From positions 1 through 64,000 of the forward strand of contig JAPOKJ010000001.1 of the NCBI GenBank assembly GCA_029977705.1: 64,000 bases of DNA, in the 5' to 3' direction. The notes under the pieces are model-generated. The model did not search any database, was not told the origin of the DNA, and was given only the letters and a program-made list of their open reading frames with translations. The first letter of the stretch is position 1, and every line of letters begins with the position of its first letter. Shown piece by piece: positions 1 to 64,000 of the stretch. The DNA comes from Burkholderiales bacterium. GTDB lineage: Bacteria; Pseudomonadota; Gammaproteobacteria; Burkholderiales; Burkholderiaceae_E. The position numbers and the translations under genes were made by a program.

Positions 1-11
1 ATAGACGAGCC

Positions 12-953
12 ATGACGAGTGATGTGAAAGCAATCGACCTGAAGGGCCGCGTGGCCATCGTGACTGGCGCCGGTGGCGGCCTGGGCCGTGAACATGCCTT
101 GCTGTTGGCGCGGCGTGGTGCCAAGGTGGTGGTCAATGATCTGGGCGGTGCGGTCGATGGCACGGTCGGTGGCGATGCCGCCAGCAAGCCGGCCGCGCAG
201 CGCGTCGTCGACGAGATCATCGCCGCCGGTGGCGAGGCGATTGCCAATGGTGCCTCGGTGACCGACTTTGCCGCCGTGCAGGGCATGGTCAAGCAGGCGA
301 TGGACACCTGGGGCCGCATCGACATCCTGGTCAACAATGCCGGCATCCTGCGCGACAAGAGTTTTGCCAACATGGACCTGGCCGATTTCCGCCTCGTGAT
401 GGATGTGCACCTGATGGGCGCGGTCCATTGCAGCAAGGCGGTCTGGGACATCATGCGCGAGCAGAACTACGGCCGCATCATCATGACCACCTCGTCCTCG
501 GGCCTGTATGGCAATTTCGGCCAGGCCAATTATGGCGCCGCCAAGATGGCCCTGGTCGGCCTGATGCAGACCCTCTCGCTGGAAGGCGAGAAGCGCAACA
601 TCCGCGTCAACTGCCTGGCACCGACGGCGGCCACGCGCATGACCGCCGGCCTGCTGCCCGAGGCGGTGCTGGCGCAGCTCGGGCCGCATACCGTGTCGCC
701 TGCCGTGCTCTTCCTGGCCAGCGAGGATGCGCCGACGCGCTGCATTCTCGCAGCCGGTGCCGGCAGCTTCGAGGTGGCCCACATCACCCTGACCCAGGGC
801 ATTTTCGTGGGTTCGGGCGCTGATGCCGCCGAGCAGGTGGCGGCACACTATGAGGCGCTGACCGACCGTACCGGCGACGTGGTGCCGCGCAGTGGCGGCA
901 AGCAGGGCGAGATCGAGATCGGCAAGGCGCAGCGCTCGCACGCCGCCGGCTGA
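12..953 (+). CDS. SDR family oxidoreductase (hydroxyacyl-CoA dehydrogenase-like)
   Basis: A 313-aa short-chain dehydrogenase/reductase, probably cytoplasmic. The nucleotide-binding stretch TGAGGGLG is at residues 18-25, the structural NNAG at 108-111, the catalytic Ser lies in TTSSSG near residue 162, and the YxxxK pair is Y174/K178. The NDLGG segment after the second strand and the long C-terminal extension match SDRs of the peroxisomal multifunctional enzyme type 2 kind, which oxidise 3-hydroxyacyl-CoAs. Substrate is inferred from family only. The window starts 11 bases upstream, so its operon partners are unseen. The next gene begins 159 bases downstream. Confidence 0.9.
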   Translation: MTSDVKAIDLKGRVAIVTGAGGGLGREHALLLARRGAKVVVNDLGGAVDGTVGGDAASKPAAQRVVDEIIAAGGEAIANGASVTDFAAVQGMVKQAMDTWGRIDILVNNAGILRDKSFANMDLADFRLVMDVHLMGAVHCSKAVWDIMREQNYGRIIMTTSSSGLYGNFGQANYGAAKMALVGLMQTLSLEGEKRNIRVNCLAPTAATRMTAGLLPEAVLAQLGPHTVSPAVLFLASEDAPTRCILAAGAGSFEVAHITLTQGIFVGSGADAAEQVAAHYEALTDRTGDVVPRSGGKQGEIEIGKAQRSHAAG

Positions 954-1112
954 GCGCTCCGTCGACGGAACCAGGCCGTTGTCTGGCGCCCGGTTCCGCC
1001 GTCCAGGCCAGCGGATCAGATAGCGGCCCACGCCGTTCCTTTTTTCGGGCTATCGGCTTGACGCCCGATGGCGCGGGGCCCCATGCTCGGAGCGACTTCC
1101 CACGGAGACTCC
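954..1112 (+). other. intergenic region with a bulged stem-loop
   Basis: Non-coding gap between the SDR gene and the first sulfatase. GACGG (964-968) and AACC (969-972) can pair with CCGTC (999-1003) and GGTT (992-995), leaving a three-base bulge. No T-run follows directly, so it is a poor intrinsic terminator. TTGACG at 1058-1063 resembles a -35 box, but the matching -10 position holds only CATGCT (1082-1087), so I do not call a promoter. Confidence 0.3.
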
Positions 1113-3383
1113 ATGAGCCTGACTTCCCGCTTCAAGGGCCGCATCGGCCGCACCGCCGAAGATTCCAAACCTGCCTGGAACGAATTTCCGCGACCCCGCG
1201 ACGGTGCCCCCAATGTGCTGACCATCCTGTTCGACGACACCGGTTTTGCCCATTTCAACTGCTATGGCTCGACCATCGACACGCCGAACATCAACAAGCT
1301 GGCCGATGGCGGCCTGCGCTACACCAACTTCCACACCACGGCGCTGTGCTCGCCGACCCGTGCGGCGCTGCTGACCGGGCGCAATCATCACTCGGTGGGC
1401 ATGCGCGGCCTGGCCAACTGGAACACCGGCTTTCCCAACTGTACCGGCAGCATCAGCCGCAATGCTGCGACGCTGGCCGAAATGCTGCGCCCCAATGGTT
1501 ACTCGACCTTCGCAGTGGGCAAGTGGCACCTGACGCCGATGGAGGAGACCTCGGCCGCAGGGCCCTTCGACCAATGGCCGCTGGCGCGCGGCTTTGACCG
1601 TTTCTATGGCTTCATGCAGGGCGAGACCGACCAGTTTGCGCCCGAGCTGTATACCGACAACCGGCCGATCGATCCGCCGCGTACGCCCGAGCAGGGCTAC
1701 CACCTCACCGAGGACCTGATCGACCAGGCCATCGGCATGCTGCGCAGCCAGAAGTCGGCGGTACCCGAGCGCCCCTTCTTCCTGTACCTGGCCTTCGGCG
1801 CCTGCCATGCACCGCACCAGGCACCGCAGGAATATCTGGACAAGTACCGCGGCAAGTTCGACGCCGGCTGGGACAAGATCCGTCAGCAGTGGTTCGAGCG
1901 CCAGAAGGCCCTGGGTGTGATTCCCGACAATACCGAACTGGCACCGCGCAACCCGGGTGTCGAGCCCTGGGATTCGCTGACCGGTGACCAGCAGAAGGTG
2001 GCGGCGCGGCTGCAGGAGGCCTTTGCTGCCTTTCTGGACCATACCGATGCCCAGATCGGCCGGCTGATGGCCTTCCTGGACAGCATCGGCGAACTGGACA
2101 ACACCCTGATCGTGCTGGCCTCGGACAACGGCGCCAGCCAGGAAGGCGGCCCGATCGGCGTGATCGACACCTTCAAGTACTTCAATGGCATTCCCGAGCG
2201 CATCGAGGAAACCCTGGCCCGCCTGGACGATATCGGCGGCCCGATGTCCAACGCCAACTACCCCTGGGGCTGGGCCCAGGTGGGCAACACGCCGGGCAAG
2301 CGCTACAAGCAGAACACCCACAGCGGCGGCATCCGTGATCCGCTCATCATCCATTGGCCGGCGGTGATCAAGGATGGCGGCAGCATCCGCCGCCAGTTCC
2401 ACCATGTCACCGACATCACGCCCACCGTGCTCGAGGCGGTCGGCCTGGAGGCGCCCGAGATGTACAACGGGCATGCCCAGATGCCGGTGCATGGCGAAAG
2501 CATGGTCTACACCTTCGTGACCGAGAATGCGGCGCAGCCCTCGCGCAAGCCCTCGCAGTATTTCGAGATGTATGGCAGCCGCGCCATCTGGGCCGATGGC
2601 TGGAAGGCGGTGGCCTTCCACAAGCCGGGCACGCCCTTCGAGGATGATCGCTGGGAGTTGTATCACCTGGAGGAAGACTTCTCCGAGTGCAAGGACCTGG
2701 CCCAAAGTCATCCCAAGAAGCTGGCCGAACTGGTCGAGCTGTGGTGGACCGAAGCGGGTCGTTATGATGTGCTGCCGCTCGATGACCGGCGCGCCCAGCT
2801 GTGGTCGCCCAGCCCGCGCAAGCGCACGCCGCGCAACCGCGAGCGCTATGTGCTGTATCCGCCGGTCGCCCACATGAGCGGCGAAGTGGCCCCCTCGCTG
2901 GGCAACCGCAGCTTCACCGTCACGGCCGAACTGCATCGGCCCAGGGCCGACAGCCAGGGCGCGATCTTCGCGCTCGGTTCGCGAAACAACGGCATTGCCT
3001 TCTATGTGCTGGGCGATCGCCTGGTCTTCGACTACAACCTGTTCACCCATCACCACAAGGCGGTGTCCTCGATGCCGGTGCCGGTGGGCGACAGCGTGGT
3101 CGCTGTCCAGTTTGAAAAGACCGGCGAGACTGGCAAGGCGACGGTGCTGATCAATGGCCAGGCCTGTGGCCAAGCGCATGTGCCGCAGGTGCTGCGCATG
3201 ATTTCGTCCTTTGGCATGGATGCCGGCCGCGACAGCGCCTCGGCGGTCAGCGATGACTATGAGGCCCCGTTCGACTTCCAGGGCAGCATCAGGAAACTGG
3301 TGTTCGACATGCCGCGGCGCAAGGCCAAGGAAGAGCGCGAGGCCCAGGAGACCAAGCGCCGCGTCGACCTGTCCACCGAATAA
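1113..3383 (+). CDS. type I arylsulfatase (first of a tandem pair)
   Basis: A 756-aa sulfatase that should hydrolyse sulfate esters. The formylglycine motif CSPTR is at residues 79-83, with C79 the residue to be oxidised. The N-terminal metal-binding DD pair is at 41-42, and LLTGRNHH follows the active site as in the family. A beta-rich C-terminal module after about residue 600 resembles the lectin-like end of the large mycobacterial AtsD-type sulfatases. No signal peptide is seen, so it is probably cytoplasmic. An in-frame start at 1068 exists, but ATG 1113 has GGAG at 1104-1107 with ideal spacing. The paralogous sulfatase follows 10 bases after the stop. No formylglycine-generating enzyme is encoded in the window. 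Confidence 0.92.
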   Translation: MSLTSRFKGRIGRTAEDSKPAWNEFPRPRDGAPNVLTILFDDTGFAHFNCYGSTIDTPNINKLADGGLRYTNFHTTALCSPTRAALLTGRNHHSVGMRGLANWNTGFPNCTGSISRNAATLAEMLRPNGYSTFAVGKWHLTPMEETSAAGPFDQWPLARGFDRFYGFMQGETDQFAPELYTDNRPIDPPRTPEQGYHLTEDLIDQAIGMLRSQKSAVPERPFFLYLAFGACHAPHQAPQEYLDKYRGKFDAGWDKIRQQWFERQKALGVIPDNTELAPRNPGVEPWDSLTGDQQKVAARLQEAFAAFLDHTDAQIGRLMAFLDSIGELDNTLIVLASDNGASQEGGPIGVIDTFKYFNGIPERIEETLARLDDIGGPMSNANYPWGWAQVGNTPGKRYKQNTHSGGIRDPLIIHWPAVIKDGGSIRRQFHHVTDITPTVLEAVGLEAPEMYNGHAQMPVHGESMVYTFVTENAAQPSRKPSQYFEMYGSRAIWADGWKAVAFHKPGTPFEDDRWELYHLEEDFSECKDLAQSHPKKLAELVELWWTEAGRYDVLPLDDRRAQLWSPSPRKRTPRNRERYVLYPPVAHMSGEVAPSLGNRSFTVTAELHRPRADSQGAIFALGSRNNGIAFYVLGDRLVFDYNLFTHHHKAVSSMPVPVGDSVVAVQFEKTGETGKATVLINGQACGQAHVPQVLRMISSFGMDAGRDSASAVSDDYEAPFDFQGSIRKLVFDMPRRKAKEEREAQETKRRVDLSTE

Positions 3384-3393
3384 GCGAGCACCC

Positions 3394-5637
3394 ATGGCCG
3401 AACCGCAACAAGTCCCGGGCTTCGAAGGCAAGCTGGGCCGCACCCGCGAGGAATCGCAGGCCTGGTGGCCGCCGCTCAAGCGCGCCAGGCCGGGCAGTCC
3501 GAACGTGGTGGTGATCTTCATGGACGACATGGGCTATGCAGATGTCGGCTGCTATGGCTCCGAGATCGCCACACCGAACATCGATGCCCTGGCGGCGCGC
3601 GGCCTGCGCTTCAATCACTACACCACCCATGCGATCTGCTCGCCAGCGCGGGCGGCCTTGCTCACAGGCCGCAATGCGCACTCGGTGCACACCGGCTGGC
3701 TGGCCAACAACAACCCGGGCTTTCCGGGCTACTCGGGCGACCTGCCGATGGATGCGGCCACCCTGCCTGAGACCTTCCGCGCGGCTGGCTACAGCACCAT
3801 CGGCATCGGCAAGTGGCACAACTCGCTGAACAGTGTGACGCCCAATGCCACCTGGCCGACGGGGCGCGGCTTTGACCGCTTCTACGGATTTCTCGAAGGC
3901 GAGACCAGCTACTTCTTTCCGGCACGCATCGTCTACAACAACACGGTGGCGCCGATCGACAGCTATCCGCCCGATTACTACGCCACCGATGACTGGACCG
4001 ACAAGGCGATCCAGTTCATGCGCGATGCGCGCAACGAGCGCGCCGAGCAACCCTTCCTGCTCTATCTGGCCTACAACGCGGTCCATGGTCCCTTGCAGGC
4101 CAAGGAACAGGATCTGGCCAAGTACCGCGGCAAGTACGACGCGGGTTGGGATGTGCTGCGCGAGCAGCGCCTGGCCCGACAAAAGGCGCTCGGCCTGGTC
4201 CCGCCCGACACACAACTGTCGCCGCGTGATCCTTCGGTACCGGCCTGGAGTGATGTGCCTGCCGACCAGCGTGCGCTGTTCGTGCGCCACATGGAAACCT
4301 ATGCAGCGATGCTCGACTGCGTCGACCAGAACGTCGGCCGCCTGGTGGCCACGCTCGAGGCGATGGGCGAGCTGGACAACACCATCATCGTGTTCTCGGC
4401 CGACAATGGCGGCACCAGTTCGGCCGGGCCGACCGGCAATATTCACTTCAACCGCCGCTTTGCCGGCCTGCCGCCCTTGCCGGTCGAGGTGGACATGCAG
4501 CGCGCCGAGTGGATCGGTACCGGGCGCGTCAATGCCCTGTATCCGATGGGCTGGGGCCAGGTCAGCAACACACCCTTTCCCTCGTTCAAGACCTATACCG
4601 GTGGCGGTGGCCGGCGCGTCAGCTTCATCCTGTCCTGGCCCAAGGCGATTCAGGAGCAGGGCGCGGTGCGCACGCAATTTGCCCATGTCACCGATGTGCT
4701 GCCCACCCTGATCGATCTGGCCGGCATCGAGCCGCTGAAGGTTTCGCATGGCCAGCCCGCCCAGCCCTTTCATGGCAAGAGCCTGGCACCGGTGGCGCTG
4801 GCCAACCAGCCCGCGCCGCGCCAGGAGCAGTACTACGAGTGCTGGGCCAACCGTGCCTACTACCGCGAGGGCTGGGTGGCGGTGTCGCTGCAAAAGCGTG
4901 GTGATGCGATCGACTTCAACAACTGGACACTGCATCGCCATGCCAGCGACTTTTCGGAGTCGGTGGATCTGTCCCGGGAACATCCGCAATTGCTCGCCGA
5001 GCTGGTCGAAGCCTTCGACCAGGCGGCCTGGTCCAACATGGTGTATCCGCTGGACAATCGCACGCCGCTGCAGAAGTTCAACCAGATGCCGCCGCATCAA
5101 CGCCCCCCGGCGGGCGGCGCACGTCGCTTCCTGCCCGGCGGCCAGACGGTGCACCGGGGGGTGGTGACCCCCTTGATTGCCGATCGCCACTTCAGCATCC
5201 GCGTACGCCTGTCACAGCCCGCGCAGGGTGAGGGCGTGCTGTTTGCCATCGGGGATGTCACCGGTGGTCTGGTCATGTGGATCGAGACCGGTCAACTGCA
5301 CCTGTTCTACAACGGCTTTGGCGAATGGACGCGCGCCACGCCGCTGGCGATGCCCGCCGGTGAGCAGGTGGTGCGCCTGGACTACGAAGCGCTGGGCAAG
5401 CGCCAGGGGCGGGCGCGTCTGGCGATCGATGGCGGCGCGGCCAACGACTTTCAGCCGATGAGTCCGACGCTGATGAACGGCATGCATGAGGGACTGGACA
5501 TCGGTCTGGATCGGCGTGCGCCGGTGGATTGGGAATTGTTCGAGCGCAAGGGCGCCTTTGCCTACAGCGGGACGATTCATGAGCTGCTGATCGAGTCCGG
5601 TCCGATGGCGCCGGGCTCCGGCTTTGGAACCGGCTGA
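3394..5637 (+). CDS. type I arylsulfatase (second of a tandem pair)
   Basis: A 747-aa paralogue of the upstream sulfatase, with the same domain order and the formylglycine motif CSPAR at residues 82-86 (C82). The metal-binding DD is at 44-45. The Asn/His pattern of the type I family is kept (HYTTHAICSPAR), and the C-terminal beta-rich module is retained. The frame is open from 3211, but that part overlaps the first sulfatase, so ATG 3394 is the sensible start. No signal peptide is visible. The stop codon overlaps the start of the molybdoenzyme gene by one base (TGATG), which suggests translational coupling. The pair probably arose by tandem duplication and may split substrate range. Confidence 0.92.
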   Translation: MAEPQQVPGFEGKLGRTREESQAWWPPLKRARPGSPNVVVIFMDDMGYADVGCYGSEIATPNIDALAARGLRFNHYTTHAICSPARAALLTGRNAHSVHTGWLANNNPGFPGYSGDLPMDAATLPETFRAAGYSTIGIGKWHNSLNSVTPNATWPTGRGFDRFYGFLEGETSYFFPARIVYNNTVAPIDSYPPDYYATDDWTDKAIQFMRDARNERAEQPFLLYLAYNAVHGPLQAKEQDLAKYRGKYDAGWDVLREQRLARQKALGLVPPDTQLSPRDPSVPAWSDVPADQRALFVRHMETYAAMLDCVDQNVGRLVATLEAMGELDNTIIVFSADNGGTSSAGPTGNIHFNRRFAGLPPLPVEVDMQRAEWIGTGRVNALYPMGWGQVSNTPFPSFKTYTGGGGRRVSFILSWPKAIQEQGAVRTQFAHVTDVLPTLIDLAGIEPLKVSHGQPAQPFHGKSLAPVALANQPAPRQEQYYECWANRAYYREGWVAVSLQKRGDAIDFNNWTLHRHASDFSESVDLSREHPQLLAELVEAFDQAAWSNMVYPLDNRTPLQKFNQMPPHQRPPAGGARRFLPGGQTVHRGVVTPLIADRHFSIRVRLSQPAQGEGVLFAIGDVTGGLVMWIETGQLHLFYNGFGEWTRATPLAMPAGEQVVRLDYEALGKRQGRARLAIDGGAANDFQPMSPTLMNGMHEGLDIGLDRRAPVDWELFERKGAFAYSGTIHELLIESGPMAPGSGFGTG

Positions 5638-7979
5638 TGGGTGCAGCGTCCCAGCCTGGCGTACCGGTCCGCGATGCGATGGCAGACTTTCTGCCCCACA
5701 GTGCGCACTGGGGCGTGTTCCGTGCGCGCTGGGATGGGCAGCGGCTGCAGGTTCGCCCGCACCCGGATGATCCCGATCCGAACCGCCTGATCGAGAACCT
5801 GCCCGATGCGCTTCATCATCGGGCGCGCGTCACCGAGCCGATGGTGCGACGGGGCTGGCTCGAGAACGGGCCGGGGCCTGATCCGCGCCGCGGCCGCGAC
5901 GACTTCGTTGCGGTGTCCTGGCCGCGGGCGCTCGAGCTGGTCGCGGCCGAGTTGGGTCGCGTCGCTCGGGCCCATGGCCCGGCTGCGGTCTTTGGCGGCT
6001 CGTATGGCTGGTCCAGCGCCGGCCGTTTCCATCATGCCCAGAGCCAGGTGCATCGCTTCCTGAACACGGTGCTGGGCGGCTATGTGCGCTCGGTCAACAG
6101 TTACAGCGCAGGCGCTGCGGCGGTGATCCTGCCGCATGTGCTCGGACCCTTCGAGGAAGTGGCAAGGCGCAATGTCACCTGGGACCAGATCGCCACGCAA
6201 AGCGAGGTGGTGCTGGCCTTCGGCGGCATGGCGCTGAAGAACTCGCAGGTGGCCAGCGGCGGCATCAGCCGCCATACCGAGCGCGCCGCGATGCAGGCGG
6301 CAGCGCAGCGCGGTTGCCGCTTCATCAGTTTCAGCCCGATCCGTGGTGACATGCCGGAAGAGGCGCGCCCCGAGTGGGTGGCATTGCGGCCGGCCACGGA
6401 CACGGCCCTGATGCTGGGCATGGCCCATGTGCTGTTCAGCGAAGGCCTGCATGACCGTGCCTTCCTGGCCAGCCATTGTGACGGCTGGGAGGCCTTCGAG
6501 GCCTATCTGTGCGGTCGCAGCGATGGCGTTGTCAAGAGCGCTGCCTGGGCGGCGCCGATCTGTGGCGTGGCGGCGGACAAGATCGCCGCCCTGGCGCGCT
6601 CACTGCCCGGCAAGCGCGTACTGGTGTCGGTGGCCCATTCGCTGCAACGGGCGCAGCATGGTGAGCAGCCGGTGTGGATGGCAGCGGTGCTGGCCGCCAT
6701 GCTGGGCCAGATCGGTCTGCCTGGCGGCGGCTACAACTATGCGCTCGGTACCCTGGCGCACTATGGCCGACGCGCCAATGCGGTGCCCTCGGCCGCGCTG
6801 CCCCAGGGCAACAATGCGGTGAAAGACTTCATTCCGGTGGCGCGCATCAGCGACATGCTGCTTCAGCCCGGCGCGGCCTTCGATTACGACGGCCAGCGCC
6901 GCCACTATCCGCACATCCGGCTGGCCTATTGGGCCGGTGGCAATCCCTTTCATCACCATCAGGACCTGCTTCGGCTGGCCGAGGGCCTGCGCCGCCTGGA
7001 CACCTTCATCGTCCATGAGATCGGCTGGACCGCCACGGCCCGCCACGCCGACATCGTGCTGCCGTGCACGATGACCCTCGAGCGCGAGGACATCGGCGCC
7101 GCACCGACCGACCCCCTGATGGTGGCGATGCATCGTGTGGCCCCGCCCTTTGCGCAGGCCCGCGACGACTACGACATCTTCAGCGACCTGGCACAGCGCC
7201 TGGGGCGCCATGAGGCCTTCACCGAAGGCCGCGATGCGCGGGGCTGGCTGCGTCACTTGTATGACAAGACCCGGGTCGCGCTGGAGGCCAAAGGCCTGCC
7301 GGCGCCGGATTTCGACCAGTTCTGGGCCGCCGGTGAGCTGCATCTGCCGCAGCGTCCCGATGATGGCGGCATCCTGGCGGCCTTTCGCGCCGATCCGCAG
7401 GGCAAGCCCCTGCCCACCGAGAGCGGCCGCATCCAGATCAGTTCGGCGCGCATCGCCGGCTTTGGCTATGCCGACTGTCCTGGCCACCCGGCCTGGCTGG
7501 CGATGGGCGAGCAGCCCGATGCCCGCCACCCTCTGTGGCTGGTCGCCAACCAGCCCGAGGGCCGGCTCCACAGCCAGTTCGATTACGGGGCCTACAGCCA
7601 GTCGCTCAAGCACCAGGGACGCGAGCGGTGCAGCCTGCATCCCGAGGATGCAGCGGCGCGTGGCATTGCCGAGGGCGACCTCGTGCGCCTGTTCAACGAC
7701 CGGGGCGCCTGCCTGGCCAGTGCCCACCTGGATGAGGGCCTGCTGCCGGGCGTGGCGCGTCTGCCTACCGGCGCCTGGCTCGACCTGGGCGAGGATGATC
7801 AGGGCCGGCCGCTGTGCCGCCATGGCAATCCCAACATGCTGACCCTGGACATCGGCACCTCGTCGCTGGCGCAGGGCTGCTGCGGCCAGCTGACCGTGGC
7901 CCAGATCGAACGCTTCGACGGCCCGGTGCCGCCTATGCAGGCCTACGAGCCCCCACAGGCAGTGCCCTTGTCAAGCTGA
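5637..7979 (+). CDS. DMSO reductase/BisC-type molybdopterin oxidoreductase
   Basis: A 780-aa molybdopterin guanine dinucleotide enzyme of the BisC/TorA/DorA branch. The signature GGSYGWSSAGR is at residues 120-130. By analogy with DMSO reductase, S127 is the Mo-ligating serine. There is no N-terminal Cys cluster for Fe-S and no Tat signal, so it resembles cytoplasmic biotin-sulfoxide reductase BisC rather than periplasmic TorA. The C-terminal cofactor-binding region (HPLWLVANQPEGRLHSQ) is typical. The start ATG overlaps the stop of the second sulfatase (TGATG). A later in-frame ATG at 5679 is possible. Substrate is unknown; S-oxides or N-oxides are the family norm. Confidence 0.9.
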   Translation: MGAASQPGVPVRDAMADFLPHSAHWGVFRARWDGQRLQVRPHPDDPDPNRLIENLPDALHHRARVTEPMVRRGWLENGPGPDPRRGRDDFVAVSWPRALELVAAELGRVARAHGPAAVFGGSYGWSSAGRFHHAQSQVHRFLNTVLGGYVRSVNSYSAGAAAVILPHVLGPFEEVARRNVTWDQIATQSEVVLAFGGMALKNSQVASGGISRHTERAAMQAAAQRGCRFISFSPIRGDMPEEARPEWVALRPATDTALMLGMAHVLFSEGLHDRAFLASHCDGWEAFEAYLCGRSDGVVKSAAWAAPICGVAADKIAALARSLPGKRVLVSVAHSLQRAQHGEQPVWMAAVLAAMLGQIGLPGGGYNYALGTLAHYGRRANAVPSAALPQGNNAVKDFIPVARISDMLLQPGAAFDYDGQRRHYPHIRLAYWAGGNPFHHHQDLLRLAEGLRRLDTFIVHEIGWTATARHADIVLPCTMTLEREDIGAAPTDPLMVAMHRVAPPFAQARDDYDIFSDLAQRLGRHEAFTEGRDARGWLRHLYDKTRVALEAKGLPAPDFDQFWAAGELHLPQRPDDGGILAAFRADPQGKPLPTESGRIQISSARIAGFGYADCPGHPAWLAMGEQPDARHPLWLVANQPEGRLHSQFDYGAYSQSLKHQGRERCSLHPEDAAARGIAEGDLVRLFNDRGACLASAHLDEGLLPGVARLPTGAWLDLGEDDQGRPLCRHGNPNMLTLDIGTSSLAQGCCGQLTVAQIERFDGPVPPMQAYEPPQAVPLSS

Positions 7980-7998
7980 AGGCTGTGGTCCCTGTGGC

Positions 7999-8025
7999 AT
8001 GCTCGGGCCTTGCGGTCCGGGGCAT
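7999..8025. repeat. imperfect inverted repeat upstream of MFS gene
   Basis: ATGCTCGGGCC (7999-8009) can pair with 8014-8025 around a TTGC loop, with one bulged base and G-U pairs. No T-run follows. It lies in the 91-base gap between the molybdoenzyme and MFS genes and has some resemblance to the hairpin at 25395-25419. Confidence 0.35.
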
Positions 8026-8070
8026 GTCCTGGCTGGCGAACATCGCCGGACGGCATGGAGCAGGTACCCC

Positions 8071-9651
8071 ATGAGTTCATCGCGTTCGATCTGGCACACC
8101 CTGCGGCACGTGCGCTTTCGCGGGCTGTGGGCCAGTGGCGCCCTCTATTTCATCGGCAATGCGATGCAGATGATGGCTGCCGCCTGGACCATGCTCACGC
8201 TGACCGGCTCCAGCTTTCTGGCGGCACTGGTGCAGACCGCGGTCTTCCTGCCGATGTTCTTTCTCTCCTTGCCGGCCGGTGTGCTGGCCGACATCACCGA
8301 CCGGCGCCGCCTGATTTCCGGGGCCCTGATCGTGCAGGCCCTGGGCGGTCTGGTGCTGGCCATCCTGCTGCTGGGCCACTGGGGCAGCGCGGCAAGCATC
8401 CTGGTGCTGATCTTCATCAGCGGCTGCTGCACGGCGCTGTTGTCGCCGGCCTGGAATTCGACCGTGGCTGATGCCGTCCCGCGCGATGAATTGCCCCAGG
8501 CCATCACTACGGTGGCGATTGCCTACAACGCGGCGCGCGCCGTGGGCCCTGCCATGGCCGGCTTCGTCTTCTCGCATGTCAGTGGGGCCTGGAACTTCAT
8601 GGCGGCGGTGCTCACTGCGATCGGCATGCTGGTTGCCATCCGCCGCTGGCCGCCGCCGCCGCATCCGCCCTCGCGGTTGCCGGCCGAGCGCCTGTTCGGC
8701 GGCATGATGAGCGCGCTGCGCTTTGCGCGGCACTCGGCACCCGTGCTGGCGCAACTGGTGCGCACCATGGCCTACAGTGCGGCTGGCTCGGCGCTGTGGG
8801 CCCTGCTGCCGGTGGTGGGTCAGCAGCATCTGGGCCTGGGCGCCACCGGCTATGGCCTGCTGATGGGCTGCATGGGTGGTGGTGCGGTGCTGGCCGGCCT
8901 GATGGTGCAGCGTCTGCGTCTGCGCTTCGGTCTGGAGGCGATCGTGATGACGGGCTGCGTCCTGTTTGCCGCGGTGATGCTGATCGCTGCCCTGGTCGGC
9001 ATTGCGGGGGTTGTCTACGTCGCCCTGGTCCTGGGCGGGGGCGCATGGATGGCGGTGATGTCCACCTTCAACATGGCCACACAGACCAGTGTGCCGCCCT
9101 GGGTGCGGGCCCGGGCCATGGCCATGCACACCATCAGTGCCCTGGGCTCCTTCGCGATCGGCTCGGCCCTGTGGGGGGCGGTGTCAGACCTGGCCGGCCT
9201 GGCCTTTGCGCTGTGTGCCGCCAGTGTCGCGATGCTGGCCGGCATGTTGCTGGCCCGGCCCTTCCCCTTGCGCATGGGCGAGCTGTCCGATGTAACCCAG
9301 GCGGCGCCCTGGGATGATCTGTTCGTGGCCAAGGAGCCCGCGCCCGAGGACGGGCCGGTGGCGGTCGAGATCGGTTATCGCATCCGCATCGAGGATGCCC
9401 CGGACTTTCTCGAAACCATCGAGCAGCTGCGTGCACCGCGCCGCCGTGATGGCGCCACCATCTGGCGTGTCTATCGCGACCTGTCCGACCCCTCGCGCTT
9501 CGTCGAGCGCTTCATCGTCAGCTCCTGGGCCGACTACCTGCATCAGCGGGCCCGTTCCACCCTGGCCGACCAGGAACTGGAGGCGCAGGTGCGTGAATTC
9601 CTGCTGCCTGGCGAGTCGGTCACGCTGCATCATTACCTGGCCGAACGCTGA
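8071..9651 (+). CDS. MFS transporter, EntS-like (MFS_3 family) with C-terminal soluble domain
   Basis: A 526-aa inner-membrane carrier with about twelve hydrophobic segments between residues 15 and 410. It is followed by a soluble tail of about 110 residues with a ferredoxin-like pattern (EIGYRIRIEDAPDFLE). This architecture is that of the MFS_3 'transmembrane secretion effector'/EntS-type exporters. The frame is open from 7999, but ATG 8071 has GGAG at 8057-8060 and begins directly before the first membrane segment. Substrate cannot be read from sequence. It follows the molybdoenzyme after 91 bases. Confidence 0.85.
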   Translation: MSSSRSIWHTLRHVRFRGLWASGALYFIGNAMQMMAAAWTMLTLTGSSFLAALVQTAVFLPMFFLSLPAGVLADITDRRRLISGALIVQALGGLVLAILLLGHWGSAASILVLIFISGCCTALLSPAWNSTVADAVPRDELPQAITTVAIAYNAARAVGPAMAGFVFSHVSGAWNFMAAVLTAIGMLVAIRRWPPPPHPPSRLPAERLFGGMMSALRFARHSAPVLAQLVRTMAYSAAGSALWALLPVVGQQHLGLGATGYGLLMGCMGGGAVLAGLMVQRLRLRFGLEAIVMTGCVLFAAVMLIAALVGIAGVVYVALVLGGGAWMAVMSTFNMATQTSVPPWVRARAMAMHTISALGSFAIGSALWGAVSDLAGLAFALCAASVAMLAGMLLARPFPLRMGELSDVTQAAPWDDLFVAKEPAPEDGPVAVEIGYRIRIEDAPDFLETIEQLRAPRRRDGATIWRVYRDLSDPSRFVERFIVSSWADYLHQRARSTLADQELEAQVREFLLPGESVTLHHYLAER

Positions 9652-9789
9652 GTGCCGGCTATGGCGAGCGCAGCAACCTGCAGTGTCGGGTTGCGCACCG
9701 GCCGCGGTTATCATGGCGATCCCAGCCCTGAGCGGCCGGCCCCGGACGGGCCGGGCGGCAGGCCGACTGCCCCGAACCCTTGCCCGCCG

Positions 9790-10569
9790 ATGCGACCGCT
9801 ACAACCCGTCTCTCCCGCCCACCGGACGTTGCTCGGCCTGGCCTTCTTCGTGCTGTTCTTCCTCCTGTGGGCAGCGGTCACCTTCGGTGGCCTGGTGCCC
9901 AAGACCTTCCTGGCCGACCCGGTCGCGATGATCAGGTCGGGCTGGGTGCTGATCACCGAACAGGGCTTTGCCAAGGACATCGGCATGACGGTCTGGCGCG
10001 TGCTCGGCGGGTTCGTGCTGGCCGCCGCGATTGCGGTGCCGCTGGGCCTGATGATGGGGGCCTACAAGCCGATCGAGGCCTTCTTCGAGCCCTTCGTGAG
10101 CTTCTCGCGCTACCTGCCGGCCTCGGCCTTCATTCCCTTGCTGATCCTGTGGGTGGGCATTGGCGAGGCGCAAAAGCTGGCGGTGATCTTCATCGGGAGT
10201 TTCTTCCAGCTGGTGCTGATGATCGCGGTGATCGTCGGCAATACCCGGCGCGACCTGGTCGAGGCCGCCTATACGCTGGGCGCAGGCGATCGCGGTGTGG
10301 TGCGTCGCGTGTTGATGCCCAGCGCGGCACCCGAGGTCGCCGAGGCGTTGCGCATGGTGCTGGGTTGGGCCTGGACCTATGTGATCGTGGCCGAACTCAT
10401 TGGTGCGAGCAGTGGCATCGGCCACATGATCACCGACAGCCAGGCCCTGATGGCGACCGACCAGATCATCTTCGGCATCATCATCATCGGTCTGATCGGT
10501 CTGGGCAGTGACATGGCCTTCAAGCTGGCAAACCGCCGCCTCTTTCCCTGGGCCCAGCTGGGCCGCTGA
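9790..10569 (+). CDS. ABC transporter permease, SsuC/TauC-like
   Basis: A 259-aa inner-membrane permease of the nitrate/sulfonate/taurine class, with six hydrophobic segments. The EAA loop that contacts the ATPase reads EAAYTLGAGDRGVVRRV. The frame runs back to 9652, but the added part is non-hydrophobic and Pro-rich, and ATG 9790 gives the usual family length. The ATPase gene follows 26 bases downstream. No periplasmic binding protein gene is adjacent on either side, so the pair must borrow one encoded elsewhere. The substrate (sulfonate, nitrate, pyrimidine precursor, etc.) is undetermined. Confidence 0.88.
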   Translation: MRPLQPVSPAHRTLLGLAFFVLFFLLWAAVTFGGLVPKTFLADPVAMIRSGWVLITEQGFAKDIGMTVWRVLGGFVLAAAIAVPLGLMMGAYKPIEAFFEPFVSFSRYLPASAFIPLLILWVGIGEAQKLAVIFIGSFFQLVLMIAVIVGNTRRDLVEAAYTLGAGDRGVVRRVLMPSAAPEVAEALRMVLGWAWTYVIVAELIGASSGIGHMITDSQALMATDQIIFGIIIIGLIGLGSDMAFKLANRRLFPWAQLGR

Positions 10570-10595
10570 CCGATCCTTCCCCAGGCGCCGAACCC

Positions 10596-11387
10596 ATGAC
10601 CTCGCCCATCCTCGACATCCGCCAGGTGTCCAAGACCTTCCCCGGTGCCGGCGGCGGCACCCAGGCCTTGCTCGCCACCGACCTGTCGGTGCTCGAGAAC
10701 GATTTCATCACCATCCTCGGTCCCTCCGGTTGCGGCAAGAGCACCCTGCTGCGCCTGGTGGCGGGCCTGGATGTGCCCAGTACCGGCGATATCCGGCTCG
10801 ATGGCCAGCAGGTGCGTGGCCCCGGTGCCGACCGGGGCATGGTGTTCCAGAGCTACACGCTGTTTCCCTGGCTGACCGTGCTCGAGAACGTCTGCTTCGG
10901 CCTGCGCGAAAAAGGGCTGCCGCTGGCGCAGCAGCACGAGATCGCGCGCAGCTTCATTGCCAAGGTGCAGCTCACTGGCTTTGAAGGCCACTACCCCAGG
11001 CAGCTGTCCGGCGGCATGCAGCAGCGCACCGCGCTGGCCCGTGCGCTGGCCAACAATCCGCGCATCCTCCTGATGGACGAGCCGTTTGGCGCGCTCGATC
11101 ACCAGACGCGCGAGCTGATGCAGGAGCTGTTGCTGCAGATCTGGGAGGACGAGCAGAAGACGGTGCTGTTCGTCACCCATGATATCGACGAGGCGATCTT
11201 CATGGGCAACCGGGTCGTGGTGATGACGGCCCGGCCAGGGCGTATCAAGTTCGAGCTGCCGGTGGCACTGCCGCATCCGCGGCCCTACTCGATCAAGACC
11301 ACGCCGGACTTCGCGCAGATGAAGGCGCGCCTGACCGAAGAGATCCGCACCGAGGTGCAGAAGGCGGCGGGCTACATCGCCCGCTGA
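10596..11387 (+). CDS. ABC transporter ATP-binding protein, SsuB/TauB-like
   Basis: A 263-aa ATPase partner of the preceding permease. Walker A is GPSGCGKST, the signature LSGGMQQR, Walker B ILLMDEPFGALD, and the switch His lies in FVTHD. These match the SsuB/TauB/NrtD class of importers. The stop is only 10 bases from the stop of the convergent hslU gene, with no room for a separate terminator. Transport direction is inferred as import from family. Confidence 0.9.
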   Translation: MTSPILDIRQVSKTFPGAGGGTQALLATDLSVLENDFITILGPSGCGKSTLLRLVAGLDVPSTGDIRLDGQQVRGPGADRGMVFQSYTLFPWLTVLENVCFGLREKGLPLAQQHEIARSFIAKVQLTGFEGHYPRQLSGGMQQRTALARALANNPRILLMDEPFGALDHQTRELMQELLLQIWEDEQKTVLFVTHDIDEAIFMGNRVVVMTARPGRIKFELPVALPHPRPYSIKTTPDFAQMKARLTEEIRTEVQKAAGYIAR

Positions 11388-11397
11388 AGCGGCGGGC

Positions 11398-12696
11398 TTA
11401 CAGCACGTACCGCGACAGGTCTTCGCGCGCCGCCACTTCGCCCAGCCGCTCGTCCACGAAGGCGGCATCGATGGTGACGGTCTGGCCCGAGAACCGGGTG
11501 GCTGCGAACGACACTTCCTCGAGCAGCTTTTCCATCACCGTCTGGAGGCGCCGCGCGCCGATGTTCTCGGTGCGCTCGTTGACCGAGAAGGCGATCTCGG
11601 CCAGGCGTTCGATGCCACTGGTTTCAAACTGGATGGCGACCTGTTCGGTGGCCATCAGGGCCTGGTACTGCTTGATCAGGCTGGCATCGGTATCGCCCAG
11701 GATGCGCACGAAATCCTCGACGCGCAGCGAATCGAGCTCGACACGGATGGGCAGCCGTCCCTGCAGTTCGGGGATCAGGTCGCTGGGCTTGCTCAGGTGA
11801 AAGGCCCCCGAGGCGATGAACAGGATGTGATCGGTCTTGATCACGCCATGGCGCGTGCTCACCGAGGTGCCCTCGACCAGGGGCAGCAGGTCGCGCTGCA
11901 CGCCCTGGCGCGACACATCGGCGCCGCCGATGTCCGAGCGGGTGGCGATCTTGTCGATTTCGTCGAGGAACACGATGCCGTTTTGCTCGACGTTGTGGAC
12001 GGCGCGCGTCTTGACCTCATCTTCGTTGATGATCTTGCCGGCCTCTTCATCGGTCAGCAGGCGCAGCGCCTCGCGGATCTGCAGCTTGCGGGTGCGGCGC
12101 CGTCCCGGCAGGTTGGAGAACAGCGACTGCAATTGCTGTGTCATCTCCTCCATGCCGGCCGGCCCCATCACTTCCATCGGCTTGGGCGCGTCTGACACCT
12201 CGATCTCGATCTCCTTGTCATCCAGATCGCCTTCGCGCAGCTTCTTGCGAAACTTCTGGCGCGTGGCCGAATCCGGCTCGGAGGAGGGCACCAGCACATC
12301 GAGCACCCGGTCCTCGGCGGCATCCATGGCACGCTGGCGGACCTTGGCGGTTTCCTGTTCGCGGGTCTGCTTGATCGAGATCTCGACCAGGTCGCGGATG
12401 ATGGTGTCGACATCTCGGCCGACATAGCCGACTTCGGTGAACTTGGTGGCTTCGATCTTGATGAAGGGGGCATTGGCCAGCCGCGCCAGGCGGCGTGCGA
12501 TTTCGGTCTTGCCTACCCCGGTGGGCCCGATCATCAGGATGTTCTTGGGCGTGATCTCGTGGCGCAGCGGCTCGCCCACCTGCTGGCGGCGCCAGCGGTT
12601 GCGCAGCGCGATGGCCACCGCGCGCTTGGCGCGCTGCTGGCCGACGATGTGCTTGTCCAGTTCCGAGACGATTTCCTCGGGCGTCATGCTGCTCAT
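11398..12696 (-). CDS. hslU: ATP-dependent protease ATPase subunit HslU
   Basis: A 432-aa AAA+ unfoldase of the HslUV (ClpYQ) protease. Walker A is GPTGVGKT at residues 57-64, followed by the acidic intermediate domain and Walker [12 protein letters not shown]. The C-terminus SRYVL is the family tail that inserts into HslV. The start ATG overlaps the hslV stop (ATGA, 4 bases), so the two subunits are translationally coupled. Length and motifs are normal. Confidence 0.98.
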
Positions 12697-13229
12697 GGGA
12701 GCGTCTCGATGAGGTGGTTGTGATTGGTGTAGATGCAGATGTCAGCTGCCACCCCCAGGGCCTTGCTGACGATCGCCTGCGGATCCATCTCGGTGCAATC
12801 GAGCAAGGCGCGCGCCGCTGACTGGGCATAGGCCCCGCCGCTGCCGATGGCCACCAGGCCGTCCTCGGGCTCGAGTACATCGCCGTTGCCGGTGATGATC
12901 AGCGAGTGGTTGATGTCGGCCACCGCGAGCATGGCCTCGAGGCGCCGCAGCGCCCGGTCACTGCGCCATTCCTTGGCCAGCTCGACCGCAGCGCGCAGCA
13001 GGTGCCCGGAGTGCTTGTCCAGCTTGGCCTCGAAGCGCTCGAACAGGGTGAAGGCATCGGCCGTGCCACCGGCAAAGCCGGCCAGGACCTTGTCGTGATG
13101 CAGGCGACGCACCTTGCGCGCGCCGGCCTTGATGACGATGTTGCCCAGCGTGACCTGACCATCGCCGCCCAGGGCGACCGATTGGCCACGGCGCACCGAG
13201 ACGATGGTGGTTCCGTGAAATTGTTCCAT
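12693..13229 (-). CDS. hslV: ATP-dependent protease peptidase subunit HslV
   Basis: A 178-aa threonine peptidase of the HslUV complex. The propeptide MEQFHG precedes T7, the N-terminal nucleophile after processing (TTIVSVRR). The GDGQVTLG segment is typical. There is no good Shine-Dalgarno; the bases before the ATG are C-rich. A perfect hairpin sits 9 bases upstream. It is followed by the overlapping hslU. Confidence 0.98.
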
Positions 13230-13238
13230 CGGGGGAAG

Positions 13239-13258
13239 ATGGCGGCAATCGCCGCCAT
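13239..13258 (-). promoter_or_regulatory. perfect 8-bp stem-loop upstream of hslV
   Basis: ATGGCGGC (13239-13246) and GCCGCCAT (13251-13258) pair perfectly around a four-base loop. It lies between the STAS gene stop and the hslV start, ending 9 bases from the hslV ATG. No T-run follows on the minus strand. It may be an mRNA-stability or translation element of the hslVU transcript. Confidence 0.5.
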
Positions 13259-13284
13259 TTCAAGGGGGCCGAGCCGTGCCCGGC

Positions 13285-14721
13285 TCAGGCCTTGCGCGTG
13301 CGGATCTCGGCCACTTCGTGCAGGCCCATCACCATCATCAGGGTATAGACGAGGTAGTTCGGCTCGGCGAAGAGCACGCCCTTGTTGGCGTTGCGCAGGT
13401 TGACCACCTCGTTGAGGACTTCCCCGGCGGCAGTGAAGTCCAGACGCCGCAGCTTGCGGCAGTCGATCGTCACTTCGCGGCGATTCTGCGCGAATTCCTT
13501 GAGGGTCTGGCGTTCGCTGGTAATCGCACCGACCAGTTCGCCCTTGAGCGTGAAGGCGTTGCTGCTGGCATCTGCGCCGGCCAGGCCGACCGGCATCAGG
13601 GTGCTTTCAGCGTCGCCGCGGACCCATGCCGGCATGGGCTCCCAGGCCGGTGGCGAGACTTCGTAGGTGACACAGAAGTCGATGCTCAGATCGTCAAAGG
13701 TCTGTTGCTGGCCGAGCAGGCGCAGGCACATCATCGTCAGTTGCCAGAACGATTCGTCCTCGTCGCGCCGGCCGGCCTCGATCTTCTCGTGGGCCAGGTC
13801 ATGCAGCTTCTGGGCATGCAGGACGGTCAGGGGCCGCTCGCTGGCGGAAAAGAAGCGGAAAAAGCCCACCAGCTCTGTCGCGGCGGCCGATTCGATCGAG
13901 CGCACGGCGCCAAAGTCGATGCGTACCTCACGCTGATTGCCGGCCGCCTTGATCAGGGTCTGCAGCGAGGACTTGATCTTTTCATCGACATGGGCGGGGG
14001 CGGTGAAGCTGGCCGAATTGCTCGGCGCACTCTGGGCCTGCTCCACGATGTCGGACTTCCAGGTCGGGGGCGAGGCTTCGAACTGGGCGGCGTAGTCCAT
14101 CGCCAGGCTGTCGAAGGCCATCCGGTCGTTGTTCAGCTGATGGAAATCGAACAGCATCAGCCAGGCCAGTGAGCCATAGCCGGCCGGCAGGGGGTCCTGC
14201 AGCGCGGTCTCAAGGGTCAGGCGGGCCGGTTCGTTCTGGCCGTTCGAGTAGAGGATGGCGGCCTCCTCGAGAATGCCCGGCAACTGCGAGCCGGCCACGT
14301 CGATGGCATTGGCATGCGCGGAGTCTCCGAGCACGATCGAGGTCGAGCGGGACAGGGAATTGCCCATGTTGGCCGAGGCAACACCCCCGGCGTCCATGCT
14401 CGAGGCCAGGGCTGGCCTGACATTGCCGGCCGGCATGCTGCCCGGCTCGAGCGCCTTGGGCATGTTGGCGGTCGGCGAGGCCGCGATGATCATCTCGGAC
14501 TCGATCTTGTCGATCTTCTCGGCCGTCCGGCGGGCGGCCTCCTTCATGGCCTCGACGCTTTCGCGCGGCGGCGCGGACTTGGCGGAACCCTGGCGGGACG
14601 CCGGGTCGACGCCCTTGAGGCTGGCGGCCTTTTCCGGCTCCCGGGTCGCTGCGGCGCGATCAGGGGCCTTGCCGGTCCCTTTCCGGGGATCAGACTTCTT
14701 GTTGAACAGTGAAAAGACCAC
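13285..14721 (-). CDS. double STAS-domain protein of unknown function
   Basis: A 478-aa soluble protein. The first 100 or so residues are charged and low in complexity (many K, A, E). Two regions look like STAS/anti-sigma-antagonist folds: one with VRIDFGAVRSIESAAATELVGF and, at the C-terminus, one with VTIDCRKLRRLDFTAAGEVLNE. Both have the strand-turn-helix pattern in which phosphorylatable Ser/Thr would sit. No membrane segment is present. The start is GTG (14719-14721). Proteins like this are commonly found between dksA and hslV in Burkholderiales, but I know of no assigned role. It may be an adaptor in a partner-switching or lipid-transport context. Confidence 0.75.
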   Translation of the reverse strand: MVFSLFNKKSDPRKGTGKAPDRAAATREPEKAASLKGVDPASRQGSAKSAPPRESVEAMKEAARRTAEKIDKIESEMIIAASPTANMPKALEPGSMPAGNVRPALASSMDAGGVASANMGNSLSRSTSIVLGDSAHANAIDVAGSQLPGILEEAAILYSNGQNEPARLTLETALQDPLPAGYGSLAWLMLFDFHQLNNDRMAFDSLAMDYAAQFEASPPTWKSDIVEQAQSAPSNSASFTAPAHVDEKIKSSLQTLIKAAGNQREVRIDFGAVRSIESAAATELVGFFRFFSASERPLTVLHAQKLHDLAHEKIEAGRRDEDESFWQLTMMCLRLLGQQQTFDDLSIDFCVTYEVSPPAWEPMPAWVRGDAESTLMPVGLAGADASSNAFTLKGELVGAITSERQTLKEFAQNRREVTIDCRKLRRLDFTAAGEVLNEVVNLRNANKGVLFAEPNYLVYTLMMVMGLHEVAEIRTRKA

Positions 14722-14796
14722 GAACTCTATTGCCTCTGCATCGTACCCTGGCGTCGCTTCTTGCTTTTCTGGACTATAGGGCAGTGTACAAAGGCC

Positions 14797-14818
14797 GGGC
14801 GTGATTTAGAACACGCCC
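14797..14818. repeat. 7-bp inverted repeat in dksA-STAS intergenic region
   Basis: GGGCGTG (14797-14803) and CACGCCC (14812-14818) form a 7-bp stem with an eight-base A/T-rich loop. It lies upstream of the GTG of the STAS gene and downstream of the dksA hairpin. It could be an operator or a weak terminator; no adjoining T-run is present on the minus strand. Confidence 0.35.
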
Positions 14819-14838
14819 CCTTGCCGTGAATCGGGTGA

Positions 14839-14857
14839 GCCAGACCTTACGTCTGGC
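14839..14857 (-). terminator. stem-loop directly after dksA (no U-tract)
   Basis: GCCAGAC (14839-14845) pairs with GTCTGGC (14851-14857) around a five-base loop, five bases beyond the dksA stop codon. The following minus-strand bases are not T-rich, so it is at best an RNA 3'-end stabiliser or a Rho-assisted site. Confidence 0.35.
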
Positions 14858-14862
14858 AGCCG

Positions 14863-15291
14863 TCAATCACCGTAGAGTTTCTGCCGCAATTCGCGCCGCT
14901 GCTGGGCTTCCAGCGACAGCGTGGCGGTCGGCCGGGCGATCAGGCGGCGCACCCCGATCGGATCGCCGGTTTCCTCGCAATACCCGTAATCGCCCGATTC
15001 GATGGCGGCCAGGGATTGCTGGACCTTTTTCAGAAGTTTGCGCTCACGATCGCGGGTGCGAAGCTCCAGCGCGTGTTCTTCCTCGATGGTGGCCCTGTCC
15101 GCAGGGTCGGGAACAATGACAGTCTCGCGCAGGTGCTCGGTGGTTTCACCGGCATTGCTCAGGATGTCCTTTTCCATCTTCTGGAGCAGGGCTTTGAAGA
15201 ACGCCAATTGGGCGTCATTCATGTAATCCTCGTCTTTCATCTTGAGGATATCGGCCTCGGTCAGAAGCTTGGGTTCTTTCGTCACTGCCAT
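14863..15291 (-). CDS. dksA: RNA polymerase-binding transcription factor DksA (one-Cys type)
   Basis: A 142-aa DksA that acts with ppGpp in the RNA polymerase secondary channel. The coiled-coil tip motif DxxDxA is D62-P-A-D65-R-A67. The zinc-finger region holds a single cysteine (C105 in YGYCEETGD). The other three canonical Cys positions are Thr, Ser and Ala (GVRRLIARPTATLSLEAQ), so zinc binding in the usual way is unlikely. This form is widespread in alpha- and betaproteobacteria, so it is not degeneration. It sits 28 bases downstream of the CobW-type gene, probably in one transcript. Confidence 0.96.
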   Translation of the reverse strand: MAVTKEPKLLTEADILKMKDEDYMNDAQLAFFKALLQKMEKDILSNAGETTEHLRETVIVPDPADRATIEEEHALELRTRDRERKLLKKVQQSLAAIESGDYGYCEETGDPIGVRRLIARPTATLSLEAQQRRELRQKLYGD

Positions 15292-15319
15292 GGTGGTACC
15301 TGATTTTTGCCGGCTGAGC

Positions 15320-16297
15320 TTAGGCCAAGCATGCCTGCAATCCCTTGATAAAAGTCTCTTTCGGCAGGTTTCGCCCGATGAACACCATCTTGCTGGCCCG
15401 CTTTTCGCCGGGTTCCCAGCGTCGGCCCAGATCGGCCCCCATCATCATGTGAACGCCCTGGAAAACCGTCCGCCGCTCGGACCCCTTCATGGAAAGCACG
15501 CCTTTATACCTTAATAGGTCCGGCCCGTAAACCTGAACGATGCCGGACAGGAAGTCTTCCAGCTTGGCCGGGTCGAAGGGTTTGTCGGACTTGAAGACAA
15601 AGGACTGCACCGCATCGCTGTGCTCGTGGCTGTCATCTTCCAGAAAGCTCGGGTCAATTTCAAGAATGGCATTGAGGTTGAAGCCACGGATGTCCATGAC
15701 CTCCTTGAGCGGCACCTCGCCGAACTTGACGCCCTGGATCGGTGCACGCGGGTTGATGCGCTTGAGGCGTGCCTTGAGCTTGTCCTGCACCTCGGGCGCG
15801 GACACATCGACCTTGGACATCAGGATGCGATCGGCAAAGCCGACCTGTTCCTGGGCTTCCTTGTGCTCGTCGAGTTGCGTGTTGCCGTGCACCGAGTCGA
15901 CCACGGTGATGACCGCATCGAGAAGATAGTGGTCGGCGATCTCGTCGTCGATGAAAAAGGTCTGGGCGACCGGGCCGGGGTCGGCCATGCCGGTGGTCTC
16001 GATGACCACATGGTCGAACTTGATCTCGCCTTTCTTGCGCTTGTCGTGCAACTCGCCCAGGATGCGGATCAGGTCGCCGCGCACGGTGCAGCAGATGCAG
16101 CCGTTGTTCATTTCGACGATCTGCTCCTTGCTCTCCTGGGTGAGCAGGTCGTTGTCGACCCCTTCCTCGCCGAATTCGTTCTCGATCACGGCGATCTTCA
16201 TGCCGTGGTCCTCTTTCAGGATGCGGTTGAGCAGGGTGGTCTTGCCGCTGCCCAGAAAGCCGGTCAGGATGGTGACGGGAATATGCGAATCGCTCAT
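15320..16297 (-). CDS. CobW/COG0523-family GTPase (putative metallochaperone)
   Basis: A 325-aa GTP-binding protein of the CobW/YjiA/ZigA group. Walker A GFLGSGKT is at residues 13-20 and the metal-binding CxCC is C67-I-C69-C70. The CobW C-terminal domain ends with the WEPGEKRASKMVFIG pattern. The family delivers metal, often Zn, to client proteins. A GTG start at 16342 is also open, but ATG 16297 (MSDSHIPVTIL) matches the family N-terminus. It is followed by dksA. I see no clear Zur box upstream. Confidence 0.9.
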   Translation of the reverse strand: MSDSHIPVTILTGFLGSGKTTLLNRILKEDHGMKIAVIENEFGEEGVDNDLLTQESKEQIVEMNNGCICCTVRGDLIRILGELHDKRKKGEIKFDHVVIETTGMADPGPVAQTFFIDDEIADHYLLDAVITVVDSVHGNTQLDEHKEAQEQVGFADRILMSKVDVSAPEVQDKLKARLKRINPRAPIQGVKFGEVPLKEVMDIRGFNLNAILEIDPSFLEDDSHEHSDAVQSFVFKSDKPFDPAKLEDFLSGIVQVYGPDLLRYKGVLSMKGSERRTVFQGVHMMMGADLGRRWEPGEKRASKMVFIGRNLPKETFIKGLQACLA

Positions 16298-16391
16298 GGT
16301 GGGGTCAGGTCTGGAAAGTCGGGTCTTGCGGGCTGGTGCCACCCCTGAGGGGGACGCCGGCGCGCTGAAAAGGGGGATCGATGCAATCAGG

Positions 16392-17639
16392 CTATATGCG
16401 GCGCAGGAGCAGGCCTTTCAAGTACTCGCCCTCCGGGTGGGTCATCGCCATCGGGTGATCCACACCAGCCGCCAGTCGCCTGAGCAATTGCGCATCGACG
16501 CCTGCATCGAACACCGCCCCGGCCACGATCTTCTGGAACAGGTCCACCGATACCGCGCCGGAGCAGGAAAAGGTCAATAGTAAACCGTCCGGCTTGAGAA
16601 GCTGCAAAGCCTTCAGGTTCAGCTCCTTGTAGGCCCGGCTGGCTTTGTCCAGGTGGTGGGCCGAAGGCGCGAACTTGGGCGGATCGAGCACGATCAGGTC
16701 GAATCGGCGCTCATCGCGCAGCATCGCCTTCAGGGTGTCAAAGACGTTCTCGTCACGCCAGTGCACCTGTTGACCTGGCACCGGAGCGGGGCTTTGCGAC
16801 AGGTTCATCGCCCAGTTGCGCTCGCCCTGGGCCAGGGCATCGCCGGAGGAGTCGACCGAAATGACCTCGTCGGCTCCGGCCTTGAGGGCCGCCAGGGAAA
16901 AACCGCCGGTGTAGCAAAAGCAGTTGAGCACCGACAGCGGCCCGCTGCGGTGGCCTGCGGCCCGCGCGGCCCGCAATTCCTGGACCAGATCGAACACCAG
17001 GCGGCGGTTGTCGCGCTGGTCCACGTAAAAGCCGGTCTTGTGGCCCTCGCGCACATTGACCCCGTACAGGATGCCGTCCTCGCGCACGGCGATCGAGGCG
17101 GGCGGCTCGGCGCCCCGCAGCACGCCTTCGCGCAAGGGCAGGCCCTCGCGCTGGCGCGCGGCGGCATCGGATCGCTCGTAGATGTCGCACAGGCCGGTGC
17201 AGGCCAGCAAGGCATCGGCCATGGCCTCGCGCCAGTAATCGGCGCCTGCCGACATGCACTGCATCACCAGTTGCCGGTCGTATTGGTCGACCACCAGGCC
17301 GGGCAGGCCGTCGGCCTCGCCAAAGACCAGGCGCAAGGCGTTGCTGCGCTCGCGCAGCCCGGCACGGCGGGCGCAGGCAGCGGCGATGCGGCGGGCAAAG
17401 AAGCCGGCATCGATGACCTCGTCTTCGTTGAAGCTCCACAGGCGGATGCGCAGTTGGGAGTGTTCGTTGTAGGCCCCCCAGGCCAGGAAGCGGCCCCGCG
17501 CATCGACCAGCCGGATGGTTTCGCCAGGCACCGGTGGTGCTGCCAGACCGCGCACCTGGTCGATCGCGCCCGGGTAGATCCAGGGGTGGCGTCGCTCGAA
17601 GGAGCGTTCCTTGCCGGCTTTGATGTGGGCGACGAGCAT
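16392..17639 (-). CDS. rlmI: class I SAM-dependent rRNA methyltransferase, RlmI-like
   Basis: A 415-aa methyltransferase expected to make 5-methylcytosine in 23S rRNA. It has an N-terminal PUA-like RNA-binding domain (GKERSFERRHPWIYPGAI), a central EEHD-type segment, and a Rossmann domain with NCFCYTGGFS for SAM binding. DPPKF and the TFSCSG block follow as in RlmI. The gene stands between xerC and the cobW-like gene on the same strand, separated by 75 and 94 bases. Confidence 0.92.
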   Translation of the reverse strand: MLVAHIKAGKERSFERRHPWIYPGAIDQVRGLAAPPVPGETIRLVDARGRFLAWGAYNEHSQLRIRLWSFNEDEVIDAGFFARRIAAACARRAGLRERSNALRLVFGEADGLPGLVVDQYDRQLVMQCMSAGADYWREAMADALLACTGLCDIYERSDAAARQREGLPLREGVLRGAEPPASIAVREDGILYGVNVREGHKTGFYVDQRDNRRLVFDLVQELRAARAAGHRSGPLSVLNCFCYTGGFSLAALKAGADEVISVDSSGDALAQGERNWAMNLSQSPAPVPGQQVHWRDENVFDTLKAMLRDERRFDLIVLDPPKFAPSAHHLDKASRAYKELNLKALQLLKPDGLLLTFSCSGAVSVDLFQKIVAGAVFDAGVDAQLLRRLAAGVDHPMAMTHPEGEYLKGLLLRRI

Positions 17640-17714
17640 GCGGTTGGCGGCGAAACGGTGGGGCAGGCGGGAACGGCGGGTGGAAACAGCGGGTGAAAGC
17701 AGCGGGCGCCGCCC

Positions 17715-18752
17715 TCAGGGCTTGCGGGCGCGCGGATGGGCGGCATCGTACACCGCCGCCAGCCGCTGGAAGTCCAGCGAGGTGTAGATCTGGGTGCTGG
17801 CGATGTTGCTGTGGCCGAGCATCTCCTGGACGGCGCGCAGATCGCCGCTCGATTGCAGCACATGGCTGGCAAAGGAGTGGCGCAGCACATGGGGATGCAC
17901 CCGCGAGCTCAGGCCTTCGCGCACGCCCAGCTGCCCGAGCCGCGCCTGGAAGCTGCGCACCGACAGGCGCCGGCCGCGCTGCGAGATGAACAGCGCCGCC
18001 TGATCCGAGGGAGAGGCGGCGACAGCCTGTGGCCCGGATGCGCCCCCCCGGCCCGACTCAGGTGATTGGCCCGCACCCGCCCCCTGCTGGGCGGCCCATT
18101 GGTCGCGAAAGGCCAGCCAGTCGCGCAAGGCCTGCATGGCGGCCCCGCCCACCGGGACGGTACGCATCTTGCGCCCCTTGCCGGTGACGGTGACCTGCTG
18201 CTGTCCGGCATCCCACCAGGACAGGGAGCGGTATTTGCCGCCGTCGGGCAGGGAGGCCTCCAGGTATTGGCGGTCCAGGGAGGCCAGTTCTGAGACGCGC
18301 AGGCCACTGGAGTAGAGCAGCTCGACGGCCGCCTTGTCGCGCAGCGACTCGAAGCTGTTCAGGGCCTGGTGATCGGCCAGCCGCATCGCCTGGTCGGGTG
18401 CCAGGGCCTTGGGCAGCCGCTTGGGGGCCTTCGGGGCCTTGACGCCGCGCGCCGGGTTGGCTTTCATCTGGCCTTGCAGGGCCAGCCAGTCGAAATAGCC
18501 GCGCCAGCAGGACAGGCGACGGGCCTGGCTGCGCGGGGACAGGCCTTGTCTTGCCGCCAGCGCGACCAGCCGCCGGATATCGGCCTCACGCACCTGGGTC
18601 TCGTCCAGCTGCTGGCGGTGCAAGGCCTGCGCCAGTTGCTGCAGGTCCTCGCCATAGGCCTTCAGGGTTTGCGGCGAATAGCCCCGTTCGCTGCGCAGGT
18701 GGCGCAGCCAGGCCTGGTGGGCGGCCGCTCTGGCGTCGCCCGCAGCGCTCAT
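17715..18752 (-). CDS. xerC: tyrosine recombinase XerC
   Basis: A 345-aa site-specific recombinase that resolves chromosome dimers with XerD at dif. The N-terminal SAM-like core-binding domain carries RGYSPQTLKAYGEDL. The catalytic set is visible: Arg in SSGLRVSELA, Lys in TGKGRKMRTVP, the HxxR box HVLRH, His in LGHSNI and Tyr in QIYTSLD. A Gly/Ser-rich insertion of about 35 residues after the Lys region makes it longer than E. coli XerC. The open frame continues back to 19070 inside the DUF484 gene; ATG 18752, overlapping the DUF484 stop (ATGA), is the natural start. Confidence 0.95.
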   Translation of the reverse strand: MSAAGDARAAAHQAWLRHLRSERGYSPQTLKAYGEDLQQLAQALHRQQLDETQVREADIRRLVALAARQGLSPRSQARRLSCWRGYFDWLALQGQMKANPARGVKAPKAPKRLPKALAPDQAMRLADHQALNSFESLRDKAAVELLYSSGLRVSELASLDRQYLEASLPDGGKYRSLSWWDAGQQQVTVTGKGRKMRTVPVGGAAMQALRDWLAFRDQWAAQQGAGAGQSPESGRGGASGPQAVAASPSDQAALFISQRGRRLSVRSFQARLGQLGVREGLSSRVHPHVLRHSFASHVLQSSGDLRAVQEMLGHSNIASTQIYTSLDFQRLAAVYDAAHPRARKP

Positions 18753-19435
18753 TCCACCAGCCGGGCCAGCGCGGCGCTGGCGGTTTCGGCGATGCGTGCG
18801 AGGTAGGCGGTCTGCATGCTGGCCTTGAAGCGCTCGGGATCGGGCGACCCGAGCACGAGCAGCCCGAAGGCCTGCGCACCAGCGCCTTGCCGCAGGGGCA
18901 GCAGGGCGATCGAGCGCGCCTGTGTACCCTTGCCGGGCAGCCAGGTGGCCGGCTGGAAGTCGCTGTTCATGCCGCAGTAAGGCGCCTGCATGCTGTTGAC
19001 CAGGGTGACGGTCTCCACCGGCACGGCGGCCGCCACTGCAAGGCCCGCAAAGGCCGGTTTGCAACCCCACAGGCGCAGGGCCACCTGCGGCACGTTGAAG
19101 GTCGTCTCCAGGCTGCGCACCACGATGTCCGGGCGCGCGGCGTCATCGCCGGCTCGCAGCAACTCGCGCGTCCACTGATGCATCTTCTCGACGATGGCGT
19201 CGTTGTCGCGGGCGATATGGATCAGCTCGGCCAGCCGGGACTCCAGCGTCCGGTGCTTTTCGCGCATGACTTCCATCTGGCGCTCCTGCAGCGAGATCGT
19301 GCGGCCGGTGTGGCCCGATGACAGGCGCACGTTGTTCAGCAGGGCGGCCTGGCGCTCGAAGAAGTCCGGGTGCTCCTGCAGATAGGCGACGACATGGGCG
19401 TCCTGCAGTTCGACGGTCCGGTTGTCCTGGGTCAT
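18749..19435 (-). CDS. DUF484 family protein (GAF-like)
   Basis: A 228-aa cytoplasmic protein of the DUF484 family. The N-terminus VVAYLQEHPDFFERQAALL is diagnostic, then comes a coiled-coil stretch (ERQMEVMREKHRTLESRLAEL) and a GAF-like sensor fold. Function is unknown. In many proteobacteria it lies between dapF and xerC, as here. A longer start at 19534 would overlap dapF; ATG 19435 avoids this. The stop overlaps the xerC start by four bases. Confidence 0.9.
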   Translation of the reverse strand: MTQDNRTVELQDAHVVAYLQEHPDFFERQAALLNNVRLSSGHTGRTISLQERQMEVMREKHRTLESRLAELIHIARDNDAIVEKMHQWTRELLRAGDDAARPDIVVRSLETTFNVPQVALRLWGCKPAFAGLAVAAAVPVETVTLVNSMQAPYCGMNSDFQPATWLPGKGTQARSIALLPLRQGAGAQAFGLLVLGSPDPERFKASMQTAYLARIAETASAALARLVE

Positions 19436-19499
19436 GGTGGGGCTCGAAGGGAAAAGAGGGTCGTGGGCAAATGCGGGGCAGGCTTGGCGTGCGGCGCGC

Positions 19500-20357
19500 T
19501 CAGGCGTCTTCGGGAATCTCGATGCTGCCGTCAAAGACTTTCACGGCTGGCCCGGTCAGCAGCACCCGGCCGCCTTCCCAGGCAATGGTCAGTTCACCGC
19601 CATGGGTATGCACGTTGACCGGCGAGACCAGCAGGCCGCGACGGATGCCGGCCACGACCGCCGCGCAGGCACCGGTGCCGCAGGCCAGGGTCTCGCCAGC
19701 ACCGCGTTCCCAGACGCGCAGGGACACCTGGTGCGGGTCATGGATCTGCATGAACCCGGCATTGACCCGGCGCGGGAAGTTCAGGCTGTTCTCGATCAGC
19801 GGGCCTTCAGTGGCCACCGGTGCCTGTTCGACGTGGCTGACCACCTGTACCGCGTGCGGGTTGCCCATCGACAGGATCGACAACTGGCGCGCATGGCCAT
19901 TGACCAGCAGGGTCCAGGCCCGGTCTTCGCCGATCATCGTCGACTGCAGGCCGGTGGCATCGAAGGGGACCTTGGGCAGATCGAAAATCGGCTCGCCCAT
20001 GTCGACCGTGACGCGGCCGTCCTCATCGAGACGCAACTCGAGCAGGCCACTCATGGTCTGCACCTTGATCGTCTTCTTGCGCGTCAGGCCCTGGTCGCGC
20101 ACGAACTTGACGAAACAGCGGGCACCATTGCCGCAGTGCTCGACCTCGCCGCCATCGGCATTGAAGATGCGGTAGGTGAAGTCGGCCTGGTCGGTGCTGG
20201 CCGGCTCGACCAACAGCATCTGGTCGGCACCCACGCCGGTATGGCGATCGGCCAAGGCACGCCACTGGCGGGTGCTGAGCCTGACGGATTGACGCACGCC
20301 ATCGAGCATGACGAAATCATTGCCCGCGCCGTGCATCTTGGTGAACTTGAGACGCAT
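19500..20357 (-). CDS. dapF: diaminopimelate epimerase
   Basis: A 285-aa cofactor-free epimerase converting LL- to meso-diaminopimelate for lysine and peptidoglycan. Both catalytic cysteines are present: C75 in EHCGNGARC and a second in ACGTGACA. The N-terminus [10 protein letters not shown] and the NPHAV box are typical. The start lies 3 bases after the stop of a possible small basic ORF and 158 bases after the lpxL-type stop. Confidence 0.98.
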
Positions 20358-20360
20358 GGA

Positions 20361-20519
20361 TCAAATTATCGCCGATTTGCCGGACCGTCCGGTGATCGCC
20401 TGTGCGGAGGCCCCGTCCTTGGCCATGTACTTGGGCTTGTACTTGTCCCTGGCCTCGGCCTTGGCCCTTGGCCTTGGGCTGGCCGCGCCCCCGCCCTTGC
20501 TGCAGCGGCGCGGGCTCAA
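20361..20519 (-). CDS. possible small Lys/Arg-rich protein (52 aa)
   Basis: A candidate small gene filling the lpxL-dapF gap. TTG (20517-20519) overlaps the upstream stop as TTGA, and the TGA at 20361-20363 ends 3 bases before the dapF ATG. The predicted product is strongly basic, with AKAEARDKYKPKYMAKDG in the middle and no membrane segment. In this frame most codons end in G or C (GCC, AAG, GAC, TAC), as in real genes of this genome. Against it: the start is TTG, the GGGAG upstream is 13 bases away, the CCAAGG-rich DNA is repetitive, and the other minus-strand frame is also open. I recognise no family. Confidence 0.3.
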   Translation of the reverse strand: MSPRRCSKGGGAASPRPRAKAEARDKYKPKYMAKDGASAQAITGRSGKSAII

Positions 20520-21388
20520 TAGAGCGGGGGCTCTCCCGGCGGGCGGGTCTTGAAGCGGCGGTGGCTCCACAAGTAGTCCTGGGGCTGGAGCAGCACCTGC
20601 GCTTCGATGAATGCATTCATCCGGCGTGTATCGGCCTGCTCGTCGGTGCCGGGAAAGTCGGTCCAGGCCGGGCCGATGTCCATTCGATAGCCGGTGGCCG
20701 TGGTCCGGGTCACGCAGGGGATCACGCTGGCACCGGTCATCTGCGCCAGCCGGTGCAGGGTGGTCACGGTGGCCGCCGGCACGCCGAAGAAGGGGACGAA
20801 AAGCGCGTCGCGCGCGCCCAGGTCCATGTCGGGTGCGAAATAGAAGGGGATGTTCTGGCGCAGGCGGCGCAGGGCCGGCCGGATGCCCTCGGTGCGCAGC
20901 AGCATCTCGGTCTGGTTGAAGCGTTGTCGTCCCTCGGTCATGGCCTGGGTGAGGGCTGCGCTGCGCTGGCGCGCATACATGCCGAACACGCGCGTCTCGA
21001 GCTGGATGCGCAGCCCGCCGGCATCCATGCCTACGAAGTGCGGCGCCAGGATCAGCACGGGCTTGCCGGCCGCTGCCTGCAGGTGCTCGAGGCCATGCAC
21101 CGTGCACATCTGCCGGATGCGTTCGGGCGAGCCATGCCAGAAGATGAAGCGGTCCAGGAAACTGCGCACGAAGAGCTTGAAGTGCAGCCGAGCGATGCGC
21201 TGGCGCTCGGCCTGGCTCCAGTGTGGAAAGCACAGCGCGAGGTTGTGCAGCGTGACGCGCCGACGCGGTACGGCCAGCCACCACAGCACCGGTGCGAGTA
21301 CTGCCGCCAGGGCTTTCAGCGCGCCGTAGGGCAGGTGGCTCAGGGCCTTGAATCCGGTCAGGGCCAGGCGGATCAGTGCCTCAGTCAT
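20516..21388 (-). CDS. lipid A biosynthesis lauroyl/myristoyl acyltransferase (LpxL/HtrB-like), second copy
   Basis: A 290-aa inner-membrane acyltransferase. The HX4D catalytic motif is HFVGMD, preceded by KPVLILAP. An N-terminal hydrophobic anchor is at about residues 10-40. The closing [15 protein letters not shown] pattern is typical of LpxL/LpxM proteins, which add secondary acyl chains to Kdo2-lipid A. It overlaps the upstream paralogue by 8 bases. Which acyl position it serves cannot be told from sequence. Confidence 0.9.
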
Positions 21389-22244
21389 GACTGCTCCGGT
21401 GGGCCTCGAGACCGCCCGGCGGCAAGGGAGCGCCCGCCGGATGCTTGTAGCGGTTGTAGCCCCACAGGTACAGGTGCGGCATGCTCAGGATCAATTGCTC
21501 GAAGCGCCGGTTGATGGCTTCCGGGGTCGGGGCTTCATCCATGGCTTCCAGGTGCAGCCGCCATTGCGCGGCGCCGCCCGAGGGCAGCGGCTCGCCCACC
21601 GCCAGGATCACCCGGGCACCCGTCGTGCGCGCCAGCCGCTCGGGCAGGCTCATGGTGTAGGCCGGCTTGCCAAAGAACGGCGTCCACTGGCCCTCGCCCG
21701 CGCCGGGCACCTGGTCAGGCAGGATGCCGATCGCCTCGCCGGCCTTGAGGGCCTTGAGCATCGCCTTGACCCCGCCAAGGCTGGCCGGCGCCGCCCGCAT
21801 GCGCCCGCTCATCCGCACCTGCGCCATGAAGCGGCGCAGCGCGGCGATCTGCGGCTCGCGGTAGAGCACGGTGATCGGACCGAAGGCCGAGTAGTAGCGG
21901 GCGGTCATCTCGAAGGCCCCCAGATGCGGCGTCAGGAACAGCACCGGCTGGCCCGACTCGGCCAGGGCCTTCATCATCGGCAACTGGTCACAGACCACCC
22001 GGCGGGCCAGATCGGCAGCCGAATGCCCCCACAGCCAGGGCCCCTCGGCCAGGCTGGCGCCGACCCCGGCGATGGCCGCCCGGCGCACCGCGTCCCCGCC
22101 TTGGCCAGCCATGCGCAGGTGGGTGCGCACCAGCCGCCGGTAGCGGCTGTCCAGGGCATAGATCAGCCAGCCCAGCAGGCGGCCGGCACCCCGCACCCAG
22201 CTCAGGGGCAGCAGCGAATAGAGGCGGACCAGCGTCAGGAGCAT
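21381..22244 (-). CDS. lipid A biosynthesis acyltransferase (LpxL/LpxM-like), first copy
   Basis: A 287-aa paralogue of the next gene. Its motif is HLGAFE, the HX4E form of the acyltransferase site, against HX4D in the neighbour. An N-terminal hydrophobic segment (residues 3-30) anchors it to the inner membrane, and [10 protein letters not shown] near the end is the conserved RFK-type box. The two genes overlap by 8 bases and are probably translated together. It is divergent from metK, with 237 bases between the starts. Confidence 0.9.
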
Positions 22245-22314
22245 GGGGGCGTGGGTCGATCGGCGGCAGGGCGCATCGTTGGTCCGGCGTTTCAGGCCGG
22301 CGAAGGGGCTGCCC

Positions 22315-22343
22315 TTCCAAGGACATCGGGCGACCCGTATAAT
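22315..22343 (+). promoter_or_regulatory. sigma70 promoter for metK
   Basis: A perfect -10 hexamer TATAAT is at 22338-22343, with TTCCAA at 22315-22320 as a weak -35 at 17-base spacing. Transcription would begin near 22350, giving a leader of about 130 bases before metK. Confidence 0.6.
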
Positions 22344-22349
22344 CTCATG

Positions 22350-22481
22350 AAGGCCGTTGAGTTAATGACAACTTGCGGAGCGGCCCCGGGTCAGCCTGCC
22401 TGCGCAGCGCCCTTTCCTCCCGCTAAAGCGTCGCCGCTTCATGAAAGTGGGCAACGCCACACACTTTTTACTGGAGCAGCG
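22350..22481 (+). promoter_or_regulatory. structured metK leader, candidate cis-regulatory RNA
   Basis: The leader can form several helices: GGCCG (22352-22356) with CGGCC (22381-22385); inside that, GTTG with CAAC; AAGCG with CGCTT around TCGC near 22426-22439; and a hairpin directly before the ribosome-binding site (listed separately). CGCTAAAG and CTTGCGG recall parts of the SAM-II riboswitch, but the spacing does not fit that consensus by eye. Methionine-cycle genes are often riboswitch-controlled. Whether this one is can only be settled by a covariance search. Confidence 0.35.
22443..22469 (+). terminator. attenuator-like hairpin upstream of metK ribosome-binding site
   Basis: GAAAGTG (22443-22449) pairs with CACTTTT (22462-22468, last pair G-U). 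GGC/GCC continues the stem (22450-22452 with 22456-22458) around AAC, with an ACA bulge, and the run of T ends at 22469. The GGAG of metK follows at 22473-22476, so the structure could control termination or access to the site. Confidence 0.4.
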
Positions 22482-23648
<1,167 letters not shown>

Positions 23649-23740
23649 GCGGCTGGCGCGGGCGCTCGCGGCAGCGGGCGCCTGCCGGAGCGGGCCGCGC
23701 TGCAGTCAGCCCGTGCTGCAGCCAGCCCCTGCCAAAGCGT

Positions 23741-23746
23741 TAGAAT
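23741..23746 (+). promoter_or_regulatory. -10 box placing transcription start at the ATG of the next gene
   Basis: TAGAAT matches five of six -10 bases and ends 7 bases before ATG 23754. A normal start site would fall at or next to the A of the ATG, implying a leaderless mRNA. No convincing -35 is seen. Confidence 0.35.
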
Positions 23747-23753
23747 CAGGGTC

Positions 23754-24176
23754 ATGCCATTCGCGTTCCATATCGCGTTGCTGTTCACCGTGGCCCTGAT
23801 GGTCACTACCCTGTATTTCCTGCTCGGGGGTCTGCCGCTGCTCACCCTCAAGCACGACACGCCGATGGATGCGCGCTTCGTGCGCGGATTTTTCCGCCTT
23901 TATTACAAGACCGTGTTCGTGGCGGCCCTGGGGGCCTCGCTGGGCTTCGCGATCTGGGGCAAGCCGGTCTTTGCACTGGCCACCGCCGCGATGGCCCTGC
24001 TGGCCCAGGCCCTGCGGCGTTACCTGATCGATGCCATGCAGCGCCTGGATGAGCGCATCCAGGCCAACCATGAGGGCTCGGTGCGCCGGTTTCGCCGTGT
24101 CCACGGCTTTGCCCTGAGTCTGAACCTGCTGCAACTGGTGGTGCTGGTGTGGGGTCTGAACAAGCTCTTTGCCTGA
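23754..24176 (+). CDS. four-helix membrane protein of unknown function
   Basis: A 140-aa protein with predicted membrane segments at about residues 5-27, 52-69, 71-88 and 119-137. Between the third and fourth lies a charged, partly helical stretch (RLDERIQANHEGSVRRFRR). I do not recognise a named family. There is no Shine-Dalgarno before the ATG, and a -10-like TAGAAT ends 7 bases upstream. The thioesterase gene follows 6 bases after the stop, suggesting one transcript. Confidence 0.8.
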   Translation: MPFAFHIALLFTVALMVTTLYFLLGGLPLLTLKHDTPMDARFVRGFFRLYYKTVFVAALGASLGFAIWGKPVFALATAAMALLAQALRRYLIDAMQRLDERIQANHEGSVRRFRRVHGFALSLNLLQLVVLVWGLNKLFA

Positions 24177-24182
24177 CCGGAC

Positions 24183-24602
24183 ATGAACCTGCAGGAACGC
24201 ATTGCCGCCAGCTTCGGCGCCCAGGGGCTGATGACGACCCTGGGTGCCCGTCTGGCCCTTGTCCAGGAAGGTGAGGTGCACGTCGTGTTGCCGCACTCGC
24301 CCGCCCTGTCCCAGCAGCAGGGCTTCATGCATGGCGGGGCGATTGCCAGCATCCTCGATTCCGCCTGCGGCTATGCAGCGCTCACACGGGCGCCTGCCGG
24401 GCATGAGGTCGTGACGGCCGAGTTCAAGATCAACATGCCGCGTCCTGCCTTGGGCCAGCGTTTTCTGGCGATCGGCCGGGTGCTGAGCGCAGGCCGCATG
24501 CTCACCGTCTGCGGCGGTGAGGTGCGTGCCTATGCCGATGAGGGGGAGGCCTTCAAGGTCGTCGCCTTGATGCAGGCGACGATCGTCAATGTCAAGGCCT
24601 GA
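24183..24602 (+). CDS. PaaI-type hotdog-fold thioesterase
   Basis: A 139-aa acyl-CoA thioesterase of the PaaI/YdiI class, cytoplasmic and usually tetrameric. The diagnostic HGG is at residues 50-52 in FMHGGAIASILDSACG, with the acidic D59 on the hotdog helix. It lies 6 bases after the small membrane protein gene and 26 before the next. Substrate is not evident; aromatic or medium-chain acyl-CoAs are usual. Confidence 0.88.
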   Translation: MNLQERIAASFGAQGLMTTLGARLALVQEGEVHVVLPHSPALSQQQGFMHGGAIASILDSACGYAALTRAPAGHEVVTAEFKINMPRPALGQRFLAIGRVLSAGRMLTVCGGEVRAYADEGEAFKVVALMQATIVNVKA

Positions 24603-24628
24603 GCGGCCCGGTCGATGTCCCCCGCATC

Positions 24629-24913
24629 GTGAAGCAGGCGGTCCTCATCACTGGCGCAGCGGCAGCCACGCTGCTGGTGCTGGTGTCGCAGATGCTCGAT
24701 CGGGGTCCTGTCGCATCCCTGCTGAGCCTGTCGGCTGGGCTCATGCTGGGGCTGTCGATGCTGCTTCGTCCCTCGCGTCCCTTGTACCTGCTGTGCTATG
24801 CCTTGTTCGCCGCGTTCGCACTCGCCGCACTGCTGCCGGCACCCTTCACCGGCTTGATGCTCGGCGCCTTCTTCGGACTGGTCGCCGGCTGGATTGGATC
24901 GGCCAGGCGATGA
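24629..24913 (+). CDS. small four-helix membrane protein, hypothetical
   Basis: A 94-aa hydrophobic protein with segments at about 5-22, 28-46, 51-69 and 72-90. The start is GTG (24629-24631). It is tightly packed between the thioesterase and arfB genes (stop 24913, arfB ATG 24915). No family is recognised; its coding nature is supported by the packing and the regular membrane pattern. Confidence 0.6.
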   Translation: MKQAVLITGAAAATLLVLVSQMLDRGPVASLLSLSAGLMLGLSMLLRPSRPLYLLCYALFAAFALAALLPAPFTGLMLGAFFGLVAGWIGSARR

Positions 24914-24914
24914 C

Positions 24915-25319
24915 ATGTCCGTGATCCTGGCCGAAGACGAGATCGAGTTTACAGCGGTGCGCGCCCAGGGCCCGGGCGGCCAGCATGTCAACAAGACGTC
25001 GACCGCGATCCAGCTGCGTTTCGACATCAAGGCCTCCTCGCTGTCCGAGGCCATCAAGGCGCGCCTGCTGGCCTGTGCCGATCAGCGCATCACCCAGGAC
25101 GGCGTGATCGTCATCAAGGCCCAGGGCAGCCGCAGCCAGGCGATGAACCGGGCCGATGCCCTGGCCCGCCTCAACGAGTTGGTGCAGGCCTGTTCCCGGG
25201 TGGCCAAGCCACGCCGCGCCACCAAGCCGACCCACGGATCACAACTGCGCCGGCTCGAGGCCAAGAGTGGGCGGGCGCGCATCAAATCGGGACGCGGCCG
25301 GGTCCAGGGTCACGACTGA
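24915..25319 (+). CDS. arfB: alternative ribosome-rescue factor ArfB (YaeJ)
   Basis: A 134-aa peptidyl-tRNA hydrolase that rescues stalled ribosomes. The GGQ catalytic triplet is at residues 21-23 (AQGPGGQHVNKTS). The C-terminal tail is rich in Lys and Arg (KPRRATKPTHGSQLRRLEAK), as needed to enter the empty mRNA channel. ATG 24915 is chosen over 24894, which would extend into the preceding gene. Confidence 0.95.
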   Translation: MSVILAEDEIEFTAVRAQGPGGQHVNKTSTAIQLRFDIKASSLSEAIKARLLACADQRITQDGVIVIKAQGSRSQAMNRADALARLNELVQACSRVAKPRRATKPTHGSQLRRLEAKSGRARIKSGRGRVQGHD

Positions 25320-25394
25320 TGTGCCGAAAGCGGGGCCCGGTGCCTGCGCGCCGGCGCCGGCCCGCGTTATGGTTGGATCTTCGCTGGCCCGCGC

Positions 25395-25419
25395 CATGCC
25401 TGGGCCTGCCCTGGGCATG
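25395..25419. repeat. inverted repeat in leader of the dioxygenase gene
   Basis: CATGCCTGGG (25395-25404) pairs with CCTGGGCATG (25410-25419) around a five-base loop, with two G-U pairs. No T-run follows. It lies in the 147-base gap after arfB and partly resembles the repeat at 7999-8025. Confidence 0.35.
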
Positions 25420-25466
25420 AGCGGCCTGTCCGTGCCGCGGATGCCCATCGTTTTGTCGGAGACCTC

Positions 25467-26342
25467 ATGAAGATTCAAGCCCGGGAAGACGCCACCTTCG
25501 GTGCCACGGTGACCGGCGTGCGCCTGGCCGGATTGTCGCCGTCGGAATGGAACAGGCTGTATCAGGCCTGGCTCGACCATGCCTTGCTGATCTTTCCCGG
25601 CCAGCACCTGAGCAATGCCGAGCAGATTGCCTTTGCCCGCCGCTTCGGCCCGATCGAGCGCATCGGGGGCGGCGAGATCGTGGCCATCTCCAATGTCACC
25701 TCGGGCGGCAAGGTGCGCGCCTATGAGCCGGCCGAATGGGACGACATGATGAAGGTCATCGTCGGCAACATGGCCTGGCATGCCGACAGCACCTATATGC
25801 CGGTGATGGCCAAGGGGGCGGTGTTCTCGGGCGAGGTGGTGCCGCCCGAACGCGGCGAGACCAGTTTTGCGGACATGCGCGCCGCCTACGATGCGCTCGA
25901 TGAGGCCACCCGCGCCCTGGTGCATCAGCGCTCGGCCCACCACTCGCTGCGTTACTCGCAGTCCAAACTGGGCCATGTCCATCAGGAAGGTTCAGCCTAT
26001 CTGGGCTATGGCATGACCGAGGAGGGGGCGCCGCTGCGTCCCCTGGTCAAGGTGCATCCCGAGACCGGCCGCAAGTCGCTGCTGATCGGCCGTCATGCGC
26101 ATGCCATTCCTGGCATGAGCGATCAGGATTCGGAGCGTTTTCTTGAAGGCCTGGTGGAGTGGGCCTGTCAGCCTCCGCGCATCGTCACCCATCGCTGGTC
26201 GGCGGGCGATGTGGTGCTGTGGGACAACCGCTGCCTGCTGCATCGGGCCATGCCCTGGGACATGGCCCAGCCGCGCGTGATGTGGCACAGCCGGCTGCGC
26301 GGCGACGAACTCAGCGAAGCGGCGCTGTCGGCGAGGAAGTGA
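25467..26342 (+). CDS. TauD/TfdA-family Fe(II)/2-oxoglutarate dioxygenase
   Basis: A 291-aa non-haem iron dioxygenase. The facial triad is H105-A-D107 (AWHADSTY) and H259 (WDNRCLLHR). R276 or R278 near the end should bind 2-oxoglutarate. Enzymes of this group hydroxylate taurine, alkyl sulfates, 2,4-D and similar compounds, so the substrate is open. It stands alone on its strand, upstream of a Bug receptor gene 70 bases away, which may bind a related carboxylate. Confidence 0.88.
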   Translation: MKIQAREDATFGATVTGVRLAGLSPSEWNRLYQAWLDHALLIFPGQHLSNAEQIAFARRFGPIERIGGGEIVAISNVTSGGKVRAYEPAEWDDMMKVIVGNMAWHADSTYMPVMAKGAVFSGEVVPPERGETSFADMRAAYDALDEATRALVHQRSAHHSLRYSQSKLGHVHQEGSAYLGYGMTEEGAPLRPLVKVHPETGRKSLLIGRHAHAIPGMSDQDSERFLEGLVEWACQPPRIVTHRWSAGDVVLWDNRCLLHRAMPWDMAQPRVMWHSRLRGDELSEAALSARK

Positions 26343-26411
26343 GACTGCCCAAGGGCCGGGTCCCTGCCCCTGGTCCACAATCGGCGGCATTGCAGATCTG
26401 CGAGGTGCTCC

Positions 26412-27443
26412 ATGTCCCCGATTCATCCGTCACCTTTCCCTGTTGCTGCGCTTGACAGGCCCGGCGCCGAAAGACGCCGGCTCGTGCTGGGGGTGGCGGC
26501 GGTTGCCGGTGGCGTGCTGGCAGGGCCCGGTGGGGCCCATGCGCAGGCCTTTCCGAACCGGCCGGTCAAGCTGATCGTCGGTTACCCGCCGGGCGGCTCG
26601 GGTGACTTCGTGTCACGGGTCACCGCCGAGGCGATGGGCAAGGAACTGGGCGTGCAGGTCGTCGTCGAGAATCGCCCTGGCGCCGCCGGTGTGCTGGCTT
26701 CCGACGCGGTGGCCAAGTCGGCACCCGATGGCTACACCATCCTCAACGCGGGCACTCCGGCCGTACTCAAGGCGCTTTACAAGAAGCTGCCGTACAACCC
26801 CGAGACCGACTTTGCACCGATCTCGCTGGCCGCGGTGGGTGCGATGGTGATCTGCGTCAACAATGATCTGCCGGTGCGCAACCTGGGCGAATTGATCGCC
26901 CATGCCAAGGCCAATCCCGGCAAGCTCAACAGCGCGGCCTCGGGCAATGGCTCGGCGCCTCACCTGGCCTCGGCGCGTTTCGAGGTGGTAACCGGCGTAC
27001 GCTTTACAACCGTCCAGTACAAGGGCGGCAGTCCTGCGGCGGTATCGCTGATGTCGGGGGAGACCCAGGTGATGTTTGCCACCGCGCCGACGGTGCTCGG
27101 CTTCATCAAGTCAGGCCGCATGCGGGCCCTGGCGCTGACCACCGCGGCCGAGTCCCCCTCGATACCGGGCATTCCCGGGGCGCGGGCGGCTGGTCTGGCG
27201 GGTTATGACGAGGACTACAACTTCGGCCTGTATGCGCCGGCCAATGTGCCGGCCGACATCCTGCGCCGGTTGCACGAGGCGGCCTTCAAGGGCCTTTCCC
27301 GTCCCGAGGTGCGCGAGAAGATTGCCAGCCAGGGCATGGACGCGGCGCCTTCCCGCTCCCCGGAAGCCTTCAAGGCGGCGCTGGCGGCCGAGAGCCGCGA
27401 TGTCGAAAAACGCATCGCCGAGACCGGCGCGAAGCTGGAGTAG
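26412..27443 (+). CDS. Bug-family (TTT) periplasmic substrate-binding protein
   Basis: A 343-aa receptor of the tripartite tricarboxylate transporter type. An export signal containing ERRRLVLGVAAVAG ends at AHA (residue 44). The mature start QAFPNRPVKLIVGYPPGG is classic, as are PGAAGVLASDAVAKSAPDGYT and the ligand-loop GNGSAPHL. No TctA/TctB membrane genes are nearby, so it is one of many orphan Bug proteins. It runs convergent to the next Bug gene. Confidence 0.92.
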   Translation: MSPIHPSPFPVAALDRPGAERRRLVLGVAAVAGGVLAGPGGAHAQAFPNRPVKLIVGYPPGGSGDFVSRVTAEAMGKELGVQVVVENRPGAAGVLASDAVAKSAPDGYTILNAGTPAVLKALYKKLPYNPETDFAPISLAAVGAMVICVNNDLPVRNLGELIAHAKANPGKLNSAASGNGSAPHLASARFEVVTGVRFTTVQYKGGSPAAVSLMSGETQVMFATAPTVLGFIKSGRMRALALTTAAESPSIPGIPGARAAGLAGYDEDYNFGLYAPANVPADILRRLHEAAFKGLSRPEVREKIASQGMDAAPSRSPEAFKAALAAESRDVEKRIAETGAKLE

Positions 27444-27490
27444 GGCCGGCGGGTGTTGTTCCTGGGGTTCGATGCCGCAGCAGCGCCTGC

Positions 27491-28495
27491 TCAGTCGACC
27501 TGGGCGCCCGAGCGCCGCACCAGTTCGGCCCACTTGAGGATCTCGCGCTGGTTGAAGCCGCCCAGATCCTCGCTGCTGACCTGACCCCGCTCGACCCCCT
27601 GCGCCGCCAGCTTGTCCGCCACCTCGGCACTGGCCAGGGCTGACGCAAAACTGCTGCGCAGGCGCGCCAGCACCGCAGGCGGGGTGCCTGCCGGCGCATA
27701 CAGCATGAACCAGGCGACCAGGTCGAAGCCCTTGCCGATCTGTTCCTCGAGGGTCGGGACATCGGGGGCCGCCGGGCTGCGCAGGGCACCGGAGACGCCC
27801 AGGGCGCGCAGCTTGCCCGCCTTGATCAGCGGCATGACAGCGGCCGGGTGGTAGAACATGAACTGCACCTGGCCCGACATCACGTCGCTCAGGGCCTGGC
27901 CGCCCTCCTTGTAGGGCACATGGGTCATCTCGACGCCCAGTCGCGCCTTGAGCAACTCGCCTGCCAGGTGGCCGGAGGTGCCGTTTCCGGCCGACGCAAA
28001 GCTCAGGCCGGCAGGTCGGCCGGCCAGGGCCAGCAGGTCCTTCAGGGAGCGCACCGGCGAGGCGGCACTGACCACCAGCAAGGTCGGGGTCTGCCCCGGA
28101 AAGCCGACCGGGACGAAGTCGCGCACGGGGTCATACGAGAGGCGCCGGAACAAGGTCTTGTTGATCGCATGGGTGCCCACCGTGCCCATCACCAGGGTGT
28201 AGCCGTCGGCCGGGGCACGCGCCACATTCTCGGTCCCGATGGTGCCGCCGCCGCCGGACTTGTTCTCGACCACCACCGGCTGGCCGAGGGATTTGCTCAT
28301 GGCTTCGCCGACCAGCCGGGTCACCGCATCGGTACTGGTGCCTGCGCCGAAGGGCACGATGATGCGTATCGGGCGATTGGGAAAATCGGTGGCCTGCGCG
28401 CGCGCCTGCCCAAGGAAAAGCGACGCGGCCAGGGCGCCGCTGCTGCGCAGCCAGTGGCGGCGGTCAACGTGCGGTGGCAGTGGGGATCGGGGCAT
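27491..28495 (-). CDS. Bug-family (TTT) periplasmic substrate-binding protein
   Basis: A 334-aa receptor. The signal peptide has an Arg-containing N-region (VDRRHWLRSSG) and ends at ARA (33). The family blocks FPNRPIRIIVPFGAGTSTD and the PADGYTLVMGT region follow. A longer in-frame start at 28555 is open, but ATG 28495 gives a normal signal. It is 76 bases downstream of another Bug gene on the same strand. Its ligand is unknown. Confidence 0.92.
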   Translation of the reverse strand: MPRSPLPPHVDRRHWLRSSGALAASLFLGQARAQATDFPNRPIRIIVPFGAGTSTDAVTRLVGEAMSKSLGQPVVVENKSGGGGTIGTENVARAPADGYTLVMGTVGTHAINKTLFRRLSYDPVRDFVPVGFPGQTPTLLVVSAASPVRSLKDLLALAGRPAGLSFASAGNGTSGHLAGELLKARLGVEMTHVPYKEGGQALSDVMSGQVQFMFYHPAAVMPLIKAGKLRALGVSGALRSPAAPDVPTLEEQIGKGFDLVAWFMLYAPAGTPPAVLARLRSSFASALASAEVADKLAAQGVERGQVSSEDLGGFNQREILKWAELVRRSGAQVD

Positions 28496-28571
28496 GGCGA
28501 ACAACCTGTGAAGGGCGCGGCCGTCTGGATGCGGCCGGCATCCTGTGATTATCAACCACCCCGCACCGGTC

Positions 28572-29564
28572 CTACTCCGCGCTGGCCCCGGAGCGCATCA
28601 CGACCCCTGCCCACTTCTCGTTCTCGGCGCGGATGATGCGCGCATACAGTGCGGCATCGCCGGGCGTGGCGATGGCGCCTTCCGTATCCAGCCGTTCCTG
28701 GAAGGGCGCCGCCGCGACGACCTTGAGGATGTCCCGGGACAAGTCCCGGACCATTGCCTGCGGCGTGCCAGCGGGCGCCAGCACCCCGTAGGTGACGCTG
28801 CTCTCGAAGGCGGACAGCGCTGCGATGCCGGCTTCCATCACGGTGGGAACCTGCGGCAGGCTGGGCAGGCGGCGCGCCGAGGTGACCGCGATGGCGCGCA
28901 GCTTGCCGGCCCGGATCAGGGCCAGGGCCGGAGGCAGCACGCTGAAGCTCATCTGCACCTGTCCACCAGCCACATCGCCCAGTGCCGGGGCCGTACCCTT
29001 GTAGGGGATGTGCTGCAGGGTCAGTCCGGTGGCCATCCTGAACATTTCGCCGGTCAGGTGACCGCCCGTGCCGGTACCCGAGGATGCGAAATTCCAGCCG
29101 CCGGACGAGGCCCGCGCCGCGCTGATCAGGCCGTTCAGGTCGGTGAAGGGCACCGACTCGGGCACCACCAGCACCAGGGCCGACTGGGCCAGCATGGCCA
29201 CCGGTTGCAGGCCGCTGCGGGCATCGAATTTCAGGCCCTTGTACAGCACCGGATTGATCGATACCGTGCCACTGTGCCCGAGCAGGAGGGTGTGGCCATC
29301 GGGGGCGCTGCGGATCACCTCGCCGGTGCCGACATTGCCGCCTGCGCCCGGCTTGTTGTCCACCACGACCGCCTGGTTTCGCAACAGGCTCAGGCCCTTG
29401 GCCAGCTGGCGCGCAAACACGTCATTGCCACCGCCCGGCACGAAAGGCACCACGATGCGGATGGGGCGATCGGCCTGGGCCCGGGCGGCCCCCGCCCGGC
29501 TCCCCGGTCCGGCCAGCAGCACCGCCGCGCGCAGGAGCCTGCGGCGCGAGGCTGAGCCCGTCAT
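28572..29564 (-). CDS. Bug-family (TTT) periplasmic substrate-binding protein
   Basis: A 330-aa receptor. The signal peptide SRRRLLRAAVLLAG ends at ARA (29). The mature protein shows DRPIRIVVPFVPGGGND, NKPGAGGNVGT and APDGHTLLLGH. ATG 29564 overlaps the stop of the upstream lipoprotein hydrolase by one base (TGATG), with GAGG just before it, so the two are coupled. A longer start at 29606 would lie within the hydrolase gene. Coupling hints that the receptor binds a product of the hydrolase. Confidence 0.92.
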   Translation of the reverse strand: MTGSASRRRLLRAAVLLAGPGSRAGAARAQADRPIRIVVPFVPGGGNDVFARQLAKGLSLLRNQAVVVDNKPGAGGNVGTGEVIRSAPDGHTLLLGHSGTVSINPVLYKGLKFDARSGLQPVAMLAQSALVLVVPESVPFTDLNGLISAARASSGGWNFASSGTGTGGHLTGEMFRMATGLTLQHIPYKGTAPALGDVAGGQVQMSFSVLPPALALIRAGKLRAIAVTSARRLPSLPQVPTVMEAGIAALSAFESSVTYGVLAPAGTPQAMVRDLSRDILKVVAAAPFQERLDTEGAIATPGDAALYARIIRAENEKWAGVVMRSGASAE

Positions 29565-30670
29565 CACCTCGCCTTCGGGGGGACGGCGCGATCGAGCCAG
29601 TCCCACAGGTATTGCGCCAGGGCCAGGCTGTTGTCGTCCTGCATCAGCATGTGCGAGTTGCCGCTGATGCCGATCTCGGGCAGCACCACCAGATCAGCCC
29701 GGCCGCCGGCCTGCCTGACGGCCGCAGCAAATTCACGACAGGCCTTCAGGCGTGGCGCCCAGCGTGGGGAGGTGTCGACATAGTCGCCCCACAGCACCAT
29801 GATCGGCAGGCCCAGATAGGGCTTCAGGTCGCCCTTGGCCTCGGGGCAGGCGCCGGGTTCGATCGAGATGATCGCCGCGATCCCCTTGCGCGACAGCGCC
29901 GCCGCCTGGAAGGGATAGATGCCCGATTGCGAGTGGCTCATCAATACCGTCCCATCGAGTCTTTGCGACAGCTCGGACAGCCTCTCGACGGTGGGATTGG
30001 GCGTGGGCAGGGTGCCGATCCAGTCGGGCACCATCTGCTTCCAGAACTCCTCGATCGCCGTCAGCGGAAAACGCATGCCCGGGTGGACCTTGGGATGTTC
30101 GGTGCCAAAGCGGAAGATGGCCCAGGCCGCTTCCTGCCCGGCCATGAACACCGGCGGCGTGCTGGCGGCCGCTGCCTGGCCCGCCTTGACGGCGGTCACC
30201 GCCGTGGTGTTGGCTGCCGAGCGGCCGCGTGAGACCTGGTCCACGACATAGACCGGATGGCCCCGGCGCACGAAGAACTCGTCCCAGCCCATGCGGCCAT
30301 CGGGTGTGGTTTCCCAGGTCTTGCCGGTCAGGCAGCAGCCGTGGATCATCGTGATCGGGACACGGCGGGCATCGACCGGTACCTGGTAGCGCACATACAT
30401 CTGCTCGATGGCCACGCGGCCCTCGGCGGCGTAGGCGGGCAGGGTCGACAGGGTGCCCGAGGCGATGGTGCGGCCGCCCACGAAGAAGCTGCCCTGACGC
30501 CCGATCACCAGGGGCCCCTGCAGGCTTGAAACCTCCGTCGAAGGGGTCAGGGCGGTGCAGGCCTGAAGGCCCGGCAGCAGGCTCAGGAGCAGGCCCAGCA
30601 TCAGGGCCGTGCCCGAGCCGCGCCATCGGGGCAGGCGTGGCGCAGGCGCGCTTTTCAGGGGGGTGGACAT
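29564..30670 (-). CDS. alpha/beta-hydrolase lipoprotein
   Basis: A 368-aa predicted lipoprotein. After a hydrophobic segment the lipobox LQAC places the lipidated cysteine at C38. The hydrolase fold shows MIHGCCLTGKTWE at the oxyanion region, the nucleophile elbow SHSQSG, and a late His in GNSHMLMQDD. ATG 30670 has GGAG upstream; the longer frame to 30763 lacks a signal at its start. Probably an esterase anchored in the envelope. Its stop overlaps the Bug receptor gene start. Confidence 0.82.
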   Translation of the reverse strand: MSTPLKSAPAPRLPRWRGSGTALMLGLLLSLLPGLQACTALTPSTEVSSLQGPLVIGRQGSFFVGGRTIASGTLSTLPAYAAEGRVAIEQMYVRYQVPVDARRVPITMIHGCCLTGKTWETTPDGRMGWDEFFVRRGHPVYVVDQVSRGRSAANTTAVTAVKAGQAAAASTPPVFMAGQEAAWAIFRFGTEHPKVHPGMRFPLTAIEEFWKQMVPDWIGTLPTPNPTVERLSELSQRLDGTVLMSHSQSGIYPFQAAALSRKGIAAIISIEPGACPEAKGDLKPYLGLPIMVLWGDYVDTSPRWAPRLKACREFAAAVRQAGGRADLVVLPEIGISGNSHMLMQDDNSLALAQYLWDWLDRAVPPKAR

Positions 30671-30771
30671 TGGGGGCTCCGCAGGTGCTGTGGGTGCGCT
30701 GGGAGCATACTCCGGCATTGGCTGCCCGGGCGCCGCTTCGCCTGGTGCGTGAACCCTTTGCAAGACCTTCC

Positions 30772-31101
30772 ATGAAACTGGCCAACATCCCCTTTCACAC
30801 CACCGACTGGTCGCAACTGCCGGCCACCGAGCATCGCGGCGAGACCGGCATGGCCTGGTGGCGCACGCTGCATTTTGGCGACATCCGGGTACGCATGGTC
30901 GAGTACAGCCCCGGCTACCTGGCGGACCACTGGTGCCAGAAGGGGCACATCCTGATGTGCCTGCACGGACAGCTGGATACCGAACTGGCCGACGGCCGCC
31001 GCTTCGTGCTTACCCCGGGCATGAGTTACCAGGTGGCCGATCAGGCCGAGGCGCATCGCTCGAGCACGGTGCAGGGTGCGCGGCTGTTCATCGTCGACTG
31101 A
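30772..31101 (+). CDS. small cupin protein (DHWC motif)
   Basis: A 109-aa single-domain cupin. ADHWCQKGHI at residues 51-60 is the characteristic block of a family of small cupins with a His-Trp-Cys set. GMSYQVADQAEAHRS forms the second cupin box. Function is unknown, and metal binding through the His/Cys residues is possible. The start has CCTTCC instead of a Shine-Dalgarno. It is divergent from the lipoprotein hydrolase and 101 bases before the deacylase gene. Confidence 0.75.
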   Translation: MKLANIPFHTTDWSQLPATEHRGETGMAWWRTLHFGDIRVRMVEYSPGYLADHWCQKGHILMCLHGQLDTELADGRRFVLTPGMSYQVADQAEAHRSSTVQGARLFIVD

Positions 31102-31202
31102 GTTCGGAACGGCGGCGATCACCCGGGACGCAAAGGCGGGATCATCTGACTTGCAAGCCGGCGCAGACCTCTCGCTGCGCGGCAACGAACCGGAGCCTTC
31201 CC

Positions 31203-32933
31203 ATGCATGACCTGATCATCCGCAATGGCCAATTGGCCGATGGCAGCGGTGCACCGCTGCGCCAGGCCGATGTGGCGATCCGTGATGGCCGCATCGTCGA
31301 GGTGGGCCAGGTGAGCGGCACGGCCCGTGAGCAGATCGATGCCCGTGGTTGCATCGTGACGCCCGGTTTCGTCGATGTGCATACCCATTACGATGGCCAG
31401 GCGACCTGGGATGCCCACCTTCAGCCATCCAGCTGGCATGGGGTCACGACGGCGGTGATGGGCAATTGCGGCGTCGGCTTTGCGCCGGTGCGGCCGCAGG
31501 ACCGCGACCGGCTGGTCGAGTTGATGGAAGGCGTGGAGGACATTCCCGGCGCGGCCCTGCACGAAGGCCTGTCCTGGCAATGGGAAAGCTTTGGTGATTA
31601 CCTGGACGCCCTCGAGCATCGTCCGCGCGACATCGACCTGGCGGCGCAGCTGCCGCACGGTGCCCTGCGGGTCTATGTGATGGGCGAGCGCGGTGCGCGC
31701 CTGGAGCCGGCCAACGCAGACGATTGTGCGCAGATGCGCCGCCTGGCTGCCGAGGCGGCCCGTGCCGGGGCGATCGGGTTTTCCTCGAGCCGCTCGATGA
31801 ACCACCGCTCGATCAAGGGGGAGCCCACCCCCTCGCTGCGTGCCACCGAGGATGAACTGTTGGCCATAGCGATGGGGCTGGCCGATGCCGGCCGTGGCGT
31901 GCTCCAGTTCATCAGCGACTTTTCGCGGGCCACGATGCACGAGGAATTCGCGATGCTCACCCGCATCGCGCGGGCCAGCGGACGGCCCCTGTCGTTCTCG
32001 CTGGCCGAGGCCCATCGCGCTCCCCAGCAATGGCGCGAGCTGCTGGCCCTGACCGACAAGGCCAATGCCGAAGGCCTGGCGATCACCGCGCAGATTGCGC
32101 CACGTCCGATCGGCGTGCTGCTTGGCCTTCAGGGCAGCCGCAATCCCTTCACCTTCTGCCCCTCCTACAAGGCGATCGCGCAGCGCAGTCTGGCCGAGCG
32201 GGTGGCCGCCATGCGCGAACCGGCCTTGCGGGCCGCCCTGCTCGCCGAATTGCAGGACGCCACCCACAAGCCGACCGATCCGCTGGTGCCGCGTCTGGTC
32301 GCCTTCGACCGCATCTATGCCTTTGGCGATCCGCCCGATTACGAACCGCCGGCCGAAAAGGCCGTCACTGCCATCGCCCTGCAACGGGGCGTGTCGCCAG
32401 CCGAGGCGGCCTACGACATGCTGCTCGAGAACGAAGGCCGGGCCTTCCTGTTCGCGCCCTTTGCCAATTTTGCCTTCGGCCATCTCGATGCCTGCCAGGA
32501 AATGATCGCCCACCCTCATACCGTGATCGGTCTGGGCGACGGCGGGGCCCATGTCTCGATCATCAGTGATGGCAGCTTCCCCACCTACCTTCTGAGCCAC
32601 TGGGGCCGTGACCGCTCGCACGGCCGCTTCGATGTGGCCTGGCTGGTCAAGCGCCAGACCCTCGATACCGCCCGCATGATCGGGCTGCATGACCGTGGCC
32701 TGGTGGCCCCGGGCTACAAGGCCGACCTGAACGTGATCGACATGGCCCGCCTGAAGGTGCTGGCACCGGTCATGGCCGATGACCTGCCAGCCGGCGGGCG
32801 TCGATTGCTGCAGCGGGCCGAAGGCTATGTCGCCACCATTGTCTCCGGCGTGGTCGTGTACCGGGAAGGGCAGTCCACCGGCGCCTTGCCCGGTCGCCTG
32901 CTGCGCGGGGCCGGGGTCGCTGCGGTGGCCTGA
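31203..32933 (+). CDS. N-acyl-D-amino-acid deacylase (amidohydrolase family)
   Basis: A 576-aa metal-dependent amidohydrolase of the D-aminoacylase group. The metal pair H60-T-H62 lies in [13 protein letters not shown], and [11 protein letters not shown] is the family signature. A C-terminal composite beta-sandwich ends with [16 protein letters not shown]. The protein is cytoplasmic and releases fatty acid from N-acyl-D-amino acids or related amides. GGAG at 31192-31195 fixes ATG 31203. The frame is open from 30858, but that part overlaps the cupin gene. Confidence 0.88.
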
Positions 32934-33007
32934 ACGACAGGGGTATCGGTCAGCTTCGGGTCAGGTCGCCGTGGTACGGTGTGCCATTGCCCTTCCCGGA
33001 ACATGCC

Positions 33008-33409
33008 ATGCAAGCCCGTGTCAACCATCGCTCGCGACAACTCCAGCGCCAGGTGTCTGAAATGGCCTGGGCGGTGCCGCAGGTGATCCAGCAGCGGGTC
33101 GGGCGCATGATCGCCGCCGGGCCGATGCCCAGTGCCGTCGACCAGCGCGAGTTCTATCGCATGGGCGCCGAAAAGGTCGCCGCCTTTCAGGAGTCCTGGA
33201 TGGCCGCAGGGGTGGGCGTCATCACGGCACAGCAGGAATTTGCCCTGGCCTGGATGCAGGCCATGATGACCCTGCCCTGCCAGCCCCAGTCCATCAACCA
33301 GCTGTTCAGTGCCGGCCATGCGGCGGCGCTGGGGGTGGTGGGTGCCAGTCTGGCACCGGTCCATGGCCGAGCCATGGGCAATGCCCGCCGTTTGCGGGCC
33401 GGCACCTGA
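33008..33409 (+). CDS. phasin-like polyhydroxyalkanoate granule protein
   Basis: A 133-aa mainly helical protein with amphipathic stretches (EFYRMGAEKVAAFQESWMAA) like the short phasin-type granule proteins of Burkholderiales. No signal peptide or membrane segment. GGAA lies 7 bases before ATG 33008. It would coat polyhydroxybutyrate inclusions. The next gene follows 16 bases downstream. The family call is moderate because phasins are of low complexity. Confidence 0.6.
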   Translation: MQARVNHRSRQLQRQVSEMAWAVPQVIQQRVGRMIAAGPMPSAVDQREFYRMGAEKVAAFQESWMAAGVGVITAQQEFALAWMQAMMTLPCQPQSINQLFSAGHAAALGVVGASLAPVHGRAMGNARRLRAGT

Positions 33410-33425
33410 AGCTGGCGAGGCCTCG

Positions 33426-33746
33426 ATGTTTGCCCGCGGCCTGCAGCCTCCTTACTACGCGGTCATCTTCAGCTCGCAGCGCCAGGGCGAGGATGCAGGC
33501 TATGCCCGCATGGCCGAGCGCATGGTCGAGACGGCGCGCGGGCAGCCCGGCTTCCTGGGCATCGAGAGCGCCCGCGATGCCCAGGGCTTCGGCATCACGG
33601 TGTCGTATTGGTCGGATGCCCAGGCCGTCAAGGCCTGGAAGCAGCACAGCGACCATCTCGGCGCCCAGACCCTGGGCCGCCAGCGCTGGTATGCCCATTA
33701 CGAATTGCGCGTGGCGCGGGTCGAGCGCGCCTACGACGGTCCCTGA
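33426..33746 (+). CDS. antibiotic biosynthesis monooxygenase (ABM) family protein
   Basis: A 106-aa dimeric ferredoxin-like protein of the ABM/YgiN type. YYAVIFSSQR begins the first strand, RGQPGFLGIESARD and GFGITVSYWSD are the core family blocks, and QRWYAHYELRVARVER is the last strand. Members include quinol monooxygenases and haem-degrading enzymes. GAGG precedes ATG 33426. The last 16 bases overlap the end of the convergent MarR gene. Confidence 0.82.
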   Translation: MFARGLQPPYYAVIFSSQRQGEDAGYARMAERMVETARGQPGFLGIESARDAQGFGITVSYWSDAQAVKAWKQHSDHLGAQTLGRQRWYAHYELRVARVERAYDGP

Positions 33747-34219
33747 GGCCGGCTCCGCGCCACCTTGTGCAGCAGTTCGATCAGCAGGGCCCGCTCGGCG
33801 GCGCTCAGCACGGCCATGGCGTCCCGTTCGCCTTTCAGCAGGCGCCTGGTCGCGCTCGATGCCATCCTGGATCCCGCCGCCGTCAGCTTGAGCAGCACGG
33901 CACGCTTGTCGCTCGGGCTGGGACGTCGCTGCAGCAGCTTGCGCGCCTCGAGCCGGTCGACCCACATGGTGATGTTGGGTTTGGTGACGGCCAGGGCCTT
34001 GGCCAGGCGCGCCGAAGACACCTCCGGATTCTCAGCGATCAGGGTCAGCAAGGTGTATTCGACCGGACGCAGCCCGTCGGGCCCGAAGACCTCGCGGTTG
34101 TAGACCGCGGTGGTCGCGATGGCCGCCTGGGCCAGCTGATAGCCGATGAGGTCGTGCAGCCGCGCCTCGGTCAGTTGCCCGGCCGGGGTCTTGTCTGCGG
34201 CGCTGCGCCGGGTCGCCAT
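33731..34219 (-). CDS. MarR-family transcriptional regulator
   Basis: A 162-aa winged-helix regulator. SARLAKALAVTKPNITMWVDRLEARKLLQR is the recognition helix region, and the SPSDKRAVLLKLT segment is the wing. It follows the amidohydrolase gene on the same strand after 70 bases. The neighbouring genes act on hydroxycinnamoyl-CoA. MarR proteins such as FerC, CouR and HcaR sense such CoA esters, so it probably represses the divergent ferulate promoters. Its 3' end overlaps the ABM gene by 16 bases. Confidence 0.9.
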   Translation of the reverse strand: MATRRSAADKTPAGQLTEARLHDLIGYQLAQAAIATTAVYNREVFGPDGLRPVEYTLLTLIAENPEVSSARLAKALAVTKPNITMWVDRLEARKLLQRRPSPSDKRAVLLKLTAAGSRMASSATRRLLKGERDAMAVLSAAERALLIELLHKVARSRPQGPS

Positions 34220-34289
34220 GGACGGCGGTGCTCGGAAAGTGGTGCGGGAAGCGGCCGGGCCAAGGGCTTGCGCCGTGGCCTCGTCCTCC

Positions 34290-35171
34290 TCAGGCCGCCT
34301 TGGCGGTCTTGCCCAGACCGAGCAGGCGCACCGCGTTGTCCTTCAGGATGCCGGGCTTGACCCGGTCCTTGAAACCGGCCTCGTTGAAGTCTTCCATCCA
34401 GCGCTCGGGGGTGATCAGCGGGAAATCGCTGCCGAACAGGATCCGGTCACTGAGCAGGGTGTTGGCGTACTGCACCAGTTGCGCCGGAAAATACTTCGGG
34501 CTCCAGCCGGACAGGTCGATCCAGACATTGGGCTTGTGCAGGGCCAGGGACAGGGCTTCGTCCTGCCAGGGCCAGCTCGGGTGCGCGATCACGATCTGCA
34601 TGTCGGGGAAATCGATGGCGACATCCTCGAGCAGCATCGGGTTGGAGTTCTGCAGGCGCAGGCCGCCACCGCAGCGCATGCCCGAGCCGATGCCCGAATG
34701 GCCACTGTGGAAGATGGCGGGCAGCTTGTACTCGGCGATCACCTCGTAGATCGGCCAGGCCATCCGGTCATAGGGCAGGAAGCCCTGCACCGTGGGGTGG
34801 AACTTGAAGCCCTTGACGTTGTTTTCCTCGATCAGGCGGCGCGCCTCGCGGGCACCCATCTTGCCCTTGTGCGGATCGATCGAGCCAAAGGCGATCATCA
34901 TGTCGCTGTTCTTGGCGGCGGCCTCGGCGATCTCCTCGTTGGGGATGCGGCGCCGGCCCAGTTGCGACTCGGAGTCGACGGTGAACATCACCAGGCCGAT
35001 CTTCTTCTCGCGGTAGTAGGCAACGGTCTCCTCGATGGTCGGGCGACGGTTGGAGCGGAAGTACTTGTCGGCGGCGCGATCGTATTCCTCGCCATACTTG
35101 TCAAACGGATTCCAGCACGAGACTTCGGCGTGGGTGTGGATGTCGATGGCGATCAGGTTGTCGATGTCCAT
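34290..35171 (-). CDS. amidohydrolase-2 family protein of the ferulate cluster
   Basis: A 293-aa TIM-barrel metal hydrolase/decarboxylase type protein. The metal pair is H12-T-H14 (AIDIHTHAE). FHSGHSGIG, IAHPSWPWQDEAL and FGSDFPL are the later metal and catalytic strands of the COG2159 group, which includes gamma-resorcylate and ACMS decarboxylases. It is divergent from the crotonase and feruloyl-CoA synthase genes and upstream of marR. A role in cleaving or hydrolysing a ferulate-derived intermediate is inferred from position only. Confidence 0.85.
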   Translation of the reverse strand: MDIDNLIAIDIHTHAEVSCWNPFDKYGEEYDRAADKYFRSNRRPTIEETVAYYREKKIGLVMFTVDSESQLGRRRIPNEEIAEAAAKNSDMMIAFGSIDPHKGKMGAREARRLIEENNVKGFKFHPTVQGFLPYDRMAWPIYEVIAEYKLPAIFHSGHSGIGSGMRCGGGLRLQNSNPMLLEDVAIDFPDMQIVIAHPSWPWQDEALSLALHKPNVWIDLSGWSPKYFPAQLVQYANTLLSDRILFGSDFPLITPERWMEDFNEAGFKDRVKPGILKDNAVRLLGLGKTAKAA

Positions 35172-35221
35172 GGGGGCTCCTGCGGCGGGGTCGGGGGATG
35201 GCAGGTTCCGCGGACCGGATC

Positions 35222-35250
35222 TTGCCGTGAGAAGATTATATAGTTAAGAT
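35222..35250 (+). promoter_or_regulatory. promoter of the crotonase-feruloyl-CoA synthase operon
   Basis: TTGCCG (35222-35227) and TAAGAT (35245-35250) at 17-base spacing, each with four of six consensus bases. It lies in a rare A/T-rich core of the divergent region, overlapping the minus-strand -10 and a TTA-N6-TAA dyad at 35236-35247 that could bind the MarR protein. Confidence 0.45.
35235..35240 (-). promoter_or_regulatory. -10 box for the amidohydrolase-marR operon
   Basis: On the minus strand these bases read TATAAT, a perfect -10. The -35 position holds no good match, which fits an activated or repressible promoter. It overlaps the opposing promoter, so one bound regulator could control both directions. 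Confidence 0.45.
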
Positions 35251-35363
35251 GCTGAACCATTTTGCCGGTCCGGCGAAAGCGGAACCGACCGGTCCTGCCG
35301 GACTTCTCGCGCGCCGCCGCCGCCCCTTCCCGCGATCCCCCGAATATCCGGAGTACACCCCCC

Positions 35364-36185
35364 GTGAGTGACGCTGCCTCTCCTTCCTTCATCCCGGTCA
35401 CCGGCCTGCTGGCCACGCTGGACCAGTTGCGCATCGAGCAGTCGGGCGGCATCCTGCACCTGCGCCTGAACCGTGCGGCCAAGCGCAATGCCATCAGCGA
35501 CCTGCTGGTCAAGCAGCTGCACACCGCCTTCCTGAACCTGCCCGAGACGGCGCGGGTGGTGGTGCTGTCCGGTGAGGGCGATCATTTCTGCGCCGGTCTC
35601 GACCTGGGCGAAGTGGGCAAGAGCGATGCCGAGCACGGCATGTGGCACTCGCGCATGTGGCATGCGGCCTTCGATGCCGTGCAGTTTGGCCGTGTGCCGG
35701 TGATCGCGGTGCTGCACGGGGCTGTGGTCGGCGGCGGACTCGAGCTGGCCGCCTCGGCCCATATCCGCATCGTCGAGCCCAGCACCTATTTCGGTCTGCC
35801 CGAGGGTACGCGCGGCCTGTTCCTGGGCGGTGGCGGTTCGGTGCGCGTGCCGCGCCTGATCGGTGTCGCGCGGGTCACCGACATGATGCTGACCGGCCGC
35901 GTCTATGAGGCCGATGAGGCCCATGCCATCGGGCTGGCCCAGTACAAGGTGGGTGCCGGCGAAGGCCTGGCCAAGGCGATGGCGCTGGCTGGCCGGATTT
36001 CCGGCAATGCGCCGATGTCCAATTTTGCCATCCTGCATGCCCTGCCGCGCATCGCCGACCAGTCGATGGAGGAGGGCCTGCTCACCGAATCGCTGATGGC
36101 GGCGATCTCGCAGAGCACCGACGAAGCCCGAGGCCGCCTGCAGGCCTTCCTGGCTGGCCGTGCCGCCAAGGTGGTGCGGCAATGA
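35364..36185 (+). CDS. enoyl-CoA hydratase/crotonase family protein (feruloyl-CoA hydratase candidate)
   Basis: A 273-aa crotonase. The oxyanion segments are DHFCAGLDLGE and GAVVGGGLELA. Both hydratase acids are kept: E127 in GGGLE and E147 in GLPEGTRG. GTG 35364 has GGAG at 35350-35353; the frame extends to 35262, but that part is Arg/Pro-rich and unlike the family. The next gene overlaps by four bases. It probably hydrates feruloyl-CoA. Sequence features differ from the Pseudomonas Ech vanillin-forming lyase, so it may act in a beta-oxidative route instead. Confidence 0.85.
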   Translation: MSDAASPSFIPVTGLLATLDQLRIEQSGGILHLRLNRAAKRNAISDLLVKQLHTAFLNLPETARVVVLSGEGDHFCAGLDLGEVGKSDAEHGMWHSRMWHAAFDAVQFGRVPVIAVLHGAVVGGGLELAASAHIRIVEPSTYFGLPEGTRGLFLGGGGSVRVPRLIGVARVTDMMLTGRVYEADEAHAIGLAQYKVGAGEGLAKAMALAGRISGNAPMSNFAILHALPRIADQSMEEGLLTESLMAAISQSTDEARGRLQAFLAGRAAKVVRQ

Positions 36186-38047
36186 GCGCAAGCCCGACCC
36201 CCTCCGGCGCCCCCCGCTACCGTGACCTGGCCCTGGGCGGGGTGCTCGACGTGCAGGTCGAGACCCGTGCCGACGGCAGCATGCTGCTGCGCTCGACAGA
36301 GCCGCTCGAGCCCTTCCCGGCCACGATGAACGAGCGCTTCGCGCACTGGATCGCCCGTCAGCCGGAGGCCGTGCTGGCGGCCCAGCGCGATGCCCATGAC
36401 GTCTGGCAACCCCTCAGTTATGGCCAGATGCACCAGCGCATGCAGGCCATCGGCCAGGCCCTGGTCGAGCGCGGCCTGTCGGCTGATCGTCCGATCGTCA
36501 TCCTCTCGGACAACGACCTGGACCACCTGAGCCTGGGCCTGGCCGCCACCTGGGTGGGTGTGCCCTATGCCTCGGTGTCGCCGGCCTACTCGATCATCTC
36601 CAGTGATTTCGCCAAGCTCAAGCACATCCTGGCCACGTTGACGCCGGGCCTGGTGTTTGCCGCCGGTCCGGCCTATGCCAAGGCGATCGAGGCCAGCGTC
36701 GGCAGCGATGTCGAGGTGGTGCTGGCGCAGGGCAGCCTGCCACACCGTGCCTGCACCCCGTTTGCCAGCCTGCTGGGCACGATGCCCGGCGAGGCGATGC
36801 AGCGGGCCCATGCCGCGGTCACCGCCGACACCATCACCAAGTTCATGTTCACCTCGGGTTCCACCAAGGTGCCCAAGGGCGTGCCGATCACGCATCGCAT
36901 GTGGTGTGCCAACCAGCAGATGATCCTGCAGGTGATGGGCTTCATGCGCAATGAGCCGCCGGTGCTGGTTGACTGGCTGCCCTGGAACCATGTCTTTGGC
37001 GGCAACCACAATATCGGCATCGTGCTCTACAACGGCGGCACGCTGTACATCGATGATGGCAAGCCCACCGCTGCCGGCATTGCGGGCACCCTTCGCAACC
37101 TGCGCGAGATCTCGCCGACGGTGTACTTCAATGTGCCCAAGGGCTTCGAGGAAATCGTCGCGGCGATGGAGCATGACCGGCCCCTGGCCGAGCGCTTCTT
37201 CAAGCGTGTCAAGGCCATGATGTTTGCCGGTGCCGGTCTGGCCCAGCCGGTATGGGACCACCTCAATGCCCTGGCCGAGCGCACCGTGGGCGAGCGCATC
37301 CAGATGCTTACCGGCCTGGGAATGACCGAGACCGCACCGGCCGATACCTTTGCGGTTGGCCCCGATGTGCGCTCGGGCCATATCGGCCTGCCCAATCCCG
37401 GTGTGACCGGCAAGCTGGTGCCCGTCGACGGCAAGCTCGAGGCCCGCTTCAAGGGGCCCAACGTGATGCCCGGTTACTGGCGCGCACCCGAGCAGACCCG
37501 TGAGGCCTTCGACGAGGAAGGCTTCTATCGCACCGGCGATGCGGTCAGGTTCATCGACCCTCAGGTGCCTGCCAAGGGCATGCTCTTTGACGGCCGCATC
37601 GCCGAGGACTTCAAGCTCTCGAGTGGCACCTTCGTCAGTGTCGGTCCTTTGCGGGCCAAGGTCATCGGCCTGGGCGCGCCGCTGATCCAGGATGCAGTGG
37701 TCACCGGACTGAACCGCGACGACATCGGTCTGTTGCTGCTTCCGCGCATCGACGAGTGCCGCAAGCTCACCGGTCAGCCGCCCGAGACCGGCATCGCCCA
37801 GGTCCTGCAGCACCCGGCCCTGCGGGCACGCCTGCAAGCCCTGGTCGACCAGTTGTGGCAAACCGGTACCGGCAGCTCGACCCGGGTGGCGCGTGCCGCG
37901 GTCCTCGAGCAACCTCCCTCGATCGACAAGGGTGAGGTCACCGACAAGGGCTCGATCAACCAGCGCGCGGTGCTGCAGCACCGTGCCGATCTGGTCGAGG
38001 CGCTGTACGCGGCGCAGATGCCCGGCCGCTATCTGCCGGCACGCTGA
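36182..38047 (+). CDS. feruloyl-CoA synthase
   Basis: A 621-aa adenylate-forming acid:CoA ligase. The P-loop-like TSGSTKVPKG is at residues 224-233. WLPWNHVFGGNHN, LTGLGMTETAP and the GFYRTGDAVRF hinge region follow in order. The whole pattern matches bacterial feruloyl-CoA synthases, which activate ferulate and other hydroxycinnamates. The start overlaps the crotonase stop (ATGA). The C-terminal DKGEVTDKGSINQ segment holds the usual late lysine. Confidence 0.92.
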   Translation: MSASPTPSGAPRYRDLALGGVLDVQVETRADGSMLLRSTEPLEPFPATMNERFAHWIARQPEAVLAAQRDAHDVWQPLSYGQMHQRMQAIGQALVERGLSADRPIVILSDNDLDHLSLGLAATWVGVPYASVSPAYSIISSDFAKLKHILATLTPGLVFAAGPAYAKAIEASVGSDVEVVLAQGSLPHRACTPFASLLGTMPGEAMQRAHAAVTADTITKFMFTSGSTKVPKGVPITHRMWCANQQMILQVMGFMRNEPPVLVDWLPWNHVFGGNHNIGIVLYNGGTLYIDDGKPTAAGIAGTLRNLREISPTVYFNVPKGFEEIVAAMEHDRPLAERFFKRVKAMMFAGAGLAQPVWDHLNALAERTVGERIQMLTGLGMTETAPADTFAVGPDVRSGHIGLPNPGVTGKLVPVDGKLEARFKGPNVMPGYWRAPEQTREAFDEEGFYRTGDAVRFIDPQVPAKGMLFDGRIAEDFKLSSGTFVSVGPLRAKVIGLGAPLIQDAVVTGLNRDDIGLLLLPRIDECRKLTGQPPETGIAQVLQHPALRARLQALVDQLWQTGTGSSTRVARAAVLEQPPSIDKGEVTDKGSINQRAVLQHRADLVEALYAAQMPGRYLPAR

Positions 38048-38065
38048 GGCGCGGGGCGCGGGTCC

Positions 38066-38587
38066 ATGCGGGTGCGCAGCTTTGCACCGGTGGCCGCCCC
38101 CGACGCGCGCCTGCTGATCCTGGGCAGCATGCCCGGGGTGGCCTCACTGAGTGCCGGCCGCTACTACGCCCATCCGCGCAATGCCTTCTGGCCGATCCTG
38201 GGGCAGGTGCTCGGCCTTGCGCCGGAGGCGTCCTATGAGCAGCGCCTGCAAGCCCTGCGGGCGGCCGGCATCGCCCTGTGGGATGTGCTGCAAAGCTGCG
38301 AGCGTCCGGGCAGCCTGGATGGCGCGATCGCGCGCGACAGCATCGAGCCGCAGGACATATCAGGCTTTCTCGGGGCGCATCCGCGGGTGCGCAGCATCCT
38401 GTTCAACGGGGCAGCCGCCGAGCAGCTCTTCCGGCGCCATGTGCTGCCCGGACTGATCGCGGCCCAGGACTTGCGCCTGGTGCGGCTGCCTTCGACCAGC
38501 CCCGCCCATGCCGGCATGGGCGGTCACGAAAAACTGGAGCGCTGGCGCCAGGCACTGCTGGTGGCGATGGAGGAAGGCGCCGGCTGA
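38066..38587 (+). CDS. DNA-deoxyinosine glycosylase (family 6 UDG superfamily)
   Basis: A 173-aa base-excision enzyme of the hypoxanthine-DNA glycosylase group within the uracil-DNA glycosylase superfamily. LLILGSMPGVASL is the active-site strand. RYYAHPRNAFWPILG follows in the form specific to this group. LPSTSPAHAGM is the late loop inserted into DNA. It starts 18 bases after feruloyl-CoA synthase but is probably functionally unrelated. The fold suggests removal of hypoxanthine from deaminated adenine. Confidence 0.88.
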   Translation: MRVRSFAPVAAPDARLLILGSMPGVASLSAGRYYAHPRNAFWPILGQVLGLAPEASYEQRLQALRAAGIALWDVLQSCERPGSLDGAIARDSIEPQDISGFLGAHPRVRSILFNGAAAEQLFRRHVLPGLIAAQDLRLVRLPSTSPAHAGMGGHEKLERWRQALLVAMEEGAG

Positions 38588-38680
38588 GCACCGGTGCCGG
38601 ACGAGGGCCCTGCGGCGATCGCCCCGCCGACAGCGGGCAGGCAGGACGCGCAGGCGCCCCGCGTGCTGCCAATCAGGCCA

Positions 38681-39640
38681 TCAGGCCATCAGGCGGGCCT
38701 TGGCGGCCTTGTACTGGGCAATCAGTTGGGCGACATACTCGCCCGCCGGCTGCACCTTGTCGATCGCACCAATGCCCTGACCGCAGCCCCAGATGTCCTT
38801 CCAGGCCTTCTTGGCGGCATTTTCGCCGGTGGCAAAGTTCATCTTGCTGGGGTCACTGACCGGCAGGTTGTCCGGGTCGAGACCGGCAGCGGCGATCGAA
38901 GGCTTCAGGTAGTTGCCGTGCACGCCGGTGAACAGGTTGCTGTAGACGATGTCCTCGGCGGAGTGGTCGACCAGGCACTGCTTGTGCGGGTCGGTGGCAT
39001 TGGCTTCCTTGGTGGCGATGAAGGCCGAGCCGATATAGCCGAAGTCGGCGCCCATGGCCTGGGCCGCCAGCACGGCATCGCCGGTGGCAATCGAGCCTGA
39101 CAGGGCGATCGGACCCTTGAACCAGGCCCGCGTCTCCTGCACCAGGGCGAAGGGCGACTGGGTGCCGGCATGGCCACCCGCGCCCGAGGCCACCAGGATC
39201 AGGCCATCGGCCCCCTTCTCGATCGCCTTGTGGGCGAATTTCTGGTTGATCACGTCATGGAAGACCAGGCCGCCGTAGCTGTGCACGGCATCGAAAACCT
39301 CTTTCTGGGCGCCCAGAGAGGTGATGACCACTGGCACCTGGTGACGGGTGCACACTTCCAGGTCGTGCTGCAGCCGATTGTTCGACTTGTGCACGATCTG
39401 GTTCACCGCGAAGGGGGCCGAGGGGGTGTCCGGATGGGCCTTGTCCCATTCTGCCAGCTCGGTCTTGATGCGGATGATCCACTGCTCGAGCATCTCGGCC
39501 GGCCGGGCGTTCAGGGCCGGGAAGGAACCGACGATGCCGGCCTTGCACTGGGCAATGACCAGGTCCGGGTTGGAAATGATGAACAGCGGCGAGCCGATGA
39601 CCGGGATGGCCAGGCGTTTCTTGAGTTCTTGGGGGGTCAT
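38681..39640 (-). CDS. nitronate monooxygenase (2-nitropropane dioxygenase-like)
   Basis: A 319-aa FMN-dependent TIM-barrel enzyme oxidising nitronates such as propionate-3-nitronate. PVIGSPLFIISNPDLV opens the barrel, LVASGAGGHAGTQSPFAL binds FMN phosphate, and GSIATGDAVLAAQAMGAD is the second signature. An earlier start at 39802 is open, but ATG 39640 (MTPQELKKRL) matches family starts. It is divergent from the response-regulator gene across 253 bases. Confidence 0.9.
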   Translation of the reverse strand: MTPQELKKRLAIPVIGSPLFIISNPDLVIAQCKAGIVGSFPALNARPAEMLEQWIIRIKTELAEWDKAHPDTPSAPFAVNQIVHKSNNRLQHDLEVCTRHQVPVVITSLGAQKEVFDAVHSYGGLVFHDVINQKFAHKAIEKGADGLILVASGAGGHAGTQSPFALVQETRAWFKGPIALSGSIATGDAVLAAQAMGADFGYIGSAFIATKEANATDPHKQCLVDHSAEDIVYSNLFTGVHGNYLKPSIAAAGLDPDNLPVSDPSKMNFATGENAAKKAWKDIWGCGQGIGAIDKVQPAGEYVAQLIAQYKAAKARLMA

Positions 39641-39677
39641 GGTAATGGGCGAATAGGGGGAAGGGGCTACGCTATCA

Positions 39678-39692
39678 CAGGGCATCGCCCTG
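39678..39692. repeat. perfect 6-bp inverted repeat in divergent promoter region
   Basis: CAGGGC and GCCCTG flank ATC. It lies about 40 bases upstream of the nitronate monooxygenase start, a suitable place for an operator. Confidence 0.3.
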
Positions 39693-39720
39693 ATCTCGAT
39701 CGGGTCATTCGGCCTGGAAC

Positions 39721-39736
39721 GTCGGTAATTGCCGAC
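39721..39736. promoter_or_regulatory. 16-bp operator-like palindrome
   Basis: GTCGGTAATTGCCGAC is symmetrical over its full length apart from one T-G pair. It lies about 80 bases from the nitronate monooxygenase start and 157 from the response-regulator start. No specific regulator can be named. Confidence 0.4.
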
Positions 39737-39893
39737 AGTGGCGTGTCCGGTGGGTGAAGATTGATGCCACCACCCCCGCCGGGTTGCCCGGGCCTGCAAC
39801 AATGTGCCACGATATCCCCTGTTCGGTGGGTGACAAAGCCCTCCGACTGTGTGAGTCTTGCGTTGTGTAAAAACTGGTTCAGGGAGGCGGGCG

Positions 39894-40496
39894 ATGCCAA
39901 AAGTGCTCGTGGTGGATGATCACCCCATGATTGTCCATGCGGTCGAGGCCTTGGTACATGAGGTGGCCCCCAGGGTGGCGGTGATGCAATCCAAGACCCT
40001 GGCGCAGACGCTCGCCCTGTGTCGGGACAGCCAGGACATCGCCCTGATCCTGCTCGACCTGAATCTGCCGGACAGCCGGCATACCGAGGGGCTGACCGTC
40101 CTTCACGAAGAATTTCCCCGCATCCCGATCGTGGTGTTCACCGGCCAGGAGCACTCATCGGTACGCACAGCCTGCCTGCGCGCCGGGGCCTCGGCCTATG
40201 TGATGAAGAGCGGCGATCGCGGGGCCCTGTCCGACGCGCTCGAGCGCTTCCTGGGCGAGTTCACCGCCTCGGGCGAGCCGCAAGGAGCGCGCCGCGAAAC
40301 CCTGCTGTCCAGCCGCCAGCTCGACGTGCTGCGCCTGTTGGTGACCGGCAGTACGACCCGCGAGATCGCGCAGGCCCTCAACATCGGCGAAGCCACGGTC
40401 AAGACCCATATCAAGACCATCTACAGCCGCGCCGACTGCCGCAACCGGGTGGAGCTGTCGCACTGGTATTCGCAGACGATGCTGCATCTGGCCTGA
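39894..40496 (+). CDS. LuxR-type (NarL/FixJ) response regulator
   Basis: A 200-aa two-component regulator. The receiver has the acidic pair D8-D9, phospho-acceptor D55 (LILLDLNLP) and Lys in YVMKSGD. A LuxR helix-turn-helix (LSSRQLDVLRLLVTGSTTREIAQ) occupies about residues 140-200. AGGGAGG at 39881-39887 gives a strong ribosome site for ATG 39894. The hybrid kinase gene follows after 16 bases. Confidence 0.93.
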   Translation: MPKVLVVDDHPMIVHAVEALVHEVAPRVAVMQSKTLAQTLALCRDSQDIALILLDLNLPDSRHTEGLTVLHEEFPRIPIVVFTGQEHSSVRTACLRAGASAYVMKSGDRGALSDALERFLGEFTASGEPQGARRETLLSSRQLDVLRLLVTGSTTREIAQALNIGEATVKTHIKTIYSRADCRNRVELSHWYSQTMLHLA

Positions 40497-40512
40497 CGCG
40501 TTCCTTTCTTCC

Positions 40513-42375
40513 GTGACGCCGCCTCGCTCGGGCCTGCTGCGCAGGACGTTGCTCCCGGGCTCGCTGCCCATGAGCCGCGAGCTGCTGTTCGGCCTGGTCA
40601 CCTCGATCCGTTACTCGCTGCTGGTGGCCTGGCTGGTGCTGGTCGCGCTCGCGGTGATCGTGCACGGCACTGCCCGCGAAATCTGGATCTACCCGCTGGG
40701 CTGCGGCTTTCTGGCCCTGGGCTACTGGAACCTCTGGAGCATCGAGCGGCTGGTGTCGGGCCCGGCAGGCCTGGATGAACTGTGGGCGGGCTTCCTGCGC
40801 AACCTGCGCGTCCAGGCGACCTGCGCCGTCCTGCTGGCGGCCATCGTCTGGTTCGTCGGCCCGGGGCTGAGCGCTTATGGCGAGTTGATGCTCACGCTGT
40901 TGCTGGCCGGTTATTGCCTGCTGTTCGCCTTCATCCACAGCACCTTTCCCTGGTCGGTCATGGTGACCGCCCTGCTCACAGGTGTGTCGCTGACCGCCTA
41001 CTGGGCACACACCCGCCACGATTTCAAGTGGCCGGTGGCGATGCTGACCCTGGTCTTTTTTGCGCTGATGATGCGCGCCGTGTTCAATTTCGGCTCGGTG
41101 ATGCGGCGCTCCCTGCGCCTGCAGATCGAGCGCGACGAGGCCCGCCAGCGTGCCGAGAATGCCGCCCGTGGTCTGGAAGATGCCCTGGCCCAGTTGCGTC
41201 GTGCAGATACCGAGAAGCTGCGCCTGTTTGCTGCCGCCAACCACGACCTGCGCCAGCCGATTTCGGCCATCTCGCTGTTTGTCGGTGTGCTCGAGCGCAA
41301 GCTGCGCCGCAAGCTCGGCGACGATGAGGAGATCGACGACCTGCTCGACAAGCTCGATCGCAACATCCAGGCGCTGGATGTGATCGTCAATTCGCTGTCC
41401 GAGCTGACCTCGCTCGAGCGCGGCGGCCTGAAGGTTCAGCCGCGCTCCTTCGAGCTCGACGCGGTGGTCCGCGATGTGGTCCGGGAATTTTCCGCCCAGA
41501 GCGACCGCTCCCGCACACCGATCGAGGTACGCCTGCCGGCGCTGGCGATGTTCAGCGATCCGGCCATGCTGACCCGCATCATCCGCAACGTGCTCGACAA
41601 CGCCCTCAAGTATGCGGCCGGGCGCCAGGTGGAGGTGTCCCTGTCAGGCGATCTGCCGCGCTGGCTGGCCAGCCGGGAAGGGCCGATGCAGATGTCGATC
41701 CGGGACCACGGACCGGGAATTCCCGAGGCCATGCGTGCCCATGTCTTTGACGAGTACATCCAGGTGAACAATCCGGCGCGCGACCGCAAGAAGGGCTATG
41801 GCCTGGGCCTGTCGATCGCCCGCCGCATGGCCGACGCGCTCGGCTCGAACATCGAGTTGCGCTCGCCGGAGGGCGGGGGACTCGAATTCCTGCTCGACCT
41901 GGCGCCCATGATCAGCACCCGCGCCCGTCTGCCCAGTGCAGATGCTGCGTCTGAGGCCAGCCCCCGGATACGCTACAGCACGCTTGACCAGGATCAGCCG
42001 GACCCGGCCCTGACGAGCCCGCAGTCGATTGTGCTGGTCGATGATGATGACGATGTGCGCGCTGGCCTGCAGGCCTTGTTCGAGACCTGGGGCCATCGCG
42101 TGCGCGGCTTTTCGACCATCCGCGACACCTTGAATCATCTGGCCTCCTTGCCGGGCTCTGCCAAGCCCCGGCACATCCTGGTCGACAACTGGTTGCCCGA
42201 TGGCCGAGGCATCGAGCGTGTCGCGGATTTCAGGGCCCTGAGCCCTGACAGCCGTTTGACCCTGCTGACCGGCGATTCGGATCCCCGCACAGTGGCCCAT
42301 GCTGCCCAGGTGGGCATGGGCGTGCTGATCAAGCCGGTCACGGCCAACACGCTGGCCCAGTTGCTCAGGTCCTGA
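40513..42375 (+). CDS. membrane-bound hybrid histidine kinase with C-terminal receiver
   Basis: A 620-aa sensor kinase with about six membrane segments between residues 33 and 193 and no sizeable periplasmic domain, so it probably senses within or near the membrane. A short coiled coil leads to HisKA with H244 (AANHDLRQP). The ATPase domain shows RNVLDNALKYA (N-box), DHGPGIP and GYGLGLS. A receiver domain from about residue 505 has D558 (LVDNWLPDG) as acceptor. The start used is GTG 40513; ATG 40570 is equally possible, as neither has a clear ribosome site. It probably signals to the upstream LuxR-type regulator. Confidence 0.9.
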   Translation: MTPPRSGLLRRTLLPGSLPMSRELLFGLVTSIRYSLLVAWLVLVALAVIVHGTAREIWIYPLGCGFLALGYWNLWSIERLVSGPAGLDELWAGFLRNLRVQATCAVLLAAIVWFVGPGLSAYGELMLTLLLAGYCLLFAFIHSTFPWSVMVTALLTGVSLTAYWAHTRHDFKWPVAMLTLVFFALMMRAVFNFGSVMRRSLRLQIERDEARQRAENAARGLEDALAQLRRADTEKLRLFAAANHDLRQPISAISLFVGVLERKLRRKLGDDEEIDDLLDKLDRNIQALDVIVNSLSELTSLERGGLKVQPRSFELDAVVRDVVREFSAQSDRSRTPIEVRLPALAMFSDPAMLTRIIRNVLDNALKYAAGRQVEVSLSGDLPRWLASREGPMQMSIRDHGPGIPEAMRAHVFDEYIQVNNPARDRKKGYGLGLSIARRMADALGSNIELRSPEGGGLEFLLDLAPMISTRARLPSADAASEASPRIRYSTLDQDQPDPALTSPQSIVLVDDDDDVRAGLQALFETWGHRVRGFSTIRDTLNHLASLPGSAKPRHILVDNWLPDGRGIERVADFRALSPDSRLTLLTGDSDPRTVAHAAQVGMGVLIKPVTANTLAQLLRS

Positions 42376-42405
42376 GACGCCTGCTGCGATGCGACCTGAA
42401 GCCGA

Positions 42406-43998
42406 TCAGGCAGGGTCCCGGGCCTGCAACCCGGGCCGACCCGATTCGATGATAAAGCGGGCCAGGCTGCGAACCGGTGCATCGCGTCGCCGCACATCCT
42501 CGATGGCCCGAAAGCGCAGCTGTGCCACTTCGGTGCCCAGCGACAGCAGGTTGTAGCCGCGCCGGTCGGCATTGCCGTACAGCACGTCGCGATTCTCGCG
42601 CATGGCCTTCTCGGCCGCCTTCTGGGTGATGCCCGCGCTGCTCGTGATGGAGGTGCCGCAGGCCTCGCTGGCAATGATGGGCGAGTCCGGTCGCAGCGGG
42701 TCCAGGCGCAGGTTGCACAACCATTCGCTGTGTACATCGCCGCCCAGAACGATCGGGTTGCGCACCCCTGGCTGGGCCAGGGCCTGCAGCAGGCGCTGCT
42801 TGGCGGGCAGGTAGCCGTCCCACCCGTCCATCCAGACGCGCTCCTGAGGATCCTGCTCCTGCGTCACGGACAGGCTGGTCACCAGCGTCTGTTGGGCAAT
42901 GATGTTCCATCGCGCGCGGCTGGCGCGAAGGCTCTCGCGCAGCCAGCGCTCCTGCTCGTGGCCGAGCAGGCTGCGGGCCGGATCGTGGCGCGCCTCGCAT
43001 CCGGAGGCGGCGAAGGCGCCGCCCTTGCCCGGCGGCACGCAGGCCTGCACATCACGGTACTGGCGGGTATCGAGCAGGTGGATGCGGATCTGGCTGCCCC
43101 AGTCCAGGTGGCGGTAGATGCGGGTATCGAGCATGCCTTGCGCGCCGATGCGCGCCTCGAAGTCGACCGGCATGTGTTCGAGGAAGGCCTGGTAGGCCAT
43201 CAGGCGACGTGCGGCGAACTGCGGGTCCCGGTCGCGGGCAAGGATGCCGGCATAGTCGTTCTCGACCTCGTGGTCGTCCCAGATGTTCAGCCACGGCGCG
43301 ACCGCATGGGCCGCCTGCAGGTCCGGGTCGCCCTTGTAGAGCGCGTAGCGGGCCCGGTACTGGCCCAGGGTTCGTACCAGAGGGCTGTCGTGGCGACGCA
43401 CGCGCTGACTGGGGCCGGCGTAGGGTCCGTACTCGTAGAGGTAATCGCCCAGGAACAGCACCAGGTCAGGGTTTTGCGCCACCAGGTCCTGGTAGGCGCC
43501 GAAGTGGCCCATCTCCCAGTGCTGGCAGGACGCGAAGGCGATGTTCAGCGTCTCGATCGCCTGTTCCGGCGGCGGTGCCGTCCGGGCTCGACCGGTGACA
43601 CTGGTGTAGGCGCCGCAATGGAAGCGGTAAAAGTACGGGCGGTTCGGCTGCAGCCCCTGCACCTTGACATGCACGCAGTGCGCGCGCACCGCCAGTGCTC
43701 GGGCCTGGCCGTGCTGCAGGATGCGCTGGAACGAGGGGTCGTCGGCCAGTTCCCAGCGCACCATCACATCCTGATCGGGGGGCGCCGTGGCGCTGAACTC
43801 CTCGGGCAGGATACGGGTCCACAGGATCAGCGAGCGGGCCTGCGGCTCGCCGCTGGCAATGCCCAGCCGAAAGGGCGAGGTGCGCGGTTCGTGAAGCTGG
43901 GCGGCGTGGCGATACAGGCCTGCGCCCGGGGCGGCGCAACCCTCCAGTGCGAGCAGGGCGAGCAGGGACTGGGACCAGCGGCGTCGATTCATGGACAT
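42406..43998 (-). CDS. phoD: PhoD-family alkaline phosphatase/phosphodiesterase
   Basis: A 530-aa exported phosphatase. The start MSMNRRRW leads into a hydrophobic segment ending in LEGC, an approximate lipobox at C21, so it may be a lipoprotein; the paired Arg might also allow Tat export. The metal and active-site blocks are FASCQHWEMG, LVLFLGDYLYEYG and WDDHEVENDYAG, typical of PhoD. The N-terminal PhoD_N domain begins FRLGIASGEP. It would release phosphate from organic esters. It is divergent from the sigma-factor gene. Confidence 0.9.
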   Translation of the reverse strand: MSMNRRRWSQSLLALLALEGCAAPGAGLYRHAAQLHEPRTSPFRLGIASGEPQARSLILWTRILPEEFSATAPPDQDVMVRWELADDPSFQRILQHGQARALAVRAHCVHVKVQGLQPNRPYFYRFHCGAYTSVTGRARTAPPPEQAIETLNIAFASCQHWEMGHFGAYQDLVAQNPDLVLFLGDYLYEYGPYAGPSQRVRRHDSPLVRTLGQYRARYALYKGDPDLQAAHAVAPWLNIWDDHEVENDYAGILARDRDPQFAARRLMAYQAFLEHMPVDFEARIGAQGMLDTRIYRHLDWGSQIRIHLLDTRQYRDVQACVPPGKGGAFAASGCEARHDPARSLLGHEQERWLRESLRASRARWNIIAQQTLVTSLSVTQEQDPQERVWMDGWDGYLPAKQRLLQALAQPGVRNPIVLGGDVHSEWLCNLRLDPLRPDSPIIASEACGTSITSSAGITQKAAEKAMRENRDVLYGNADRRGYNLLSLGTEVAQLRFRAIEDVRRRDAPVRSLARFIIESGRPGLQARDPA

Positions 43999-44217
43999 GT
44001 TCGGCAGGACGGGCAGGGGCCGGTGCCCGGGACCGGGCAAGCGGAACCATCCTACCCCCGGGCGATGACTGCTGCGTGAAATATTCCGCTGCCGTGCCGT
44101 AGCCTGTGCCGGCGCGGTATCCTCGTGGCCAGGCCCGAGGCGTTCTGTTTCGGGCCCGCCCGGTCCGCAAGCATTGACCCCTGCCGCACGCTTCGTCCCT
44201 GATCCAACCGTCCGTCA
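43999..44217. other. 219-base divergent region between phoD and the sigma factor gene
   Basis: Non-coding. GGAACC at 44043-44048 on the plus strand resembles an ECF-type -35, but no convincing partner -10 is seen at 16-17 bases. No Pho box pattern is evident by eye. Confidence 0.3.
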
Positions 44218-44820
44218 TTGAGCCCCGGTACAGCGTCCCAGAGCACCCCGACGCCGGTCGACGAAGCCTTGCTGAGTCGCTACCGCAAGGGAGACCTGCA
44301 GGCCTTCAACCAGTTGTACCAGCGTCATGAGGGCCCCCTGTACCGGTACATCCTGCGCATGGTGCAGGCCCATCAGGTGGCTGCCGACCTGTTTCAGGAG
44401 GTATGGTTGCAGCTGGTCCGGCCCGATCGTCCGCAGTCCGATCCCGAGCGCTTTGCCCCCTGGCTTTACACAGTGGCGCGACACCGCGTGCTGGACCACC
44501 TGAAGCTGCTCAAGAACCAGGTTTGGGAAATGCCCGAGGAGATCGGCGAGCCAGACGAGGCGGCGTCCGTGCGGGCGTCGAGCCCGGCGCCGCAGGCGGA
44601 TCTCGCTGATCTGGTGCACCGGCGGCGCATGGCCCAGGCCATGCTCGAGGCGGTGCAGGGCTTGCCGGTGTTGCAGCGCGAGGCCTTTGTGCTGCAGGCC
44701 GAGACCGGCCTGCGCATCGAGGAGATCGCGCAGATGACCGACAGCCCGGTCGAGACGGTGCGCAGTCGATTGCGCTATGCGCGCAACAGCCTGCGCAGGC
44801 AACTGGAGGCCTGGCGATGA
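44218..44820 (+). CDS. ECF-type RNA polymerase sigma factor
   Basis: A 200-aa sigma-70 family factor with region 2 (LYRYILRMVQ, then DLFQEVWLQ) and region 4 (LPVLQREAFVLQAETGLRIEEIA). It has a Pro/Ala-rich linker between and no region 3. The only open start is TTG 44218, with no ribosome site, so the true start is uncertain. The stop overlaps the start of the next gene (ATGA), the usual layout for a sigma factor and its membrane anti-sigma partner. Confidence 0.88.
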   Translation: MSPGTASQSTPTPVDEALLSRYRKGDLQAFNQLYQRHEGPLYRYILRMVQAHQVAADLFQEVWLQLVRPDRPQSDPERFAPWLYTVARHRVLDHLKLLKNQVWEMPEEIGEPDEAASVRASSPAPQADLADLVHRRRMAQAMLEAVQGLPVLQREAFVLQAETGLRIEEIAQMTDSPVETVRSRLRYARNSLRRQLEAWR

Positions 44821-45713
44821 CTCATTCCGAATTCCGGCACCGTGATGATGCCGATGGCCTCGAGCAGGTCCTGTACCGGGAGGCGGGAGGGCAGGCGATG
44901 CCGCCGCCCGCCGTATCCCGGGCCATCCGGGCCGCGGCAGCTGATGCAGTGCGCCCGTCCTGGCCGGTTCGCCTGTCGCGCTGGCTCGGTCTCGATCAGC
45001 GCCGCGGCTGGTCGCTGGCGGCAGGCAGCCTGGCGGCGCTCGTGCTGGCGGTCTCCCTGGGGGTTCAGGTTTGGCAGCAAAGCCCGGGACCCGCCTTGCC
45101 GGGTTCCGCAGGACCGTCGCAGCCACCGGCATCGGCGCCTGAACCGGTGGCCCCGGCTGCGCGCGAGACCTTGACGGTGCCTGCCCCTGCGACAGCCGTC
45201 GCTACCGGCTCGGCTCCGACCCCGGCCCCTGCCCCGCCATCAGCCGACGCTGCCAGGCGCGCCGCGCCGGCGCCATCCGTCCCGGAAGTGGTGCAGGAGC
45301 AGAGGGCACGGGCGGTGCCACCCCCACCCCCGATACGGGCGATGCCATCCCCGCCACCGGCTGCGCCCGCGCCCGCACCAGCCCCGGTATCCGCTGCGGC
45401 CCCGGCGGCCGCCCCTGCGTCGGCGCCCGCTTCGGTGGCCTCAGAACCGTCTCCGGCCGCGGCGGGGCTGCTGGCGTCGCTGCGCCCCGGTCTGTCCCGC
45501 GATCAGGTGCAGTCCTTGTTGCGTCAGGCCGGCGCCCAGCCCGAGGCGCCCCTGCGCACCCGCTCGGCCATCACCGGCCGCGAGGCGGATGCGGCACCGG
45601 GCGAGGCCTGGCGCCTGTCCGATGGGCAGCGCCTGCGCTGCCGCTTCCTGGCGGGCACCAATGGGTCCGAAGGGCAGGGCGAGCGTCTGGAGGGCTGCCG
45701 CCTCGAGCCCTGA
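44817..45713 (+). CDS. putative membrane anti-sigma protein with Pro/Ala linker and small outer domain
   Basis: A 298-aa protein. The cytoplasmic part (about 1-60) is charged, and one membrane segment is at about 66-84. Then come about 130 residues rich in Pro and Ala. The last 75 residues form a small domain beginning LRPGLSRDQVQSLLRQAG and holding two Cys (LRCRFLAG, LEGCRLEP). The domain's pattern is like the SmpA/BamE fold. Overlap with the sigma gene suggests it binds that sigma factor. No zinc-binding HxxxCxxC is present, so the anti-sigma call rests on position and topology. Confidence 0.65.
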   Translation: MTHSEFRHRDDADGLEQVLYREAGGQAMPPPAVSRAIRAAAADAVRPSWPVRLSRWLGLDQRRGWSLAAGSLAALVLAVSLGVQVWQQSPGPALPGSAGPSQPPASAPEPVAPAARETLTVPAPATAVATGSAPTPAPAPPSADAARRAAPAPSVPEVVQEQRARAVPPPPPIRAMPSPPPAAPAPAPAPVSAAAPAAAPASAPASVASEPSPAAAGLLASLRPGLSRDQVQSLLRQAGAQPEAPLRTRSAITGREADAAPGEAWRLSDGQRLRCRFLAGTNGSEGQGERLEGCRLEP

Positions 45714-45809
45714 GTGCTGCGGGCCGCGCAGGGGTGCTTCGGGCGCAGATCAGCGACCGGAAACAGGTCGCCGGCTTTCAATTGGCGGCAATGGCCCAAA
45801 ATAGCGCCC

Positions 45810-47747
45810 ATGCGCGCTCACGAATCCCGATCGCATGCCACCGCCTCCGGGCCGGTGGCTGCACCCCCCGCCGGCCTGTCCGGATCTTCGCCCGCCGCTG
45901 CGGCGGCTTCGGGCAACAAGGACTGGAAGACGCTGCGCAAGCTGTTTCCCTACCTTTGGGCCTATCGCTGGCGGGTGTCGCTGGCCCTGCTGTGCATGGT
46001 CGGTGCCAAGCTGTCCAATCTTGGCGTGCCGATCCTGCTCAAGGAACTGGTCGACAGCCTGACAGCCGGCACCGGCGGCACGGCGCGGGCGGCCCTGGTG
46101 GTGCCGATGGCGCTGGTGCTGGGCTATGGCCTGCTGCGCCTGTCGATGACGGTGTTCACCGAGCTGCGCGAGTTTGTCTTTGCCAAGGTGACGCAGAGTG
46201 CGGTGCGCCAGATCGCGCTCGAAGTGTTTTCCCACCTGCACAGCCTGTCGCTGCGCTTTCACCTGGAGCGCCAGACCGGCGGCCTGACCCGCGACATCGA
46301 GCGGGGCACGCGCGGGGTGTCCAGCCTGGTGTCGTATTCGCTGTACAGCATCCTGCCCACCCTGGTCGAGATCGGCATGGTGCTGACCTACCTGATGCTC
46401 AAGTACGAGATCTGGTTCGCGGTCATCACGATCGTGGCCCTTGTCAGCTACATCGCCTTCACCGTCGGTGTCACCGAGTGGCGCACCAACTTCCGGCGCC
46501 AGATGAACGATCTGGATTCCAAGGCCAATACCCGTGCGGTCGATTCGCTGCTCAACTACGAGACCGTCAAGTACTTCGGCAACGAGCAGTTCGAGGCGCG
46601 CCGCTACGACGAGAGCATGCAGCGCTGGATGCGTGCCGCGATCAAGAGCCAGACCTCGCTGTCGCTGCTCAATATCGGCCAGTCCACCATCATCGCGGTG
46701 GCCGTCACCCTGATGGTGTGGCGGGCCACGCTCGGTGTGGTCGAGGGCCGCATGTCGGTGGGCGATCTGGTGCTCGTCAATGCCTTCATGATCCAGCTCT
46801 ATATTCCGCTCAATTTCCTGGGCGTGCTGTACCGCGAGATCAAGCAGAGCCTGACCGACATGGACAAGCTGTTCGGTCTGCTCGAGGCCAACAAGGAGAT
46901 CGACGACGCACCCGGTGCGCCACCCCTGCACCTGCTCGGGCGCTCGGCCGGCGGGCCGGCCCGCGGCCCTGAGATCTGCTTCGATGCGGTCGACTTCGGC
47001 TACCAGAAGGACCGCCAGATCCTGCATGGTCTGAGCTTCGTGATCGCTCCGGGCACGACCACCGCGGTCGTCGGCTCGAGCGGCGCCGGCAAGTCGACCC
47101 TGGCGCGGCTGATGTATCGCTTCTATGAAGTGGACAGCGGCAGCATCCGGATCGATGGCCAGGACATCCGCAGCATCACCCAGGACTCCCTGCGCCGTGC
47201 CATCGGCATCGTGCCGCAGGACACCGTGCTGTTCAACGACACGCTGCGCTACAACCTGGCCTATGGCCGGCCTGGCGCGACCCAGGCGGAGATCGACGAG
47301 GCGGTGCGGGCTGCGCAACTCGATGAATTCATCCGGACCGTCCCAGCCGGCTACGACACCATGGTCGGCGAGCGCGGCCTGAAACTGTCGGGCGGTGAGA
47401 AGCAGCGCGTGGCGATCGCACGCATGCTGCTCAAGAATCCGCCGATCCTGATCCTGGACGAGGCGACCTCCGCGCTCGACACCCGCAACGAGCAGGCCAT
47501 CCAGGAAGCCTTGCGCAACCTGGCGGCGCGCCGCACCACCCTGGTCATCGCACACCGTCTGTCGACCATCGTCGATGCCGACCAGATCCTGGTGATGGAG
47601 CAGGGTGTGGCCATCGAACGCGGCACCCATGCCCAGTTGCTGGCGCAGGGCGGCCGCTATGCGGCGATGTGGGAGGCGCAGGTGAACGCGGAGGGGCCAG
47701 GTCCGGAAATGATGGCAACGCCGGTCGTGAGTCCTGCGAGCGCCTAG
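45810..47747 (+). CDS. Atm1-type heavy-metal/Fe-S ABC exporter (fused permease-ATPase)
   Basis: A 645-aa half-transporter. Six membrane segments lie in residues 45-330, with NYETVKYFGNEQFE, the hallmark of the ABCB7/Atm1/HMT1 group (possible glutathione-conjugate export). The ATPase has GSSGAGKST, LSGGEKQR and ILILDEATSALD. The first 30 residues are Ala/Pro/Ser-rich. ATG 45810 is preferred over the frame-extending starts from 45714. It is separated by 96 bases from the anti-sigma gene. Confidence 0.9.
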   Translation: MRAHESRSHATASGPVAAPPAGLSGSSPAAAAASGNKDWKTLRKLFPYLWAYRWRVSLALLCMVGAKLSNLGVPILLKELVDSLTAGTGGTARAALVVPMALVLGYGLLRLSMTVFTELREFVFAKVTQSAVRQIALEVFSHLHSLSLRFHLERQTGGLTRDIERGTRGVSSLVSYSLYSILPTLVEIGMVLTYLMLKYEIWFAVITIVALVSYIAFTVGVTEWRTNFRRQMNDLDSKANTRAVDSLLNYETVKYFGNEQFEARRYDESMQRWMRAAIKSQTSLSLLNIGQSTIIAVAVTLMVWRATLGVVEGRMSVGDLVLVNAFMIQLYIPLNFLGVLYREIKQSLTDMDKLFGLLEANKEIDDAPGAPPLHLLGRSAGGPARGPEICFDAVDFGYQKDRQILHGLSFVIAPGTTTAVVGSSGAGKSTLARLMYRFYEVDSGSIRIDGQDIRSITQDSLRRAIGIVPQDTVLFNDTLRYNLAYGRPGATQAEIDEAVRAAQLDEFIRTVPAGYDTMVGERGLKLSGGEKQRVAIARMLLKNPPILILDEATSALDTRNEQAIQEALRNLAARRTTLVIAHRLSTIVDADQILVMEQGVAIERGTHAQLLAQGGRYAAMWEAQVNAEGPGPEMMATPVVSPASA

Positions 47748-47822
47748 AATGCCTCGCTGATGTCTCGCCCGCGCCCCGTGCACGGCGCACCGGCCGCGTG
47801 GCGGCATCGACATGGAGTTGAG

Positions 47823-48851
47823 ATGAAGCTTTCCCCCGCGCGCCGCGCCTGGCGTCTGTTGCTCACCGGATCATGGATCCGTCTGTACGCCCTGCTGCTT
47901 GTGCCCCTTGCCCTGTGGCTCGTCGTTTTTCCGCCTGCGGCCCAGGCTCAGGCCTGGCCCAGCAAACCCATCCGCGTCGTCGTGCCCTTTCCAGCCGGCA
48001 GTACGACCGACAATGTCGGTCGCGTGGTGGCCGAGCAGCTGCGCAAGAGCGGCCAGACGGTCATCGTCGACAACAAGATCGGTGCCAACGGGGTGTTGGG
48101 TGCCACCGATGTGGCGCGCTCGCCCGGCGATGGCTACACCATCATGGTGACCAACTCGAGCAGCGTGGCGATCAATCCGCAGCTGTACAAGAAGCTGGGC
48201 TACGAGACGCGCGACTTCACGCCGGTGATGATGATGGTGTCGGCGCCCTTCTTTCTGGTGGTCAATCCGGCCCATGACAAGATGGCCGCTGTCAACAATG
48301 TCGCCGATCTGGTGGCGCTGGCCAAGACCAGGCCGGGGCAGCTGACTTATGGCTCGGCCGGCCCTGGCAACCTGGCCCACCTGGGCTTTGAAACCATCAA
48401 CAACCGCGCCGGCATCAAGACCATCCATGTGCCCTACAAGGCGGCCACCGCAGCCCAGCTGGCGCTGCTGTCGCGTGAGATCGATGTGCTGCTTGATCCG
48501 CCGCTGACGATCCCCCATGTCAAGAGCGGCAAGTTGCGCGCGCTGGCAGTGACCAGCAGCAAGCGCTGGCCCGACCTGCCCAACGTACCCACCCTTGCCG
48601 AGGCCGGCATTCCCAATGTCGAGATCACCTTCTGGTTGGGGGTGCTGGTGCCGTCGTCGACGCCGGCGCCGATCGTGCAGGCCATTGCCCAGGCCCTGCT
48701 CGGGGTGCGCGAAGATCCCAAGTTGATGCAGCAGCTGCAGAACCAGGGCCAGGTCGACCTGCTCGAGCCGCAACCGTTCGCCGCGCGCCTGCGCGGCGAG
48801 GTGCAGGCCTGGGGCGAGGTCATCCGCCGTGAAAACATCCAGCTTGATTGA
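47823..48851 (+). CDS. Bug-family (TTT) periplasmic substrate-binding protein
   Basis: A 342-aa receptor with a long signal peptide (hydrophobic at about 20-38) cleaved near AQA (42). AWPSKPIRVVVPFPAGSTTD and the SPGDGYTIMVTNSS block are family signatures. GGAG at 47814-47817 fixes ATG 47823. The CitE-like lyase gene begins 9 bases after the stop, so the ligand may be a dicarboxylate or a precursor of the lyase substrate. Confidence 0.92.
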   Translation: MKLSPARRAWRLLLTGSWIRLYALLLVPLALWLVVFPPAAQAQAWPSKPIRVVVPFPAGSTTDNVGRVVAEQLRKSGQTVIVDNKIGANGVLGATDVARSPGDGYTIMVTNSSSVAINPQLYKKLGYETRDFTPVMMMVSAPFFLVVNPAHDKMAAVNNVADLVALAKTRPGQLTYGSAGPGNLAHLGFETINNRAGIKTIHVPYKAATAAQLALLSREIDVLLDPPLTIPHVKSGKLRALAVTSSKRWPDLPNVPTLAEAGIPNVEITFWLGVLVPSSTPAPIVQAIAQALLGVREDPKLMQQLQNQGQVDLLEPQPFAARLRGEVQAWGEVIRRENIQLD

Positions 48852-48859
48852 GCCCCGGG

Positions 48860-49744
48860 ATGACCGCAAAACGCCCTGACTTGCGACTGGTCTGGCTTTT
48901 CGGATCGGGCGCTGACGCCGGCGCCCACGAGCAGATGGCCGGCTCCGATGCCGATGTCCTGATCCAGGACCTTGAGGACTCCACACCGCCCGACCTGCGC
49001 GGCAAGGCCCGCGCGCTGTCTGCCACCACCTTTCCGGCCTGGCGGGAGGCCGGCAAGCTGGTGTGCGTGCGCATCAACACGCTGGACACCCTGGGCCTGG
49101 CTGATCTGGCGGCTGTCATGCCGCATCGTCCCGATGTCATCGCCTACCCGAAGGCTGACGGGGCGGCGGCCATCCATGCCCTGCATGCCGCCCTGGCCCA
49201 GGAGGAAAAGCGCCATGGCCTGGGCGTGGGCAGCACCGAGATCCTGCCCGTTTGCGAGACCGCCCTGGGGGTGGTTTCGGTGCGCGAGATGGCGGCCGCC
49301 AGCCCGCGGGTGAAAGCGGCCTTGCTCGGCTCTGAAGACCTGACCACCGACCTGTGCGCGGAACGTAGCCAGGAAGGCACCGAGATCGATTACGCCCGGC
49401 GGCGCTTCCTGCTCGAGTGCCGGGCCGCCGCCATCGAGCCGGTTGATGCGCCCTTCACCTTCGATGGCGCCGATGTCGCAGCGGCCGAGGCCCGCTTCGC
49501 GCGCCGCCTGGGTTATCGCAGCAAGAGTGCGGTGCGCGTCTCCCATGTGGCCGCGGTGCGCGCGGCGCTGCTGCCTTCGGCCGCCGAGATCGCCCATGCC
49601 CGGGTGGTGGTGCACACCTTCGAGGAGGCCTTGGCCCGCGGCATCGATCGCGTCCAGCTGGGCGAGCATTGGCTGGAAGTGCCCACTTACCGAAATGCCC
49701 AGCGCTTGCTGGCCCGTGCTCAGGCCCTTTCGCTGTCCAGTTAG
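48860..49744 (+). CDS. HpcH/HpaI aldolase/CitE-like lyase
   Basis: A 294-aa TIM-barrel enzyme of the CitE/malyl-CoA lyase superfamily. The metal-site acids appear in DVLIQDLEDST and LLGSEDLTTDL, and LPVCETALG lies between them. A TTG start at 48848 is also open; ATG 48860 is preferred. Members cleave or form C-C bonds of malyl-, citramalyl- or similar CoA thioesters. It is likely cotranscribed with the Bug receptor gene before it. Confidence 0.82.
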   Translation: MTAKRPDLRLVWLFGSGADAGAHEQMAGSDADVLIQDLEDSTPPDLRGKARALSATTFPAWREAGKLVCVRINTLDTLGLADLAAVMPHRPDVIAYPKADGAAAIHALHAALAQEEKRHGLGVGSTEILPVCETALGVVSVREMAAASPRVKAALLGSEDLTTDLCAERSQEGTEIDYARRRFLLECRAAAIEPVDAPFTFDGADVAAAEARFARRLGYRSKSAVRVSHVAAVRAALLPSAAEIAHARVVVHTFEEALARGIDRVQLGEHWLEVPTYRNAQRLLARAQALSLSS

Positions 49745-49886
49745 TTGCCCATTCAGCCGCGCCGAGCCCGCCTGACCCCGGTCGCTGATCGCACCGCCGC
49801 CAGTGCGGGTCTTATGCGTTTTTTGCATGACCGGCAAGAAAAACGGCATTGGCTTGTTGCACCGCGATGGGCATACCCTTCGCGCC

Positions 49887-51347
49887 GTGAATTCCGCCGA
49901 GCCCCTTTCCGCCGTCCGTCGCGAGCATGACCTGCTCGGCGAGCGCGATGTCCCGGCCCAGGTCTACTGGGGCATCCACACCCTGAGGGCGCTGGAGAAC
50001 TTTCCGATCTCCGGGGTCAGCGTGTCGCGCTACCCGGACCTGATCAAGGCACTCGCCTGGGTCAAGAAGGCGGCGACCCAGGCCAACCTCGAGCTGGGCA
50101 TTGTCCCGGCCACCAAGGCCCAGGCCATCCTGGCGGCCTGCGAGCGCCTCGTGCGCGATGCCGACAGCCCCGGGCTGCGCCCCCTGTGCGCCCAGTTCGT
50201 CGTCGATGTCATCCAGGGCGGTGCGGGGACCTCGACCCACATGAATGCCAACGAGGTGATCGCCAATCTGGCGCTTGAGAGCCTCGGCCATGCCCGCGGC
50301 GAGTACCAGCACCTGCACCCGATCGAGGACGTCAATGCCTCGCAAAGCACCAACGATGTATACCCGACCGCGCTGCGCGTCGCCTTGTGCCTGGGCATCG
50401 AGCGGCTGCTGGCGGCGATGGCACTCTTGCGAGAGGCCTTCGAGGCCAAGGCGCTCGAGTTCAGCCAGGTGCTCAAGATCGGCCGCACCCAGTTGCAGGA
50501 TGCGGTGCCGATGACCCTGGGCCAGGAATTTCGCAGCTACGCCGTGATGCTGGGTGAGGACGAGTCGCGACTTCGTGAGGCGCTCGCCCTGGTGATCGAG
50601 GTCAATCTTGGTGCAACTGCCATCGGAACGGGCATCAATGCCGATCCGGACTATGCCGGCCGGGCGGTCAGCCTGCTGGCCCGCTACAGCGGCCTGCCGC
50701 TCGTCCCGGCCAGTGATTATGTCGAGGCGACCCAGGACACCGGGGCTTTCGTGCAACTGTCGGGTGTGCTCAAGCGCGTTGCCTGCAAGCTGTCCAAGGT
50801 CTGCAATGACCTGCGCCTGCTGTCCTCGGGGCCGCAGGCCGGCTTCCGGGACATCCAGCTGCCCGAGCGGGCGGCGGGCTCGAGCATCATGCCGGGCAAG
50901 GTCAATCCGGTGATTCCCGAGGTCGTCAACCAGATCGCCTTCGAGGTGATCGGCAACGACATGACGGTGACGATGGCCTCCGAGGCCGGCCAATTGCAGC
51001 TCAATGCCTTCGAGCCGATCATTGCCTGGAGCCTGTTCAAGAGCATCGACCACCTCGAGGCCGGTTGCCAGACGCTGGCGCGGCACTGCGTCAGCGGCAT
51101 TCGCGCCAACCACGAACTGCTCGCTGCCCGCGTGCGGCAATCTGCGGGCCTGGCCACCGCGCTCAATCCCTATATTGGCTACGAGAATGCCACGCGCATT
51201 GCCCGGCAGGCGGTGGCCGGCGACAAGACGGTGGCCGAGCTGGTGCTGGAACAGAACTTGCTCACTCCAGCCCAACTCGACGAGGTACTGCGACCGGAAC
51301 GACTGACCCGTCCGGTCCGGAAACACCGTTTCGAGCCACCGGCATGA
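49887..51347 (+). CDS. aspA: aspartate ammonia-lyase
   Basis: A 486-aa homotetrameric lyase converting aspartate to fumarate and ammonia. The family signature GSSIMPGKVNPVIPEV is complete. REHDLLGERDVP at the N-terminus, and NASQSTNDVYPT and GRTQLQDAVPMTLGQEF, are aspartase-type rather than fumarase-type. The start is uncertain: GTG 49887 gives an N-terminus like known aspartases, while ATG 49827 adds 20 residues. The next operon is the glutamate/aspartate importer, which supplies the substrate. Confidence 0.92.
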   Translation: MNSAEPLSAVRREHDLLGERDVPAQVYWGIHTLRALENFPISGVSVSRYPDLIKALAWVKKAATQANLELGIVPATKAQAILAACERLVRDADSPGLRPLCAQFVVDVIQGGAGTSTHMNANEVIANLALESLGHARGEYQHLHPIEDVNASQSTNDVYPTALRVALCLGIERLLAAMALLREAFEAKALEFSQVLKIGRTQLQDAVPMTLGQEFRSYAVMLGEDESRLREALALVIEVNLGATAIGTGINADPDYAGRAVSLLARYSGLPLVPASDYVEATQDTGAFVQLSGVLKRVACKLSKVCNDLRLLSSGPQAGFRDIQLPERAAGSSIMPGKVNPVIPEVVNQIAFEVIGNDMTVTMASEAGQLQLNAFEPIIAWSLFKSIDHLEAGCQTLARHCVSGIRANHELLAARVRQSAGLATALNPYIGYENATRIARQAVAGDKTVAELVLEQNLLTPAQLDEVLRPERLTRPVRKHRFEPPA

Positions 51348-51442
51348 GCCTTTCGGGCAAAGACCCTGCGTACCACGCCGGTTTCCCCGGCACCCGCAGC
51401 GGAGTTAAACTTGGGCGCTGACCCCTTTTTATGGAGACACGA

Positions 51443-52348
51443 ATGAAACTAAAGAAGATGATCCTGGCCCTGGCCGTCGCCATGGGTGCGACCGGCCTGG
51501 CCGCCACGGCCGGCGCTCAGGAATTGACCGGTACCCTCAAGAAAATCAAGGAAACCGGTGCCATCACCATCGGTCACCGCGAATCCTCGATCCCCTTCTC
51601 CTATCTCGATGACAAGCAGCAGCCGATCGGCTACTCGATGGACATCTGCGCCAAGGTCGTCGATGCGGTCAAGGCCGAGCTCAAGATGCCCAACCTGAAG
51701 GTCAACCTTCAGCCGGTCACGTCGAGCAACCGCATCCCGCTGCTGCAAAACGGCACCATCGACATGGAATGCGGCTCGACGACCAATTCCGTGGTCCGCC
51801 AGGAGCAGGTGTCCTTCGGGCCGACCTACTTCGTGATCCAGGTCACTGCAGCGGTCAAGAAGGCCTCGGGCATCAAGTCGCTGTCCGAGCTCAACGGCAA
51901 GAACATCTCGACCACCTCGGGTACCACCTCGGTGCCCCTGCTCAAGGCCTACGAAAAGACCAAGTCGATCGACGTCAAGGAAATCTACGGCAAGGACCAT
52001 GCCGAGTCCTTCCTGCTGCTGGCCGAGGACCGCGTGTCGGCCTTCGTCATGGATGACATCCTGCTGGCCGGCCAGATCGCCAACGCCAAGAACCCGGCCG
52101 ACTATGTGATCCTGAGCGAGTCGCTGCGCACCGAGCCCTATGGCCCGATGCTGCGCAAGGGTGATCCCCAGTTCAAGGCCCTGATCGACAAGACCCTGAC
52201 CGCGCTGTACAAGTCGCCCGAAATGGCCCGCCTGTACGCCAAGTGGTACCTCAGCCCGATCCCGCCCAAGGGTGTCAACCTGAACTTCGCGATGACCCCG
52301 GCCCTCAAGGAGTTGCTGGCCAACCCCAACGACCAGGGCGTCAAGTAA
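51443..52348 (+). CDS. gltI: glutamate/aspartate ABC transporter, periplasmic binding protein
   Basis: A 301-aa amino-acid receptor with a signal peptide cleaved after AGA (25). GTLKKIKETGAITIGHRESSIPFSY opens the fold, and MECGSTTNSVVRQ and YGKDHAESF are typical of the Glu/Asp (GltI) group. GGAG at 51433-51436 points to ATG 51443 rather than 51431. A strong terminator follows the gene before the permease genes, which would make the receptor the most abundant component. Confidence 0.95.
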   Translation: MKLKKMILALAVAMGATGLAATAGAQELTGTLKKIKETGAITIGHRESSIPFSYLDDKQQPIGYSMDICAKVVDAVKAELKMPNLKVNLQPVTSSNRIPLLQNGTIDMECGSTTNSVVRQEQVSFGPTYFVIQVTAAVKKASGIKSLSELNGKNISTTSGTTSVPLLKAYEKTKSIDVKEIYGKDHAESFLLLAEDRVSAFVMDDILLAGQIANAKNPADYVILSESLRTEPYGPMLRKGDPQFKALIDKTLTALYKSPEMARLYAKWYLSPIPPKGVNLNFAMTPALKELLANPNDQGVK

Positions 52349-52381
52349 GCCAGAGCGGATGCCAAGCCGCCCGCAGGGGCG

Positions 52382-52414
52382 AAAAGAGCCGGAGATGCCT
52401 CCGGCTCTTTTTTT
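52382..52414 (+). terminator. strong intrinsic terminator between gltI and gltJ
   Basis: A perfect 13-bp stem: 52382-52394 (AAAAGAGCCGGAG) pairs with 52399-52411 around ATGC. A run of seven T covers 52408-52414. It lies 33 bases after the gltI stop and 57 before gltJ. Confidence 0.92.
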
Positions 52415-52471
52415 GAGGCAGCGACCCTTCCAGACAACCGCAGCACAGCCAGCAACAGGAGCGAGGGCAAC

Positions 52472-53197
52472 ATGAACCTGGGCATCTTCCTGGAGACGCC
52501 AGCCGATGGCGACATGGCCTGGTGGGCCTCGCTCGCCTCCGGCCTCAAGTGGACCCTGGCCACCGCCGCGCTGGCCTGGATCATCGCCATGGTGTTGGGC
52601 TCGATCGTCGGGACCTTGCGTACCACCAACCGTCCCTGGATCGTGCGGCTGGGCAATGCCTATGTCGAACTGTTCCGCAACATTCCATTGCTGGTGCAGT
52701 TCTTCGTCTGGTATTTCGTGCTGCCGGGCATCTCCCCGACCATCAAGGCCTGGGTGATCTCCCTTGATCCGACCATCCACCAGTTCGTCACCGCGGTGCT
52801 TTGCCTGGGCTTTTTCACCTCGGCACGGATCGCCGAACAGGTACGCTCAGGCATCCAGGCCCTGCCGCGTGGCCAGCGCGCCGCCGGCTATGCGATCGGC
52901 CTGACCGAATTCCAGACCTACCGTTTCGTGCTGCTGCCGATGGCCTACCGGATCATCATCCCGCCGCTGACCTCCGAGACGATGAACCTGATCAAGAACA
53001 CTGCGGTGGCCTACTCGATCGGCCTGGTCGAACTGTTCTTCCGCACCCGCGAGATGGGTGAACTCACCTTCCGTTATTTCGAAGCCTTCTTTGCCGCCAC
53101 GATGGTCTATCTGATCATCGCCATGACGGCCAACCGTGTGATGGCCTTTGTCGAGAAGAAGGTCGCGGTCCCCGGCTACATCAGCGGAGGCAAATGA
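52472..53197 (+). CDS. gltJ: glutamate/aspartate ABC transporter permease
   Basis: A 241-aa inner-membrane permease. VELFRNIPLLVQFFVWYF is the polar amino-acid permease signature, and GLTEFQTYRFVLLPMAYR forms the ATPase-contact EAA loop. GAGGGC upstream serves as ribosome site. It overlaps gltK by 4 bases (ATGA). Confidence 0.95.
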   Translation: MNLGIFLETPADGDMAWWASLASGLKWTLATAALAWIIAMVLGSIVGTLRTTNRPWIVRLGNAYVELFRNIPLLVQFFVWYFVLPGISPTIKAWVISLDPTIHQFVTAVLCLGFFTSARIAEQVRSGIQALPRGQRAAGYAIGLTEFQTYRFVLLPMAYRIIIPPLTSETMNLIKNTAVAYSIGLVELFFRTREMGELTFRYFEAFFAATMVYLIIAMTANRVMAFVEKKVAVPGYISGGK

Positions 53198-53883
53198 TGG
53201 AAGGCCTTGATTTCAACGTCATCTCGCGAACCTGGCCCTACCTGATCAAGGGTTTGGAGTACACCGTCCAGCTGACCATCATCGCCACCATCGGTGGCGT
53301 GATCTGGGGCACCTTGCTGGCCCTGGCGCGACTATCCTCGATTGGCTGGCTGTCGGCGATTGCCGCCGGCTACGTCAACCTGATGCGCTCGGTCCCGCTG
53401 CTGCTGGTGATCTTCTGGTTCTACTTCCTGGTGCCGGTGCTGATCCAGTTCATCACCGGTGCCGACCGGCCGCCGCAGATCGGTGCCGACCGCTCCGCCT
53501 ACATCACCTTCATCCTGTTCGAGGGGGCGTACTTCTGCGAGATCATGCGCGCCGGCATCCAGAGCATCCCGAAGGGGCAGGTGGGGGCGGCCTATGCCAT
53601 CGGCCTGAACTACTCCCAGGCGATGCGCCTGATCGTGTTGCCGCAGGCCTTCCGCAACATGCTGCCGGTGCTGCTGACCCAGACCATCGTGCTGTTCCAG
53701 GACGTGTCGCTGGTGTCCCTGCTGAACGTGACCGATTTCGTCGGCGCGTCGGTCAAGATTGCCCAGCGTGACAGCCGGGTGGTGGAGATGTACCTGTTCG
53801 TGGCGATCGTCTATTTCTGCCTGTGCTTCTCGCTGTCCTACCTGGTCAAGCAGTTGCAGAAAAAGATCGCGATCATTCGCTGA
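53194..53883 (+). CDS. gltK: glutamate/aspartate ABC transporter permease
   Basis: A 229-aa second permease of the importer, with about five membrane segments. VNLMRSVPLLLVIFWFYF is the family signature, and AAYAIGLNYSQAMRLIVLP is the EAA loop. Two adjacent ATGs (53194, 53197) are possible. The ATPase gene follows 23 bases after the stop. Confidence 0.95.
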   Translation: MMEGLDFNVISRTWPYLIKGLEYTVQLTIIATIGGVIWGTLLALARLSSIGWLSAIAAGYVNLMRSVPLLLVIFWFYFLVPVLIQFITGADRPPQIGADRSAYITFILFEGAYFCEIMRAGIQSIPKGQVGAAYAIGLNYSQAMRLIVLPQAFRNMLPVLLTQTIVLFQDVSLVSLLNVTDFVGASVKIAQRDSRVVEMYLFVAIVYFCLCFSLSYLVKQLQKKIAIIR

Positions 53884-53906
53884 CATAGCGCAAACGGAGA
53901 ACAACG

Positions 53907-54644
<738 letters not shown>

Positions 54645-54714
54645 GCGCCAGACGCTTCGGTTGCCCGCTGACGGGTGCCTGGCGGCTTTCCAGCCCGCCC
54701 GAGCGCGGCGGCGC

Positions 54715-54720
54715 TACAAT
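54715..54720 (+). promoter_or_regulatory. -10 box for the bolA-murA-his transcript
   Basis: TACAAT matches five of six -10 bases in the 127-base gap after gltL. No good -35 is found at normal spacing, so the call is weak. Confidence 0.3.
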
Positions 54721-54771
54721 AGCGTCTTTGGTTTTTCCGGGCTGCCGCCCGACCCTCCCCGAGTCCGACGC

Positions 54772-55041
54772 ATGGTCACCCCCGAAATGGTTCGCGATTA
54801 CATCGCCAAAGGCCTGGCCTGTGAACAGGTGCTGGTCGAGGGCGACGGTCGTCATTTCGACGCCGTGATCGTATCAGCCGCCTTCGAGGGCAAGCGTCTG
54901 GTGGCCCGGCACCAGCTGGTGTACCAGGCGCTGGGCGACCGCATGCGCGAGGAAGTGCATGCCCTGTCGATGAAGACGCTGACGCCGGCCGAATACGCCG
55001 CCCAGCCGGTCGCGCCGGTCCCGCAGCAGCATCACCATTGA
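54772..55041 (+). CDS. BolA/IbaG-family protein
   Basis: An 89-aa BolA-fold protein. GRHFDAVIVSAAFEGKRLVARHQLVY holds the conserved His that, with monothiol glutaredoxin, binds a [2Fe-2S] cluster. LSMKTLTPAEY is the usual end of the domain. A short tail ends in three His. IbaG homologues are commonly found before murA. Here 190 bases without an evident gene separate it from murA. Confidence 0.9.
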   Translation: MVTPEMVRDYIAKGLACEQVLVEGDGRHFDAVIVSAAFEGKRLVARHQLVYQALGDRMREEVHALSMKTLTPAEYAAQPVAPVPQQHHH

Positions 55042-55201
55042 TGCGGCGCTGAGTCCTGCGCCGCGCCCCGGGGCATGCCGTCTCAGCCGGTCAGCCCCAA
55101 CGACGGACCGGTACCGGTCGCCGTGCCTGCCCGTGCAGGGCCTGCATCGCATGCCGCCCGCCGGCCCTGGCCCCGATGCCCGGGATACCCCACACTCCTG
55201 A

Positions 55202-57155
<1,954 letters not shown>

Positions 57156-57159
<4 letters not shown>

Positions 57160-58478
57160 GTGCTGCCCCGGCTGCCATCGCCATCGCCTGCCTGGAGACG
57201 ACGCAAGCCGATTTCGAGGCCCGCCTGCAGGCCCGTCTGGCCTACGAGGAATCGCAGGACGAGGGCATTGCCCGCACCGTCGAGGGCATCCTCCAGGACG
57301 TGCGCCAGCGCGGCGACGAGGCCTTGCTCGAGTACACCCGGCGCTTTGACCGGCTCGATGTCAGGCAGGCCGCCGATCTCGAACTGAGCCCGGCCAGTCT
57401 GCGCGCAGCCCTCGACCAGATCCCGGCCGATGGCCGGCGTGCGCTCGAGCAGGCCGCCGATCGCGTCCGCCGCTATCACGAGCGCCAGAAGACCGGCTCC
57501 TGGTCCTATACCGAAGATGACGGCACCGTGCTCGGGCAGAAGATCACCCCGCTGGACCGTGCCGGCCTGTATGTGCCGGGCGGGAAGGCGGCGTATCCGT
57601 CCTCGGTGCTGATGAACGCGATTCCGGCCAAGGTGGCCGGCGTGCCGGAACTGATCATGGTCGTGCCCACGCCCGACGGCGTGCGCAACCCCTGGGTGCT
57701 GGCCGCGGCCGCGATTGCCGGTGTGGACCGCATCTTCACCATCGGCGGGGCCCAGGCCGTGGCCGCCCTGGCCTACGGCACCCAGACCCTTCCGGCGGTC
57801 GACAAGATCACCGGCCCTGGCAATGCCTATGTGGCCGAGGCCAAGCGCCGCGTCTTCGGCAAGGTGGGCATCGACATGATCGCCGGTCCCAGCGAAATCC
57901 TGGTGCTGGCCGATGGCAGCACCCCGGCCGACTGGGTGGCAATGGACCTGTTCTCGCAGGCCGAACACGACGAGATGGCCCAGTCCATCCTGCTGTGCCC
58001 GGATGCCGCCTACATCGCCCAGGTCAAGGCCGCGATGGAGCGCCTGCTGCCCGAGATGCCCCGTCAGGCGGTGATCCGCCGTTCGCTCGAGGACCGCGGC
58101 GTGCTGGTGCACACCCGCAGCCTCGAGGAAGCCTGCGAGATTGCCAACCGCATCGCCGCCGAGCACCTCGAGATCTGTGCCCGCGAGCCGCAACGCTGGG
58201 CCGACCGGATCCGCCACGCCGGCGCCTTGTTTCTGGGCAGTTACAGCTCCGAGAGCCTGGGCGATTACTGCGCCGGTCCGAACCATGTGCTGCCGACGAT
58301 GCGCAGCGCCCGCTTTTCCTCGCCGCTGGGCGTCTATGATTTCCAGAAGCGCTCGAGCCTGATTGCCGTGTCCGAGGCGGCCGCGCAGACCCTCGGTCCG
58401 ATCGCCGCTACCCTGGCCCATGGCGAGGGCCTGCAGGCCCATGCGCGCAGCGCGCAGATGCGCCTGCGCCAGGGCTGA
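57156..58478 (+). CDS. hisD: histidinol dehydrogenase
   Basis: A 440-aa zinc enzyme performing the last two oxidations of histidine synthesis. [18 protein letters not shown], the [16 protein letters not shown] strand and [14 protein letters not shown] with metal-binding residues are present. ATG 57156 overlaps the hisG stop (ATGA). The frame is open further upstream but lies within hisG. Confidence 0.98.
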
Positions 58479-58562
58479 AGCGCCACCTTTTCAACGCCTG
58501 TCCGATCCAGACCCTTCCTTCCTGTCCTGTTGCCCCGTTTCCACCTGTCAGTGAGACCTTCC

Positions 58563-59648
58563 ATGAATGCCCGTGACATCCCGCCCAGTGCCGCCGACGC
58601 CGTGATCCGCCCCGAGATCGCCGCCATGCATGCGTATCCGGTGGCCGATGCCGAGGGTTTCATCAAGCTGGACACGATGGAAAATCCGTATCGCCTCTCG
58701 CCGCCCCTGCGCGAGGAGCTCGGGCGCCGCCTGGCCGAGATCGAGATCAACCGCTACCCGGCGCCCAGCTACACCCGCCTGAAGGCCCTCATTGCCGAAA
58801 AGCTCGGCGTGCCGGCCGGCTTCGATGTCGTGGTGGGCAATGGTTCGGACGAGATCATCACGATGCTCACCACGCTGGTGGCGCGGCCCGGTGCCTGCAT
58901 CGTCGCGCCGGCGCCCTCGTTTGCGATGTATCCCCTGGCCGCGAAGATTGCCGGGGTGCGCTATGTCGCGGTCGATCTCAAGCCGGACTTCACGCTCGAC
59001 CTGCCGGCCATGCTGGCCACCATCGAGCGCGAAAGACCTGCCCTCACCCATGTCTGTTTCCCGAACAATCCGACCGGCAATGCCTTCGCGGTGGCCGACA
59101 TCGAAGCCATCCTGCGAGCCGCCCCCGGTCTGGTCGTGATCGACGAGGCCTACCAGCCGTTTGCGCTGGATACCTGGATGCCGCGCCTGAAGGACTACCC
59201 CAACCTGGTGGTCATGCGCACCGTCTCCAAGCTCGGGCTGGCCGGTATCCGGCTCGGTTATTGCAGCGGGGCCAAGCCCTGGACCGACGGGCTGGAGAAA
59301 GTGCGTCCGCCCTACAACCTGGGGGTGCTGCACGAGGCGGCCGGCATCTTTGCGCTCGAGCACTACGAGGTGCTCGCCCTGCAGGCGCAATTGCTGCGCG
59401 AGTCGCGTGCCGACCTGTCCGCCGGCCTGGCCAGGATTGCCGGTGTCGAACAGTTTCCTTCGCGAGCCAACTTCATCCTGGTACGGGTGCCCGACAGCGC
59501 CCGCGCCATCGCCGGGCTCAAGGCGCGCCGCATCCTGGTCAAGGATGTCGGCAAGCAGCATCCGCTGTTGGCCAACTGCCTGCGCATCTCGGTAAGCACC
59601 CCCGAGGAAAATGCCTTGCTGCTGGCGGCACTGGCTGCTTCGGTATGA
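58563..59648 (+). CDS. hisC: histidinol-phosphate aminotransferase
   Basis: A 361-aa fold-type I PLP enzyme. The PLP lysine is in TVSKLGLAGIRLGY. FPNNPTGNAF and VVIDEAYQPFA hold the cofactor-binding Asn, Asp and Tyr. The frame is open from 58530; ATG 58563 is preceded by CCTTCC with no Shine-Dalgarno. It follows hisD after 84 bases. Confidence 0.95.
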   Translation: MNARDIPPSAADAVIRPEIAAMHAYPVADAEGFIKLDTMENPYRLSPPLREELGRRLAEIEINRYPAPSYTRLKALIAEKLGVPAGFDVVVGNGSDEIITMLTTLVARPGACIVAPAPSFAMYPLAAKIAGVRYVAVDLKPDFTLDLPAMLATIERERPALTHVCFPNNPTGNAFAVADIEAILRAAPGLVVIDEAYQPFALDTWMPRLKDYPNLVVMRTVSKLGLAGIRLGYCSGAKPWTDGLEKVRPPYNLGVLHEAAGIFALEHYEVLALQAQLLRESRADLSAGLARIAGVEQFPSRANFILVRVPDSARAIAGLKARRILVKDVGKQHPLLANCLRISVSTPEENALLLAALAASV

Positions 59649-59708
59649 TCGCGACATTCAGGGCGCTCTGCCAGACGCCCGCCAACCCTTCCTGAATCCG
59701 GTCCCCGC

Positions 59709-60305
59709 ATGAATGCCCATCGCCGCGCCGACGTGTCGCGCAACACCGCCGAGACCCAGATCCGCGTCATCCTCGATCTGGATGGCACGGGTCAGCAGCA
59801 GTTGAATACCGGTGTGCCTTTCCTCGACCACATGCTCGACCAGATCGCCCGTCACGGCATGATCGACCTGCAGGTGCAGGCCAGCGGCGACCTGCACATC
59901 GATGCCCACCATACCGTCGAGGATGTCGGCATCACGATCGGCCAGGCGCTGGCCCAGGCCATTGGCGACAAGAAGGGCATCCGCCGGTATGGCCACGCCT
60001 ATGTGCCGCTCGACGAGGCCTTGTCGCGGGCGGTGATCGATTTTTCCGGTCGCCCCGGTCTCGAGTTCCATGTGCCCTTTACCCGCTCGATGATCGGCGG
60101 CTTCGATGTCGATCTCACCCACGAGTTTTTCCAGGGTCTGGTCAATCATGCCCACATGACCGTGCACATCGACAACCTGCGCGGCGTCAACGCCCATCAC
60201 CAGTGCGAGTCGGTGTTCAAGGCCTTTGCTCGTGCGCTGCGCATGGCGGTCGAGCGCGATGATCGCGCCGCCGGCCGCATCCCTTCGACCAAAGAGGCGC
60301 TCTGA
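59709..60305 (+). CDS. hisB: imidazoleglycerol-phosphate dehydratase
   Basis: A 198-aa monofunctional dehydratase. The metal-binding His motifs are [26 protein letters not shown] and [10 protein letters not shown]. There is no phosphatase domain as in E. coli HisB, so histidinol-phosphate phosphatase must be encoded elsewhere. Confidence 0.98.
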
Positions 60306-60346
60306 GCGCCTGACCCCCCGACGGATCGAACAAGGCGGAATCGTTG

Positions 60347-61009
60347 ATGAGCACGCTGGTCGTGGTGGATTACGGCATGGGCAACCTGCGCTCGGTGGCC
60401 AAGGCCTTCGAGCATGTGTCGCCGCGCACAAGGGTGATCATCTCTGGCGATGCGGCCACTATCCGGGCGGCTGACCGGGTGGTGTTTCCTGGCCAGGGGG
60501 CGATGCCCGATTGCATGGCGCACCTGCGCCAGACGGGTCTGGAAGAGGTGGTGCGCGAGGCCTGTCGCAGCAAGCCGCTGTTTGGCGTGTGCGTTGGCGA
60601 GCAGATGCTTTTCGACTGGAGCGCCGAGGGCGACACGCCCGGGCTGGGCATCCTGCCGGGCAAGGTGCTGCGCTTTCCCGATACTGCTGCGGCAGCGCCG
60701 GGCGAGGCTGGCGCGCAGCGCCTGAAGGTGCCGCACATGGGCTGGAACCGTGTCCGGCAGCTGCCCTGGCGCGATGGACTGGCGCATCCCCTGTTCAAGG
60801 GGGTGGCCGATGGCAGCTACTACTACTTCGTGCACAGCTACTATGTGCAGCCGGCCGATCCGTCCCTGACGGTGGGCCAGACCGATTACGGGCTTTCCTT
60901 TACCTGTGCAGTGGCTCGCGATAACATCTTTGCCACCCAGTTCCATCCCGAAAAGAGTGCCGCTGACGGCCTCAAGTTGTATGCCAATTTCCTCGACTGG
61001 CGGCCCTGA
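60347..61009 (+). CDS. hisH: imidazole glycerol phosphate synthase, glutaminase subunit
   Basis: A 220-aa glutaminase delivering ammonia to HisF. The nucleophile is C82 in GVCVGEQM, and the His-Glu pair lies in [22 protein letters not shown] is the usual start. A TTG directly before ATG 60347 is open but unlikely. It partners with hisF, two genes downstream. Confidence 0.97.
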
Positions 61010-61063
61010 TGCAAGGCCGCTGGCCTGCGCCGTCGGTTCCGAATCCTTCCCCCGGGCCTTCAC

Positions 61064-61813
61064 ATGCTCCTGATTCCTGCCATTGACCTCAAGGATGGTC
61101 GCTGCGTCCGCCTTCGCCAGGGCGACATGGACGATGCCACCGTCTTTTCCGAAGATCCCGCTGCCATGGCCCGCCAATGGCTGGAGCGCGGCGCGCGGCG
61201 CCTGCATCTGGTCGACCTGAACGGGGCGGTGGCCGGAAAGCCCAAGAACGAGGCCGCCATCCGCAGCATCCTCAAGGCGGTCGGTGGCGCCATCCCGGTG
61301 CAGCTGGGCGGCGGCATCCGGGATCTGGACACCATCGAGCGCTACCTCGATGCCGGCCTTGCCTACGTGATCATCGGGACGGCGGCGGTCAAGAACCCCG
61401 GCTTCCTGCATGACGCCTGCGGTGCCTTTCCAGGCAGCGTCATCGTCGGACTCGATGCCCGCGATGGCAAGGTGGCCACCGATGGCTGGAGCAAGCTGAC
61501 CGGACACGATGTCCTGGATCTGGCCAAGAAGTTCGAGGACTATGGCGTGGATTCGGTGATCTACACCGACATCGGTCGCGACGGGATGCTCAACGGCATC
61601 AATATCGAGGCGACCGTCCGGCTCGCGCAGGGCCTGACCGTTCCGGTGATTGCCTCCGGCGGCGCCGGCAGCCTGGACGACATCCGCGCCCTGTGCGAGA
61701 TCGAAGGCGAGGGCGTTTCCGGGGTCATTCTCGGTCGCGCCCTGTACGAGGGTCGCCTCGATTTCCAGCAGGCCCAGGCCCTGGCCGACGAACTCGGTCA
61801 GCCCGAAGTCTGA
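61064..61813 (+). CDS. hisA: ProFAR isomerase
   Basis: A 249-aa TIM-barrel isomerase. The catalytic acids are in [12 protein letters not shown] and [12 protein letters not shown]. The two phosphate-binding loops are LGGGIRDLD and [10 protein letters not shown]. The next gene, hisF, is its structural relative, 52 bases away. Confidence 0.98.
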
Positions 61814-61865
61814 TCATCGGCGTGGGCGCTCGCCTGCGACTCGGCTCCTTTTTTCAGGTTTGCAA

Positions 61866-62624
61866 GTGCTTACAAAACGGGTCATTCCCTGCCTCGATGT
61901 GACTGCCGGACGGGTGGTCAAGGGCGTCAATTTTGTGTCCCTGCGCGATGCGGGCGACCAGGTCGAGATCGCCCGGCGCTACGATGAACAGGGCGCCGAT
62001 GAACTCACTTTTCTCGACATTACCGCCAGCAGCGATGCCCGCGACATCATCCTGCATGTCATCGAAGCGGTCGCTGACCAGGTTTTCATTCCCCTCACGG
62101 TGGGCGGTGGCGTGCGTCAGGTCGCTGATGTTCAGCGCCTGCTCAATGCGGGCGCAGACAAGGTATCGATCAATACCGCCGGCATCCAGAACCCTCAGCT
62201 GATCGCAGATGCGAGTGCTCGCTATGGCTCTCAAGCCATTGTTTGCGCGATCGATGCCAAACAGACCGCGGCAGGTCACTGGGAAGTCTTCACCCATGGC
62301 GGGCGTAACAACACCGGCCTGGATGCCGTGAAGTGGGCGCAAACTGTCGCCTCACTGGGGGCTGGCGAAATCCTGCTCACCAGCATGGACCGCGATGGCA
62401 CGAAGAGCGGCTTCGACCTGGCACTGACGCGTGCGGTCTCGGATGCGGTCAGCATTCCAGTGATCGCCTCGGGCGGGGTCGGCACCCTTGAGCACCTGGC
62501 CGACGGGGTCACCGAAGGCCGGGCCGATGCCGTCCTGGCGGCCAGCATCTTTCACTTTGGCGAGGCCACCGTGGCGCAGGCCAAGGCGGTGATGCGGGCC
62601 CGCGGCGTACCGGTCAGGCTGTGA
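61866..62624 (+). CDS. hisF: imidazole glycerol phosphate synthase, cyclase subunit
   Basis: A 252-aa TIM-barrel cyclase. The catalytic Asp is in [14 protein letters not shown], the second in [13 protein letters not shown], and the phosphate loops are TVGGGVR and ASGGVG. The frame is open back to 61650, but GTG 61866 gives the canonical N-terminus ([12 protein letters not shown]). It forms the ammonia-channel complex with HisH. Confidence 0.98.
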
Positions 62625-62649
62625 TCCGGGCTGGGCGAAGGAGAGGTTT

Positions 62650-63057
62650 GTGAGCACAAACAACAGCTGGCTTGAGGCCGTCAAGTTCGATGACCGGGGC
62701 CTGGTGACGGCCATCGCCCAGGACCGGCACAGCGGCCGTATCCTGATGGTGGCCTGGATGAACCGTGAGGCCCTGGCCGAAACCGCCGCCACCCGGCGGG
62801 CGGTGTACTGGTCACGCTCGCGCGGGCGGCTGTGGCGCAAGGGCGAGGAATCCGGCCATGTGCAGCAGGTCAGCGATATCCGGCTGGACTGCGACGGCGA
62901 CGTCATCCTGCTGCAGGTCGATCACGGTGACCTGGCCCATGGCGGTGGCATTGCCTGCCACACCGGCCGTGAATCCTGCTTTTTCAGTCAGTTGCGCGAC
63001 GGCCGCTGGGAGGCGGTCGACCCGGTCCTGAAGGACCCGGAACTGATCTACAAGTAA
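62650..63057 (+). CDS. hisI: phosphoribosyl-AMP cyclohydrolase
   Basis: A 135-aa enzyme opening the purine ring in histidine synthesis. [14 protein letters not shown] and [14 protein letters not shown] are diagnostic. Zinc ligands are Cys in RLDCDGDV and in [11 protein letters not shown]. The start is GTG 62650 behind the purine-rich GGAGAGG. HisI and HisE are separate genes here. Confidence 0.97.
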
Positions 63058-63078
63058 CTCCTGCCGACCCCAACCCTG

Positions 63079-63426
63079 ATGGCCTCACCCATGACGACCC
63101 CCAGCAATGCCGATGTGCTCGCCCGACTGGCCGATGTGGTGGCCTCGCGCCGGGGCGGCGATCCGGCCAAGTCCTATGTGGCACGCCTGTTCAGCAAGGC
63201 GCCTGATGCCATCCTCAAGAAGATCGGCGAGGAGGCCACTGAAACCGTGATGGCGGCCAAGGACGCCGATCCGGCCCGCATCGTCGCCGAAACCGCCGAC
63301 CTGTGGTTCCACTGCGTCGTGATGCTGGCCCACTACGGGCTGCGGCCCGAGGACGTCACCGCCGAGCTGGCCCGCCGCGAAGGCCTGTCCGGCCTCGACG
63401 AAAAGGCGGCGCGACCGGCCGGCTGA
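63079..63426 (+). CDS. hisE: phosphoribosyl-ATP diphosphatase
   Basis: A 115-aa MazG-like helical enzyme removing pyrophosphate from [22 protein letters not shown] holds the EExxE-type metal site, and [14 protein letters not shown] the second acidic helix. Either ATG 63079 or ATG 63091 could start it. It lies 21 bases after hisI. Confidence 0.95.
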
Positions 63427-63500
63427 GGCCGGTGGCGGGCGGCCCCGGCCGCACCCTTCCCTTGCGAATGAGCCCCTTGTCATTCCCCCAACCGAGAACC

Positions 63501-63875
63501 ATGAGCGATATCCCCTTCAAACCCGACTGCCTGTTCTGCAAGATTGCCCGCGGCACGATCCCCAGCCGCAAGGTCTATGAGGACGAGGACATGCTCGCCT
63601 TCCATGACATCGCCCCGGCGGCACCGGTGCACTTCCTGATCATTCCCAAGATCCATGTCGACAACCTGTACGACGCCGACCTGCGCCATCAGGCGCTGCT
63701 GGGCAAGATGCTCGGCATGACGGGTCAGCTGGCTCGCCAGGAAGGCAGTCCGAATGGCTTCCGGGTGGTTGTCAACAATGGCGTCGTCGGGCGACAGGAG
63801 GTGTATCATCTGCACATCCATGTGATGGGGGGTGATCAACCCCTGGGCTCTCGCCCACCCGGTCAAAAGCCCTGA
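63501..63875 (+). CDS. HIT-family nucleotide hydrolase (HinT-like)
   Basis: A 124-aa histidine-triad protein. The triad is H103-L-H105-I-H107 (YHLHIHVMGG), with CLFCKIARG at the N-terminus carrying the zinc-type CxxC. Members hydrolyse purine nucleoside phosphoramidates. The frame is open from 63303, but ATG 63501 matches the family. It is commonly found between hisE and tatA. Confidence 0.95.
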   Translation: MSDIPFKPDCLFCKIARGTIPSRKVYEDEDMLAFHDIAPAAPVHFLIIPKIHVDNLYDADLRHQALLGKMLGMTGQLARQEGSPNGFRVVVNNGVVGRQEVYHLHIHVMGGDQPLGSRPPGQKP

Positions 63876-63948
63876 GGTCCCTCAATCTCAGCCGGCGCCT
63901 GCGTCTCGTTGCGCGTACCGGCCTCACACAACGTCTTAGGAGAAAACA

Positions 63949-64000
63949 ATGGGTTCACTGAGCATCTGGCACTGGCTGATCGTCCTGGTGATCGTCATGA
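63949..64000 (+). CDS. tatA: twin-arginine translocase subunit TatA (5' part)
   Basis: The window ends after 17 codons. MGSLSIWHWLIVLVIVM is the standard TatA transmembrane start, and AGGAGA at 63938-63943 is the ribosome site. The position after the HIT gene agrees with tatABC of betaproteobacteria. Confidence 0.92.
   Translation, partial: MGSLSIWHWLIVLVIVM

Follow-up and report, generated by a model that had tools for sequence, protein, structure and literature searches.

A probable SAM riboswitch of the SAM-II/SAM-V superfamily in the metK leader of Betaproteobacteria

In a Burkholderiales genome, the metK leader very probably contains a riboswitch for SAM that belongs to the SAM-II/SAM-V superfamily, acts on translation and, as tested, is absent from Rfam 15. 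At its center is a conserved H-type pseudoknot shared by metK leaders, made up of a stem (P1), the loop GAGUUAA-N-GACAACUUGCGG and the 3' strand CCGCUAAAGCGUC. The element probably lets betaproteobacteria lower metK translation when SAM is plentiful; we infer SAM as the ligand, OFF as the direction and a competing hairpin as the ON state.

The window analyzed here is a 64,000-nt stretch, in which metK (22482-23648, plus strand) encodes methionine adenosyltransferase (NCBIfam TIGR01034, 604.3 bits; cut-off, 309.4), with two lipid A acyltransferase-like genes standing opposite it. The initial annotation had placed a TATAAT about 140 bases upstream of metK, leaving a leader of about 130 bases. 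The putative -10 box indeed lies at 22338-22343 (plus strand), 138 nt from the metK ATG at 22482, and taking the start to be ~7 nt past the box gives a leader of ~130 nt. A promoter scan of the leader called no full sigma-70 site upstream of metK, so the -35 element is weak or absent. In 125 of 153 metK leaders, a TATAAT-like box (at least 5 of 6 letters) stands 2-25 nt before P1, compared to a mean of 15.9 for shuffled upstream stretches. The sequence also contains a Shine-Dalgarno (SD) motif, GGAG, at 22473-22476 (plus strand). Folded as a single sequence, the leader reaches -50.5 kcal/mol (z -0.61), and 57 of 200 shuffles fold equally well or better; it is the comparative evidence, not single-sequence folding, that sets the leader above chance. 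A minus-strand CRISPR-DR20 match (19.9 bits; gathering score, 42) at 22270-22306, where an inverted repeat precedes the promoter, is probably due to chance, and this and a WT1-AS match elsewhere in the Rfam output for the window were rejected as scoring far below threshold. A plasmid search with metK returned nothing of use.

All parts of the element lie on the plus strand. The P1 strands GGCCGTT (22352-22358) and AGCGGCC (22379-22385) pair with each other, as assigned from pair counts and double changes. They enclose the L1 "third strand" GAGUUAA (22359-22365), delimited by letter conservation in metK rows, and the 5' strand of the pseudoknot, GACAACUUGCGG (22367-22378), delimited by pair counts in 58 metK rows. 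The 3' strand, CCGCUAAAGCGUC (22420-22432), is again defined by letter conservation in metK rows. Within the pseudoknot, GCGG pairs with 22420-22423, UU with 22425-22426, C22372 with G22428, and GAC with 22430-22432, giving the H-type fold of the SAM-II/SAM-V superfamily, a P1 stem whose loop pairs with a 3' tail. The initial annotation had likened CTTGCGG (22372-22378) and CGCTAAAG (22421-22428) to pieces of SAM-II in a different layout, and these prove to be the two strands of the pseudoknot. The variable linker between the two halves (22386-22419) lacks the A-rich stretch that most relatives have before the pseudoknot: 22416 is A in 49 of 58 metK rows and 22417 in 45 of 58, and the window has C.

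To assess conservation, metK genes were picked by protein homology from 61 genomes, 60 of which matched, and their upstream regions were read. The 58 testable leaders leave out one at a contig start (L028), those of two second metK-like genes (L059 and L061), a genome with metK at the contig start (G042) and one with no metK match (G029). The block GCCGAGTTAA-N-GACAACTTGCGGGGC ... CCGCTAAAGCGTCGCC was found in 39 leaders by regular expression, and L030 was added by model, which brings the pseudoknot element to 40 of the 58 testable metK leaders. The window's family accounts for 33 of these (35 leaders tested) and other families of the order for 7 (23 tested). The 18 element-negative metK leaders gave no model match better than E 0.62. 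Within one genus of the window's family, two members lack the element at metK (L018 and L024) and two have it (L015 and L019). The window's own genome has one clear model match, at metK, and the next has an E value of 0.207.

The block also extends more widely. When named genome contigs were scanned for the exact pattern, at least 118 stretches with the block were returned, many of them in Betaproteobacteria, and among the matches listed, 89 of 118 pattern-chosen copies precede metK by a strict rule. The metK copies, among the matches listed, include records of Cupriavidus, Bordetella, Pusillimonas, Roseateles, Polynucleobacter, Limnobacter, Thauera, Dechloromonas and Sutterella. One further pattern copy, in Desulfobulbus alkaliphilus, is followed by an ORF that reads like MetK.

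The pairing itself is supported by covariation. Alignment A1 comprises 34 of the 39 regular-expression-positive leaders, the near-duplicates L007, L009, L020, L023 and L026 having been dropped by eye. Across A1, 96.4% of 561 P1 and pseudoknot cells are paired, and 8 of the 17 pairs show changes on both sides, with 0 of 500 shuffles as good; sliding the partners lowers pairing to 38.8-52.3%. The count of further pair types was not above that of shuffles (231 of 500 equally high). Covariation among related Burkholderiales metK leaders, which the initial annotation had set as a test of its proposal of a structured regulatory leader, was found, and that proposal is supported.

A second, model-based set (A2), in which the same genome is represented twice as L207/L265 and as L208/L267, contains 58 distinct metK rows. 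In these rows, 22377:22421 changes from G-C to A-U in 12 and is unpaired in 3, 22378:22420 changes from G-C to A-U in 4, and 22372:22428 changes from C-G to A-U in 1 and is unpaired in 2. The core pseudoknot pairs at 22373-22376 are invariant in all 58 metK rows and, as they never vary, speak neither for nor against the pseudoknot. All metK rows scored (56-58 per pair) form the five inner pairs of P1; for the two outermost pairs, only 41 of 56 and 25 of 36 rows do so, with failures in 15 and 11, respectively. P1 and the two outer pseudoknot pairs covary. In some pattern-chosen copies, the GAC/GUC part is lengthened with matching changes, as judged by eye: GAAC/GUUC in L143, CAAC/GUUG in L129 and CCAC/GUGG in L124. 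Two copies carry inserts, an extra hairpin (GTGGC..GCCAC) in the L1 loop of L039 (560-641) and a long linker insertion in L030 (1229-1383), which show where the fold tolerates them. The window copy is itself a weaker example, with an odd P1, no A-rich linker and a score of 63.4 bits against the model from metK leaders, a value that is not independent because the window copy (L001) was among the model's 34 input sequences; the best copies reach 79.7 bits.

The initial annotation had also suggested a covariance-model search for SAM-type riboswitches, and here no Rfam 15 model recognized the window copy or any of the 29 other metK copies tested, in any search. At gathering scores, nothing was reported in the window and nothing at the element in 18 pattern loci (12 at metK); 14 metK loci searched at E up to 10 left the metK form unrecognized; and RF00521 (SAM-II) gave no match in three metK loci at E up to 1. 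As a positive control, RF00521 matched 12 of 20 fetched loci at E up to 1, 3 of them over the gathering score. RF01826 (SAM-V) matched neither the window nor the relatives tested, and its genome scan matched 0 of 200 genomes but also 0 of 14 controls; in our SAH-model scan of the window's own genome, no control genome matched either, and neither scan is evidence of absence.

We scanned 300 genomes of the order with R1, a model built from metK leaders; at E up to 0.01 it matched 199, a tally in which metK copies and other targets are mixed. Twenty regions were fetched from weaker or second R1 matches; the four checked precede metZ (L211, L212 and L216) or metX (L213), and others read so. The metZ/metX copies carry the SAM-II form GAUUUGA ... 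CAGCUUGCGGGCGC, and RF00521 matches all four. R1, like the SAM-II model, detects these metZ/metX copies. Scanned with RF00521 itself, 52 of 120 genomes from the order gave a match at E up to 0.001, and 20 of these passed the cut-off.

R1 matches twice in 14 loci from 13 genomes, a count that is no frequency, as seven of these loci were fetched for a SAM-II match beside an R1 match. As a rule, the TTGA type lies upstream and the TTAA type downstream; in L266 both are of the TTGA type. Many tandems are followed by a small protein with MYDC or MFDC at its start and, after it, by a MATE-like protein (Pfam MatE was tested in L218 alone). SAM-II-type copies, metK-type copies or both precede such an operon of the MYDC/MFDC protein and MATE-like exporter in L190, L197, L207, L209, L218, L260-L265 and L269.

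Other targets were found within and beyond the order. A scan of the phylum matched 30 of 299 genomes, 12 outside the order, where one copy (L302), with the SAM-II core, precedes metZ. In one gammaproteobacterial family (f55), all 11 matched genomes have a metK-type copy before an ORF of ~100-120 amino acids, the ORFs being related by eye (L291, L293, L294, L296-L301, L303 and L304), with a motif like LAPIT..NPKILLGG..QP.LLRYLDGWP. This ORF had no match in Pfam (2 tested) or NCBIfam (1 tested). In L210 (301-1972), a copy precedes a MoxR-like AAA ATPase (AAA_5), as do, by eye, copies in L113, L144 and L178; one of them comes from a member of the window's family and is the second copy in its genome. 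In a gammaproteobacterial metagenome-assembled genome, the pattern (L133, 3783-3826) lies before an ORF reading like O-acetylhomoserine sulfhydrylase. Among targets with no known methionine connection, which count against the SAM reading, are the MATE exporter and the MoxR-like ATPase, along with an HD-domain protein and small orphan proteins.

We compared the conserved letters with the ligand pocket of SAM-V. In the portions of PMC6061858 consulted, U47 pairs with the adenine of SAM, A50 contacts its amino-acid end, and a U20:A48.U9 triple is faced by the sulfonium; U8 of the third strand contacts U47 and makes no direct ligand contact. In a register mapped by way of the SAM_alpha consensus, which is not a structure, U47 corresponds to U22424, A50 to A22427, U20 to U22374, A48 to A22425 and U9 to U22362. 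The equivalents of U9, U20, A48 and A50 are kept in 58 of 58 metK rows and that of U47 (T at 22424) in 57 of 58, as would be expected of a member of the SAM-II/SAM-V superfamily. U22363 matches U10 of SAM-V, and none of the 58 metK rows departs from T at 22362 or 22363. The exception is the counterpart of U8, 22361, where 46 of these rows have G, 10 have T and 2 have C. There is some chance, in our judgment a small one, that Betaproteobacteria and one gammaproteobacterial family share an aptamer class that is related to SAM-II but separate from it. In such a class, the adenine side of the pocket would be remodeled (U8 to G), the pseudoknot longer and the SD sequestered by a platform of the element's own, and the regulon would reach beyond methionine metabolism to MATE exporter operons behind SAM-II/metK-type tandems, a MoxR-like ATPase and small orphan proteins; the ligand it prefers may then be another than for SAM-II.

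Behind the pseudoknot of the proposed superfamily member lies a putative expression platform. An anti-SD strand (22430-22441, plus strand) pairs through 22430-22434 with 22479-22483 and through 22436-22441 with 22472-22477, a duplex of -22.7 kcal/mol in the window, and the resulting helix (22430-22441 with 22472-22483) hides the SD and the metK start codon. For comparison across relatives, 154 leaders were reduced to 140 by dereplication; 89 of the 154 had been chosen by exact pattern, and the anchor letters of those 89 carry no information on conservation. Without correction for relatedness, the anti-SD:SD duplex has a mean of -15.2 kcal/mol for native partners and -11.2 kcal/mol for swapped ones in these 140 leaders (Wilcoxon p 7e-19), and the native duplex is strictly better in 77% of swaps. 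The anti-SD strand co-varies with the Shine-Dalgarno region. A competing hairpin, whose 5' arm GCGUCGCC (22428-22435) pairs with the 3' arm GGCAACGC (22450-22457; both plus strand) with one mismatch, overlaps both the pseudoknot and the anti-SD strand, and over the 140 leaders it beats shuffled sequences by 2.34 and swapped ones by 0.66 kcal/mol on average.

These parts suggest the following model. The RNA would start just before P1, and P1 and the loop-to-3' pseudoknot would form a pocket built like those of SAM-II and SAM-V. Once SAM is bound, 22420-22432 would be held in the pseudoknot, leaving the anti-SD strand behind it to pair with the SD and start codon, and metK translation would fall. 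Without SAM, the competing hairpin (22428-22435 with 22450-22457) would take up the 3' side of the pseudoknot together with the anti-SD strand, and the SD would be open.

The OFF direction in this model is taken from the precedent of SAM-V, reported as a translational OFF switch in the excerpts consulted, and from the role of metK in making SAM; the folding calculation is not counted toward it. Comparing SD access without and with the aptamer, folding gave lower access in 28, higher in 14 and unchanged access in 111 of 153 leaders, with the mean passing from 0.256 to 0.233; with or without the aptamer, the SD stays largely hidden, and in the window leader its access is zero in both states. As folding leaves the direction unfixed and 14 leaders go the other way, a SAM riboswitch could instead turn translation ON, or act through mRNA decay or Rho-dependent termination rather than SD access. 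We regard this as improbable: 28 of the 153 leaders shift toward OFF, the SD pairing co-varies, the SAM-V precedent points to OFF, and feedback repression is expected for a gene whose product makes SAM.

The same pseudoknot riboswitch might also respond to a ligand that is not, or not only, SAM, for example, SAH or methylthioadenosine, with specificity shifted through the L1 base by the adenine pocket. That base, 22361, is the one mostly G in metK rows and is T in 24 of 29 non-metK rows, and the targets with no known methionine connection would fit such a shift. Against it, the equivalents of the sulfonium-facing U9, U20 and A48, and of A50, are invariant in the 58 rows, and the main target is metK, whose product is SAM; we give this reading a low probability.

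Nor is it at all likely that the conserved block is no ligand aptamer and the leader a plain SD-masking one, an RNA thermometer or a protein-bound leader. The SD being mostly hidden in both computed states and the unexceptional single-sequence folding would suit such a leader, but the covarying pseudoknot speaks against it, as do the nearly invariant unpaired letters, which coincide with those of a known ligand pocket.

The initial annotation had described an attenuator-like hairpin before metK, GAAAGTG/CACTTTT with a T run. The sequence is present (plus strand: 5' arm 22443-22449, 3' arm 22462-22468, T run 22465-22469) and lies before the ribosome site as described, with the SD GGAG close behind the T run. 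These arms form the tip of the longer helix that hides the SD, and the attenuator-like label is not supported. For it to stop RNA polymerase before metK, an AU-rich stem with the SD right behind its T run would have to serve where a GC-rich hairpin followed by a T run was sought and not found. A terminator scan found none in the window leader, and our own scan, covering up to 78 nt behind each copy, found none behind 73 metK-type (TTAA) copies, 59 of them at metK, and terminators behind 7 of 17 SAM-II-type (TTGA) copies. The stem and T run are not kept in the relatives' leaders that were read. Transcription attenuation is accordingly a very poor candidate.

That the element is a SAM/SAH riboswitch (RF01727), another metK pseudoknot with SD control, can be set aside almost completely. 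It stands before the same gene and has a match at 22445-22478, but this match (11.3 bits, E 4.3) falls short of the gathering score of 40 and covers the SD helix only, and none was found in 14 relatives at E up to 10.

The proposed SAM riboswitch bears on a gap in the description of methionine regulation. In the parts of Leyn et al. 2014 consulted (PMC4239095), SAM_alpha is given only for Rhizobiales and Rhodobacterales, a pseudoknot element with terminators is described at betaproteobacterial metXZ, and betaproteobacterial metK is placed under no known methionine regulator, a search having failed and constitutive expression being suggested as a possibility. The sections of Corbino 2005 consulted (PMC1273637) name a Bordetella bronchiseptica sequence in the SAM-II figure. 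Within the accessible text of the openly licensed PMC literature (subscription papers, supplements and preprints lying outside this scope), we found no description of a betaproteobacterial metK riboswitch. The metK-leader pseudoknot element would fill the metK gap of Leyn et al. 2014, making betaproteobacterial metK regulation a directly testable question, and new candidate regulon members follow. Since a widespread SAM-II-like form goes unrecognized by Rfam 15, annotation misses much SAM control in this group.

Among known systems, the metXZ element is likewise a pseudoknot leader of betaproteobacterial methionine genes, but, as far as the consulted parts of PMC4239095 show, it has a terminator and lies at metX/metZ; it looks like the SAM-II form seen at metX/metZ here. 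The SAM/SAH riboswitch shares the metK leader and, in the excerpts consulted, is reported to be an H-type pseudoknot controlling translation, whereas the metK element gives no valid match to its model. SAM-II (RF00521, SAM_alpha) resembles the metK form in its P1 and loop-to-tail pseudoknot and in its CUUGC and GCUAAAG strands, which are as in the Rfam consensus, and metZ/metX relatives of the same order match both R1 and RF00521. However, L1 is GAGUUAA (or GGUUUAA or GAUUUAA) in the metK form and GAUUUGA in SAM-II, the pseudoknot strand GCGG has one G more than the GCG of SAM-II, and the metK form has an optional long linker and SD control, whereas many SAM-II copies end in a terminator; RF00521 matches none of the metK copies tested. 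SAM-V (RF01826) has the same pocket logic and is also translational, with SD control behind the aptamer in a different geometry: in the descriptions consulted, the SD is part of the SAM-V pseudoknot end itself, whereas in the metK form a separate anti-SD strand pairs with it. SAM-V and the metK form occur in different bacteria. SAM-V is described, again in the excerpts consulted, in tandem behind SAM-II, as metK-type copies are in 14 loci, and the consulted part of a review of tandem riboswitches (PMC9481103) counts 44 SAM-II tandems, some with a terminator first and ribosome-site control second. The SAM-II-type/metK-type tandems would repeat, in another lineage, the two-level SAM-II/SAM-V order of marine bacteria.
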